From NCBI GenBank assembly GCA_025917655.1, contig CP084617.1, positions 1,612,001-1,676,000 of the forward strand: 64,000 nt of DNA, written 5' to 3'. Position 1 is the first letter of the stretch; each line of letters starts with the position of its first letter. Position numbers and translations under genes: made by a program. This stretch comes from Chlorella sorokiniana. Its lineage: Eukaryota; Chlorophyta; Trebouxiophyceae; Chlorellales; Chlorellaceae. This document shows positions 1 through 64,000 of this stretch, in pieces. Below the pieces are notes generated by a model that made no database searches, was not told the DNA's origin, and saw only the letters and a list, made by a program, of their open reading frames with translations.

Positions 1-1511
1 AGCAGATTGGCCTGGATGGAAAGGCGCAGCCAGTCTTGATTGAGATTATGTGCGTTACTGACAGCCACTGCCCGGGGTCTGCCACGCCGCACAGGCCCCA
101 CATCGCCAGAGCGCGCCGCCACACAGCCGTGTTGACGGTCAGCAGATTGGGTGCAGCGCTGACCATCCGCAGTAGTTCGTTCCTGCCAAACTCCTGCACC
201 AAACAGGCGGCAAGAATGAGCAGGCAACAGTGCTGTCGTTTCTCACTAAGAAGGGAACTCACCGCAACAAGCGCCAGCACGGCCTGCCGCAGGCGGTCCT
301 CGCTGAGTCTGCTGACCAACGGTGCACGCCGCAGCACCTTGCACCACATCTCGCGGTCAGCGCCCAGCTCCTGCTGCAGCACAGACTCTAGCGCAGCCAG
401 ATGCTCCGGGGGACTTTTCAGCAGCGGCCAATCCGACCGCACCGCTGCCACCAGTTGCTGCTGGCTGAGGCCCAGCTGCAGCAGGCTGTCAATGCGCTGC
501 TGTGAAAACTGTCCATTGAATTGCAGCAGATTTACAGCAGCTGGCTGCCCCACAAGCAGCTTTCCCAGCAGCTGTTCCCCTGTCTTGCCAACGTCGCTGG
601 CCCTGCAACCAGCAGCCAGCAGCAGCGCCAGCACCGCAATGGCTGGCTCGAAGCTGGCGCTGCCAGCTGCTGAAGGCTGCTGCTCAAAGCAGCGCGCTGC
701 CTGAGCTGCTGTTAGTCCCAGTGCCATCAGCTGCCCAAACAGCACGCCAGCACGCTGCTCCACCGGCCAGCTGAACAGCAGCGGACACCGCATAAGCAGC
801 CGCCACAGCTGCCCCTGCTCAATGCCCAGCCCGGCCAAGTAGGCGGCCACTGCTGCGCCATGGTCTTTGATGCTGTGCTGCCGCTTCCGATCAAGGGCAG
901 CCACTGCTCTCGCCAGCTCCGCCTCCCTGCCGCTCAATCCGCACTGCGCAGCAAGCGGGGCAAGCGTGGCTGCCAGATCAGGCGGTACATGCACCAGCTT
1001 GCCGCGCCCGTTCATCACTGTCTCAAACGTGTCGCTTCTATCAGCGTAGTCAGCTGAGTGCGTGCTGTAGCTGAGGCTAACGGCCTGCCACCAGCTGCTG
1101 GGCTGCTGCACAGCGCCGCCGGCCCGGCTGGTGGGCTGAGCATTCCTGGCAGGCTGTTGCAGCTGCCGCCAGCTGTTGTGTGGCAACAACCCGTATCGTC
1201 CACTGAGCTGCATAAATGTGTGGCCGGCACACACAACACAAAAATAACCTCAACAGCACCAAGCAAGGGCAGCACGCGTGCAGTCTGTGCAGCGGCTCAC
1301 TGGAGGGCTTGCTGCGGCAGGGGCGGCAAGCCCTCACCTCGCCTGCAGCAGACCAGGCCGGCTCCCAGGGCGGGACCGACACGGTGTGGATGTTAAGTTG
1401 AAAACAAGCGCTGCGCTCTATGCTGCCGCCGCCTTCTTTCGCCAGCTGTTCGCTGAAACTCGCGCAACAAAACCGCCGCAGCCTGCGGCTTGCTACACTG
1501 AGTACCCGCAT
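1..1511 (-). CDS. mTERF-like protein, array copy 0 (3' part outside window)
   Basis: This is the 5' two-thirds of an mTERF-family gene; such proteins bind organelle DNA or RNA through stacked helical mTERF repeats and act in transcription termination or RNA processing. Exon 1 is 1338-1511 (58 codons, starts MRVL, rich in Arg and Ser with few acidic residues, so probably a targeting peptide). Exon 2 is 263-1207 (315 codons, phase 0) and carries repeated L-x3-LGI...LL-x-RCPLLF motifs typical of mTERF repeats. Exon 3 starts at 193 after CAG and runs off the window. Intron 2 (194-262) is 69 nt, a multiple of three and free of stops, unlike the other copies. In exon 3 near position 75 the GC run is one base shorter than in copy 2, so the frame breaks. 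The family call is firm; function of this copy is not. Confidence 0.8.
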
Positions 1512-1760
1512 GATGAATCAAGCAGCGCCGGAGCACGACGCCCTCGAAGCCCAGCCATACGTGCAAACCAACCAGCCGCCAGCTCGCCGCTCCTAGCGTG
1601 CCGCGCTGGTGGCCACTCCTCTCTCAGCCCCAGGCCGGCATGCCCCACGCGCTTGATGCAAGTTTTGTGAATAATGGAATCTGAAACTGGTGATCTTTCA
1701 CAGCGCAAGGCCTGCAGCTAGCAACTGTGCTGCTTCAGTCACACCGGGCTGGCAAAGCAC
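1512..1760 (-). promoter_or_regulatory. Conserved upstream block, copy 0
   Basis: About 250 bp directly upstream of the mTERF start codon is closely matched at 4682-4935, 7232-7505 and 10324-10565. Landmarks shared by all four are a GTGCAAACCAA element followed by CAGCCGCC, and a farther GCGCAAGGCCTGCAGCTAG element. The position suggests promoter plus 5' UTR. No TATA box is obvious. Regulatory function is inferred from conservation and position only, and recent duplication alone could explain the similarity. Confidence 0.45.
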
Positions 1761-1799
1761 TCAAGGGATTGTTCCAGGGTGGGATGGACACGAGTCAAA

Positions 1800-2487
1800 T
1801 AAGTCCAGCACCCTCCTCATCAGCCATCAGGCTCGGTGCGGCGTGGCGGCCTGAACGCCGTGAACACTGGCCGCCTGCCGCCTCCGGCCGCACCTGCAGC
1901 TGCTGTGCGCTTCACCTGGGGCGCCTCCGTCGCCGCATCACTGTCTGGTACCGGCGGCGGGCGGATGCTGCTGCGGCTGGCACTCTGCAACATTCTGGGC
2001 TGCTGCACCTCTGGGCAGGGCGGGCAGCAGCAGGGGCCGCAGCAGCACGCGAGCCACTGCGGAGGTCACGGGCGCCAATGCAGCAGCTGCGCTGCCCCCA
2101 CACTGTCCTCGCACCCAGCTTCTGCCGCAAGCTCCGCTGCTGCTGCTGCTGCTTCCGCTGCTGCTGTGCGGAGCGGCCCCCTCGAGCGGGGGGGGGCGAC
2201 GCTTGTTGTGTGGCAGAGGGTGGGAGTGTGAGCTGTGCATGTGGATGTTGTCGGTGGCGGGCATAAGTGGGGGTGGGGGCGGTGAAGGGGTGGGGGCAAG
2301 GGCGCTGAAGGGGCATTGCTGCAGGTGTGTGGTGGTGCCTGGGAAAGATTGCATGTTTGCGTGTTTTGTGTGTAAGGGATGTCTTGAGGATGTCCCTGCG
2401 CCGCCGCCGCTGTTGGCACGCGGCACCAAGCGGCTGAGAGCCCTTGCAACCAGGGGCGATGCAGCACGTCCCCAACATGAGCTCAGG
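1800..2487 (-). pseudogene. RecQ helicase relic a
   Basis: This stretch is a mosaic of pieces of the intact RecQ gene. The C-terminal tail with the GGGRRPVF and PPRR motifs (about 1820-1880) matches the RecQ end at 10629-10690. The Q/S/A-rich part around 2050-2200 matches 10960-11100. A GT-rich piece at 2200-2270 matches the RecQ intron near 11980-12050. The DILK motif just before the helicase DE box (about 2395-2480) matches 13855-13950. The pieces keep gene order but large internal blocks are missing, including the whole helicase core. It is a decayed duplicate, not a gene. Confidence 0.75.
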
Positions 2488-2679
2488 CGGCTGCAGCCCG
2501 GCGTGTACCGCCTGCCAACCGCTTCGGGTGGGACAGACAGCGCTCAGACAGTTGTGTCTGGTCAGCCGTGTCTGATGATGGGTCTATGCTGCCATACAGT
2601 TCTGGCAATATTGCCAAACTTGGGAGTGGCAACTTGCAAAAGAAGCACAAGAGCAAAGCTAGCTTTCAATCAGTGCTGC

Positions 2680-4681
2680 CTAGCCTGGCCCGGGCCCTGG
2701 CAGCTCGTAGCTCCTCCTGGGCACCTGCTTCGATGCAACCTGCAGCGCAACAGGCAGCAGACGCTGCAGCCGCGTCGCCTCTGCCGCTGCCGCCGCCGCC
2801 AGCTGCTGCCAGGCAGGCAGCTGCTCCAAGCTGCCCCTGAACGCAGCCCAGCGGCCGCTGTCCACGCCCAGCTGCTCCAGCTGCTGCTCAAAGGCTGCGT
2901 CGCTCAGAGCAGCCACATCGCCGACACTGAGGAACAGTGGCTCGCCTGCTGCCTTCTTGTTGACAGGCAGCCCCCTGCTGCCGCCACTCGTGACGCGCGA
3001 CGCGTTTGTCTGCTACCAGCAGCGGCAACAGGCCGGCCTGCTCCAGGAACAGAAGGCGCCCTGCCAATTGCTCAGCCGTAGAGCGGCTGACATAGCTGGC
3101 AAACCGCTCGATGACCTCGGCTGCTGATGGCTGCCAGGGCAGGTAGTGCTGCAGTGCCAGCAGGTTGGCCTGGATGGACAAGCGCTGCCAGTCATGCTTG
3201 AGAACCTCTGCGCAATTGACGGCCACCGCCCGGGGTCTGCCACGCCGCACAGGCCCCACACCGCCAGAGCACGCTGCCATAAAGCCGTGCGGACGGTCAA
3301 GAGAAGAGGTGCAGCGCTGACCATCCGCAGCGCTTCTTCCCTGCCAAAGACCTGCGACAGAGAAACAGTTAGAGTGGGCAGGCAACAGTGCTGATCGTTG
3401 CTCATAAAAATGGGAACTCACCGCAACAAGCGCCAGCAAGCCCTGCCGCAGGCGGTCCTCGTTGGATCTGCTGACCAACGGTGCATGCCGCAGCACCTTG
3501 CACCATACCTCGCGGCCAGCGCCCAGCTCCTGCTGCAGCACAGCCTCTAGCCCAGCCAGGCGCTCTGAGGTACGATTAAGTAGCGACCACTCCGACCGCA
3601 CTGCTGCCACCAGCTGCTGCTGGCTGAGGCCCACCTGCAGCAGGCTGTCAATGCGCTGCTGCAGACACTGCCCGCCATACAACAACAGTTGGGATGCCGC
3701 TGGCTGCCTGACAAGCAGCTCTCCCAGCAGCTGCTCCCCTGTCTTGCCAACGTCACCGGCCCTGCACCCACCTGCGAGCAGCGGCGGCAGCACCGCAGTG
3801 GCTGGCTCGAAACTGGGTGTTGTAGCTGCAGAACGTTGCTGCTCAAAACAGCGCGCTGCCTGAGCCGCATTAAGCCCCAGCGCCATCAGCTGCCCAAACA
3901 GCACGCCAGCACGCTGCGCCGCCGGCCAGCTGAACAGGTAAGGGCAGCGCAGCAGCAGCCGCCCCAGCTGCCCCTGCTTGATGCCCTGCTCGATGCCCAG
4001 GCCGGCCAAGTAGGCTGCCACTGCTGCGCCATGGTCTTTAATGCCCTGCTGCCGCTTCCGGTCAAGGGCAGCCACTGCTCTCGCCAGCTTTGCCTCCCTG
4101 CCGCTCAATCCGCACTGCGCAGCCAGCGGGGCAAGCGTGCCCGCCATGTCAGGCGGTACGGGCACCAGCTTGCCGCGCCCGTTCATCACTGTCTCAAACG
4201 TGTTGCTGCTATCAGCGCTTTCAGCTGACTGCGTGCTGTGGCTGAGGCTGGCGGCCTGCCAACAGCTGCTGGGCTGCCGCACAGCGCTGCCTGCTTGGCT
4301 GGTGGGCTGGGCAAGTGAAACAGGCTGGCGCAGCTGCCGCCAGCTGTTGGTTGGCGACAACCCATTTCGTCCATTGAGCTGCGTGCATGTGCGGACGGCA
4401 CACACAGCACAGCACTAACCTCAACAGCACCAAGCAAGGGCAGCATGCGTGCAACCTGTGCAGTGGCTCACTGGAGGGCTTGCGACGGCGGCAGCGGCAC
4501 CCCTCACCTCGCCTGCCGTATAAAAAGACGGCTCCCAGGGCGGGCCCGACACGGTGTGGACACACTGGTTAGAAGCAGCGCTGCACTGTATGCTGCTGCC
4601 GCCTTCCTTCGCCAGCTGATCGCTGAAACTCGCGAAACAAAACCGCCGCAGCCTGCGGCTTGCTACAATGAGTACACGCAT
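2680..4681 (-). CDS. mTERF-like protein, array copy 1 (frame broken twice in exon 3)
   Basis: This copy has three exons: 4508-4681 (58 codons, Arg/Ser-rich N-terminus), 3422-4378 (319 codons, mTERF repeats) and 2680-3351. Introns have GTGAGG/GTGAGT donors and CAG acceptors with phase 0 joins. Exon 3 begins VFGREEALRMVS and should run to a stop at 2680. Two frame changes relative to copy 2 are visible: one base is missing in the C run near 3235 (after VADP), and two bases are missing near 2975 (after EWRQQ). Together they restore the original frame, but the stretch between is read out of frame and gives a stop near 3013. Either the gene is decaying or the G/C runs are under-called in the assembly. 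A 505-codon open frame at 2888-4405 reads through intron 2 and is not the true product. Confidence 0.75.
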
Positions 4682-4935
4682 GACCAACGAAGGAGCGCCG
4701 GATCACGGCGCCCTTAAAGCCCAGCCATCCGTGCAAACCAACCAGCCGCCAGCTCGCCGCTCCGAGCGTGCCGCGCTGGTGGCCACTCCTCTCTCGGCCT
4801 CAGGCTGGCATGACCGCGCCCTTGATGCAAGTCATGCGAATGAGGAAGGCCTGTCCTGGTGATCAATCCTTTACAGCGCAAGGCCTGCAGCTAGCTCTTG
4901 TGCTGCTCCAGTCACACGGCATTGGCAAGCGAGCG
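4682..4935 (-). promoter_or_regulatory. Conserved upstream block, copy 1
   Basis: This is the second copy of the block upstream of the array mTERF genes. It is followed within about 100 bp by the downstream block of the next unit at 5047, with no RecQ relic between, so here the ancestral RecQ part is deleted entirely. Confidence 0.45.
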
Positions 4936-5220
4936 AGGGGTGGGGCTGCCTCAGGGTGGAATGATGCGAGTCAGTGATTCACCCCAGCATCCTGGCCACC
5001 GGGCGCTGACAGGCAGGCAAAGAAGACTGCGCACATGCCCTCCCTTGCAGCGCAGGCGGCTGTAGCCTGGCGTGTACCGCCTGCCGACCGCTTTAGGCAC
5101 AGCGCTCAGACAGCTGCGTGTTGGCAGCTGTGTCTGGTGATGGGTCTGTGTTGCCGTAAGGCTCTGGTAATGTTGCCAAACTTGGGTGTGACAACGTGCA
5201 TGTGGGGCACAGGAGCAACG

Positions 5221-7231
5221 CTAGCTTTCACTCAGTGCTGCCAAGCCTGGCCCGGCCCCCGGCAGCTCGTAGCTCCGCCTGGGCACCTGCTTCGCTGCAA
5301 CCTGCGGCTCCAAAGGCAGCAATTCCTGCAGCCGTGCTGCCTCCGACACTGCGGCCGCTGTCAGCTGCTGCCAGGCAGGCAGCTGCTCCAGGCTCACCCT
5401 GAACGCCATCCAGCTGCTGCTGTGCATGCCCAGCTGCTCCAGCTGCTGCTCAAAAGCTGCATCGCTCAGAATAGCCACATCGCTGACACTGATGAACAGC
5501 GGCTTGCCTGCTGCCTTCTTGTTGACAGGCAGACCCCTCTGCAGCCGCTCCTCCTGCCGCGCAACGCGTTTGTCTGCCACCAGCAGCGGCAGCAGGCCGG
5601 CCTGCTCCAGCAACAGCAGGCGCCCTGCCAGTCGCTCGGTAGAACACTTGCCGACATAGCTGGCAAACTGCTCAATCACCTCGGCTGCTGATGGCTGCCA
5701 GGGCAGGTAGCGCTGCAGTGCCAACAGGTTGGCCTGGATGGACAGGCGCAGCCAGTCTTGGTGGAGAGTTTGAGCGCGTTTGACGGCCACCGCCCGGGGG
5801 TCTGCCACGCCGCACAGGCCCCACACCGCCAAAGCGCGCCGCAACACAGCAGTGTGGACGGTCAGCAAATGGGGTGCAGCGCTGACCATCCGAAGAACTT
5901 CTTCCCTGCCAAACTCCTGCGTCAACATGCAGTGAGTGGGCAGGCAAAAGAGTGCTGATCATTGCTCTTTGAGATGGGCACTCACCGCAACAAACGCCAG
6001 CACGCGCTGCCGCAGGCGGTCCTCGCTAAGTCTGTTGACCAATGGTGCATGCCGCAGCACTTTGCACCATACCTCGCGGTCAGCACCAAGCTCCTGCTGC
6101 AGCACAGCCTCAAGCGCAGCCAGGTGCTCCGGAGAACTTTTCAGCAGCGACAAATCCGACCGCAGAGCTGCCACCAGCTGCCGCTGGCTGAGGCCCAGTT
6201 GCAGCAGGCTGTCAATGCGCTGCTGCAAACACTGCCCATTGAACTGCAGCAGGACGGATGCCGCTGGCTGCCTGACAAGCAGCTCTCCCAGCAGCTGCTC
6301 GTCCGTCTTGCCGACGTCAATGGCCCTGCACCCAGATGCCAGCAGCGGCGCCAGGACTGGAATGGCTTGCGCGAAGCTGGGACTGGAAGCTGCGAGAGGC
6401 TGCTGCTCAAAGCAGCGCGCTGCCTGTACTGCGTTCAATACCAGCGCCATCAGCTGCTCAAACAGCACGCCAGCACGCTGCTCCTCTGGCCAGCTGAACA
6501 ACAGCGGACACCGCATCAGCAGCCGCCCCAACTGGCCCTGCTCAATGCCCAGGCCGGCCAAGTAGGCTGCCACTGCTGTGCCATGGTATTTGAAGGCCTG
6601 CTGCCGCTTCTGGTCAAGGGCAGCCACTGCTCTCGCCAGCTCCGCCTCCCTGCCGCTCAAGCCGCACTGCGCAGACAGCGGGGCAAGCGTGCCCGCCAGG
6701 TCAGGCGGTACGGGCACCAGCTTGCCACGCCGGGTCACCACCGTCTCTAATGTGATCATGCTGTCGGCATCATCAGTAGACTGCTTGCTGTGGCTGAGGC
6801 TGGCAGCCTGCCAATAGCTGCTGGGCTGCCGCACAGCGCTGCCGGATCGGCCGGTGGGCTGAGCAAGCGCAGCAGGCTGGTGCAACTGCCGCCAGCTGGT
6901 TGGCAACAATCCATGTCGTCCATTAAGCTGCGTGCATGTGTGGCCGGCATGCAGATCTTTGCAGTCACCTCGACAGCACCGAGCAAGGCCAGCATGCGTG
7001 CAGTCTGTGCAGAGGCTCCCTGGAGGGCTTGCGGCGGTAGGAGCGGCAAGCCCTCACCTCGCCTGCCGCAATACCGGACGGCTCCCAGAGCGGGCCCAAC
7101 ACGGCGTGGGTACACTGGTCAGAAGCAGCGCTGCACTGTACGTTGCCGCCGCCTTCCTTCGCCAGCTGATCGCTGAAACTCGCGGAACACAACCGCCGCA
7201 GCCTACGGCTCGCAGCATTCAATGTGCGCAT
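5221..7231 (-). CDS. mTERF-like protein, array copy 2 (intact)
   Basis: This is the only array copy that reads cleanly from start to stop. Exons are 7058-7231, 5986-6927 and 5221-5916, giving 58+314+231 = 603 residues. All joins are phase 0 with GTGAG donors and CAG acceptors. The first about 35 residues are Arg/Ser/Leu-rich without Asp or Glu, as expected for a mitochondrial or plastid transit peptide. Residues about 150-370 hold mTERF repeats (for example AAYLAGLGIEQGQLGRLL and CPLLFSW). Residues about 373-600 form a Leu/Ala/Gln-rich helical region starting EFGREEVLRMVS, with AVWGLCGVADPRAVAV kept in frame. mTERF proteins act on organelle nucleic acids; the specific target is unknown. A GCGTGTACCGCC element and the 3' flank at 5047-5220 are shared with the other units. 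Confidence 0.85.
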
Positions 7232-7505
7232 GATGAATCAAGCAGCGCCGGAGCACGACGCCCTTCAAGCCCAGCCATCCGTGCAAACCAATCAGCCGCC
7301 CGCTCGCCGCTCCTAGCGTGCCGCGCTGGTGGCCACTCCTCTCTCAGCCTCAGACTGGCATGACCGCGCCTTTGATGATAGTTTGCGGTTTGATGATGAT
7401 TCGCGGTCCAAATAACCCTTTCCTGGTAATCTCTCATAGCGCAAGGCCTGCAGCTAGCTCTTGTGCTGCCCCAGTCACACGGGGGCTGGCAAGCGGTAAA
7501 GGTGT
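7232..7505 (-). promoter_or_regulatory. Conserved upstream block, copy 2
   Basis: This is the third copy of the shared upstream block. It differs from the others by about 40 extra bases around 7375-7425, a TGATGAT-rich insertion. This is the block in front of the only intact array gene. Confidence 0.45.
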
Positions 7506-7507
7506 GG

Positions 7508-8130
7508 GGCGGTTCCCTGGTGTGCGCCGATGCAGCAGCTGCATCGCCCCCGCACTGTCCTTGCACCCAGCTGCCGCTGCCACCTCCGCTGCTGCTGCTG
7601 CCGCTGCTGCCGCTGTGCGCGCGGCCCCCTCGAGCGTTTGGGGCCAACTGCACCCGCGGCAGCCTGCCCTGCTGCGGCCTGCGCTGCTGCATCAGGGCGC
7701 GGGCTGTGGCAAAAGGATCAGCCCCTTCCCGCTCCGCGCTCCCCGCCTCGCTGCTGCCTCCCGGCAAACCCGCTGCGCTGCTGCTCTCGGCGTGCAAACG
7801 CTTGCCCCTCTGGCGTGCCAGCTCCTCACCCCTGAATCCGTGTCGCAGCGATCAAAGGGGTCTGCCGCTGCCTCCCCTCCCTTGCTCGCCGCCGCCGCCG
7901 CCCCCTGGCGCCGCTCCGCGCAGCTGAACGCCCGCCCCCGCAAGTTGCCGTTGCTGCTTGGAGGCCAGCACCCAACTCATCAATCGCAAAGGAGCACAGC
8001 CGGCCGGCGGCATGCACCTCCTTCAGGATGTCCCTGCGCAGCCGCCGCCGTTGGCACACGGCACCAAGCGGCTGAGAGCGTTTGCAGCCAGGCGGCCACG
8101 CAGCACGTCCGCAAGGCGCAGCGCAGGCGG
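7508..8130 (-). pseudogene. RecQ helicase relic b, internally deleted
   Basis: The low-coordinate part (about 7510-7925) matches the RecQ C-terminal coding region at 11000-11400, including the AAADPFDRC and [13 protein letters not shown] type segments. The high-coordinate part (about 7930-8125) matches 13765-13951, which holds the [19 protein letters not shown] segment and the start of the intron behind it. The two are fused near 7928 at a short shared CGCCCG sequence, removing about 2.4 kb that encode helicase motifs III-VI and the zinc-binding module. The former splice donor after AIDE is TTGGGT here instead of GTGGGT. It is a deletion relic and cannot encode a helicase. Confidence 0.75.
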
Positions 8131-8297
8131 CTGCAGCCTGGCGTGTACCGCCTGCCGAACGCTTCAAGAGGAATGGACAGCGCTCAGACAGCTGCGTCTG
8201 GTAAGCTGTGTCTGGTGATGGGTCGTGCTGCCATACGGCTCTGACAATGTTGCCAATCTTGGGAGTGGCAACTTGCAAGCGGAGCACAGGAGCAAAG

Positions 8298-10323
8298 CTA
8301 GCTTTCACTCAGTGCTGCCAAGCCTGGCCTGGCCCCCGGCAGCTCGTAGCTCCGCCTGGGCACCTGCTTGGCTGCAATCTGCAGATCCAGAGGCAGCAGA
8401 CGCTGCAGCCGCGCCGTTTCCGCCGCCGCGGCCGCCGTCAGCTGCTGCCAGGCAGGCAGACGCTCCAAGCTGCCCCTGAAGGCAGCCCAGCGGCCGCTGT
8501 CCACGCCCAGCTGCTCCAGCTGCTGCTCAAAAGCTGCGTCGCTCAGAGCAGCCACATCACGAACACTGATGAACAGTGGCTCGCCGGCTGCCTTCTTGTT
8601 GACAGGCAGCCCCCACTGCTGCCGCCACTCCCGAAGCGCGATGCGTTTGTCTGCCACCAGCAGCGGTAGCAGGCCGGCCTGCTCCAGCAACAGCAGCCGT
8701 CCGGCCAGTCGCTCAGCTGCATAGCAGCCGACATAGCTGGCAAACCGCTCAATCACCTCGGCTGCTGATGGCTGCCAGGGCAGGTAGCGCTGCAGTGCCA
8801 GCAGGTTGGCCTGGACAGACAGGCGCAGCCAGTCATAGTGGAGATTACTTGCGTCATTGATGGCAACAGCCGGGGGTCTGCCACGTCGGACAGGCCCCAC
8901 ACCGCCAGAGCGCGCCGCCACACAGCCGTGCGGACGGTCAACAAAAGAGGTGCAGCGCTGACCATCCGAAGAACTTCTTCCCCGCCAAACTCCTGCACCA
9001 AACAGGCAGCCAGAATGAGCAAGCAACAGTAATGACTAATGCTACTATAGATGGGAACTCACCGCAACAAGCGCCAGCACGCCCTGCCGCAGGCGGTCCT
9101 CGCTGGTTCTGACGACCAACGTTGCGCGCCGCAGCACCTTGCACCACACCTTGCGGTCAGCGCCCAGCTCCTGCTGCAGCACAGTCTCAAGCGCAGCCAG
9201 GCGCTCTGAGGTACGATTAAGTAGCGACCATTCCTGCCGCACTGCTGCCACCAGCTGTTGCTGGCTGAGGCCCAGCTGCAGCAGGCTGTCAATGCGCTGC
9301 TGCAGACACTGCCCGTCATACGTCAACAGTTGGGATGCCGCTGGCTGCCTGACAAGCAGCTCTCCCAGCAGCTGCTCGCCCGTCTTGCCAACATCGCTGG
9401 TCCTGCACCCAGCAGCCAGCAGCGGCGCCAGCACCGCAATAGCAGACGCGAAGGCGGGGCTTAGAGCTGCAGAAGGCTGTTGATCGAAGCAGCGCGCTGC
9501 CTGAGCTGCTGTCAGTCCCAGCGCCACTAGCTGCCCAAACAGCACACCAGCACGCTGCTCCACCGGCCAGCTGAACAGGTATGGGCAGCGCACTAGCAGC
9601 CGCCCCAGCTGCCCCTGTCCACTGCCCTGCTCAATGCCCAGGCCGGCCAAGTAGGCTGCCACTGCTTCGACATGGTATTTGGTGCCCTGCTGCCGCTTCC
9701 GATCAAGGGCAGCCACTGCTCTCGCCAGCTCCGCCTCCCTGCCGCTCAAGCCGCACTGCGCAGCCAGCGGGGCAAGCGCGCCTGCCAGGTCAGGCGGTAC
9801 AGGCACCAGCTTGCCGCGATTTTTCGTCATTGTCTCAAAAGTGTTGCTGCTATCAGCGCTTTCAGCTGACGGCGTGCTGCAATTGAGGCTGGCGGCCTGC
9901 CAACAGCTGCTGGGCTGCCTCCAAGCGCTGCGGGCCCGGCATGTGGGCTGAACAAGTGTAGCAGGCTGGTACGGCTGCTGCCAGCTGTTGGTTGGCAACA
10001 ACCCAAGTCGTCCATTGAGCTGCGTGCATGTGTAACCGGCGCACACAACACATCAATCACCTCGACAGCACCAAGCAAGGCCAGCATATGCGTATTCTGC
10101 GCAGTGGCTCACTGGAGGGCTTGCTGCGGCAGGGGCGGCAAGCCCTCACCTCGCCTGCCGCAGAAAAGGACGGCTCCCAGGGCGGTACTGACGCTTTGTG
10201 GATGCACTGGTCGAAAGGAGCGCTGCACTGTATGCTGCCGCTGCCTTCCTTCGCCAGCTGATCGCTGAAACTCGCGAAACAAAACCGCCGCAGCCTGCGG
10301 CATGCTGCAGTCAGCACCCGCAT
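8298..10323 (-). CDS. mTERF-like protein, array copy 3 (one frame break)
   Basis: Exons are 10150-10323 (58 codons), 9063-10019 (319 codons) and 8298-8992. The N-terminus MRVLTAACRRLRRFCFASFS looks like an organelle-targeting peptide. Exon 2 carries the mTERF repeats, with RCPYLFSWPVEQRAGV as one repeat core. Exon 3 starts EFGGEEVLRMVS and ends GLAALSES, the same tail as copy 2. Near 8872, after VADPR, one base is missing compared with copy 2, so the frame changes. This is close to the site where copies 0 and 1 are also one base short, although the missing base differs. The rest of exon 3 is well conserved, which argues that either the break is very recent or it is a sequencing deletion. Confidence 0.75.
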
Positions 10324-10565
10324 GATTGATCAAGCAACGCCGGAGACGGCGCCTCGAAGCCCAGGCATCCGTGCAAACCAACCAGCCGCCAGCTCGCCGC
10401 TCCAAGCGTGGCCGCGCTGATGGCCACTCCTCTCTCAGCCTCAGACTGGCATGACCGCGCGCTTGATGCAGTCTGCAAATGTTGAAGGCCTTAACTTTCA
10501 CAGCGCAAGGCCTGCAGCTAGTTCTTGTGCTGTTTCAGTCACACGACGCGGGCAAGCGCTTGAGG
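10324..10565 (-). promoter_or_regulatory. Conserved upstream block, copy 3
   Basis: This is the fourth copy of the shared upstream block. It lies only about 60-300 bp downstream of the RecQ stop codon, so RecQ and this mTERF copy are closely spaced neighbours on the same strand. Confidence 0.45.
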
Positions 10566-10628
10566 AATGGGGGCTGTTTTTCTGGGTGGAGTGACGCGAG
10601 TCAGTGAATCAGCCCTGCACCCTCATCA

Positions 10629-13600
10629 TCAGCCATAAAGCTCGGCGCGGCGTGGCGGCTTGAACGCCCTGAACACTGGGCGCCTGCCGCCGCCGGACGC
10701 TCCTGAAGCTGCTGTGAGTTTGGCTGGCAGCGCCTCCGTCGCCGCATCACTGCCTGCCAGCGGCGGCGGGGCGGCCCGACAGCTGTGAGGGTCTGGAGAC
10801 CGTGCAGCGATGCAAAGCACAGCAGCCGGGGCTTCTTGAGGTGCAGGAAGTGATGTGGTGCCATTGGCGGGCGAGTTCGCACCACTCTGCTGCTGCTGGC
10901 ACTCTGCAACATTCCGGGCTGCTGCACGTCTGGGCAGGGCGGGCAGCAGCAAGGGCCGCAGCGTCACGCGAGCCACTGCGGAGGTGACGGGTGCCGATGC
11001 AGCAGCTGCGCTGCCTGCCGCACTGTCCTTGCACCCTGCTTCTGCCGCAAGCTCCGCTGCTGCCGCCGCTGCTGCCGCTGCTGTGCGCGCGGCGCCCCTC
11101 GAGCATTCGGGGCCGATTGCAGCCGCGGCAGCCTGCCCTGCTGCGGCCTGCGCTGCTGCGTCAGGGCGCGGGCTGTGGCAAAGGGATCAGCCCCCGCCGC
11201 TCCGCGCTCCCCGCCTCGCTGCTGCCACCCGGCGAGCCCGCTGCGCTGCTGCTCTCAGCGTGCAGACGCTTGCCCCTCTGGCGCGCCAGCTCCTCGCCCC
11301 CTGAACCCGGGTCGCAGCGATCAAAGGGGTCTGCCGCCGCCTCCCCCCTCCCTTGCTCGCCGCCGCCGCCGCCTCCTGGCGCCGCTCCGCGCAGCTGACC
11401 GCCCGGCGCACGGCGGCTGGGTCGACGCAAAAAGTCGCAGGGCGCCTCCCGAGATCCGCCGCGCAGCCCCCTGCCGCCGCTCGCCAAAGTAGGAGAGCAG
11501 GGCACGGCGGCGGCAGCGCGGCTCCTGCATGGGGGCAGAGGGAACGCATTGCTGCGGGCGGCCTGGGCAGTATGCGACTAGCCCAACTTGGTGCAGCCGC
11601 GGGCGCTTGCTGCTCGCTGACAGCGGAGGTGCGGCCAGAGGCGGCAGTGCGGCCTGCGCTGCGATGCCCTTGCAGCGTGCCGCCTTTCAATCCGCGGCGC
11701 AGCAGCAGCGGCAGCGGCAGCGGTGCGGCGCCCGCATCGGCGGCCCCTCGCGCCTGGATGTAGGCGGCAACGGCGGCGGCCGCTCCGCGCCGCGCCCCCG
11801 CTCCAAGCGCGCCGCCTGGCTCAGCTCCTGGCCGGCTGCGTAGAGCAGGCTGAGGGCTGGGTGGCCGTCTCTGCCGCCGCGGCCGCTCTCCTGGTAGAAG
11901 CCCTCCAGGGAGGCGGGGGGTCCCAGTGCACCACCCAGCGCACGTCGGCCTTGTCGATGCCCATGCCTGGTGTGTTGGGGGGGGGTCGGTTGTTGTGTGG
12001 GAGTGGGTGGGAGCGAGAGGTGTGCATGTGTGTTGTCGGTGGCAGGCTCAAGTGGGGCGGGCGGGTGGGAGGTGATCATTTGCGGCCTGTCAGGAGGCAA
12101 GGCTTGAGAGGGGCCGCTTTGGAGCGAGAATAAAGCTGCTGCATGGGCAGCGGGATGCTCGCTGGTGCGCAGAGGGAAGGCCCGCTCCCCCCTCCTGTGC
12201 AGAAGACCCCCAGGCCCCTCCTCCCCCCCAGCCTGCCCACCAAAGGCCACGGTGGCGACCACAGCCTGATAGCTGCCGTCTGACCAGCCCGCCTGGATCT
12301 GCAGCGGGGCAGGGGGAGGGGGCAACATGAGTCAACGGAGGGAGGATGAGAGGATCCGGGAGAAACAGGGGGTGGGGGGGGCGGCGGGGGAGGGGAAGAC
12401 AGACAGGCAGGGCCGGGGTGGGGGGAGGTACTTTGAAGCAGGGGTTAGGAGGCAAGCTTGTGAAGGCAGGCAAACATCCCCATCTATTACTGCGATAAGT
12501 AAAGGATGGGTGGGCAGTCTCAGCGAGGGGGCAGCGCTACCCCTTGCCAGCTACCCTTGCCCGCTACGGCGCGGCGTCCCCCCCCAGCCGCCGCGGCGCA
12601 CCCTGGAGCGCTGCTGGCTGTCCTTGCCGGCGTGGTAGGCGGCGACGTCCAGCCCCGCATCCTCCAGCCGCCCCGCCAGCCAGTCGCAGGTGGCCCGCAG
12701 GCGCGCGTACACGATGCCGCACTGCCCGCGCCGCTCCGCCAGCACCGCCAGCAGGTCCTGAGGGGGCGTGTATGTAAGTGGGGTTTTATACTGGTGTGTA
12801 TGGGGCGGGGGGCTGAGTTTAGCGGTGCATTGCGGGTCAGGAAGAAAGCGCAGCCAGCGCCGCCAAACTCCCCACCTGCAGCGCGGCGTCGCGCCCGCCG
12901 TCTCCCAGCAGCTCCTTGTACCGCACCTCGTACCGGATGTTGGGCCTGCCGGCGGGAGGAAAGCACGCTGGAATGGACAGGCAGGCAAAGAGATGCCAAC
13001 CAGGAGGAGGCGGATGCAAGCGAGTTGGCTGCCGTCCAAGGCTGAGCGCTAAGCTGCGCAGGTTCAGGGGCGGGGGCGGAAGGCGGCGGACGCATCCGCA
13101 GGCATGGGTCGTGTGCGGTTTTGGCGGTACGGAGGCGCCACCCTGGCGTACTGCCAACCTGTTGAAGGAGCCGTGGAGGAGCAGCGGCTCCCGCAGCTGC
13201 AGCGTGCCTGCAATGCACCCGGGGGAAGGGGGCGGCGGGCACAGGAAGCAGGCATGACGTCAGCGCACGCACCCGACACGGCTGACTGCCCACCATGGAT
13301 GAGTCAGTGACAAGCAGCGCAGCACAGCGTAGCCACAAACGCTTTCGCTGCCCAGATGGCCCCCAGGCAGCGCCGCAGCCGCGCACTTGCGATGGAGGCG
13401 CGCACGTCGGCGGTGGCGGTGGCGGTGGCGGCGATCAGCGGTACGCCCGGGAAGTCAGCGCGTACCGCCTCCAGGCCCAGGTAGGCGGGGCGGAAGTCGT
13501 GGCCCCACTCGCTCACACAGTGCGCCTGGGAGGGGGGGGCAAGGGCAGTTGTGTGTGTGTGGGGGGGGGGGGGCATAAAGGGGGGCCGAGGGGGAGGGCA

Positions 13601-15162
13601 CAGTGTGTGTGTGTGGGGGGAGGGTGCAGTATGTGTGGGGGAGGGGGTAGGGTCCATGCGGTCGGCCGAATGGCGAGCCGGCCCAGCGCAGGCTGCGCGG
13701 CACAATACAGCTCGGCACACTCTTGCAACGCTGCCAGCAGTTCTCTGGGGGCAAGGCGCCCTCCCGCCCCCGCAAGCTGCCGTTGCCGCTGGGAAGCCAG
13801 CACCCACCTCGTCAATTGCAAAGGAGCAGAGCCTGCCGGCAGCATGCACCTCCTTCAGGATGTCCCTGCGCCGCCGCCATTTGGCAGACGGAAGCAAGCG
13901 GCTGAGAGCGCTTGAAGCCAGGCGGCAACGCAGCACGTCCGCAAGGCGCAGCGTATGGCGAGCGAGGCAGGGCGCAATCCACAGGCTGGGCAGCGCCCGG
14001 CATGCGGCGGCGGCTGCCCAGCGGCGGCACCCACCTGAGCCGCTCCATTTGCAGGGACTCCGGGGTGGTGTAGCTGCGGTGGCAGGTTGCAGGTGTGTGT
14101 GTGTGAGTGTGTGTGTGTGTGTGAGTGAGGGGGCCAGGCACAGCAAACAAGGGGGAGAGGGAGGGCGGCAGCACAAAGGGGCAGGGTAGGAACACAGGAC
14201 AGCATCCGCGCCAGCAGAATGCTTGCGCACTGAGCCGAGGGGCTAGCCAAGCGGGCCCAGCAGCTGCTGCTGTTACACCCGTGTACATCACAATAACAGC
14301 AGCGCTGTGCCGGGCAGCCTCCCAGCGGCGCGTCGGCTTTGCCACAGCCTGCCGCGTCTGCGCCCCGCCCTGCCCCCCCCAGACCCTCACAGCAGGCGCA
14401 GCGTGCCATCCTCAAGATCCGCCGCCAGCTCGCGCGCCAGCGCCGCCTTGATGTTTTCCGGGGTTTCGCTGCTCCACGCCGCCGCCTCGATTCCGCGCTC
14501 CAGGCAGCCCTCCACCTGAGCAGCGCCGGGGATGTGAGCCGAAGCGGCTGCCGCACAGCAGCCGCTGGCTGTCAGCCATCCTGTCAACAGGCGATGGCGG
14601 GCCAAAGGGCGCAGCCGCTGGCACTGGTGCGAGGCAGCTGCCGGGCAAGCGCCCGCGCAGCACCCACCTGGTCTTTGGCCAGCGCCAGCAGCGGCGTCAC
14701 CACCACCGTCAGCTGGTTGCGGTAGAGCGGCGGCAGCTGGTAGGTCAGAGACTTGCCGCCGCCTGCGGGGGGGCCAGAGCGCGGGCAGAGTGGGTGGAGG
14801 GGGTTGATGGGTGCTGCACCGCGGCTTGCGCTCACGCAGCAAGGCACCCACAAGGCAGGGGTGTCTGTGGACAAGCGAGCGCTGTGCTGTAAAGAAGGGG
14901 GATGGTGGGTGCTGCCGTGCTGCTCGCTGGGCAGCGGCCAGCTAGGCAGGAGAGGGCGCGCAGCCTGTCAAGCGGGGCCGCAGGGCGGTTGAAGACTCGC
15001 CCCCGTTGAGCGTGCAGGCAGCCCACCTGTGGGCAGTATGACCAGCACGTCCCCGCCTGCCAGCGTGGCTGCCACTGCTTCCGCCTGCAGCGGTCTGAAG
15101 GCGTCGTGGCCCCAGTGCTGGCGCATCACATGTGCCAGCCCCTCCAGCAGGGTGGCGTCCAC
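10629..15162 (-). CDS. RecQ-family DNA helicase
   Basis: This is an ATP-dependent 3'-5' DNA helicase of the RecQ family, used in recombination and fork repair. Exons seen on the minus strand: up to 15027 (FRPLQAEAV, motif 0, ending PTG), 14668-14762 ([12 protein letters not shown], Walker A, then [10 protein letters not shown]), 14391-14515, 14035-14073 (YTTPESL), about 13808-14000 (AIDE), 13525 down ([13 protein letters not shown], completing the DEAH box and RecQ loop), 13159-13207, 12876-12945 ([12 protein letters not shown]), 12602-12757 ([18 protein letters not shown]), 12241-12298 (AVVATVAFG) and 11966 down ([15 protein letters not shown], then [11 protein letters not shown], motif VI). 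The zinc module [12 protein letters not shown] and a CDFC-like motif follow near 11400-11510. The protein ends in a low-complexity tail with [16 protein letters not shown]. The G run at 11915-11920 is one base short for the frame. No ATG was found in frame at the 5' end, so the true start is uncertain. Confidence 0.85.
14092..14126. repeat. GT microsatellite in RecQ intron
   Basis: This is a run of about 17 GT units with two GA interruptions, inside the intron in front of the YTTPESL exon of RecQ. Similar GT- or CA-rich tracts occur in many introns in this window. Confidence 0.9.
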
Positions 15163-16122
15163 AGGTTGCGAAGGCGGCGGCGCTGCGGCCCCGGCTGCGG
15201 CGGCCGCTGGGCGCGCACTGTGCGCTTCATGGAGCCTACCGAGGCTGTGCCGTATGTGTAGAAAGCCAGAACGCAGCGTTCTGGCACGGACTGGAAATGC
15301 TGAAAGCGATCAAGCGAGAATTTGCACCGTGCAGGCAAGCAGCACCGCGCAAATGACCTTCGCCGTAGTATGCACGACTGTGAGCGGCCCATTGCAACAA
15401 TAGCGGGCATGGAGCGCTGCCAAGTCGGCATGCTGTCCACGCTGGCCAAAGCTGCCGCCGCCGTGGGTGTGGGTGTTCACCTCCCGTGGCTGTTACGATT
15501 AAGTACCAGCATTCAGCACTACACTTTGCTATCGAAGCACCGACTGCAGGGAAATAAGGAAGCCAAAGCCATTGAAATGCGGTGAGCGTGTGCTGTGGCG
15601 CCCTTGCTGCATTGACGCACCAAGTCGCGTTGTTTCACGAGGCATTGAGCTGCTCCGGTGCAGAAAACATTTATTCGGCAAGATCATGCCTCACAGTGAC
15701 GTTTGCACATCCTTCCCTGCAGAGAATGTCTTGCTATTAACCTGGCGCAGCCCTGATTCTGTCAAATGCTGGCGCCGGCGTCACAGCTGTCCCGCCTGCC
15801 TAAAGCTGCCCCACCGATGCACGGGCACCGACCAGAGGAGCAGAAATTCCGATTCCACATTGTCTACATCTTGTAGATGTCCTACAACCTGAAATACGGG
15901 CCCTCCATGTCTGCCTCCATGTACAGCCGGAAGAAGGCGTTGATGCGCCCCTCATGAGCCCAGAAGCCCCAGCATTGCGAGGCTTCCTCCTTTTCCTTTT
16001 GTTTTGCGGTAAAGCTGGGAGCCGCCCCTTGCGCTGGCCCGGCGACTCGCTCAATCCTTTTCTGGCACCGGCATCGGGCCTGTCCGGCTCCCGCCCCGCT
16101 TGTCTTGACTTACAGCCTCTCG
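15163..16122. other. Intergenic region, RecQ 5' end to gene A
   Basis: No exon was recognised. It should hold the 5' UTR and promoter of RecQ (minus) and of gene A (plus), and possibly an unseen first RecQ exon. Parts around 15300-15900 are less GC-rich than the neighbours and have no frame with recognisable domains. Confidence 0.4.
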
Positions 16123-17054
16123 ATGCACAGCATGTGGCAGCTCACAGGCATCGCAGAGCACCAGGCGGCGAGCTGCCAGGCGGCAGCTCTCCGACGCGTC
16201 GCCTCTGGGTCCTCCGTGCTGGAGAACAGCATTTCCGCAACCTCTGATTGCTCTGAGAGCGATGTGAGTGCGAACAGGGGTGTGAGCAGGGGCGGCTTGC
16301 GCCATCACGTTGAGGCACTTTTGCAACTATCATGCCCTTTGCGCCTGCGCTGGCCCGCGCTGTGCGCCCCAACCTTCGCCACTGGGCTGCGCACCTTCCG
16401 CAGACCACCAGCCCGGCGGAATCGCCTCATGGACCCGTGGGGGCTGCCCCTGTTGGACGCTGTGATGGGCACCGTCTGCGCCGCCGCACGTTCGAGCGAG
16501 GTGCTGCCGCAGCGCACGCGCCAGCTCCTGCAGCAGCTCTTCCCCAGTGCCTACGCGATCACGGCCACCGTGCCCTCCGCCGACGGGCTCGGCATGTCGG
16601 TGGTGACGCTCATGCAGCCCGCACCGCTGTCGTCGCCGCGCGGCGCCGCCGCCCAGCCCCAGCTGCACCCCCGCCGCGGCGCAGCAGGTCGCGCAGCCCC
16701 TGGCAGCCGGCGGGGTGCTGTCGTTCGGCCTGACGGCGCAGCCGCCCGCTGCGGAGCAGCGGCTCATGGCCGCGTTTGCGGCAGAGCTAAGCAGCCGTCT
16801 GGGGGCGGCCCGTGCATGGTGCGTGCGCAGGCTTGGGGGTGCGATCGCGCGCTGATGCGGCAGCCCCTCGCGCAGCGCCAGAGCCATCATGCATCAGCGC
16901 TCGATGGTTGCATGCTTGCCATCACCGGGGACTTTGGTTTCGACTCTTTGCCTGCCTCCTGCCCCTGATGCAGGCCGCCGCGCACCCTTCATGTGTCGCT
17001 GGCACTGCCCCCAGCCCAGCCATGCCGCTCGACTGCTTCTGGGCGCCCTTCTGA
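16123..17054 (+). CDS. Unknown protein A (tandem paralog of B)
   Basis: Not recognised as a named family. A first exon 16123-16263 (47 codons, starting MHSMWQL) ends at a perfect GTGAGT donor. The central part around 16430-16640 encodes a segment with LFPSAYAITATVPSADGLGM that matches LFPAAASISATLPSPDGLAL in gene B. Another matching part is GVLSFGLTAQ with LMAAFAAEL near 16715-16790. The last exon starts after CAG near 16974 and ends AMPLDCFWAPF. The central and later parts lie in different frames, with the change near the C run at about 16668, so one or two bases may be missing or the gene is decaying. The fold may be a small alpha/beta sensory domain, but that is only a guess. Confidence 0.5.
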
Positions 17055-17967
17055 GCCCAGAGTGTCACTTCGTAGACAAACAAACGCGTCCTTCTGCGCA
17101 CAAGGCCCTAGGCAACCCTGCTTGGCGCAAAGCCAAGCAGCCGCGGCCAATCCGGCGTGCCAACCCGGGAAAACATGCGGCACCCGCGATCATGGCACGG
17201 GGGCCATGAGAGCCTGCCCCCCGTCCCCCCAACAAATGAGCCCCCAATTGCAATGTTCCATACATTTTTCCACCCTTGCCCCTCTGCCAATCTGCCAAAC
17301 GTGTGTCTTCTCTGCTTGCTGCGGCCAGGCTGCCGCGCGGCGATTCCGCCCTTGTTCTTGACGTCCCCATCAATTCAATCCCCCTTGCTGACATGCTGCC
17401 CCTTCAACTCATGTTCCCCGCCTGTGGCACCCCCTCACACGCATGTCACTCCCTCTGTGTGGCTGGCTGGCTGCCGGGCGCCTTTGCTGGCGCCCGCGCG
17501 CTGGCCCCCACCGCCGCCTTGCCCTTGCCCACAGATATTTTTGGGTGCCTGGCGCTCAGTCTGGTGTGTCTCAAGCCCCATTCTGTCCAACGTGTTGAAC
17601 TCCCAATGCCTCCCATTCCTGCCCCATGCCTGCTCCCATTTGACTCTTCCTCTCTCCCTGCCGCTGATCTTCTGTGAGACCTCCCTGGTCTCTGAACCTG
17701 CAAGTTAGCAAGCCTTCCCTCTTTCAGTGGCCGCTCTCTGCGCATGCCTGATGCATTGCGTGTAAAGGCCGCGCAACCCGAGATTCTGGCGGGTGCGATT
17801 GCGCCTCCCGAGGGCACTACCTGGCACGATCCACTTACGATTCGCTGACTGGGCTCGCATCGGTCGCATTTCTGCATGCCCCCTGCTCATTGCCCCCTGA
17901 TCGGACTGCGACCTGCCCTTGAAATCCTGCCCTGCAGCTGCCCTGCCGCCTGCAACTCTGCTCCCCC
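17055..17967. other. Intergenic region between paralogs A and B
   Basis: It is pyrimidine-rich on the plus strand with many CCC and CTT runs, consistent with the 3' UTR of gene A and the promoter of gene B. No coding segment was recognised. Confidence 0.4.
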
Positions 17968-19165
17968 ATGCTGCCTGCAGCCCGCATCAGCCGGGCATCC
18001 GCCTATTCCAGCGTGGAAAAGCCCTTGAGGATGGCGCAAGCATGCGCCAAAACTGCGGAGACGGCCAAGCTCAGGCCCTCCCTCCTTTCGGGCCTGGAGG
18101 GCGAAGCGCCGTGCTCCTCTTTCCCTGGCGCACAGTCCACCGGCTGCAATCCATCTGGCAGCGGGGTGAGCGCCGCTTGCAAGGGGAGGGGCACGGGAAA
18201 CCCTTACACTCCGCGGCCAGAATTGCACGTAGCTCTGATCGCTTCAGTGCTGTTTTGCGCCGCCCGGGGAGCTGTGCGGGCCATCCTGCATCTCTTCGGT
18301 TTGCACTGAAGGTCAAGAGCCGGCCAAACCCGGTGCCAGCCGTCAAACCCAGTTTCCCGCCACTCCGCCTGCAGGCCCGCCCTGAGTGGCCGCTCGCCGA
18401 GGCGGCACCGCCGCTGGAAGCCTTCGACCAGCTGCACGCGCTGCTGGACGCCAGCGCGCTGCTGGGCCGCGTGCTGGACACGCTGACGCACGCGCTGGCG
18501 GGGCGGCAGGCGGTGCCGCCCGCCGCGCAGGCGCTGCTGGCGCGCCTCTTCCCCGCCGCCGCCTCCATCTCCGCCACCCTGCCTTCCCCCGACGGCCTGG
18601 CCCTGGCGGTCACCACTCTGCTGCACCCAGCCTGCTCGCTGTGCGAGGCAGGCCATGCGGCGGCCACGCAGCACGTGGAGCCGCTGGGCCGAGGCGTGTG
18701 CTGCTTCCAGCTGGCGGCGCCGCCGCCGCCCGCCGCCCGCCGCCTCATGCGGGCCTTCCTCGACCGCCTGGCGGCCCGCCTCAACCTGGAGGCCGCAGAG
18801 GACGCCGCCGCGGCCGCCAGCCCCGAACGCCAGCGCAGGGTGCGTGCCGGGCGGCTGCGCTTGCAGCCACGCCGCCGAGGGCTGCCGCCTCGCTGCTAGC
18901 GTTGCGCGTGCGCACCGCGCGCTCGGCCCCCGAGCTCTCCTGCCCCTCACCGCATGCGCCCCCTGCCTCCTTCCCACCCCCTGCAGCTGTCCATCGGCGG
19001 CGCCAGCCCCCCGGAAACTCCCGGCCGTCGTACGTGGCCCCCTCCCCCGCCTCCTCCCTCTCCTCGGCCGCCTCGCTGGCGGCGCTGAGCGCCAGCCTCG
19101 ACGCGGCGGAAGGCGGCGCCGCCGCCCACGCCATGCCAGCAGACTGCTTCTGGATGGCGGCGTGA
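17968..19165 (+). CDS. Unknown protein B (tandem paralog of A)
   Basis: Three exons fit with phase 0 joins: 17968-18165 (66 codons, starting MLPAARISRASAYSS, GTGAGC donor), 18375-18839 (155 codons, GTGCGT donor) and 19007-19165 (53 codons with stop), for about 273 residues. The N-terminus is Arg/Ser/Ala-rich and could be a targeting peptide. The middle exon carries the domain shared with gene A, with ALLDASALLGRVLDTL and LFPAAASISATLPSPDG. The protein ends HAMPADCFWMAA, and the MPxDCFW tail is shared with gene A. No known catalytic motif is visible. An alternative acceptor at 18987 would give a different C-terminus but would lose the conserved tail, so 19007 is preferred. Gene B is cleaner than gene A. 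Confidence 0.65.
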
Positions 19166-20439
19166 GCGCTGGGCCGTCGCTCCAGCAAAAGCAACCTAAT
19201 GACCCTTGCTTCGGGTTTCACAATCGGGTTTCACAATTGGACCGCCCTACAAACCAGCCGACCGTCCCGCGCGCCGCGCAGCTTGTCGCCGCCTGCGCAC
19301 AAACCCCGAGCGCAGGCCAACCCGTGCCCATCGCCCCTTTGTTGCGCCCCCTTGCTTCCGTTTGCTTGATACTGTGCATGACCTGCAGCTTCAACTGAGC
19401 ATTTTATAATGTCCCTGCTCTTTCAAGCTCCTTTTCACGCCCACCCTGGTTTTCGCGGCTGGGACCCCGACCGCCTTGCAGCACTTGCTTTGCTCTTTCC
19501 TTTTCGCGCGTGTGCGTCACCCTTTGCCCCCCCCAACTTTTGCCCCCAAAAAAACACACACACATGTGCGCTTTCTTCTACTTTTTCACCGCACCTTTGC
19601 CCTCCACTTGTATCCTTGCCCCTGTACCACGCTTGCAGCGTTGCCGCCTGGCCCCTCACTTGCCGCATGGACTCTCCCCCATGCTGCTTCCATTCCCGTC
19701 ATTGATCCTCTTCCCGCCTGCTTTTGGCAAATGGCTCAAACCTAGAGATGCTCATCGCTGCCGGCTCAACCCCCGTGACCCTGCCTTGGATGCGCTGCAC
19801 ACCAGTAGCTTCCTTTAGCCTCTCGATCGCGAACTTGACCTGAGTAATTCTGGCACAAAGCACCCATCACAGGGCCAGGCAGGGGGCAGGAGCTGGCAAG
19901 CAAGAATAGAATGAGTGCTCTGAGCGGCAAAGGCACACTTGAGTGGGCAGGCAGCGGGTTCGGCCGTGAAAACTTGTGCGAGTCTGAAGGGGAGCTGAGG
20001 GTGGTGGGATGGAGGGTGGCGATGGTGTTGTGCTTGCGTGAGGGGGTGGGGCAGCGTAGGGGAGAAGAGGGTCTCTGTACAGTCTGAATGTGAGTGGAGG
20101 ACGGGGGGGGCTGGATCCGTAAAATCAAATGCAAAGCTTTGAGTGTTAGTCAGGGGAGCATGCTGGCAGGGCATGCGTTGTGGGATGAAGAGGAGGGGGG
20201 TGGCGGGCAGCTGAGGCCACCGCCTTGGCCAAAGCACCCCTAGCTCAGCTGCTCGGGCTGAGGCTGCGCCGCCGGCTGGCCCTGGTCTGTGGCCAGGTGC
20301 CGCACGATTTGCACCTGCACCAGCGAGGAGGCGGCGGCGTGTCGGTTGAGTGCCGTGCCTGCTTGGGGCAGGCTGAGGCGGGAGGAGGGCTTGCATGTGG
20401 GCCTGAGGCGCGCCAGAGGCGGCAGCCGCCGCGCTGTTC
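19166..20439. other. Intergenic region between gene B and the bZIP gene
   Basis: Two genes converge here: the 3' end of gene B from the left and the 3' end of the bZIP gene from the right. The sequence is C/T-rich on the left and G/T-rich on the right, as expected for 3' UTRs read on opposite strands. No further exon was recognised. Confidence 0.4.
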
Positions 20440-22423
20440 TCAAGCCCCGGCCGCAGCCCAGGGGCCCTGCTCCCAGCAGCAGCGCAAAAGCAACCAGCAG
20501 CAGCAGCAGCAGCAGCCAGCGGCGCCAGCGCCGGAGGCATTGCAACGCATCGCATCGCATGTCAGAGCGCGGCGGGTGCCGCCGCCGCCCACCACATCAG
20601 GGAAGTGCGGGTAGCAGGCCGCCACCGACCGCGCCTTCTGCACCGGAGAGAACACCTGCGGGCGGAGCGAACGAGGGTGCACAACAAAATTTGGTTCCCT
20701 GCTTGTGGTTTTCTATGGCGTGCGCTTGCGTGTGTTTGGGACAGCGGGCTGCCGGGTGCGTGCTGCCGTGTGGGCTGGGCCCCTGTCAGGCCACCCCACT
20801 GTGTAAGGCCGCCCCCTGTGTAGGCTGGCCCCCTGTGCCGCCTCACCGCGCCCACGCGCCCCATCAGCTGCAGCATGGCGATGAACTCCGCGTCCCGCAG
20901 CGAGGCCACGCGCCCGGCGGCATCAAACAGCGACAGGTAGCGGCTCATCAGGTTGCTGCAGGGCGTTTGGAGTGCGGTTGTGTGGATGGGGGAGGGAGGG
21001 GGAGGAGGGCGGGTGAGGGGTGCATGCCAGCAGGGCATCGCTCGAGCCAGTAGGGCACCGGCGGGGGCCGCCGCTTTCCGTGGCTGGTGGGAGAGCAGGA
21101 GGCACGGTGCGCTGGCGGACGGCACGCTGTGCTCATGCCGTGGTCTCACCCCAGCGTGCTGGCAGGCAGCGTGTCGGGCGTGACGTTGGCGGCGGCGGCG
21201 GCTTGGTGCACGGCAGCCATCGCGGCGGCACGCTCGGCTCTGCAGGCGGGGCGGGGTGGGTGGGCGGGGGCGAGTGTGTGGGTGTGGAGGTGCAGCGGGG
21301 GCAGGTGGGTGGTTGCGTATGCGGACGCACAGTAAACAAGCAAGGCTTTATAGCTCTTGAGTTACTTTCTGGTCACAGGAGCGGCGCAGGAAGGAGGGGA
21401 GAGCGGGGAAGGTCGGGTGACAGGCTGGCAGCCAGGCCAAGCAGGCAGCACGGTGCAGGCAGCAGCACGCCGCCGCCGCCACCGCCGCCGGCAGGGCCGT
21501 ATCGCACCGTATCGCCTGGGTGCGCCCGGCGTACGCGTGCCACAGCTGGCGCAGCATCACGCGCTGCGCCCGGGTGGGCTTGAGCGACGCTGCGGTGGCC
21601 TCCCAGGTGCCCGGTGGCGCGTTGGCCGCCGTGGCAAACAGCACCTGCGGCGGAGGGGCGGCGGGGTGGGGGCGGGGGCATGGGGGGTTTGTAAGGGTGC
21701 GAGGGGGTCGAGCTGTTTGAGTAAGGGAGGGAAAGGGCAGCGCGTCGGGGGCGCAAGGGGAGGCCGAGTTGTCGGCGGGGAAGGAAAGGGTTGGATAAGG
21801 GGCCGCAAGTGGGGTTCAGCTATTTGCTGGGGGAGGGGGAGGGGGAGGGGGGTGGGGGATGCAGGGGACACGTGGCTCCTGATGCCAGCAGTGGCGGCGG
21901 CGGCGAGGCCGTGAAGGTAGGCAGGCACGGGGGGTGGGGTTGGCTGGGTGCCGACGTGACCAGCTGGCACCAGCTGCCCACCCCACCATGCAAACAACAG
22001 GCACAGAGCAGCCCAGCCCCACCTGCGCATTCTCGGGCTTCAGGTGCAGCGTGAGGCTCAGCGTGCCGCCCTGCGCAGTACGGGGAGGCGGGTGGGCACC
22101 GGCGGCGGCCAGGTCAGCGCGGGGCAACAGCCAGCGGGGCTTCAGCCACACGACAGCGAGCCGCAAGCGGCGGTGGGGAGCGCAGCGGTGGAGGGGCCAG
22201 CGCTCTGGGGTGGGCCAGGAGCCGGCGCAGGCGGCAGCCGCCGCAACGCCGTGCCCGGCAGCCTGCTAGCAAGCACAGCAGCAGGCGGCAAGCCCAGCCG
22301 TGATAGTAGCGGCAGCGGGCGGCAGCGGGCCGCACCCAGGCCCGGAAAATGTCCAGGATGCGCTCCAGCGTTTCGTCTCCGCCCTCCGCATCATACGCCG
22401 CCAGCAGCTCCCTGCACAGGTGC

Positions 22424-22459
<36 letters not shown>

Positions 22460-24553
22460 GCGTGTGTGTGCGTGTGTGTGTGGGGTGGTGGTGGTGGTGG
22501 TGGTGGTGATGGGTTGTGTATGAAGGGGGGAGAGAGGGGGAGTGTGTAAGGGCATGGGGATGCCGCGCTGTGTGGTGGCTGGATGCAGCAGGTGAGAGAG
22601 GCGCGGCAGCGGGTGGTGGGGTTGGGGCGGGCGATGGGGGGGGTACGTGGTGGTAGTGGTGTGTGTATGTGGGGGTCCAGCACGACCAACCAAATGAGGC
22701 GCTCTGCAATCCCCCAGCTGAGACTCCTCCCCTGCCCCGTCCGAACACCAGAAGCAAAAGCAGCGAGGGCCACCACGGATGGTGACAGGGGGCGGGAGGC
22801 GCTCCGAGGCCGCGCCGCCGCACCTGAACGCCCTCGCCTTGTCCACCCAGTCGGCCACAAACTCCTCGCCGCTCATCGCCCGGCACCGCGCCGCCAGGTC
22901 GGGTTTCTCCCTGAACAGCGCCGCGAGGCCGATGGGCTGGGGGCGCGCGGCCGGCGGACGAGGCGGCGCCCGTGGAGGAGGTGGCGGCGCCGCCGCTGCC
23001 GGCCGAGGCCTGCGCGGAGAGGGAGCCGGAGCTGGTGGCTGCAGCGTCTGCTGCTGCCGCTGCCGCGGAGGCGGCGGCGGGTTGGTCGGGAAAGTCTTGG
23101 TCCGGGAAGTCGAGGGGGCGGGGGGGGGGGGGAGGGCGTGGTGGGCGCCGCCGGGCCCGGCCGCCAGCGGCGCCAGCTGCGCGTGCGCCACCGCCATGAG
23201 CTCGTCCGGATCGGCGGTGGCCGGCAGCTCCAGCATGGCCATCTGGGCGGTCAGCTCCCGCCCCAGCCACTCCATGCTCTGCTGGATGGCGCTGGACAGG
23301 CCGCCCCCGCTGGCGGTGCGCCCCTCGGGCGAGGTGACGTCGGCGGCGCCGCCGTCCTGCGAGAAAGCCCCGTCGAGCCCGTCGACCCCGCAGCGGGCGG
23401 CTCCAGCGCCGGCAGCGGCGCCGCGCCCGCGGGCAGCGCCGCGGGCTGCGCCGCGGCGGCGGCGCGCCGCGCGGCGGCGCCGCCGCCGTCGGGGCCCGCG
23501 GGGGCGGGGCCGCGCCCAGCGCCGCCAGCGCGCCGTCCCGCACCACCAGCATCTTCTGCAGTACGGCCTGCTGCGCCTGCAGCGCCGCCTGCGCCCCTCG
23601 TTCCCGTTCCAGCTCATCCTCGGCGGCGGCGTGCTGCGCCAGCAGCGCGTCGTTCTTGGCCTGTGGGCGGGCGGAGGGCAGGGGAGGGCGCGGCTCGGGC
23701 AGGGGCAGCAGGCCTGAGAGTGGCAAACCGACGCAAGGAGGCACCACGACTCTTGCGTGTGTGCCGGGGGGGGGCTTGCAGAGGTGGCTTTAATCATTTA
23801 CGGGCTGATGCAGCGTGAGGCCAAGAAGGGGGCGTTGCGAGCACCGCGGGCTGCCGCTGCCCGCCCCCCCCATCGGGCCTCCCCAGCCCCAGCACCCACC
23901 TTCTGCCGCTCCCGGAAGCGCGCTTGCGTCGCCCGGTTGCGCGCCTTGCGCTCCTCCTCGTTGGAAAAGCTGCGCGCGCGGCCGCCCTTGCGCCCTCGCG
24001 CAGCCGCCTGGGAGGCCGGCGGGGTGCTGCCGCCTGCGGCGCCTCCGCCGCCGCCGTTGCCGCCGCCGCCGCCGCCGCATGCTGGCCGCCGCTGTGCAGC
24101 TGCGTCACGGGCACCAGCGTCTGCCCTGGCTGCAGCTGCTCCACCACAATGTGCTGCGTGGGGTACATCAGGCTGGAGGCCGGCTGGAAGGGCGGCGCCG
24201 AGGTGGCGGGCAGCGGCTGGGCGGCGCCGTACGGCGGCAGCATCGACGAGCCAACATCCTCGGCCTTCAGGCCACCCACGCCGTAGCCGGGCGCCGGGGC
24301 ATCAAACCACAGGAAGCCCTGCGCAAACTCGCCGCGCTCGGCCGGCACGCTGGGCCCGCTCCAAAAGAAGTGCCCGCAGGAAAGGCGCCGCCTCCAGGAG
24401 CGGCGGCGGCCATGGGAAGAGCGCCCCCTGCGGCGGCAGGTTCAGGCCCCCGTTGCTGCCTGCGGCAAATGGGCCTTCGTTGAACAGCCCGGGCTGCGAC
24501 GGGAAGCCGGAGCTGCCGCCCCACGGGTCCCCGCTGCCCAGCGTGACGTCCAT
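20440..24553 (-). CDS. bZIP transcription factor
   Basis: This is a sequence-specific DNA-binding factor. The basic region is at the end of exon 1 (24553 to 23900) with ARNRATQARFRERQK, which fits the N-x7-R rule. The zipper follows in exon 2 (23660-22824), beginning AKNDALLAQHAAAEDEL and heptad-rich. Later exons, all with GT donors and CAG acceptors, are 22411-22336, 22070-22023, 21644-21508, 21239-21150, 20955-20847 and 20655 down. They encode a long C-terminal region (for example EELLAAYDAEGGDETLERIL and MSRYLSLFDAAGRVASLRD) of unknown function. The N-terminus is Gly/Pro-rich (MDVTLGSGDPWGG). The frame changes near 24410 and 24355, and again in the GC-rich part of exon 2, so bases are probably missing there. 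The stop is uncertain because more than one frame stays open after 20560. Confidence 0.8.
22426..22508. repeat. GT microsatellite followed by GGT repeat in a bZIP intron
   Basis: This is an interrupted GT run of about 57 bp followed by eight or so GGT units. On the coding strand it is a CA/CCA tract ending close to the splice acceptor of the EELLAAYD exon, so it probably serves as that intron's pyrimidine-rich end. Confidence 0.9.
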
Positions 24554-26314
24554 GCGGCTCTTTCGCCCTCAGGGGGCCCGCTTCAAAGATTTTGCAGACA
24601 ATGCAGCAAGCAGCGTTTCCAGCCGAGGGCCGCCGGGGGAGGGGAAACACGCCGGCCGGCGCTTGAAGCGGTCGACTGAAAGGGAGTCGCTGAGGGTGCA
24701 GACCGCAATTAAACAACTCCAACAAAGGATCGGACGACGAAAGAAGCGCACCCGACGGTGAGTCCGAGGGGGATGCTGTAACCCTTCAGCCGACGTGGCA
24801 TGCATGCAGCCTCAATGCCCTGGACTTGGGGTGCCCTTTGGCGTCCACAGACCCAGACACATCTGTTGTGGGCTTTCAGGCATGCTGCCCGCCGCCCCCT
24901 GCAGAATCCGCAGCCGCTGCCACCCAGCCGGCCTCCAGATGCTCCGCCGCTGCACGCTGCCGCCCGCCACGGTCCCTCCCCCACCCCTCCCCTGTTTCGA
25001 AACTGGACTGCGTCACAAAGTTGCCAATCAGGGCGAGTGATCACATGATGGCGTGCAGGGGCCAAAAATAAGCACATGCGGAGTGCACAGTACCGTTCAA
25101 GCGGCCCCAAGGGAGGGGCGGTCGGCCGTGGCTGGAGGCCCGCCGCGCGGCAAGAGCCTGGCGCGGAGGGGCCCTGGCACGGCCCTCAAGGACTCGTGCA
25201 GCAACCCTTGAGGGGAAGCGAAAAACTGGGATACACGACGGGTTGGAGGCCGGGGTGGGCTGGGCGGCAGGGCAGCAGCCACTGGGTTGGGAAGCTGCCA
25301 GCCGCTGCGCCCTGCCAAGCCAATCATATTGGGATCAATGGCGGTGGGGAGGTGGGGAGGGTGGGTGTGAGAAGGGTGGGGAGGTGGGGGTGGGGAGGGC
25401 GGGCGGGGAGGAATTGCAGTGGGCTGGGGAGCAGGGGCCACCCACATGCAAGTGCCAGCAGCGCCGCCCAGCAGCAGGGCAGAGCATTGCTGGGCAGGGC
25501 GGGGAGACGGTGCCAGCAGGCGCGGCGGGGGGTGGGAGACAGGGCGGAAGACGGGAGGAGGAAATCCCCCTGCCGGAGGCTTCGCAGTTGGGGTGGGGGT
25601 GGGGGCTGGCGGGGTGAGGATGGGGTGAGGGGGTGGCGGTGGTTGTTGGGGGAGGGGGGCCCAACAATGGGCAGCACACTGTGCCCAACCGAGGCAAACT
25701 GGGGCGCAATGGCGGCGTGGTATGCAAAGCATGCAAAGCATTTGGCCTCGTTCGTTGCGACGCTGAGTGGCGGCGGGAGGGCGCCGCCGCCCAGCTGGAA
25801 CGGCTTGCAGCACATTGGACGATTGGAGGGAGGGGGGGGCAGGGGACTGCACTTGCACAGAAGGGGGCACAGGGGGAATAATACACGGGCCACCGGCGGC
25901 TGCCGCTGCATGGCAGTGGCAGCGGCGGGGGCGACAGGCACGCAGCGAGAAGGAAGGAGGTTGAGGGAGGGTTTGCAACGGCGGCCCTGCGAGCTGCGGG
26001 TCTGCTGTTCGTTCGTTTGCTTTCGCAGGCGGAAAGCTCGAAAGGGAGGCAGTGCTTTGTGGTGCTATGCCGTGTCCGAGGGCTGAGAGAGTGTGGGGGC
26101 GGGGCGTAAAAGTGTTTTCGGGTTTTCGTCTCAGGGAGAGAGGCTGTCTTTTGGAGGGCGGGCTCCCCAGCAGCAGCCTTTGCTGGGGTCCCCACAGCAG
26201 CCGCAGCGGCAGCGGGACGCCAGCCAGCACCCAGCCGAGGATGCGCCGGGCGTTCCGCCGGCGGCGGCGACGACGGCGTCCAGCGGCAGCTCACAAGAGC
26301 CCCTCGGCGGCGGC
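24554..26314. other. bZIP upstream region and RRM-gene 3' flank
   Basis: About 1.76 kb without recognised exons separates the bZIP start from the stop of the RRM gene; both are on the minus strand. It must contain the bZIP promoter and 5' UTR and the RRM 3' UTR. The 25070-25960 part is very G-rich on the plus strand with GGGTGGGG runs and long open frames on both strands that carry no recognisable domain. Confidence 0.4.
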
Positions 26315-29300
26315 TCAGTGCCGCTTGGAGGGGGCGACCTTGATGCGCTGGCCGGCAAAGGGGCCAAACAGCACCTGCGGCAAGGGGGGCATGGCGGGGA
26401 GCGAGCGGCACTCGGGTGCAGGGTGAGCGGCGCTCCTGCTCGCAGGCATGGCATGGGCCGACCCTGCAGCAGCCAGGGGCACACGCCCCGGCAGGGCTGG
26501 GCAGGCAGGCAGCCGGCGGCTCCGCGACGGCCGCCCGCTGCCTCCCTCGCTCAGCAAACGGGCCCGCGGCACCAAGCCAACTCACACGCTCAGCACCCCA
26601 CCACCACCACAACACACACACTCAGCGCTCGTCCGTCTCCCCCACACCACCCACCACCCACCACCACAGACACACACACAACTGCTGGTGCATTTGCTGT
26701 CCCCCCCCCCCCACCGCCCGCCACCCCCCACCTGCTGGTTCATCTGCTGCATGGCCACGGTGGCGTAAAGGGGTGGGCGTAGGACACAAAGCCGTAGCCG
26801 CGAGACAGGTTGGACCCCTTGTCCTTGATGACCTGCATGGGTGTGTGTGGGGGAGAGCGTGTGTGTGCGTGTGTATCTGTGCGCGCAAGCTGAAGCTTCT
26901 TTTGGCGTAGGTGGCGTTGGCGGTGTCAGCGTGCAACAGCCGGGCGTCGGCCCCACTGCCCCGCCACCACCGCTTCCTCTGCCCCCACAGTTTACCCCCC
27001 CCCCCCCCGCTCCAAGGGTCTCGGTGGCGGCGCCGCCCAGCTGCCACCCCTTCCTCCCCCCATACTCCCCCTCTTCCCCCGCCAACACTCCCCCTCTTTC
27101 CCCCACATACTCCCCCGCTCCCCCCCCGTACTACCCCCTCTCCCCCCCACATACTCCCCCTCTCCCCCTCCCCCATACTCCCCCTCTTCCCCCTCATACT
27201 CCCCCCTCTCCCCCTCTTCCCCCAATGCCCCCCCCTTCTTCCAAGCGCCTCGCCTGCACGTGGGTGATGGGGCCGAAGGGCGCAAAGGCCACCATCAGCA
27301 GGTACTCGTCCACCGAGGCCGGCAGGTTGCCCACGTACACCGTGGAGACGGCGCCGTCGGCGGCCGGCGGGGGTGGGCTGCGGGGCGGGGCGGGGCGGGG
27401 TGGGGGTGGAGGGGGTGTGATGGAGGGCGGAGCGCGGAGCAGCGTGAAGAGGCAGGCCAGCACGGGGGCCCCTGAGCGCCCGGCTTCAAAAAGAACCAGG
27501 GACTGCATGCTCTGCTGTGAAGGGGCTCTGCGCCCGGCGAACGTGGCCGCGGCACAGGGCGCAGCGCAGCGGCCGCTTTGCGGCATGGCGGCGGCGGCGG
27601 CGGCGCGGGGCCGCACCCAGTGCGCCGCCCATGTCGTGCTGGCTGCCGCCCTCCTCGCTGCTGCTCATCGCGCGGTTGTTCATCTCTGCGTCGCAAGGGT
27701 TAAGGTGGGGGGTGGTTGTTAGGGTAAGCGGCGGGGGCAGGGTGGGGAGGTGGTTAGCATAAGCGGCGGGGGGCAGGAACCGGCGGGCGGTTGGTGGGTG
27801 GGCCAGGGGATGGCAGCCAGGCAGAAGCTACCCGTAGAGGCGGGTGGACCGGAGCGAGGCGGCCGGGTGCTCTGCCCAGCTTGGTTGGGGTGAGGCTGGC
27901 GCCTGGCAGGCCAGCAGGGTGCAGATAGCCGGCAGCGCGAGCGCCAGCAGAAGGGGCCCCCACCTGTGGTGCTCATGTCGGCCGAAGCAGCTGCCTCCAG
28001 CGCGGCGGCGGCGGCGCCGCCCGCCGAAGCCTGCGGCGTGCCGGCAGCGGCGGCCGCCGCGGCATGCAGCGTCTGCAGGGGGGTTGGGGGGGCGGCGGCG
28101 GCGGCGCCGCCGCCGCCGCCGCCGCGGCCGCGCCACCCTCGGGGGCTGCCAGCGGGCGCGTGGTCCCGGTTGTTGTCCTGCTCAGCCGCCGCCGCCTCAG
28201 CGGCCTCCAGGCTCGCCTGGCGGCCGCCGCTGCCGCTGGAGCCGGCGCTGTCGGAGCGGGCAGGCGGCGGCGCAGCGCCGCCGCCGCCGCCGCCGCGCGC
28301 GGGCGACAGGGTGCCGGAGCCGGCGGGCGAGGCGCGGGCGGCGGCGGGGGCGGGGCGGAGGGGCCGGAGGCCGCCACCGGCCGCTGCGCGGCCGGGCGCC
28401 GCCGCCGTGCATGGGGCGGGTGCCGCCGCTGTTGCGTGCAGGGGGTGCTGGTAGACCATGTAGCCGGGCGCGGTGCCCGCCCACTGCTGCATCTGCACGG
28501 GCGGCGGCGCAGGCGGCTTGTGGGCAAGCCTTGTGAAGAGCGGCAGCGGCGGGTGCCACACAGCGGAAGAGCTGCGCCCTTTCTTCCTGTCCGGGCCCCC
28601 TGTTCAGCCCCACCAGCCCTGCGCCCCCCCCCCCCCCACCCCTTCGCCAAAACAATAACAACAACCAACGCCAAAACAACAACAAGACACAACAAAAACC
28701 CACCGCAAAACATCAGCTCTGATCAACAAACAAACAAACAATCAACCAACTGAATCGACTGCAGGCGGCCCGCCCACCTGCTGCATGTAGGGCGCCCACT
28801 GCGCCATCACCGGCTGGCCGCCCATGCCGCCCGCCACGCCCCCGCATACACCCCTGGCACCTGCTGGTAGGCGGCGGCGGCGGCAACGGGGCTGGCTGGC
28901 ATGGCCATGAAGCCCCCGCCGGGCTGCGCGGTGTGTGTGGGGGGAGGGAGGGGAGGGGCGGTGCTAATGCGCAGGAAGGATGGGAGGGGTGTTGCTTGTG
29001 TGTGAAGGATGAGAGGGGTGGTGCTAGTGCGCAGGAAAGATGAGACGAGATGTGCTTGTTCTGTGTTTTGAGGTGTGTTGAGCTGTCTGGTGCGGTTGCG
29101 CTCAAGCGGAACTCGGTGTGCGAATGTCTTGCCAGCCCTGTGCGCGAGCCAGCTGCGGCGGCGGCGGGCGGCCCACCTGCGGTACCATGCGCCCCATCAT
29201 GCCGGCGGCGGCCTGGTACTGCCCTTGGTACTGCATGGCGGCCTGGTACTGCGCGTAGGCGGGCATGCCCGGCGGCGGAGGCGAGGCGGCGGCGGCAGCG

Positions 29301-29346
29301 CCGGGCGGCACCGCCGCCCACGGCACTTGGGCACCGCTGGGAGACC
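26315..29346 (-). CDS. RRM-domain RNA-binding protein
   Basis: Exons on the minus strand: 29177-29346 (Met/Gln/Tyr-rich, with YAQYQAAMQYQGQYQ), 28778-28923, 27964-28492 (MQQWAGTAPGYMVYQHPLHA, then Ala/Gly/Pro-rich), 27685 down, about 27385-27254 with RNP2 (TVYVGNLPASVDEYL), 26832-26732 with RNP1 (SRGYGFVSYA, then AMQQMNQQ), and 26374-26315 (LFGPFAGQRIKVAPSKRH, stop). One RRM thus spans two exons joined by an apparent GC-AG intron. The Met/Gln-rich linkers resemble plant RBP45/47 and UBP1 type proteins, but only one RRM is clear. After RNP1 the frame needs one base in the G run at 26770-26773, and one near 28835. The 5' end is unclear: its first exon here opens with a splice acceptor, not an ATG. 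Confidence 0.75.
28650..28750. other. A-rich intron segment with CAAA repeats
   Basis: About 100 bp of unusually A/C-rich sequence with AACAACAA and CAAACAAACAAA runs lies in the RRM-gene intron between 28493 and 28777. On the coding strand it is T/G-rich. It contrasts sharply with the GC-rich flanks and shows no coding sign. Confidence 0.6.
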
Positions 29347-29539
29347 CTGCAAAAGGGGGGGTGTGTGTGTGTGGGGAGGCGCAGCAGCCGATGAACCAGC
29401 GTGCGTGTGGTGGCGGGAAAGCAGGGAAGCGCCTGTGCAGGCAGCAGCGACGGGGCAGGAGGCGAAGGGCAGAGCAGGGCTCCCTGTGTCAACTTCTGCC
29501 ACTTGCAGCGGCTGCGGCGGCTGCGGCGGCGGCGCTCAC

Positions 29540-32374
29540 CCAGCCCCCACCCGACCAGGTGCTGCTGCTGGGGTCGGCCCGCGGCGCCCGGCTGCGGCGG
29601 GTTCTCCCGAATCGCCTGCATGTGGTGCAGCAGCGCCGCCGAGAACCCGGAAGGCAGGGGCAGCGCGGCGGCGGCCCCATCGGCATCGGCAGCGGCGGCG
29701 CGGCGGGCTGCCGCCGCAGCCGCAGCAGCCGCGCCGCCGCCGCCGCCGCGGCTGGCGCCGCCGCTGGCTCCCGTGTGCGCCGCGAGGGCGCGCTGCCACC
29801 GCTGCTGATGCTGTTCTGGCGGCTGGCCGCGCCCAGGGAGGGCGGCGGGGGCGGCGCCGCCGTCCGCGTGGCCGTTGGCGGCGAGGGGCGTGGCCTGGTG
29901 AACCGCAGGCGCCGCCTCCACCGCCTCCGCCGCCTCTGCTGCCGCGGTCGGCGCTGCAGGCTCCTCGCTCAAGCTCAAGCGCGAGAGGCCGTCCGCCGCC
30001 GCCTCGGCGCCGTTTGCCGGCGACAGCTGCAGGCAGGCCAGCTGCCCGGCGGCGTCGCCCGCCGCCAGCCGCCCCCGGCAGCCAGAGCAGGGCGGTGACG
30101 GCGGCGGGGGCGGCGGACAGGCGGGCCAGCGCGGTGGGGGCCAGCACGCGCCGCGGCGCAGCTGGCGGCAGTCGAAGAGCGCCACCTCGCCACAGCTGTT
30201 GGCGGTGGCCTGCAGCAGCGGGGCAACGGGTTGAGTGTGGTGAGCGCGCAGGGGGGCTGGGGGTGGGCTGGGATGGGTGCGAGTGAGTGGTTGTGTGTTT
30301 GCGTGCAAGACAAGGGAAGAAGAGCAGGAGGGGAGCGGAAGGGGGAGCGGAGGGGGAGCAGCTGCCGCGCACCAGCCGGGCACAAGCGTTGCCAGGCAGC
30401 AAACATGGTATCGTCAGCAGCAAAGAGGAGGGCAAGAGGCGGCAGGAGGGCAGGAACGAGCAGGAGGGGCGGGAGGGGGCAGGCAGCAAAGAGCATGGCA
30501 TCATCAGCAGCAAAGAGAAGAACGAGAGGGGGCGGGGGAGCGGAGGCGGCGCACCAGCAGCGGCCCGTCTGGCTGGAAGGCGGCGGCGGTGAGGGCGGAG
30601 CGCGCCTCGTGGCCGCAGCACACGATGCTGGCGCCGCTCTCCGCGCCCGAGGGGTCCCCAGGTCCCTGCACCACCACATTGACAGGAGCAGCAATGATTG
30701 ATTAGTGGACATGTTGAATGAACGAGGGCAAAAACACATGTCTGCTGTAGTTCACAAGAGGACAAGAACATATCTGCTGTCGTATCTGCTGTTTCGGAGC
30801 AGCGTGGAAAGAACTCCGCGCGTTTTGGCCCGCCGGTGCCAGGCCCCCCCAGCAGCCGGGCAGGGGCCGGGCCGGCCAGGGGATGCAAAGGGGGCACAGC
30901 AGCAGCACGGAAGCAAAGCATGCCACCTTGCACGACTGCGCAGGGCGGCTGTGGGCGACGGACGCATGCCTCTGCCGCCGCCGCGCAGGTGCAACGATTG
31001 CTGGAACCCTGGGAGAGTGTTTGCGCGGCACAAATCGCTGGGCTTTGGATCGCCGCGCAAGCCGCATCAGAACCCGCTCACCAGACGGAGCAGTCGGCGC
31101 CGTCGGCGGCTGCCAGGTAGCGGCCGCCCGGGTGCCACGCGAGCACCTCCACCGCGGCGTCAAAGCCTTGCAGCAGCAGCGGCGGCGGCGGGGCGCCGCC
31201 GTTGGCGGCTGCCGACAGGGGGCCCAGGTCCCAGCAGCGCACCTGCAAGGCCAGGCGGAGCGCGGGGCGGAAATCGATGGAAGTGTCAGTGCAGCGGGGT
31301 GACAAGAAAGGGGGATCACAAGCCAGCTGACGATATGACCCCTCCGCAGGAGCAGCGCGAAAAGCGGGGCAACAGCTTCGAATAGCGGCTGCCAGCCGCA
31401 GCACCCAGCCAGGCCTCAAAACGGCAACAGGGCCCAGCCGGGACAACCGAACAGGGGGAAGGCGTAGCCAGGCGCAGCAGCGCCGCACCTCCTTGTCAGA
31501 GCAGCTTGCGGCGAGCAGCGGCGCGGTCGGCGAGGCCGCGAGCCGCAGGAAGGATGTGCCTGGCTGGGGGCTGGGCAGCACGGGGCCATCCGCCCGCCGC
31601 CGGCCGTCCATGTATGCAGGGCGCTGGGGGTGCTGGCCACCAGGGTGTCGCCCACCCAGGTCAGCTGCTGCACCGGCGCGGGCAGCGGCCCGATGAGCCG
31701 CCGCCGCCGCCCCGCCTCGTCCAACACGTGCACGTAGCTGCAGCAGGGCAGCAGCAGTAGCAGGGTGTGCAAGGAGGCACATGCGGCGTGTGCGTCCGGC
31801 AGGCTGGCAGGTGGGCGCAGAGCGCCGCGACGAGCCGCTGCCGCCGCTCTCGGCCTGCCGGGGCATGCAGCCCGACGGCCGGCCCGAGAGCCGTGCACGG
31901 CTTGCTCCGTGGTTCGGCGAGCATGCCCGGGCCGCACCAGGGCGCCCGCGGACAAAGGCGTGACGTCATGGCAGCAAAAGGCGTGCAAAAGTGCTCACCA
32001 GCCTTGGGCAGCAGCAACGACGCCAGCCTCCTCCTGGCACGTGATGCTCGACAAGGAGCCGCCTGGTTGCTCCTCTCCAAGCTCCAGGGCTTCTGGAGAA
32101 GGGTTTGGCCCGGCCGGCAGCGGCAGCCGCTGCAGCTGACGCCCCCTGCCATGAGGAGCGCGCTGCCATCGGGGTTGCAGGCCAGCAGGCCGCTGCTAGA
32201 GGCTTCAGTCGCGAGCTCCGACACCGGCGTGCCCAAGTCGTGCTCCGCAAACAGCATGGTGGCGCCATGCTGTTGCACCACTGCTACTTGGTTGCCAGCC
32301 CTGGCAATGTCCACTATGGCCGACCCCGCCCGCACGTGCTGCGAGCACAGGCTCAAACATGGGGTGGAGAGCAT
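29540..32374 (-). CDS. WD40-repeat protein
   Basis: This is a beta-propeller scaffold protein; partners are unknown. Exons on the minus strand: from about 32338 (AGSAIVDIARAGNQVAVVQQ, then NPDGSALLMAGG), 31489-31737 (YVHVLDEAGRR, QQLTWVGDTLVASTPSALHTW), 31082-31242 (VRCWDLGPL, then VEVLAWHPGGRYLAAADGAD ending in a Trp split by the intron), 30555-30665 (CCGHEARSALTAAAFQPDG) and from about 30208 to 29540 (NSCGEVALFDCRQL, then AAGDAAGQLACLQL and a low-complexity tail). The W-D, G-H and W-H-P-x-G signatures fit WD40 blades. One base appears missing near 31595, near 30655 and twice near 30090-30150, always in G/C runs. The start is uncertain; the ATG at 32374 is the nearest in frame. The last exon ends with a donor whose phase fits the first RRM-gene exon. 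Confidence 0.75.
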
Positions 32375-33296
32375 CCCCCAGGCCTGATGCTAGCTCCAGC
32401 GGGGGTCCCTCAACTCGGCCTGACCACTGCAGGCTGCCGCAGGTGCTGTCGGCTCCTCACAAGTAAGGGTTCACTCGATAATAGATGGTTATACGAGCAT
32501 ACGGGGCGGAAAGCGCCGGCAAGAATCCTGCTGTGCCTCCGCAGCACGCCAACAGAACCCTGCCTCTTTCCCACGCATTGAACTGACCCAGGCCAAGGCC
32601 AGAACACCGATTCGCCCGCAGAAGCGACGCATCGGCACGGTTCCAGGACCGGCAGTGCAGCGACGACGGCGGCAGCCAGCCGATGCGCACCGATGGCTGC
32701 TCCTCTCCTGCGGCATGCTCTGTGCGGCAGCTTGCCAGCTGTGGTTACCTGGACAGTTGCACAGAACATGCCCAGCGCAGGAACCAGGCAGAAAGAAAGC
32801 GGGAAGGGGAGCACGAGCAGGGAAGAAAGGGAAGAAAGGAAGGAGGCGCCAGCCGCACTGCCTGTGCACTGCGGGGTAGCATCATGCGGGGGCGTAGTAG
32901 GGGCCCTGCAAGCAAGCAGGGGGTGGCAGGAGTGCACTGAGGTGAGCCCAAACGCGTCTATGGTGGTCATGGAGCGGGGGTGGGGCACGGACAGTGTCGT
33001 CACAGCCAACGGCAACCACCCGCCGCAGCCGCTGCCTCTGCGCAGTGCACGGCTCCGTTGCATGTCAGGACCCGCCCTGCCGGACGCCCTGCCTCTCCAC
33101 AGCCCCCTCCCCCTCTCCTCTTTTCCAATCCTCCCGAAGCATAGACTTATGCCCCACCCCCACCTGCCACACCCGCTTACCCCCACCCCACACACACGCA
33201 AGCACACCACTACACACACACCACCACCACCCCCACCTGCTGGTTCATCTGCTATGCCCCCCCCACACACACACAACCCCCCAGCTCACCATGCGC
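32375..33296. other. Region between the WD40 gene and the unknown minus gene
   Basis: No exon was recognised with confidence. It should contain the WD40 promoter and the 3' part of the unknown gene that starts near 34092, possibly including its last exon. Around 32750-32860 there is a purine-rich AAGGAAGAAAGG stretch, and 33170-33290 is CA-rich. Confidence 0.35.
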
Positions 33297-34092
33297 TCCT
33301 GCGCCCACCGCTTCCAGTGCAGGTGGGAGTTGAACATGCGCTCCCACGAGTGGTCCGTCAGCACCGGCCGCCCCTTGACCCAGGTGCGGGGCGGCACGCC
33401 GCGCAGCGCCTCGCGCCGCCCGCGCAGCCTCGTCGCAGCACGACAGCACGTACTCGCGGCTGCGAGGAAGGTTGGGAAGGGTGTGTGTGTGTGTGAAGAA
33501 GCGAGACCAGGAAGTCAGCGGTTGAAAGGGTGAGGCAATGCTGGCGGAGGAAACGGGGGAGAAAGATTGTTTGTTGGGGGGACGGAAGCGGGGGTCGGAT
33601 TGGTCGGTGCCCAGGGAGGGGCCTTGGGATGGCGGGGCTCCACACCGGGCCGGCCAGCAAGGGGGCGTGCTGCAGCACCGAGGCAGCTTCCCAGGGCCCC
33701 AACGAGCGTCGCTTGTACTGCCAGGAGCCTCACTTGTACTTGCGTGGTCGGACCTCGGTGCCGAGGAAGCGGCCGGGCAGGCTCAGCATCGCGACCGCCA
33801 GCTGGGGCACAGCAGGTTGGGGTGGGGCCAGGAGGGAGCAGGTGGATGGGCGTGGTCGGGAGCTTCATGCAGAGAACGGAGCTGTGGCGGTGCCCCACCG
33901 ATCAGCAGCAGACCAGTAGCTGAGCAAAGGGTCAGCAAGGAGGAAAGCTCAGCAGGGAAACGTCAGAGGAAGCGGGGGTGGGCAGCGTGCGGCGGCTCAC
34001 GTGCGCCCCGCAAAGTAGACTTTGAAGAAGTCGGGGTTGGCGTGCGGCACCGAGGCCGGCCCCATGTAGGGCGTCCCCAGGAAGTTGGCCAT
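33297..34092 (-). CDS. Unknown protein with FFKVYFAG and DHSWERMF motifs
   Basis: Not recognised. Three exons are supported: 34001-34092 (MANFLGTPYMGPASVPHANP and FFKVYFAG), 33734-33801 (LAVAMLSLPGRFLGTEVRP) and 33297-33459 (REYVLSCCDEAARAA, then VLTDHSWERMFNSHLHWKRW and AQERM). Donors are GTGAG and acceptors CAG. The second and third join in phase. The first needs one extra G in the GGGG run near 34005, and the third changes frame near 33425. The aromatic- and charge-rich C-terminal part looks like a real globular domain. The gene probably continues below 33297, where a clean GTGAGC donor lies, but the next exon was not found. An upstream exon beyond 34092 is also possible. Confidence 0.5.
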
Positions 34093-34646
34093 GCTTTCCT
34101 CCCGCTGCTGCTGCCGCCTGCCGCCGCTGGGGGCCTCAGGTACGCTGCCGGGCGAGGATGCGCTGCCGCCTGCGGCGTGGGGCGGCCAAGGCGTCAGGCA
34201 CGGGCTGGGCACGGGTAGCGTGTCGAGCGTGGTGCTCTGATTGTAAACAATACAGCCGCAGAGGCTGCTGGGCGAGGCGACAGCAGACGGCAGTGCACTC
34301 CAGAAGCATGGCCGCTGCTGGCCCCCGCATTGTTGGTTTTGAAGGCATTCATCATCAATGATAACATAGCCGCATGCCCAAACAACCGCACTCACCGCTG
34401 TGCTCTCGATAAGGTGCTGAGCTGAGCGTTTGCAGGCAAGGCAAACGAAAACAAAGTGAAGGCGATTGGAAGATGCTGACTTGGACCGATGACGGGTCGA
34501 GAAGCCCTCCATGCGGCCTGAAGGTCCCAAGTAAGGTACAACACTCCGTACGCCGCTGTTGAGCCGCTCGAGCGGTTAGTCGTGCAATGCTCGTACAGAT
34601 TTGGCTTCCGCGATCTGCAGCCAATTGTTGGGCGCCCACAAACGCT
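34093..34646. promoter_or_regulatory. Divergent promoter region, unknown gene / SDR gene
   Basis: About 550 bp lies between the likely start of the minus-strand unknown gene and the SDR start at 34647. Two genes pointing away from each other imply a shared or back-to-back promoter. It is less GC-rich than the genes. No specific element could be assigned. Confidence 0.4.
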
Positions 34647-36386
34647 ATGGACAGTCGGGCATCGCCGGACTCACAGCCACGTGCTGTGGTCACGGGGGCC
34701 AACCGCGGATTGGGGCTTGAGGTGAACATGTGGCGATGAGTGGAAGTGACGGCCTGCAAGATCAACCCTGCCCGCCCCTGCCCAGCGCTGGCCCCTTTCC
34801 GCCAGCTGCCTATCTGCCGCTGCCGGTGGCCCACCCCTGCTGCTGCAGCTGTGCCGACAGCTGCTGCAGCGCGGCTGGCCCGTGGTGGCCACCTGCCGAC
34901 GCTCCAGACCGGAGCTGGAGAGCCTGCAGGCAGAAGCCGCCGCCGCAGCCGCCGGAAACGCAGCGGGACGGGGCGAGAGCGCAACCGCAGCCAGCCCCGC
35001 CGCCGCCGCCCTCCAAATCGTCGAGGGCATCGACGTGAGCGACGATGCTTGCGTGCCCGCCTTGCGTGCGGCGCTGGCAGGAACACGTGTGGGGCTGCTG
35101 ATTTGCAATGCTGGCGCTCTCAGCGTGGACAGCGTGCTCGAGCTGGACACCGCCACAATGCGACGACAGGTGCGGGTGCCTTTGTTGGTTTAGGCGGAAA
35201 GTTGTACCTGTGTCACGTGCCATTCTTGTGCCCTTGTGCCCCCTCGCCAACCCTGATGTTGCTGCTGTTATCAGCGCATGGGAGTGCATGATGCACTAAA
35301 TGCGTCGCAGGGGCGGCACAGGGGAGCGAATGCCGCCAGCGGATCCTACGGCGGCTCCCGCTTTGCCACGCCCAGCCCTGCCTGCTGATTACTCTCCCAT
35401 ACGCCAGGCTCAGCGCATGGGCTTTGCCTCTGCCTGCATGCAGTTTGAGGTAAACACGCTGGGCCCGCTGCGCACGGTGACCGCGCTGAGCGCCAGCCTG
35501 TCGCCCGGCGCCAAGGTGGCCCTCATCGGCTCCAAAATGGGCTCCATCGCGGCCACGCGGCAGGGCGGCAAGAGCGGCAGCGCGGGGTACAGGTGTGTGC
35601 GTGGCGTTGGGGAGGAGCATGCTGGTGTGAGAGTGCGTTGTTCACAGGTTGTGGTTGTGGGAGTGGGAGGGAAGGAGGCGAACGAAGAGCGGTTTCCTGG
35701 TTTCCTCCTTGCGTGCGCATGTGCGTGCACTGAGGGTTGGGGAGGGATGAGTGGCGGTGCCAGCATGGCATGCATGTCATCGCGCTGGTCGGTGCCGCTT
35801 GGGTGCCGCTGCCAAGTTGGGTGGGCCCCCTCTGATGTCGACTCGTATGCAAAGCGGCGTTCGTGAGCGCATCTGCTTGCATAGTGGCGCAGCAGGGCGT
35901 GGCCACCCTGCGATGCAATGCAGATACTGCTTTGCAGCCCGAACGCAAGCAGCTGCACTGCCCCCCTCCGCCGCGCAGAATCAGCAAGGCAGCTGCCAAC
36001 ATGGCGGGGCAGCTGCTGGCAATGGAGCTTCGCCAGCAGGGCGTCCCGCTGATAATGATCCACCCAGGAGCGGTAACAACAGACATGTACCGCAGCTACT
36101 GGGCAGCCACCCACGGTGGCAGCGGCAGCGGCGCGGGGGCGGTTGTGCTGCAGGCGGCGCAGCAGCAGCAGCGGCAGCAGCGGGCGGCAGCGGCTCCGCA
36201 AGCAGCTCGCATGGGGAACTCAGCAGCGGCGGCGGCGGCGGCATTCATGGCATGGCGGCGTCCGCCCACGGCCCCATCAGCCCTCAGGATGCTGCCGCGG
36301 GCGTGCTGCAGCGTCTGGAGGAGCTGACTCTGGAGCAGAGCGGCGCCTTTATGCAGGCAGCCACGGGCGAGACGCTGCCCTGGTGA
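34647..36386 (+). CDS. Short-chain dehydrogenase/reductase (SDR)
   Basis: This is an NAD(P)-dependent oxidoreductase of the classical SDR type; the substrate is unknown. Exons: 34647-34721 (starts MDSRASPDSQPRAVVTGANR, with the cofactor motif TGANRGLG), 34849-35169 (GIDVSDD, then LLICNAG, the NAG motif), 35444-35592 (VNTLGPLRTV, ALIGSKMGSI, ending at the catalytic Tyr) and 35979-36386 (SKAAANMAG, completing YRISK, the YxxxK motif, then IHPGAVTTDM). The Arg codon between Tyr and Ile is split by the intron, which confirms that join. The C-terminus VLQRLEELTLEQSGAF, ending ETLPW, is typical of one SDR subgroup. Between IHPGAVTTDM and that tail lies a Gln/Ala/Gly-rich insert of about 60 residues in which the frame must change once, so a base is probably missing or the insert is an unrecognised intron. 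Confidence 0.85.
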
Positions 36387-36767
36387 CAGCCGGCTGGAGC
36401 GGCACAGCAGCTTGCAACCGTCTCCCTTTTTCAGCTGACTGCTCAGCCGCTGCAGTGAATCATCAAGCATTAATGTACAAGGAACGAAACGACAGGCCAC
36501 CACATGTCGTGCAACAAAGACACCAGTCGATGTTTGGCGTCGCCCGCCAGCTCAGCGCCGATTGAAGCTTCAAACTCAACTGGCGCGCGCTGCGGCTGGT
36601 TTCGGCGTTTTCGTCGGTGCTTGGTGGCTTTCCGCGACGGTGCTAGCGATTTGATCTTAGTTTCCATCGTTCTTGAATCATTGCGGCGCTGCGTGTCGCG
36701 AGTGTTCACCGCTGTTACTCCAGCAAGACGCTTTTCTTGGCTTCCGATACTGTCGATTTCAGTCGGA
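36387..36767. promoter_or_regulatory. Region between the SDR stop and the LRR gene start
   Basis: About 380 bp holds the SDR 3' UTR and the LRR gene promoter and 5' UTR. An open frame continues upstream of the chosen ATG, but that ATG directly precedes a good signal peptide. Confidence 0.4.
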
Positions 36768-39700
36768 ATGCGCAGCAGCGTTGTTCCGGGCAAGTGCTCG
36801 CCGTCCCTGCAGGTGGCAGCGGCGGCACTGCTGCTGACATCCTTGGCCGTCAGCGCAGCCGACGTCCGCCGGCAGCTTACCTGCCCGCCGAGCGTGGTAG
36901 CAGACGTGCCAGTGACGTGCTATGACAGCGGCAGCGTGCTGGCAGGTGGGCCGCCTTTCACTCGGTGATTCGAGACATCCCTGCCGCCGCCGCCGCTGCT
37001 GCTTGGCTGCCCGCTGCCTCCACTCCATTGTTGGCACTTGCCAACGTGCAGGAGTGAACTTGACGTACAGTTTTGCGATAGAAGAGGGCGGCGAGCCCTT
37101 CGATTTGGTGCTCACCCTGCACACCCAGAGCGGCGACGCCGACTTGTGAGCACGCTGCTGCCGCCATCTGAGCCGTGCCCTCCTTCATATATGAGGGGCC
37201 GGCCCTTGCGCGGCGTCGCCCGCAGATTAACCTGCGCCTGTGTTCGGTTTTTTTAATGGAGTGCTTTGAGATGGGGGCTGGGCCACGTGGAAAGCTTGCT
37301 TAGGCGGCAACGCGCCCCGCCCGCCCACACACCTGGACCCGTCCTCCCCCAACTGCCTGGCCGCAGGCTGCTGCGCACGCCGTCTGGCCAGGCGCTGGCC
37401 AGCCGGCACGGCAGCGGCGAGGACGTCGTTTTCCTTCCGCGCGCCCAGGTGGCTGCGGGGCAGTACGTGGCCACAGGTGCAAGCAGCTGCTGGCGCCCGC
37501 TGTTGCAGAGCGTGCTGCTTGCGACGTCATACGCTGGCAGCCCCTTTGATTACCCAGCCAGCCCGCCTGCTGCCTGGAATCGTGCATTGTTTGCGCGGCC
37601 CCCATCTGCGCCTTCTTCCCCCACCCGCTCTGCCATTGCGGTCGTGCCTCGTTTGATTTCCCCTGTCCCCTCTCTTCCCACTTGCTGCTCCCCGCCTCTT
37701 GTTCCATCCGCAGTCCAGGGCGCCAGTGACGAATCCTCCTACAAGCTGCTGGTGGAGAAACACCGACGGCGGCGGCGCCTGGCCGGGCGACGCGGCCGCG
37801 CTGCGAGAGGTGCGGCGCCGGGCCCGTGCTGCCGGGCCGTGGCCCGGAAGAGGGGACCCCTCTCGGGCGCATTGAACGGGGGCAGCAGTTTCGGCGCGAA
37901 GGAGGAGTACCCGGGGACGTGGCTGGACCTCCCAGCCAGCTGGGATACACCAGCAGACAACGGGTGCAGGTTTTATGCGTTGGTGGTGGTGCTCTGGCAC
38001 CTGCCTCGAAGCTCTGGTACCCCGCCTACTCCTCCCCCACGCCCCTCGACTCAGATCCTGGATGGTCCCTGCTGCGCCCGCCCGGCTCCTGCGGCACCCT
38101 GCGCACCGCCCTGGGCGGCGGCGGTACCGCCGATGGTACCGCCGACGGAGGCGCCGCCGCGGACCTGTGCAACACCGGGCGCAACCTGTGCGACCCAGAG
38201 GGGCACCTGCTGCACCTGGCGCTGGTACAGGAGGTACTGCCCCGTCCCGCAGTCTGCGTCGCGCTGTACTGCTTTGCGTGATGGGTGCCGCCGCGCTGCG
38301 CGTGTTTGTGGGTGCAAAGCTGGCATACCTCTAGCAGCGTCGCCCCCATCAAAATCCTCAGCAGGCTGGGCCTTGCAGCCTGTTCCCAGACCTTTGCTTG
38401 CATCCCTGGGGCAACCGGCCGCGCCAGCCTCCCACCTCCCCCTTCCATCGCCCCCGGCTGCGCCGCAGCGCCTGTCCTGCCCCTTCCCCGGGCGCCAGCT
38501 GGCGGCGCTGCGGCACCTGCTGCTGCTGGACCTGACGATGAACGAGCTGACGGGGGCGCTGCAGGGAGAGGTGGCACCAGGTGGGCGGCGAATGATTAGT
38601 TGACCAAAATAAAACGGTGCCAAGGAGGCCTGCGAAGGCGGTGGATGCTTGTCACAGGGCTAGCCTGCAACCTTGCAGCGTTTGATCCTGACCTCCCATG
38701 CCCCCCTCCTGGGGCTGGCCCCCTGCTGCAGTGCTGCAGCAGCTGCCGACGCTGCAGAACCTGCTGCTGTCGCACAACCAGCTGCACGGGCGGCTGACCT
38801 GCGAGCTGGCCACCCCTTCCCTGGCAGAGCTGGGCCTTGCCGGTGAGACGGCGGCAGCAGCGCTTCCCTCTCATTGGCAGCCTCTGCGGGTGTTGCTGTA
38901 CTGCATGCTGTGCAATTCACTCCCCTCTGCCCACAGCCCTCTGGGGCCCCTTGCCGGCTTGTGTGTTCTGTCTTCGCTGGTTGCTGGCACCCCTCCTTTT
39001 GCTAGCCCTCTCACCAAGCGTTTCACCACTGCTCATCCCCCCGGGGATGGCGCAGCCAACCAGCTGACGGGGACGGTGCCGCCATGCCTGCTGGCCTCCC
39101 CTCCCCTCCAAGAGCTCTACCTGGGCAGCAACGGCCTTGAGGGGCAGCTGCCTGCGCCGCCGCCCGACTCCCGCCTCCTCATCATCTCTGCCTTTGCCAA
39201 CGTGAGCTGGTGGAGGTTGTGATGGTGGTCCAGGGTCGCTGATGGGGAAGCTTTCCTCGTGCTGTTGTCAGAGGTGCAGCTGCTGGATACTCATGCATTT
39301 ATTTATAAGTGTTGGAAGGGCACATGGAGCCTGTGCTGATGAACAGAGCTGATATTTCGACGAGACGTACTTATCCGCAGCTCAGCGCCATGCATTCCAG
39401 ACGCGCCCGCGCCATGCGACTGAGACACCCCCTTCTCCACCCCCAACGCTGCGCAGCGCCTCAGCGGCTCCCTGCCCGACCTCTCCGCCCTGCCCCAGCT
39501 ACAGGCGCTGCAGCTGCAGGGCAACCGCTTCACGGGGCCGCTGCCGCGCCTGCCGCCCGCCATGCGCCACGTTGATGTGGAGGGCAACCACCTGAGGTGG
39601 GCTGGGTGGCGGCGGAGAGGGCGGCGGGCTGGGAGGAGGGCTAGTAGGAGGCTGCGCTGCAAGGCGCATGTGGCTTCGCTTCGGTGCCTGTGCATGTGCA

Positions 39701-42700
39701 CGTGTGTGTTGTCTGTGGGTGTTTGGGTGGTGGTGGGTAGGGGGCGATTTCCTGCCAGAGGGAGAGCAACATCAGCGTTATTTGGGCAGCTGGAGTGCTT
39801 TGTGTGTGTGTGCATGTGAAGGGGTTTGTGAGGCAGACAGCACATGTGGGCGGACAGGCGTGAATGGGAGGCTTGCCAGCTGCGTAGCGCTGCCGCCCCG
39901 CCGCTCCTCTGGCGTCTGGCTTTGCCGCTGGCCTGGCGGCCCTTCCAGTCCTTTTTCTCTTGGCAGCTGCGGCTGATCGTCCGATATAAACAATACTACG
40001 CCTCCCCTGGCCGCCCTGCTGCAGCGGCACCATCCCAGGGCAGTGGGCTGAGCTAATGGGCCTGCGGGCGCTGCGCCTGCGCCGCAACGCCCTCTCCGGC
40101 AGCCTGCCGCCAGGCGAGTGTGCCTGCGCAAGTTGCTTGTTTGGTTGTGTTCTTCTTTGCATCAATGGGTGCAACACCTGCCGTTTACCCTGCTTTGTAA
40201 TGTGCGCTGGCCATAGCTGAGGCCCAAGAAGGGTGCCCTGGAGCGCCGCCTGTTGTGGTCTTGTGTCGCTTGCTGGCATCACCCCGCATTGAAAGCTTTT
40301 CCCTCACGACTGCTCCGGCCTGACGCCCGCCCCCTCCCCCACACGTGCACACACATACACACGCACACGCACGTGCCACTCGTGTGGATGCACAACCAGC
40401 CCCCCATCCCTGCCCCCCATGCAGGCCTGGCGGCGCTTCCTGCCCTGGAGCAGCTGCTGGCGGCGCACAACCGGCTGGGCGGGCGCTGCCAGCAGAGTGG
40501 CGGGCCCCTGTGCTGGCCCGCGTCGATCTTCAGCACAACAGTTTTGCGGGTGGGGTTGGGTGGGGTTGTGAGGGGGATGGCGTCGGTCTGATAGGAGAGC
40601 AGTGTCTGTTTGCTGAGTTTGTTGAGGGGTTGGGGGGGGGTGAAGGTGTGCCTTTGATGGTTGAGGAACAGCGTCTGGGGGAGTGGATCAGATGCGCTCT
40701 GCTTGCTTTGCCATGTCACCAGGCAGCATGGCCGTGGCCGTGCCCACCACACGTCTCGCCCCTCGGCGCCACCCCTGCAGGTACTCTGCCCGCCGGGCTG
40801 GGCGGCCTGCATGCGCTGGAGGTGCTGCAGCTGGGCGGCAACGCTCTGGAGGGGAGCCTGGACGCCTTTGCGCAGGTGGGGCCCGCTGCATCTGCGCTGT
40901 TTTGTTGCGGGCGCATCTCTCGAGCTGCAAGCGTGCGCAAAAGACGAGCCAAGGGGCGGCGGCACGCATGCATCCTACAAATATGTAACACTGCACGCCT
41001 TTAGCCTACACATACACATCACTGCACGCATGCACCCTTACTGCAGGCGGCGGCCCGGGTGGAGGGCGGCAGCCGGCTGCAGCTGCTGGACTCGCCGGCA
41101 ACCGGCTGAGCGGTGAGGCGGCAGCACAGTTGTAGGGGGAGTAGGGGAACATGGCCTGGTTTGAGAAGCAGTGCAAGCCGTGCCTGCTGGGCTCTCGGCC
41201 TGGGCGACAGCCCCCACAGCCTCTGCCGCAGCTGCCAGAAAGGGGCATAGCCGCTCGCCGTCGCCGCACGCTGCCCTGCCCGCCCGTCTCCCCCTGCTTC
41301 AAATCAACGCAGCGAGAGCCCCCGCAGCCCGCCACCCCCTCCCTGGCCGCGCGCCTTGGTGTTGATTCACAGCAGCACCTCATACCCAGTAGCCCGCTGC
41401 CTCTCACCAGCCTCCTGCCCGTCGTGCCGGCCCCCTTGGCTCTGGCAGACCCTGTGGAGACATGGTAGTGACCATGCCCTGCTGACGCCCGCAGGCACCA
41501 TCCCCGGGAGTTGCAGCGGCTGGGGCTGTTTGCCGGCGGCGGCGGCTTCACGCTGGTCAGCGGGCTGGCGGTGCCCGACTCGCTGGACCTGTCCGGCAAC
41601 CAGCTGAGGTGGGGGTGCGGGAGGCGGGCGGGCACTTGCCGCAGCCCCCGCTCTCACACCAGCGCCCCCGCCTTTGTGCGGCAGCGACTGCGCAGCCGGA
41701 AGCGCGCTGCCTGGCAGCTGTCCCGCGTCAGACGCTAGTCTCCCGCAGCTGCGTGCCTTTTCGCCTCCTGCCTGGATACCACCCCCTGCCCACACACACA
41801 CTCGGATTCACTCAAACACACACATTCCCAATGCTTGGACCCCTGCAGCGGCCCCTTCCCCGGCTGGGTGATCGAGGCGCTGGTGGGGGCAAGGTGGTGG
41901 TCAGCCTGGCGGGAAACAGGTGAGGAAGTCTTAATCTGTTCGTGTGTGGTGGGGGGCTGGGGATGGCAGGGAGCGGGAGTTGGCGGTGGAGTGCGGCAGG
42001 GGGCACGGGGATGCACGCATTGGTACAGCGGCCACCTCTGGGTGGGAGCGGGTGAGCTCAAGCGCCGACTGTGGGAGCGCTGACGATCGCAGCTGCCGCC
42101 TCCCGCTGCCCCCATCGCTCCCGCTGCCTCCCCCTGCTGCAGGCTGGCCTGCCCCGAGGGGCCCATCCCAGTCTCGGCAGAGCTGAAGAGGAGCGCATGC
42201 TGGGGCTGGAGTGCGTGGCGGCAGGTGCGCAGCTTCCGCGCAGCTTCTGCACAGCATCTGCGCTCCAGTTGGCGGGTTGGCTGGCCGCGCCCGCAGCAGC
42301 GCCTCTCCTTGTGGCAACCCTGGCTGCACGTCGGCTGAGCGGGCATGGAGGCCGCAGATTCTGCGGGCAGCAAGCGCGCAGCATGCGGCTCGCTGATGTT
42401 ATGCCCCCCACCCCCTCCCCCCCCCCGCCCCCGCTTTTGTGCAGACGGTACCGTCCGGCTTGTGGCTGACCTTGTCCGCGTTGCCTCCCAGCTGCACTCT
42501 GAGCCTGCAGCAGGCACAGGCAGCGACGGCAGCGGCAGCAGCGGCAGCGGCAGCCCAGGCCAGGCGGGGGCCGGGCAGGAGGGGGTGCGACCAGCAGTGG
42601 CGGCAAGAGTGGCGGCGGCAAGAGCGGCGGCGCTGGCCTGCTGATGATCTGCGGGCTGGTGCTGGGCGCCTCCGCAGCGGCGGCAGCGGCAGGGCCTCCG

Positions 42701-43216
42701 CTGCTGCGCCGTCTCTGGCCCCCAGCTTCCCTGCCGTGCCAGCAGCACTCCCATCAGTACAGCGCGGTACCGCCCTGCGGGGGATGCTGCCGCCACCGCC
42801 GCACTGGCCGCCAAGCAGCGGGCCGTGGCTCTATCAGAGCTCCGCGGCGGCGGTTGCGAGGGAGCAGCCGGCAGCAAGCCTTCGGGACTGGCGGGAGCGT
42901 GCGAGGCTGGAGAGGGGGCAGCAGCGGCATCGTACGGCAGCAGCACGGGGGGCTTGGAGGCCGCCCATGCTTTCCAAATCGGGACACGGGTGCACCCAGC
43001 TGGGCTGGACGCAGTGTGAAGCTGCACAACTACCCACCAGCCAGCGCCTTGCCAGGTTCACAGCGCTGTTCTTGCCAAGGCTTGCGGCCAATCCTGCACC
43101 GATCAGCCCTGCCTGCTACCCGGCGTTCCCTGGCCGTCCTGCTACGCTGCGCAGCGTATGTTGCGGCACTGCGCCTCCTTCTCATGGACGACTGCTCAAG
43201 TCATGTGAACCAGTGA
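36768..43216 (+). CDS. Leucine-rich-repeat receptor-like protein (plant type)
   Basis: This is a secreted or membrane-anchored LRR protein. Exon 1 (36768-36945) encodes a signal peptide (SLQVAAAALLLTSLAVSAA). Exons 37052-37145, 37367-37476 and from 37714 encode an N-terminal domain, then a cap with NLCDPEGHLLHLAL. LRR exons are 38469-38580, 38732-38842, 39056-39201, 39457-39596, 40025-40113, 40425 on, 40781-40875, 41047-41112, 41495-41608, 41849-41919 and 42143-42223. Motifs such as LLLLDLTMNELTG, LQNLLLSHNQLHG, LQELYLGSNGLEG and LRALRLRRNALSG fit plant LRRs. The last exon from 42445 has a Gly/Ser linker and a hydrophobic segment (GLLMICGLVLGASAAAAAAG), probably a membrane anchor. No kinase domain follows, so it is receptor-like. 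The frame needs one base near 40490, 41093, 41505, 41895 and 42585. One intron (after 40113) has a GC donor. Confidence 0.8.
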
Positions 43217-43431
43217 ATGCTTAAACGAGAGTAGGAAATGAGGAGGGGCAAGGCTGCTGCGCCCAAGCAGAAACAGGCAAGCAGCTGAGCAGTATACACT
43301 CGGCAGCCAAGCAGCAGCCAGTCAACGAAAGGTACCAGACGATGGCCGCACAAGCATTGTCGGTTGATGCGGGTCCAGCAACAATGGCAGATCAAGCCAC
43401 AGGAATCAGGCTGTGCGCCAGGCTCACCCCC

Positions 43432-45268
43432 TCACTCAGGAGACACCTCTGGAGGCAGCAGCCCCTGCAGCCGCGCCGCCTCCGCCTCCGCAGCCGCCAT
43501 CAGCTGCTGCCAGGCGGGCAGATGTTCCAAGCTGCCCGGGAACGCCACCCAGCTGCCGCTGTCCACGCCCAGCTGCTGCAGCTGCTGCTCAAAAACTGCA
43601 TCGCTCAAAACAGCCACATTGCGAACACTGATGTATGCTGGTATGCCAGCAGCCTTCTTGGTAGCTGGCAGCCCTCCCTGCTGTTGCCACTCTTGAAGTG
43701 CGACGCGTTCGTTTGCCACCAGCAGCGGCAGCAGGCCGGCTTGCTCCAGGAACAGCAACCGCCCTGCCAGCCGCTCTGCCGAACAACTGACATAGCTGGC
43801 AAACCGCTCAATTACCTCGGCTGCTGACGGCTGCCAGGAAAGGTAGCACCGCAGCGCCAGCAGGTTGGCCTGGACGGACGGGCGCAGCCAGTCCATGTAG
43901 AGATTCTGAGCATTATTGACGGCCACCGCCCTGGGGTCTGCCACGCCGCACAGGCCCCACACCGCCAGAGCGCGTCGCCAAACAGCCGTGCGGACGGTCA
44001 ACAAAGCAGCTGCAGCGCTGACCATCCGCAGCGCTTCTTCCTTGCCAAACTCCTGCACCAAACAGGCAGTGAGAGAGGGCAGGCAGCAGTGCTGGTCGTT
44101 GCTCATTAAGATGGGCACTCACCGCAACAAGCGCCAGCACGACCTGCCGCAAGCGGTCCTCGCTGAGTCTGTTGACCAACGGTGCACATCGCAGCACCTT
44201 GCCCCACAGCTCGCGGTCAGCGCCCAGCTCCTGCTGCAGCACATCCTCTAACGCTCCCAGGTGCTCCCGGGCACAACTGAGCAGCGAACAATCCCTGCGC
44301 AGAGCTGCCACCATCTGCTGCTCAGTGAGGCCCAGCTGCAGCAGGCTGTCAATGCGCTGCTGTAAAAACTGTCCATTATATTGCAGCAGAATCACTGCAG
44401 CTGGCTGCCCCACAAGCAGCTCTCCCAGCAGCTGCTCCCCGTCTTGCTGACGTCGCTGGTCCTGCACCCACCAGCCAGCAGCGGCGCCAGCACCGCAACA
44501 GCTGGCTCGAAGGACGGGCTGAAAGCTGCAGAAGGTTGCTGCTCAAAGCAGCGCGCTGCCTGCGCTGCATTGAGGCCCAGCGCCATCAGCTGCCCAAACA
44601 GCACACCAGCACGCTGCTCCGCCGGCCGGCTGAACAGCACCGGACACCGTATCAGCAGACGCCCCAGCTGCCCCTGCTCAATGCCCAGGCCAGTCAAGTA
44701 CGCTGCCACTGATGCGCCATGCTGCACCACACCCTGCTGACGGATTCTATTCAGCTTGGCCACAGCCCGCGCCAGATCGGCCTCCTTGCCGCTCACGCCG
44801 CATTGCTCTGCCAGCGACGCCAGCCTGTCCGCAAGGTCTGGCGGCAAAGCCACCAGCTTGCTGCCTCACTGACTGACAACCATCTCTGTCCCGCACTCTT
44901 CGCTGTCAGCTGCTGCATGGCCTGCTGAGCAGGGCGCCCACACAGGCCGCCGCTGGCGCCGCCGCCCGGGCGCTGCTCGGCGGGGCCACAGTGCTGCCTG
45001 CAGCAAGCACAGCATAGGCATTGTATTCAGTAGAAATCTCAGGCTATTACATGCCGTGCATCACCGCTTGTTCGGCGACCAAGGCAAGATGGGCAGAGCA
45101 GGACAGAGCAGCACGAGCTGGAGGCGGGCGGCAACGCCGGGCGACCCTCACCCTGCCACTGGACGCGCTGCGAGGGTGGTGGGGATCGCTAGCAGCCGCG
45201 AAGATGCGTGATTGAAGCGGCATAAGAGCGGCTAAGCTCGCTCCCACCCCAGCCGCGAGCACTGCCAT
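43432..45268 (-). pseudogene. mTERF-like gene, dispersed copy D1 (probably broken)
   Basis: Three exons: 45152-45268 (39 codons, MAVLAAGVGASLAALMPLQS), 44123-44997 and 43432-44052. Exons 2 and 3 are homologous to the array mTERF genes (AYLTGLGIEQGQLGRLLIRC; EFGKEEALRMVS), but exon 1 is different, an Ala/Leu-rich possible targeting peptide. Near 44865 an in-frame TGA replaces the Arg codon found in copy D2 (VVSQR), with three extra bases next to it. Near 44440, after SKTG, one base is missing in a C run. Exon 3 reads cleanly to a stop at 43432 and keeps VADPRAVAV in frame, giving a shorter C-terminus than the array copies. The substitution stop cannot be blamed on a homopolymer, so a real pseudogene is likely. 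Confidence 0.7.
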
Positions 45269-45494
45269 CGCGGTTGGTTTGTGAGCGCCTTCAAGGGGAT
45301 GAGAAGCACAGAGATCAAGCAAGCGAAACGGTGAAAGGATGTTGTCGGCGATGGTGCTGACTGCAACCGTCGAATGCAACCATCCCCCTGCCCTGGGCAG
45401 AGCGGTGGCGGCAGAGCAGGCAAAGCAGGGACGTAGCTCCTGTGTGTGGCTGCCTTGGCCCCTGCCGGCGCTACAAATCCCTCAAGTGGCTGAG
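45269..45494. promoter_or_regulatory. Upstream region of mTERF copy D1
   Basis: This sequence resembles the region upstream of copy D2 at 47979-48180 (shared GAGCGCC, GGGGATGAGAAGCACA-like and GGCGGCAGAGC elements). D1 and D2 therefore arose by a duplication that included their promoters. Confidence 0.4.
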
Positions 45495-45639
45495 CTAAAT
45501 GATGGACGCCTTTGATGTGTTGTGGGTCCGCATGCACACGGCCCTAAACAAGGCGAGAGGGGGGGACAGCAGACAGGCAGACAGTGGTCTCGCAGGCGGA
45601 ACAGCCAGAGCTGGATGCCGCCTGCCTCCTGCGCCTTCT

Positions 45640-45860
45640 CGGCGCCTGCCGCTGCTTTGGTGGCAGCTCAGCCACATCCGCTGCGCCTCTTGATTCAATT
45701 CCGCTTCTGTCATCAGCTGCCGCCAGGCGGGCAGCCCCTCCAGCTCACTCTGCTTGAACACGTTCTGGCTCTGATGCTGCGCTGCACTGCCCTGCTGCCC
45801 GCCTTCCAATCCAAAGGCCGCTTGCGATTCCTGGATTGGCGGCATGCCACTGACCGTGGG
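45640..45860 (-). pseudogene. mTERF C-terminal fragment between D1 and D2
   Basis: On the minus strand this stretch reads SELEGLPAWRQLMTEAEL and matches the segment SLEQLPAWQQL in the last exon of the other mTERF copies. Nothing else of the gene is present nearby. It is a diverged remnant of a third member of this group. Confidence 0.6.
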
Positions 45861-46047
45861 GCCGCTGGATGGCCATCAGCGCTCAACCCCCTCACCCACT
45901 TCTGCTAACCGGGCAGCGGCGGCACAGCCAAACGGTTCTCAGTGCAACAAAGAAAGCACCACCATGCATCAGGCCAACGCCCCAGCCTCCCTCACGCCGT
46001 GCACAACCGCAGCGCTTACAGTGCACAAAGAGCACTCAAACAAACGC

Positions 46048-47978
46048 CTAAAGACAAGAGCATCGGCTGGGGAACTGAGCAGGTTCCAGCATCAGCAACC
46101 CCATGAACAACTTAGGTGAGGAGCTCATAACCTTCATGGTCTGGCTGAGCCAGCGCCGGCGGCAGCAGCCCCGCAGCCGCGCCGCCTCCGCCTCCGCAGC
46201 CGCCATCAGCTGCTGCCAGGCAGGCAGCTGCTCCAAGCTGCCCCTGAACGCCACCCAGCTGCCGCTGTGCACGCCCAGCTGCTCCAGCTGCTGCTCAATG
46301 ACTGCATCGCTCAGAACAGAAACATCGCGGACACTGATGAACAGTGGCTCGTCTGCTGTCTTCTGGTTGACAGGCAACCCCTGCTGCTGCCGCCACTCTT
46401 GAAGCGCAGAGCGTTTGTCTGCCACCAGCAGCGGCAGCAGGCCGGCCTGCTCCAGGAACAGTAGCCGTCCCGCCAGCCGCTCTGCTGCAGACTTGCACAC
46501 ATAGCTGGCAAACCGCTCACCCACCTCGGCTGCTGATGGCTGCCACGGCAGGTAGCGCCGCAAGACCAGCAGGTTGGCCTGGACAGACGGGCGCAGCCAG
46601 TCCTGGTAGAGAATATTTGCGCAATTGATGGCAACTGCCTGAGGGTCTGCCACGCCGCACAGGCCCCACACAGCCAGAGCGCACCGCCACACAGCCGTGC
46701 GGACGGTCAGCAACCCAGGTGCAGCGCTGACCATCCGCAGCGCTTCCTCCCTGCCAAACTCCTGCAACAGATGGTCAGAGGAAATGTGAGCAGGAAGAGC
46801 AAGGAGCCAAGGCACTCATTGCAGGCACGCACCGCAACTAGCGCCTGCGCCCGCTGCCGCAGCGTGTCTTCTGCCGTGGTGGCCCCCTGCGTGCCTGTGT
46901 GCAGCAGCTTGAGCCACAGCTGGCGGTCGGCACCCAGCTCCTGCTGCAGCACCGCTTCCTGAGCTGTCAGGCGCTCGGGCGGGAACGTCAGCAGGGAAAT
47001 TGTTTGCTGCAGGCCTGTCACCAGCTGGCGCTCTGTCAGGCCCAGCTGCAGCAGGCTGTCAATGCGCTGCTGCAGCGTCTCGGTGCGAAATTTCAACAGT
47101 AAAACTGCTGCTGGCTGCCTAACAAGCAGCTCTCCCAGCAGCTGCTCCCCCCGTCTTGCCGACGTCGCTGGCCCTGCACCCAGCAGCCAGCAGCAACGCC
47201 AGCACTGCAATGGCTGGCTCAAAGCTGGGGTTTCCAGCTGCAAGAGGCTGCCGTTCAAAGCAGCGCGCTGCCTGAGACGCTGTCAGCCCCAGCGCCTTCA
47301 GCTGCCCAAACAGCACACCAGCACGCTGCTCCACCGGCCAGCTGAACAGCAGCGGACACCGCATTAGCAGCCGCCCCAGCTGCCCCTGCTCAATGCCCAG
47401 GCCAGACAAGTACGCTGCCACCGATGTGCCATGCTGCAGCATACCCTGCTGCCGGCTTCCATAAAGCTTGGCCACAGCCCGCGCCAGATCGGCCTCCTTG
47501 CTGCTCACGCCGCACTGCTCTGCCAGCGGCGCCAGGCATTTCGCAAGGTCTACAGACAAAGCCACCAGCTTGCCGCGCTGGCTGACAACCATCTCTGTAC
47601 CGCACTCTTCGCTGTCAGCTGCTGCATGGCCTGCTGAGCAGGGCGCCCAGACAGGCCGCCGTTGGAGCCGCCGCTTCTGCGCTGCTCGATGCGGCCACAG
47701 CGCCGCCTGCCACAAGCGCAGCATGGGCATTGCATTCGATAGAAAGTCAGGCCAGTTCTTGTCGCGCGTTGCTGCTGGCTGGGCGGCTGCAGCGAGATGG
47801 GCAGAACAGGAGCAGCGAGCGCACAAGCCGGTGGCAGGCGGCAACACCGGGCGACCCTCACGTTGCCGCTGGACGCGCTGCACGGCGGCTGGCAATCCCT
47901 AGCAGCCATGGAGGTTCGTGCCTGAAGCGGTGTAATAGCGGCGAAGCTGGCTGCCACCCCAGCCGCGAGCGGTGGCAT
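46048..47978 (-). CDS. mTERF-like protein, dispersed copy D2 (frame broken)
   Basis: Exons are 47862-47978 (39 codons, MPPLAAGVAASFAAITPLQA, possible targeting peptide), 46833-47706 (begins AALWPHRAAQKRRLQR, then VVSQRGKLVAL and mTERF repeats such as GIEQGQLGRLLMRCPLLFSW) and 46048-46761 (EFGREEALRMVSAAPGLLTV). The GCAG acceptor at 47707 keeps phase 0 with exon 1. In exon 2 near 47150, after GKTG, there is one extra base in a C run compared with the array copies. At the homologous site D1 has one base too few. Near 46165 the frame again departs from the D1 C-terminus. Intron 2 has a GTGCGT donor. The homopolymer location leaves open whether these are real mutations. Confidence 0.7.
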
Positions 47979-49221
47979 CGGGGTGGGTTTGTGAGCGCCG
48001 GTAAGGGGCTGAGAAGCACAAGGATGAAGCGAACACAACGATGAAGAGAATTTGTCGGGGGTAGCGCAAACCCCTCCCGTCGGATGCACTCACCCCCTGC
48101 CTGGCGGTGGCGGCAGAGCGGGCAAAGCAGGCCCAGCTCCTGTCTGCGGCGGCCCTAGCCCCCGCCAGCGCTGTTGATTACTCAAGCGAGTGAGCTGATC
48201 GGTGGATTTGCTCAAGGGTCATGGGTCCGCATGCACGTTGCCAGGTATTGACCTGGCCTTGTATAGACGAGGCGGAGGGCGAAAACCGGCAGACAGCAGG
48301 CAGCAGGCTCAACAGCCAGCGCTTGGTGCCGCCTTGCCCCATGTAGTCTGCATTAGTTCAGGCGTCCTGCGGATTATTCTCAATTAATGGGCAGCGTCGC
48401 TCAGGTCACCCACCTGCAACCGTCTGCCCTGCTGGCGGGCGCTTGCTGCCGGGCGATAGCGCCGCGCAACATGGCCCTCCACGTCACTGCTCACCTCTCA
48501 GCATACATGTGGTTGGATCAAGACTTGACCCGGAAAACACGGGTCGCCTTCACAATGGGACAGGACCCCTCGGGCATGCTCATCCAGCCAAGTTTGCTCG
48601 ATTATTTCTTTCTGGCGCTCACACCGCTCTTGTGGAAAGGCAGAGGGGTATCAATGGTAGCCCAGCAAGTAAAGATAGATTTGAGCCAGGATGCACATTG
48701 GTGCTCATCAAAGATAAAACTAGATATGCTCGGAGAAGAGCCAAAGCAGTGGAAGGGTTTGAGAGAGGGACATGTCAAAAACGTGCAGAGGAGATGGCAG
48801 GACTGCTGGTGGGCACATCGTCGGCTAGAGTGGGCGCGGTGGAACGGAGAAGCACTTGGTGATACAGCGGTGGTGGGAGGACCACAGGCAATAATGAGAG
48901 CGCCCCCATGAGGAAAAAGCTCTTACATATACGACGTAGTAGGGCGGAAGGGGAGCCTGTTGGCAAGCAAGCGCAAGGTTGGCACATGCGCCCGTTTGCG
49001 CGTTCTGGTTGAATGGCGGGAGATGGTGAGCTCAACTTTCAAGCGAGTTTGGGCAGGAGCAACAAGTTGTGCAAGCGCAAGAAAGACGGTATGATTATGA
49101 GCGGCGCACAGGAAGGCGGCGGGCAATGAGGCGGAGAAAGGCAGGCAGGAGCCAAGGTGGGCATGCAACAGCAGCAGTCAGTTGCCGGCTCTGACATGGC
49201 GATGCATGCAAGCAGCAGGGG
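47979..49221. other. Upstream region of D2 and a lower-GC stretch
   Basis: 47979-48350 is the D2 upstream region, homologous to that of D1. From about 48380 to 49000 the base composition is visibly less GC-rich than the rest of the window. A 174-codon open frame at 48387-48911 (plus) contains no recognised domain and has no splice-site support. I do not call it a gene. It may be the remnant of an inserted element or simply a promoter-side region. Confidence 0.4.
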
Positions 49222-51510
49222 TCAGAGCAGCAGAAGTTCCAGCAGCAGCCAGAGCACCCAAGCCGCCGCCACCCAGCCGGCCGCCAACGCTCGGGCTGGC
49301 AGCGGCTGGGGCAGTTTCCATTGGAGCAGGCGCAGCGCGCGATGCGGCGGCGGCGGCGGCGCCGGGCTGCCGCCACGGCCTCCCTGCCGCTGCCCCTCCT
49401 GCTCCTGCTGCTCCTGCTGCTGCTGCTGGTGCTCCCTCCAGGCCTTGAGCTCGCGGCAGCGCTGCCGCTCCTCCCAGCCCCACAGCAGGCACAGCGTGGG
49501 CAGCACCCCGGCCGCCACCTGCAGCCACACACAGAGCAGCCTCCAGTCAGAACGCGACCGACGGGCGCACCAGATTGCTTAGAACACGAGACCGACGGGC
49601 GCACCAGATTGCTTAGAACACGAGACCGACGGGCGCACCGGGTTGGGAGCGAGAGAACGGTTCGCGAGAGGCGGCAGGCAGGCACAAGTGCGCAAAGCGT
49701 GATGCAAAATGCTGTGCAGATGCTCGAGCAGGGTGCAGCCTGGTGGCCGCAGCGGGCCCCCACCTGCAGCCAGGCATGCACGGCGTAGCAGCCGCCCAGG
49801 CAGGGGCTGGGCCGCCACCGCGGCTCGCGGCGCAGCAGCGCCGCGGGCGGCACCAGCAGCCGGATCCAGCGCTTGGCCCAGGCGTAGTACCCCACCGCCT
49901 CGGTGGCAGCTGCCGGGCAGCTGCCCGCCGCCGCCGCCGCCGCGCCGCACCCGCCGCCGCCGCCGCACTCGGCCAGGCAGCGCTGGCCGGTGGCTCTCAG
50001 GTTGAGCACCAGGAAGAGGAGCTGGAAGGGGAGGAAAGCGCGCAGGGGGTGACGAAGCCCAGCCCTGCCGCCAAGTGGCTCATTGCCTGCACGGTGGCGA
50101 GGGGGCAGGGGCTGTTGAGGTGGGCAGGGCGCCGAGGCGGCGGGAAGGCATGGCCCTGACAGGCATGTGTCCAGCCCTTGCTGGCTCCCAAAACAGCGAA
50201 TGCTTCATGCACGACGGTTTGATGGGCAGGAGTGCGGGGTGAGGGGGTGAGGGGGCAGTGTCCACAGCAGCCAGGGCAAGCCTGGGAGCAAATGAACAGG
50301 CACGGGTTCGGGCATGAGCGGTGCTGCCGCGCCCCCCCACCACCACCACACACACACACTGCCAGCGCCCAGCCGCCCTGCTGCGCTGGGGGCCCCGCAG
50401 CGCCGCCCACCCGCCAGGCCAGGTGCTCGTAGTTGGCCAACAGGGAGGAGCCCGGCACGCGGGAGGCTTCCGTGCCGAGGTAGACAGCTTCCCAGCGGTG
50501 CACTCGGGCGATGACTGCGGTACAAAGCGGTACAGCGGCGCACGCAGAGCAGGACAGCATCAACACGCCGCGGCTTTCGGCTTTTGGCTTTCGCAGCCGT
50601 CGAGCCATCAATCAACAGAGGGAGGACAGCCAGGGGTGGAGCGGCTCGGCCAGCGGTGGCAGCGGCGACGGCGGCGGCCCGCCAGCTCAGCGCGCGGCGG
50701 CGTGCCAGCTCAGCGCGCGGTGCCTCACAGCAGAAGGTGCGGGTGAGGCGCAGGGCGGTGAGGGCGGCCACTCGGTGACGCTCGTACCAGCGGGGGCTGC
50801 AGAGGCGGGCGGGAGAGAATAAACAAGTTAGTGCCCCCATTGAAACGAATGTGGTGATGAAAACAAACCCAGCGATCAGAAAAAAAAAAAAGAAAAACGG
50901 CTGCGATGCGAGGGTGCAAGGGGCTGCGCCACCAAGGCACAGCGGGCGGGCGCTGGCACCCGCACCGGCACGCTGGGACCGGCAGCGACGCTGGGCTGCC
51001 GTGCGCACCAGCAGCGGATGACGGCCAGCAGGATGGGGCAGCAGAGGAGGTAGGGCAGGATCCAGGCCAGCTCGCCGTAATCGCGGGGCCCTGGCGCCCG
51101 CAGCCACTGCAGCGCAGGAGCGGCGGCAGCATGGGGGTGCATGTGCGTGAGCGGCAGCGTGTGGGGGAGGGGGTCGGGTGCTGGCCGGGTGGGTGCACCT
51201 CATTCAAGAATGCGCAGGGGAAGCGTGCGGCCGCGGTTGGGATTGAGCGGCAAGCTCAGGGCGGCCCTGGCAAGGGTGATGCTGTGGCATGGGTCCCAGG
51301 CCCCGCAAGGCAACCGGACGAGCTGAGAGGGCGATGAGGGGGCAGCGATGGGGCGACGGAAGCTGCGCGCAAGTCGCAAGCAAGCCTCGGCTGGCGGCGG
51401 CACGCGCGGCAGCGCACCTTCACCACGCCGCCGCCGATCATGAACGTCCAGAACAGCGCCCACGACACATCCTGGCCCACCAGCTGCCTGTTGCGCCGCT
51501 GCACAAAGGC
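49222..51510 (-). CDS. Multi-pass membrane protein (divergent paralog 1)
   Basis: Function unknown. Exons on the minus strand: 51418-51510 (QLVGQDVSWALFWTFMIGGG, membrane segment), 51009-51106 (GELAWILPYLLCCPILLAVI, membrane segment), 50729-50796 (RWYERHRVAALTALRLTR), 50411-50514 (IARVHRWEAVYLGTEASRVP), 49764-50021 (LLFLVLNLRATGQ, then a Gly/Ala run and YYAWAKRWIRLLVPP) and 49222-49518 (VAAGVLPTLCLLWGWEERQR, a Gln-rich coiled part and a final WVLWLLLELLLL). All borders are GT-AG and the frames are clean. The order of hydrophobic and basic segments matches the plus-strand gene at 52803-54928. The first exon upstream of 51510 was not identified, so the start is missing. Confidence 0.65.
49556..49640. 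repeat. 34-bp tandem repeat in an intron
   Basis: The unit begins GACCGACGGGCGCACC and recurs at 49556, 49590 and 49624, a period of 34 bp over about 2.5 copies. It lies in the last intron of the membrane-protein gene. Confidence 0.9.
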
Positions 51511-52802
51511 CTGCGAGGGGTGGGCGGGCGCAGCGGCGGAGCGGAGCCGGTGAGCGACGCGCGGCTGCTGGCGCAAACTGGCGGCGAGGCTGGGGTTGGC
51601 GCGCAGGACGAGCGCCCCTTCCTGTGTGCCTGAGCAGAGTGTGGCACTCTACGGCTGCTGCCTGATGGGCATCGCTTGCATGCGGAAGAGCGGCTGCCGC
51701 AGCAGCGGGAGAGCGTGTCGGCAAGCAGCCGTCGGCAGGCTGTTGGCAGCGCTGAAGAGCATTAGCGGCGGCGTCCGCGGGCTTTCCGGCCCCCTGTCAA
51801 TTCATCACATCAGCCAAGCAGCGTTGGGAGCGCCGGGCGGTGTCGTGGCTGCGTCCCGACCAGGCCCAGCGCTCACCTGCTCTGCAGATCGAGACTCGAA
51901 CGCCAGCATGGATGTTACGAGTCCGCAATCAAGCGGGAGGAACCATCAGCTCAACCACGGGGTAGCGTAGCGAAGGAGGGGTCAGATACAGAGTAAAGGC
52001 ACACAGTTGCTTGCCGCCTGATACGACACCAGAAATGAGCAGGGGAGTTAAAGTTATCTTCAAGCGCGCACTGATACACGCCGGGTACAGCAGGGGTACA
52101 GCGCCGCCGCTCAGCGTGATGATGATGGCACACTGCTGTGGCCGCGGCTCCACTAACACCAATCAAGAGCTGTCAGTGCGTCGCAGTTCACGCTGCCGAG
52201 CCCCGTGGGACCTGCGTGCTGAACTCTGCAGCATGGGTAGGCAGCCCTCTGGCAGCACCATCTCATGAGCCGAAGGCGCTCACCAGCACAGGCAAAAGGG
52301 AAGGCTGCCAACGTTCACTCTTTAACAGAAGAACGAGGGCAGATGATTCTGCCACGTTACCTTACAGGCATCAGAGTTGAAGAACACGGTGCACGGGTGA
52401 GATGGCGGGAGCTGCTCCCTGCTGCCGGCTGCGTGGTACCAGCAGTCCGCAAGGCGGCGGGGGCACTCACCCTGGCTTCTTGCATCGCTCATCGGCTAGT
52501 TCAACCCCAGTTCGTTTTCAACAATCAAAGATCGTTTCCTCTCGGCAGTTTTGGTCGCTGCGAGCGGTGGCTGCTTGCAAGCGCTGTTGGAGAAGGAGAG
52601 GACAGGAGCCTTTTGGGGCATCGCGCGTTTTAGATGACAGGCCTGCCGTACAGAGAGTGGCGAGAGGAAGCTTTTAGGCGGTGAGGGCCCCTTTGCCATC
52701 GCCAGCAAGAACTCCCTTGCGCTCGGCTCGGTTACTCATCGCGCAAGCGACAGAACAGCCAGCGCACGATGATGAAATCGCTCTGGAAGCCGCTCCTGCG
52801 CG
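51511..52802. promoter_or_regulatory. Divergent region between the two membrane-protein paralogs
   Basis: About 1.29 kb separates the two divergently transcribed paralogs. It must hold both promoters and the unseen first exon of the minus gene. Parts near 51900-52700 are less GC-rich. No specific element was assigned. Confidence 0.4.
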
Positions 52803-54928
52803 ATGCCCGCACGCCTGTCGCCCGCCCGCCTCCTGACCGCTGGTCTCCTGCGCCGCCGCGGCGCCTCACGTTGCAGGCTGCTCACCAAAGATGCCACTGG
52901 CATAGATTGTGCGGTGTGGGGCGCCGCCTTCTTCCTGCGGCTGGCCCTGCTGCTCTGGAAGGTGTCGGCTGGCCACCTGGAGCCCGGTGAGCTGCCCAGG
53001 CGCCTCCACCTCCCGGCCCCTCGGGCCACCGGCCAGTTGGCAGCTCACCCTCTGCCCGCCTGCCCAACTCTTGCTTTGCTTGACAACCACCTACACGCGA
53101 AATGACAGACGCGCACCGCTGCCTTGCAGCCACGTTTGCGCATGCCGTTTTGCAAAGGTTCATGAAATCAGTTCCGTCGGCAGCAGTGCAGCTGACACCC
53201 TGCCTCCCGCGCCTCTCCAGCCCCCCCCACCCCCACCCCCGCCTGCAGACGTGGCGCTGCTGCACATCCCGGACGTGGCAGCGCCCACGGCCCTGGTGCT
53301 GCTGATTACCGCGCGGCGGCGGCTGTACCAGTCGCTGCGGGAGGAGCTGCTGACGCTGCTCAACCTGCACTCCGTGTGGAGCCTGCTGGACCTGGGTGAG
53401 CGAAGCAAGGGCTGCACTGCCCTCCTTCTTCCTTTCTTCCTGCAATCAAGGTCACCCGAGCAGCAGCCATTCCAACAGCAGCCAGATGTTGCAGCAAGAG
53501 CAACAGACGGGCTGTCTTGGCAGTTGAAGCCACCGCCTGCGCGTCACGTTGCGTCACATTGCGTCTTGCTGTTCTGCGAGGCTGCGCTCCCCCTGCCCCT
53601 CCGCCTCCAATGCATACAGCCCTTCGTGGCGGCGGCCCCAGCCCAGTCGCCCACCATGCCGGCAGCGCGCCGCTGCTGCTGCTGCTGCTGGCGTCCGGGG
53701 CGGCGCGCTGTGGGCGGGGTGCTACGCGCTGCAGCAGCGGCTGCCGCTGGCGTGGAACCTGGCGGCGCAGCCGCTGGTCGTCTCCCAGCTGGTGGGCTGA
53801 GGCTGCTGCCTTGCGTGGCTTGCGCGCATGTGCAGTGTTCAGTTGCTGGATCCTGCAAACATCTGGGATGGCATGAACAGCATGCTGCCAGCGACATGCT
53901 ACGGGCTGCTTCCATGCTGCTTACGGCCTGCGGCAACCCAAGTGGAGGCAGGCCAGGACGTGCGCTCCCGTGTTGCTTGGCGGCTGACCCCGCTGTCGCC
54001 CCGCGCCGCAGCTTTGGCGCAACAGAGACGTCTGCCGCCGGGTGGTGGCGGCGCCTGGCGTGGCGGCCCCTCTGAGCCGCCTGTACCGCCTGCTCGGCTT
54101 CCTCCAGTGAGGCATACTGCTGCAGTGTACTGCTGCAGGCCCACAGACGCGTGCATCGTTGCGGGTTGTGCCCATGCTGCGTCATGGCGCACAGAGCAGG
54201 ATGCTTGCAGTCCGCACATCCTGCTGGCCGCTACCTGCCCAACATTCAAGCACAGCCAACGGTCCCCCCTCCCTCCTGTCACCTGCAGCGCGCCGGTGTT
54301 GCCGCTGCAGCTCCTGCCGGCCGCCGCCGCCGCCGCCGGCCCGCTGCAGCAGTGTGCGTCGGTCAACGCGTGGTGCGTTGTGTGGGTGGGCACGGTGCTG
54401 CCCCTGGCCATCATGTACCGCCAGGAGCGAAACGCGCGCTGGGCTTTCTACCAGCGCTGGCGGCGCTGGGCCCTCGGGCTGGACCCCGACACGCGGCCAA
54501 AGTCAGCGGGTGGGGCGACTGGCAACCAGCTGTGGGAGGAGCACTGGGAGCCGGAGCCGCACCACCATCAGGAGCTGCCGCCGCTGGAGGCGGACGAGGA
54601 GCGGGAGGTGCGGTACTACTCTCGTGTGCAGTACTGGTACAGCCCGCTGCCGCAGGTGCTGCAGCCGCGGGGCCGGTGCCGCGGCAGGACCCCGCGGCCC
54701 AGCCTTGGCCCTGGATACGGCTGTACACGGCAGCCTGCGCGGCGTGGGGCGCGGCGTGCTGCGCGGCGGCGGTCGGCGCGTCCGCTGTGGCGGCGTGAGG
54801 AGCAAGCAAGCACTGCGTCGGAGGCTGGGCAGCTGGTTTGCAGGCTTGCACGACGGGTGCAGTATTGCATGGGTCAGCAAAAGCAGATTACTGTACTTCT
54901 AATACATGACACTCTGTGCTGCAAATGA
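52803..54928 (+). CDS. Multi-pass membrane protein (divergent paralog 2)
   Basis: Function unknown. Exons: 52803-52986 (MPARLSPARLLTAGLLRRRG, targeting-like, then VWGAAFFLRLALLLWK), 53249-53395 (APTALVLLITARRRLYQSLR), 53620-53791 (APLLLLLLASGAA, then WAGCYALQQRLPLAW), 54012-54106 (RNRDVCRRVVAAPG, RLYRLLGF) and from 54289 (VNAWCVVWVGTVLPLAIMYR, then QERNARWAFYQRWRRW and an acidic tail). Phases agree at the first four joins. It resembles the minus-strand neighbour, for example WVGTVLPLAIMYRQERNARW against VAAGVLPTLCLLWGWEERQR. The frame changes near 53700 in a GGGGCGGCG stretch. The stop is uncertain: the frame in use ends at 54928, whereas another frame near 54720-54800 would add a further hydrophobic segment (LYTAACAAWGAACCAAA). 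Confidence 0.65.
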
Positions 54929-55263
54929 GCCAGGGAGAACCTCATGCATCCTCAGCGGCAGCTCAGGAAATGCAGGCAGCTGGCTGCGCCAGGCGGGCAC
55001 TCCGCTTGTGCTTTGCCCGCCTTTGCCATGCCTATGCACTCGGTATGCAACTTTGTTTGATTTGATCGCACCCGCACCTGTGGCAACAGAGGGGCCAACA
55101 CAGGGGCTGTGCTGGCACAGCAGTCTGAACCCTGAAGCTCAGCACAGCGGTCTCGCATCCTCAACATGAGATAATCGACCGAGGGATAGCGGCAGCCCCC
55201 GCGGCCCTCCGGCCAACTCCTGCGGCGGGCGCTGGGACGGCTTGTGCACAGCTCTGCCAACGC
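54929..55263. promoter_or_regulatory. Region upstream of the subtilase gene
   Basis: About 335 bp without a recognised exon lies between the membrane-protein gene and the subtilase start. It should contain the 3' UTR of the first and the promoter and 5' UTR of the second. Confidence 0.4.
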
Positions 55264-58200
55264 ATGATGGAGCCCAGAGTGCCGAATCGCGTGCACATGC
55301 GTCGCCGCGGCTGTCCGTCCCTGCCCTGGGCAGCAACACTGCTGCTTGTGATGGCGGCGGTGCCGCTCGCCTCTTGCGCAGTGCCCCCACCTACGCAGCC
55401 CAAGGTAGGGGTGCAACAAGGCTGAGGTCTGCATTCGCTTACTGGTAGAGTGCAGCTACAGCATGCGTGTCTATGCTGCATCTCTAACGAGCAGTTGCGC
55501 GCGCGGCCGGCAAAGCGCAGGCGCCGCCGTTGCCAGAGTACGCCCCAGGCCGGCTGATTGTGAAGCTGCGTGAGCAGCGGGCCGCCGGCGCAGCGGCAGC
55601 CCCCGGCGCCAGCTGTCCGAGGGCCTGCACGGGGTGGTGCTGGTGCAGCCGCTGTCTACAGCGGGGAGCGGCGCGGGTTCCGCCGCCGCGAGCTCCTCGC
55701 GCCGGCTGTCGGAGCAGCGCGGCCCTGCGCCGCCCAGCGTTGGGCCTGCCGTCTACGCCATCCTGGATGGAAGCAGCGTGCGGGAGAAGGCTGATCAGCT
55801 GAGCGCGCTTCCAGGTGAGAGCGACAGCGCAGCATGGCGCCAAGCCCGGAGCGTACCGCCCTGGCCCGCCCTCTCTGGCCCACGGGCTGCCATCACCCGC
55901 CTCGTACCCGCCTCTCACCACCCTCCTGCTGCCCCGAGAGTGCAGAGGTGGAGTGGGCGGTGCCAGACCGCGTCATACACTTGTCACACTGGCTGGAAGG
56001 GCGTGCATGGAGCGGCGGCCAGCACCCGGCGTCAGATCTCGCGACGCCTGTCGCGGAGCCCGCCCGCCCTCTGCGGCGGCTGGCGCAGGCGTTTGGCGGC
56101 TCCTTCACGCCGAACGACGAGTTCTTTGACAACCAAGTGCACTTGCGATTCATCAGTGCCCCGAAGCTTGGAGCGCGACGATGGGCGGCAGCGGCGTGGC
56201 CGGCAACGGGGTGAGAGTCGGCGAGGCACGGGCGACGGTTTTTTGGTTTTCTTTAAGCGGGGTTCCAGCCGCCGAGCTGCTGCCTGGCAGTCGCCGCGGC
56301 AGGAGCGGCTCCTCCCCTCCCTGCGTGGTTGCAAGGCCGGTCGCTGTATGTGTATGTGTATGTGTCTGCAAGGCCGGTCGCTCGTGGTGCAGCCCTGCTG
56401 CTGACACTCGGTGCTGCACCTTTGTGCTGATGCCGCTCCATCTCTGGCTGCTTCCGCCGCAGTCCAAGGTGTGCCTGATCGACACAGGGGTCAACACCGC
56501 TCAGCCCGACCTGCCGCCACGTGAGCGTCGCTGCCTGCACTGTGTGCTGCCCTCGGGCCTCTGGCAGACCTGCGCTCTGCCGCCGGCAGTGCTGCTACTG
56601 GGACCTCGCACGCTGCCAACAGCCCGGCCGTGTCTGCCGCCGTTGCTGCTCTGCAGTGCTCAAGGCGTGGAACGCCTTTCCCTCTGAGACGGCTCCGAAC
56701 GGCAGCGTCGTCCGCTTCCCCCAGCCCGGGGACCCGGATTTCACGGATGTGGAGGACAGGTGCGCTCTACCGCATGAACTGCAAACTGAATCTTTTACTG
56801 ACACCCGAGCAACGGGCGCGGCGTGGCCCACCCGCCAGCCGGCGCACGCGCTGTGTTGTCTGCTGCAGCCAGGCGCCTGCCGCCTGCACCGCTCTCGGCG
56901 CGGCTCGCAGTCTCGTGAGCCCCGCCCGCCGCAACGCTGCCGCTCACCGTGCCTGTCGCAGGCTGTTCCATGGCACCAGCGTGGCGGGGGTGCTCGCCGC
57001 GGTCACAAACAACGGCATCGGCGTGGCCGGGGTGGCCTACAATGTGAGCGGTACCAGCCGTACAGCGGTACAGGACGGTGCATGCGGGTCACTGCTTGCC
57101 AGCAGGCTCGCTCCCCTGCCCGGGCAGGCTTGCCGACCTGGCCTGCCGCGCGCGTGCCGCTGTTTGCGTCAACCGCTGCTGCAGGCTGGCCTGCTGGCCT
57201 GCCGCGTGTTCAACGGCACCCTGGGCGTCGGCTACGTGTCCTCCATGCGGCGCTGCGTGGACCTCTGCCTGCAGGCGAGCCATGCCCTGACGCAGCAAAC
57301 TAGCAGTGAAAGCACCCCAGAGCTCACTCAGGCGCCGCTGAAAGAAGAGCGTCGGCTTGAAGGGAATTGTTGCGGCGCGTCGGCAAGCTCACAAATCGTC
57401 GTGGCCCCCTGCGGGCGCGTGCGCAGCGCCCAGCACCCAGGCACCGCCTGGCTCCAGCCTCGCTCTTTTTACTTCCTGCGCTGCAGGAGGGCGCCCAAGT
57501 GGTGTCTGTATCGCTGGGGCTGCAGTACAGCTCAGACCTGGGCGTCCCCGATGCCGCCATGATCGAGATGGCGTTGGCCGTCCCGCGCCGCGGGCGCGCT
57601 GCTGATCGCCGCCGCGGGCAACAGTGAGCGTCGCTGCGCCGCTCCGCCTGCTGGTATGAGGCTGCTGCCTGGCGCGGTCACTGCTGCCTTGCAGGATTGT
57701 TGTGCAAGCGGTTCGTTGGGAAGTTGCCAACGCCGTTTCCTGGCAGAGCTTGCCGTGTTGTGGCTGTACCTGCAGACGGCATAGACTACAACCAGCAGTA
57801 CAACAAGGCCCTCTTCTACTTCCCCGCCGCGCTGGCCCACCCCGACTACGCGCAGTACGGCCTGGACAACATCATAGTCGGTGGGTTGTTGTGGTGCAAC
57901 ATTGTTGTGCAACATTGTTGTGCAGCAGCGGGGCCTGCGGGTGCAGGGTTTTGCGTAGCGCGGCCTGTGGGCGCAGGTCCAGGTCCCCTTCATTGCAACC
58001 GTCTGGGGCGTTGTCGTGGTGCAACATTGTTGTGCAACAGCGGGGCCTGCGGGCGCAGGTCCAGGCCCCCTTGTGGCAACCCTTGTGTCTGGCCAGTTTG
58101 CGCTGCGCTGACTGCCACCCTTCCCCGTGCATATGCGTCCGCGCGCGCGCCCTCTCCCCCCCACCCCCCACCCACCCACCCACCCACCCACACATGCACC

Positions 58201-60643
58201 ACCACCGTGCGCAGTGGGCGCTGCCATGACGCCTGGGGACCCGTCGTTTCTGAATGCATCCATGTTGACTGACCCCAACCTGCCGTCCGCCTTTGGAAGC
58301 GACGGTGAGCCGCTCCCCCTGCCTGCCATGCACCCTCCAGCCGTTTGCAAGGCTCCGGCCTCCGCCGGCTGGCAAACCCTGGCATGCTTGCGCGGCTGCG
58401 CACCTCTGGACCCGCTGCCGCGGAGCCGCACGCTGCGCCGCCCCCACCCCGCCCTGGGTTGGTCGCCGGCCGCGCCTGACCACTCGGGGCTGCGCATTCC
58501 TCCGCCTGCCTCCGCAGTTGTGCACCTGGCGGCGCTGGGTGATTACGTTGTCACCACCTCTTACAGCGCCGCCACCGCAGACCGCTACGTCGCCCGCAGG
58601 TGGGAGCGCCCGGCCAGCCTGCCGCTGCCGCTCAGTGAATCGCTGCACGAGCACCGCCCGCGCTGCACAGCTCGCGGCGCCGTGCCCGCCTGGCGTGCCA
58701 GCAAGGCCTCGCTTGGAGGGCTCGGCAGCAGCGAGTGCCTCGCTGGCTCGCGGCAGCAGGGCTACACCCCAGAGCACCCCGATCCCCGAGAAGGCAGAGG
58801 GGGAGAAGGGGGAGGGGAAAGGAAAGGGGAGGGGATTGAGCCCCCACCCCACAGCCGCCGTTTCGAACGAGCACAGGGTGGTTTTGCCCTTGCTTCGACC
58901 CTGCTCGGTGCTCCTTCCTCCCCCTCGTCCCTCCCAGGGCCGGTTCTGCTAAGTTGGTTGCGCCCTGCGTCTCCTTAACCTCCCGCCACCTCCCCCACCC
59001 CACCCCACCCCATTCCCCACAGCGGCACCAGCTTTGCGTGCCCTCAGGTGTCCGGGCGGCGGCGCTGCTGTTTGCGGCTGCGGCGGCGCGCGGGCAGCCA
59101 GCCAGCTACTTGGAGGTCAAGGAGGCGATCCTGTCCACTGTCGACCGCTTCCCCTCCCCCGACCGCTTCACTCCCAGCCCCTTTGCCAGCCCCAAAACCT
59201 CCGCGTGGGTTGGCTGCAGCGCCGCGCAGCGCCTGCCGCTGCCGCTGCCGCTGCCGCAGCCGTTTTTTTTTTTTTTTCAGGCTGCAGTGACGCATCCTGC
59301 TGTAGCGAATCCGGCAACCTTGCGCTTGTTGAACCCGCCATGCGCCGTTGCCCGGATGCTTGACACAGGCCGCTTCCTTTTCTGGCTGCAGGGGCGGCAT
59401 GCTGAATGCGGCGTCGGCGCTCGCTCTCCTGCTGTCCACCCGGCCGTGGCCGCCGCCTTCGCCGCCGTCGCCGCCCTCGCCGCCGCCTGCCCCGTACTTG
59501 CAGCCGCCCTCGCCGCCGCTGCCCCCCCCCGCCGCCGCCCTCGCCGTGGCCGCCGTCGCCGCCGCCGCGGCCGCGTCCCTCGCCGCCCCCGCCGCAGCCC
59601 CCGGCCCGCCCAGCCCTCCCCCGGCCCCTCCGGGTACGTGCCGCCGCCGCTGCTGCTGCTGCTGCTGTGCGCGCTTCTGGCCCGCCACCTCCCAGCCGCC
59701 GCTGCACGCCTGCGCACATGCATCGAGCCCCGCGCAGCGCCCCCAGAGCCGCCTCGTCTGCGCGTAGCAGCTGCAGCCCGTCCTGCCTGGCCCGCTCGCC
59801 CGCTGCGCTGCCCCAGCGCCTCTTCTGCGCCTCCTCTGCCACCTGCGTCGCCGCAGACGGGCTGCTGCGCCGGCCGGGGGAGGCGCTGCTGTACGCAAAC
59901 GCCTCCTGGAGCTTTTTCAACTCCGTCAGCGACCCGCAGGCCGTGACGCGCGAGGACTGCATCAATCGTGAGGCTGGATGCTTTTTGGGAGGGGGGTGCC
60001 TGGTGTGCATGGCTGGCTTGTGTTTACGGGTGGGTGGGGAGGGCGGGGGGCGGCTGCCACCAGGCATGGTGTGCATGGCATGTATTTACGGGTGGGGTGG
60101 AGAGGCTGGGTGGAGCTCCGTGGCTGTGAGTATAAAGGGAGGAGGGAGTTGCTTCCATGGGGCGATGGTGGGTGGGCGGCTGGCAGCCTGGGCAGTGTCC
60201 GTCAGCCGCGGCCGCCGCATCAGCTGGCGGTGGCCGAGCTGCCTGCGCCCCAGCACAGGCTGCCTGCACCCGCCTGCTCCCCCAGCCAGTGCGCCGCTGG
60301 CCAATTCCGGCCCCCAACCTTCCCTTTGCGTCGCTGGCCGGCTCGAGCCAGCCCCGGCCCTCGGCCTTCCCCTTGCGCCGCCCACGCGCCCCACCCCACC
60401 GCCCCCGCTCCGCCCTGCAGTCTGCCGCAGCGAGCCACGCTGTGCGCGGTACACACACGTGACGTACGACCTCCAGCAGTACGTGGATTACCTGCTGCTG
60501 TACTGCGGCCCGCCCCAGGCCCAAGACGCCGCCACCTGCCTGCTGTGGAGCGGTGAGCCTGCAGTGAGGGGCTGTGGACGTGTGTTTTGGTTATGGCTGG
60601 CGCTGGGTGGCGCTGGTGTGCTTGTAGGCGGAGGTGGTGCGCG

Positions 60644-60694
<51 letters not shown>

Positions 60695-61730
60695 TGGCGG
60701 TGGCGGGTGTTTGTGGGGAGCCGGGGGGGGGGTCCACGGCTGGGATGCGCGCCCAGCGAGGTGGCCGGGCATACTCGCTTTGGCGCCTATCCAAGAGGCA
60801 GGGGTGGGGGATGGAGGGAGGCTTGGTTGCGCCCCAGTCGGGCGCAGCCCGGTGGCAGGCGTGGTGGGTGTGTGTGTGTGGGGGCGCACGCAGGCAGAGC
60901 CCTGCGCTGGCCGGTTGCCTGCTGGCTGGTCGCCGCTCGCATGCACCCACGTGCGCCCACCCCCTGTGTGATGTGCTTCCGTCGTCGTTCCGCCTGCAGC
61001 CGACGGGCAGCTGTGTGAGAGCGACGAGACGTGCCCCTGCCTCAGCAACGCTCGCACCCGGCCGACTTCGCCGCGCTCGGAGCGGCAGCGTGCTGCGGCC
61101 GCCGCCACCCGCGCCCGGGTGGGTGCAGCCGGCTGCTGCCCAACACACCTCTTGCCTACAGCCTGGGCGCTGCTGTGCAACCTGCGCCTGCTGGCTGGCT
61201 GGCTCTGTGCCGTCCTGTGTGTCGCTGCAGCAGCGCGCCACGACTTAACATGCCTTGCTGCTCTCTCCGTGCTTTGCTGCAGCCGCCCCCTCGCCACCCC
61301 CAGACCGCCTTTGCCGCCCAGGCCACCGCCGCGGCCGCCCCACCGAAACCCAAACCTCCACCACCCAAGCCGCCGTCGCCCCGCCCTCCTCGGCCGCGGC
61401 CATCCCCTCCCCCTCCCCGCCCGCCGCCCCGCCCTCGCCCACCTAAACCACCCCCACCCCGCCCGAAGCCGCCCGCCCAAGGCCGCCCCGCCCACAGCCG
61501 CCCCGCCCAAAGCCGCCCCGCCCACGGCCGCCGAGACCGCCTCCACCCCGCCCAAGGCCGCCGAGGCCGCCTCCGCCCCGCCCAAGGCCGCCGAGACCGC
61601 CTCCGCCCCGCCCAAGGCCTCCCCGTCCGAGGCCGCCAAAGCAAAGGCCGCCACGGCCGCTGCCGCCCCATCCGCGTCCGCCACGGCCGCGTCCGCCGCC
61701 GCCGCTCCGCCGGCCAAGGCGCCCGCATGA
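55264..61730 (+). CDS. Secreted subtilisin-like serine protease with PAN-like domain
   Basis: This is an S8-family endopeptidase. Exon 1 (55264-55404, too short to stand out) encodes a signal peptide ending LLLVMAAVPLASCA. The prodomain starts in exon 2 (55521-55814, YAPGRLIVKLRE). Asp lies in 56463-56520 (VCLIDTGVNTAQPDL), His in 56962-57043 (HGTSVAGVLAAV), the oxyanion Asn in 57487-57623 (LLIAAAGN) and Ser from 59023 (GTSFACPQVSG). Further exons are 55946-56210, 56657-56759, 57185-57274, 57776-57880, 58215-58304 and 58518-58599. From 59392 come the end of the catalytic domain and a PPSPPSPPSPP linker. A Cys-rich PAN-like part follows (to 59967, 60421-60552, from 61000), and the protein ends with a Pro/Lys/Ala repeat tail. 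The frame needs one base near 55607, 56163, 57590 and 59055. One intron (after 57274) has a GC donor. Confidence 0.85.
57885..58080. repeat. 125-bp imperfect tandem duplication in a subtilase intron
   Basis: A segment beginning GTTGTTGTGGTGCAAC at 57885 recurs about 125 bp later at 58010, each time followed by GCGGGGCCTGCGGG and a GCAGGTCCAGG element. Within the first copy a CAACATTGTTGTG unit is itself repeated. It lies wholly in the intron after 57880. Confidence 0.8.
59263..59277 (+). other. T15 tract ending in CAG inside a subtilase intron
   Basis: Fifteen T residues are followed immediately by CAG, which is a perfect polypyrimidine tract plus acceptor. The functional acceptor for the next recognised exon is at 59391, so this may be an alternative acceptor about 115 bp upstream. 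A run of this kind is rare in so GC-rich a sequence. Confidence 0.6.
60646..60693. repeat. GT microsatellite, 24 units
   Basis: This is an uninterrupted GT run of 48 bp in the subtilase intron between 60553 and 60999. Confidence 0.95.
61470..61625. repeat. 30-bp coding minisatellite in the subtilase tail
   Basis: Units of the form CCGCCCAAGGCCGCCGAG recur with a 30-bp period near 61530, 61560 and 61590, with shorter 15-bp units before them. In frame they give APPKAAETAS-like repeats rich in Pro, Lys, Ala and Glu at the C-terminus of the protease. The length is likely to vary between strains. Confidence 0.8.
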
Positions 61731-62330
61731 GTCGGCGGCCCTGCCTTGTCAAGCGTCTGCAACCTTTGTTTTGCTCTGACTCTTTCAAATAAGATCTACT
61801 CACTCTGTCTACCAACTCATTGTTTGCAACGTCTTCATTGATGCACTGCTCAGCCGCTGCAGCCCGTCCTGTGAGCAAACCTTGCGTACGCCTGCTGCAA
61901 CCAGAGCGTGACTCTGGAGGGACTGTTGGCTGGCCGTGCTGCCGGCGAGCGCAGCTTCAAAACCATGTCTCTCTCGGCAGATTAATGAATGAATGGCTCA
62001 GCAGTGGGGTGCTGTGAAATAAGGAGCAGCAGGCAGCGCTGCTCCGGCGGTTGGAGCCGGGTGGGCGAGCGGCACGTGCGGCTTCGGGGCTGCGGCTGTC
62101 CACAGCTGAGCTCGCCACTGTTTGTGACGCTTGGGGAATCAACCACCTGTGGTCATTATATGCAGCAAGCCAAGCGCGTCAGTTTGTTGCAGCAGCGGGA
62201 GCACACTGCTTTTGCATCGCTGCGCCTTGCATCGCTGCAGCGCTCACAGCGCGACACCAGGCCGCGCTCATGTCAGGTCGATCGTTGTGCGGGCCTGGTA
62301 GTTTGCGATGTATGGGAGCCATGAGGCTCG
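61731..62330. promoter_or_regulatory. Region between the subtilase and the dsRNA-binding gene
   Basis: About 600 bp without a recognised exon contains the subtilase 3' UTR on the left and the promoter and 5' UTR of the following gene on the right. Confidence 0.4.
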
Positions 62331-63840
62331 ATGGGGGCTGTCCAGCCTCCCTTGCCTCCTGCAGCACAACATGGTTGGCCGCAGCAGCAGCGGGGACTGC
62401 CAGCAGACCCATACGCAGCGGCAAACAGCAATGGTAGAGTGACTGCGTCACACAGTGCTAGCTATGGCGCGCGCCAGTCACCGTCGGGCGCCTCCCAGCC
62501 TCGCTCCGCCGCCAGGCAGCCCCTGCCCGCAGACCAGCACGCGCTTTTCTTGCAGACGGCTCACGGCAGGCGGGGAGGAGGCCAGCCAGCACCGCACAGC
62601 CTGAAGGCTGAGCGCCGGGCGGCGGCAGCTGCGGCGGCGCCAGCCGTCTCCTCGCTGCCCGGCGCCGCTGCCGGGGACTACCTGCATGCGTACCCTGCCG
62701 TCAAGAGCCTGCTGCAGAAGTTCAAGTGGGTGCTGCTTTGTGTGCCAGTTTTCACGTTGGGTGCTGCTTCCGCCGGTTCCGCGCTGGGCAGCAGGGTGTT
62801 AGCAGCAGCGCTCCAGACACACGGCCGCTTCGTGCGTACTTCGTTGTGCACTGCGGCAGGGGCAGGCTTGCAGCCCAGCCAGCCTTTGTCTGGCAAACTC
62901 CGACCGCTCCTCGCTTTCTTCCCGCAGGGAGCGGGGCCAGGAGCAGTTTCCCCTGGCGGTGCTGAACGAGTACGCCACGCGGCTGGCGCTGCAGGCGGGT
63001 GCTGCTGTTGCGCTGGGTGCTGCGCTGCGGTTGAAGGTTTTGACGTCGATTTGGTGTTGCAGGGGTTCTGGGGAAGTATTAGAGGGCCTGCACACGTGCC
63101 TGCAGCAGCCTGAATCATAGCTTGTCAGGCCGCCGCCCTGCCGCCGCTCCTTCGGCCGCCACCGCCCCATGCGCTGGAAAAAAACAGCAAAGCGCAGCGT
63201 TTCGCCGCCGCTGTCCCCTGCTGCAGGTGGATTTCAAGCTGGAGCAGGCCAGCCTGTCCGGGGGCTTCCGCGTTGACGTGCGGCTGGCCAGCAAGAAGGA
63301 CGGCGAGACGATCCAGGCGGCGGTGGGCCACGCGCGCAACAAGCAGGCGGGGAAGCAGGTGGCGGCGGCGGCGCTGCTGGAGGCGCTGCTGGCGGGGGGG
63401 AGGTGGACGAGGGGGCGCTGCTGGCGCCCGCGGCGGGCAAGGAGGAGGGCAGGAAGAAGAAGTGGCAGGTGGCTCAACGGCAAACAGTCTGGCTTTTTGT
63501 TGTTGGAAGCAGGAGGGGCAGGTGGCTCCCCTTGACTCAGCCGCGAGCGGCCTGCCTCTTCCGCCGTTGTTGTGTTCAACAAGAGGGTGGGGTTGGGGCG
63601 GGAGGCGGCGGCGGCTTGCAGCACGGCTGGCAGAACCCTCGCTTCGTTCGCCCCTTGGCCATGCCTGCGGCGTCTGCTGGCTGCCTGCCTGCCAGCCTGC
63701 CGCCTGCCCCGCCTGTGTGCTCCAGCGTTCGTGCCGCGCTTCCCCTCGGTGCAGGCGGTGCAGCGGCCAGGGCTGGGCGCCGAGGCAAAGCCGCCCGCCT
63801 CGGTCGGCTTCCGCCGCTCCAGCTACGGCGGCGGCTACGG
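62331..63840 (+). CDS. Double-stranded-RNA-binding domain protein (continues past window)
   Basis: This protein has a dsRBD (DRBM) fold. Exon 1 from 62331 (MGAVQPPLPPAAQHGW, Gln/Ala/Ser-rich) ends with DYLHAYPAVKSLLQKF at a GTGGGT donor. Exon 2 is 62928-62994 (FPLAVLNEYATRLALQ, the LNEYA start of a dsRBD). Exon 3 starts at 63227 (VDFKLEQASLSGGFRVDV, then GHARNKQAGKQVAAAALLEA, the basic helix of the domain). A further exon 63755-63840 encodes a Gly/Tyr-rich part (FRRSSYGGGYG) and ends at a GTGAGC donor, so the gene continues beyond the window. The intron after 62994 has a GC donor. The G run at 63394-63400 is one base short for the frame that ends GRKKKWQ at a GTGGCT donor. A role in RNA processing or silencing is inferred from the domain only. 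Confidence 0.75.
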
Positions 63841-64000
63841 GTGAGCTGCGCCCGCGCCCCTGTGCAGTTTGCAGAAGGGTTGCTCATCTGTCGCCGTCCC
63901 TCAGCTCTGCCCCGCCTCCTGCAACCAGTCACTGATGGAGGAAAGCAGTGGAGCCCCTGCTTCCCTCCATCACTGCGCCGCATGCCAGCTTGCCGGCACA

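Follow-up and report, generated by a model that had tools for sequence, protein, structure and literature searches.

Fast-evolving clusters of organelle factors have already been described for PPR and mTERF genes in cereals and for OPR genes in Chlamydomonas. In wheat, rye, and barley, mTERF genes are expanded and clustered in particular chromosome regions, and the pertinent sections of the reports describe one RFL-PPR-like clade that overlaps Rf loci (PMC7759465, PMC8035072, PMC10226603). For Chlamydomonas, the sections concerned describe the NCL (NCC-like) cluster on chromosome 15 as a lineage-specific set of at least 32 OPR genes for helical-repeat RNA-binding proteins, two members of which, with single changes, acquired new chloroplast targets (PMC8226300, PMC8635915). 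The mTERF family studied here, whose proteins belong to a kind presumed to control chloroplast or mitochondrial genes and which occupies one end of contig C12 and part of a 64,000-nucleotide window (the whole stretch of DNA that was analysed), resembles these fast-evolving nucleus-organelle clusters. With the cereal RFL-mTERF genes it shares clustering and expansion, a likeness of genomic arrangement, yet it adjoins a RecQ gene, and there is no pollen if the host is an alga. The NCL genes likewise form a helical-repeat cluster in a green alga, but they encode OPR-RAP and not mTERF proteins; besides, helicase relics are reported here for the C12 array, whereas those same sections mention none for NCL (PMC8226300, PMC8635915).

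The sequence-only reading had described four mTERF copies in tandem, with a RecQ helicase gene to the right of them and two relics of RecQ among them, all of which proved real. The four units lie on the minus strand and are 82–86% identical to one another across about 1.8–2.6 kb (BLAST E = 0), and repeat families D1–D7 each have four copies in the array. Copy 1 (1–1511; ATG at 1511, exon 2 at 1207–263) passes the window edge with its exon 3, to about C12:1611509, and has frame breaks near codons 411 and 499, as has copy 2 (2662–4681; ATG at 4681, exon 2 at 4378–3422). Copy 3 (5221–7231) is fully open over 603 residues, with exons of 174, 942, and 696 nt and two GT-AG introns, and copy 4 (8298–10323; ATG at 10323, exon 2 at 10019–9063) is broken near codon 411. 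The exon-2 proteins of all four units matched Pfam mTERF (PF02536); when the four long open frames were scored against this profile, three exceeded the cut-off of 23.1, copy 2 reaching 15.9 bits. In trees, exon 2 grouped copies 2 and 4, exon 3 showed no such grouping, and neither exon united the four units in one clade; despite this, the units may have a single origin. The two exons yield no single order of the duplications.

While the four tandem units are real, 'four mTERF genes' turned out to be an undercount. Two further copies of the same family lie on the minus strand of the window outside the RecQ array (43447–44940 and 46171–47649), where a counterpart to exon 1 of the tandem units was not found, and on C12 the family occupies at least 23 places, spread over ~275 kb in about eight groups. 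All of these fall within the last ~307 kb before the C12 telomere, the contig end carrying telomere repeats. Genome searches at E ≤ 0.001 placed 32/32 and 42/42 matches on C12, counts that are lower bounds (at least 32 and at least 42), and found none of this family off C12. Across the family, all 14 open exon-2 proteins matched Pfam mTERF (E ≤ 0.01), one of them with 33.0 bits against the cut-off of 23.1. A whole-genome Pfam search returned mTERF matches on C2 only and missed the diverged C12 family, and NCBIfam gave no match for five mTERF exon proteins. Predicted models of exon 2 (four rows) and exon 3 (one row) were mostly helical and poor (mean pLDDT 44 and 40). In a search of the PDB, the four-row exon 2 profile found no mTERF; in another PDB profile search, MTERF4 appeared at E 0.45–1, ranked under an unrelated protein at 0.35. 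An Arg-rich exon 1 following the ATG is recognisable in 13 of the 23 places and, taken together with the family assignment, suggests that these proteins most likely enter the chloroplast or the mitochondrion and bind organelle nucleic acid via their mTERF repeats.

A RecQ-type helicase gene is whole at one place only in the array, 11320–15228 on the minus strand, with ~12 exons read by hand and approximate ends. Like other RecQ-family helicases, it matches TIGR00614 (NCBIfam) exon by exon (15129–15022, 14769–14659, 13528–13385, and 12763–12593), and our by-eye reading of the exons outside the stretch around 12980–12900 recognised the conserved helicase motifs, which we take to be 0 to VI. It differs from these relatives in merely adjoining an mTERF array, in one frame break within the motif VI exon, ahead of the motif, and in a weak zinc-region match: RecQ_Zn_bind matched the region after the core at E 0.00093 and 20.3 bits, the cut-off being 25. 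The probable C-terminal tail (10600–11320, minus strand) is partly shared by both relics. In addition, a stretch of 612 bases resembling this tail at 73% (C12:1582197–1582777) heads another mTERF group, at 1583 kb, and appears to be a third RecQ piece, older than the relics. Because it does so, the adjacency of RecQ and mTERF would predate the present array. We had at one point considered RecQ-derived DNA to be confined to this array; relic b alone as a query had missed the copy at 1582 kb, which the whole RecQ gene recovered when searched against parts of C12, and the idea was dropped.

The two relics, both on the minus strand, match pieces of RecQ at 82–90%. Relic a (1777–2475) is composed of pieces like RecQ-region 13944–13853, 12057–11977, 11104–10887, and 10770–10584 and has internal deletions; relic b (7526–8123) is composed of pieces like 13953–13763 and 11405–10993, with a 2-nt insertion in an exon and loss of the GT donor that follows it. 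Their inner deletions are unlike, while their start points are nearly equal and lie inside RecQ at 13944–13953. For relic b, the joint between the 3' flank of mTERF copy 4 and the internal RecQ sequence (~13953) is a 6-base microhomology, the common CGCTGC at 8118–8123. RecQ sequence 5' of ~13944–13953 was looked for in both relics and not found. Since the two begin at nearly one internal point, the RecQ 5' end and the ATP-binding motif were probably absent from the copied piece all along, and the helicase piece was probably incomplete from the outset of its copying into the array. Tandem duplication at a microhomology is a known source of such passenger fragments: it makes a new junction within a neighbouring gene and leaves a 5'-truncated copy. 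The present case likewise shows a junction inside RecQ, few common bases, and a 5'-truncated copy, and is unusual only in that nearly one junction survives in two units.

The sequence-only reading had instead regarded the relics as shredded from a whole RecQ and the spacer between copies 2 and 3 as a complete loss, as would be expected if a RecQ-mTERF cassette had been duplicated repeatedly, with mTERF retained throughout and RecQ disappearing from three of the four units. A broader version of this account has RecQ lost a single time, early, after which a RecQ-free unit spread. Two of the three inner spacers do hold RecQ pieces, with differing deletions, and another mTERF group is headed by a copy of the RecQ tail; RecQ pieces thus travelled with mTERF, and the adjacency is older than the array. 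However, the near-identical internal start of both relics, with nothing found 5' of it, speaks against shredding of a complete gene. The spacer without RecQ (4682–5220) points the same way: it matches, joint included, four RecQ-free spacers of other groups elsewhere on C12 end to end. These four are the full matches among the 11 other within-group spacers compared; three more match in part and four show no match, a mixed outcome that counts against the account favoured below. As both spacer type and joint recur in other groups, this spacer does not represent a local loss of RecQ. It contains an exact 16-base match to a stretch of RecQ intron, which may be due to chance or be a RecQ trace and in the latter case would favour the cassette account. 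Overall, biased helicase loss seems unlikely to us.

We rather favour, with reasonable though far from full confidence, growth of the mTERF family by duplication with a RecQ 3' fragment as passenger. The common spacers show that tandem and segmental duplications enlarged the family, and that what they copied was often a gene-plus-spacer unit of some 2.55 kb. RecQ is a neighbour at the array head, and its tail would have adjoined mTERF before at least two groups parted, as suggested by the 73% copy at the head of the 1583 kb group. The near-identical relic starts point to one duplication that would have fused an mTERF 3' flank to mid-RecQ at the 6-base microhomology, thereby placing the RecQ 3' part between mTERF copies. 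This passenger lacked the start and the ATP-binding motif, and its two copies have since decayed through deletions that differ between them. The two relics probably arose from one via block duplication, a weakly supported step. That the array is instead an assembly artefact of duplicated haplotigs or misjoins is hardly credible: the assembly does show signs of homopolymer error, yet artefactual duplicates would be near identical, and the copies are 14–18% apart with dS values of 0.20–0.30 and unlike relic deletions.

The same error signs bear on the frame breaks, which may be assembly errors. In 8 of 20 main copies a 1-nt deletion falls at a CCCCCGGG run near codon 411, and further small indels occur, as would be expected if the broken copies were pseudogenes and the array were decaying, with only a handful of its genes still functional. 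Against this, the 13 exon-1-bearing copies, put in the frame of copy 3, stay free of stops up to codon 578 of 604, dN/dS past the codon-411 break differs little between copies with the break (median 0.46) and those without it (0.42), and C/G runs in the assembly are in excess at length 5 and in deficit at 6–7, as miscalled homopolymers would produce; we thus regard wholesale decay as improbable. A programmed ribosomal frameshift in part of the family would fit the identical site in eight copies and the conserved downstream frame. However, there are unbroken copies with this sequence context, the run in one broken copy consists of five C and two G where four C and three G would be expected, and run-length errors are the simpler account, which makes recoding very improbable. 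An intron at this position was rejected by eye, as the copies have no GT-AG pair in common and the frame simply continues in those without the break.

Purifying selection acts on the mTERF frames, with dN/dS at about 0.45 (medians 0.44–0.50 once exon 1 and the beginning of exon 2 are set aside). Amino-acid variation (pN) recurs with a period of 37.2 residues, for which none of 2000 block shuffles was equally strong (pS, p = 0.12), and this is suggestive of one diversifying spot per repeat; structural constraint alone would also predict a period. Positive selection is not firmly established: in held-out tests bootstrap P(≤1) was below 0.05 in 3 of 14, and the ratios were 0.70–0.75 in each of the four that went from the 13-copy to the 6-copy set. 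In addition, of 454 codons the number above neutral expectation fell from 6 to 1 when a higher rate was assumed. The earlier notion of a fast-evolving organelle-nucleus locus gains partial support from the expansion on one arm, the Arg-rich first exons, the ~37-residue period, and the constrained frames. As proposed for the RFL and NCL clusters, the family might supply a pool of factors that diversify in specificity, with roughly one such spot in each repeat, for which the data are suggestive only. It is a rather doubtful, if attractive, further step to see in this telomere-near array an algal counterpart of restorer-type arsenals, with one hypervariable specificity spot per ~37-residue repeat and its diversity kept by conflict with organelle transcripts.

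In summary, the RecQ case illustrates how duplication of a passenger fragment can mimic biased gene loss. A green-algal mTERF cluster would add a case, probably an independent one, to the known organelle-factor clusters, without pollen or male sterility, and would thereby bear on what drives such clusters. According to one source, direct binding of an mTERF protein to its target mRNA has yet to be conclusively demonstrated (PMC13126933). If one variable spot per repeat holds, the paralogues would be material to ask if a code governs how mTERF repeats read nucleic acid and, should the restorer-type reading prove true, they would constitute natural data from which an mTERF recognition code might be worked out.

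The tandem array put forward in the sequence-only reading is real, with identities of 82-86% between its units (self-BLAST, E = 0). On the minus strand, from high to low coordinates, it comprises a RecQ helicase gene (about 15228-11320; its probable tail reaches 10600), mTERF4 (10323-8298), the RecQ fragment relic b (8123-7526), mTERF3 (7231-5221), a RecQ-free spacer, mTERF2 (4681-2662), a second RecQ fragment, relic a (2475-1777), and mTERF1, which runs from 1511 past the window edge. The extent of the array had been undercounted, however, with the family occupying at least 23 places on C12, the contig whose positions 1612001-1676000 make up the window. Whole-genome searches (38.8 Mb, 15 contigs), which took in all of C12, returned 32 matches with exon 2 of copy 4 and 42 with exon 3 of copy 3, all of them on C12 and spanning 1486.6-1761.2 kb. 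These resolve into 20 close and three diverged copies, plus a fragment at 1690.6 kb. The mTERF places fall into about eight groups, located on either strand and at most ~307 kb from the contig end, and the C12 end carries TTTAGGG telomere repeats. Two further family copies in the window (43447-44940 and 46171-47649) both contain frame breaks and have no recognisable exon 1 resembling that of the four units. Four copies at C12:1560-1570 kb do not have an exon 1 like the others either, and are possibly a subfamily with a different N-terminus. The short, exon-3-like fragment (C12:1690611-1690799) lies between two ordinary mTERF copies.

Copy 3 encodes 603 residues before the stop, in exons of 174, 942 and 696 nt separated by two GT-AG introns. 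Exon 1 opens with an arginine-rich stretch, and N-terminal stretches of this kind are found in organelle presequences. A Pfam mTERF match was obtained for 14/14 exon-2 proteins scanned, a set that leaves out the six of the 20 main copies whose translations contain stops. In a PDB profile search, MTERF4 reached E values of only 0.45-1 and ranked below an unrelated protein, and structure models were of low quality and too weak for use.

A 1-nt deletion in a CCCCCGGG run near codon 411 affects 8 of the 20 main copies, scattered across the family (within the window, the run is broken at ~77, ~3235 and ~8876, and whole at ~5800), and additional small indels occur in other copies. Three results speak against the frame-broken copies being old pseudogenes: read in the frame of copy 3, none of the 13 exon-1-bearing copies has its first stop before codon 578; dN/dS downstream of the codon-411 site is 0.46 in broken vs 0.42 in unbroken copies; and C/G run lengths in the assembly are odd. 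Specifically, in C12 stretches including the window (213,675 bases; expectation derived by order-4 modelling of these bases), runs of length 5 are in excess (804 observed vs 594 expected) and those of length 6 and 7 in shortage (105 vs 221 and 26 vs 82), with 37 vs 31 at length 8, which calls for caution with frame breaks in this assembly. On the other hand, copies with an identical context differ in whether the run is broken, so some of the breaks at codon 411 may be real indels. The break may stem from miscalls, a slippage hot spot or another cause.

As to RecQ, the helicase core of the whole gene can be followed by eye through its successive exons; the reading frame breaks ahead of motif VI, and the zinc region is ambiguous. 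Other RecQ-profile matches lie on at least C1, C2, C3, C5, C7 and C9 and at C12:809 kb (49/63 candidates scored). In the relic spacers, the common sequence stops at position 187 or 189 of the spacer, to restart at 308 for relic a and at 290 for relic b, while beside the whole RecQ it starts at 243. At the relic b junction, the mTERF 3' flank passes into RecQ at ~13953, with CGCTGC shared by both; the match of relic a starts at 13944, nine bases off. Relic b retains RecQ 13953-13763 and 11405-10993, its exon carrying a 2-nt insertion and having lost the donor GT, and relic a retains 13944-13853, 12057-11977, 11104-10887 and 10770-10584. Used as a query, relic b DNA matched this array only, besides eight short hits within a CAG-rich region.

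The spacer that separates copies 3 and 2, previously read as a complete loss of RecQ, turned out to be of a RecQ-free type present elsewhere. It matches four spacers of other groups (1488.6, 1585.1, 1587.6 and 1698.4 kb) at 77-79% over nearly its full length; against it, the 11 other relic-free within-group spacers gave four full, three partial and four no matches, and 7/14 within-group spacers measure 513-554 bases. Because the joint, i.e. the stretch connecting one gene's 3' flank to the next gene's 5' flank, is alike in 5/5 full spacers, the RecQ-free state of this spacer is one common to several spacers rather than a separate loss here. A 16-base exact match between this joint and a RecQ intron is absent from the other four full spacers and may be due to chance. 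Of the three spacers in the group at 1560-1570 kb, two were unmatched and one matched partially.

A search of parts of C12 with the whole RecQ stretch found a 73% match over 612 bases at C12:1582197-1582777, equivalent to RecQ 11191-10600, past the helicase core. It directly precedes the first gene in the plus-strand group at 1583 kb, on the opposite strand to the array. No helicase core exons were found upstream of this copy or of six other group-head stretches. We take the tail as the RecQ C-terminus because RecQ, relic a and the copy at 1582 kb read alike at its end (VF-AF, with a stop close by), yet it could instead be ordinary mTERF upstream DNA. Under either identity, the tail-mTERF adjacency is older than this array.

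The simplest history of this array is still one that begins with a single duplication whose breakpoint lay inside RecQ, followed by copying of the block and separate decay of the relics. Block duplication predicts the grouping of copies 2 and 4 seen in the exon-2 tree (98/95); this grouping is absent from the exon-3 tree, and there is no grouping of copies 1 and 3. The tail copy at 1582 kb makes a single event that carried the RecQ 3' part between mTERF copies less likely than before, and the proposed cassette duplication more likely than before. The latter retains limited support, in that the RecQ 3' part travelled more than once, but not in its separate RecQ loss from the copy 3-copy 2 spacer. 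Most probably, the RecQ fragments arose as by-products of duplication.

Comparisons between the four units gave dN/dS values of 0.46-0.57 at a dS of 0.20-0.30; over all pairs, medians are 0.44-0.50, rising to 0.56 at the start of exon 2 and to 0.78 in exon 1. Variation is uneven, with 11 residues among 20 copies at codon 421 and 10 among 18 at codon 283. Relative to forward simulations at three rates, 6/454 codons exceeded the 99.9% neutral level at the lowest (0.5 expected), three at the next and one at the highest. The strongest period in the diversity was 37.2 residues (block-shuffle p = 0.0035), and it was also that of pN (0/2000 shuffles equally strong), with p = 0.12 for pS; the diversity period gave p = 0.12 within 13 and p = 0.02 within 6 copies (these sets omit one of the 20 copies), and an autocorrelation test covering lags 10-79 had p = 0.067. 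Across 14 held-out tests, pN at the selected codons was 1.4-2.6 times gene-wide pS, with local pS elevated too and bootstrap P(<=1) < 0.05 in only three; the four of these tests that went from the 13 to the 6 copies yielded ratios of 0.70-0.75. Since repeat proteins show periodic constraint anyway, these patterns are only suggestive of diversifying selection on the family.

Clustered RFL-mTERF genes of cereals overlap restorer loci (PMC7759465, PMC8035072, PMC10226603), rice RFL-PPR proteins are highly diverse at base-recognising residues (PMC5075784), Chlamydomonas reinhardtii chromosome 15 harbours at least 32 clustered NCL genes (PMC8226300), and two NCC mutants act on new chloroplast transcripts (PMC8635915). 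A literature search on mTERF with Chlorella, including PMC13126933, brought up no comparable mTERF cluster, although one may exist in print. It is as a cluster of mTERF genes that the array is of interest.
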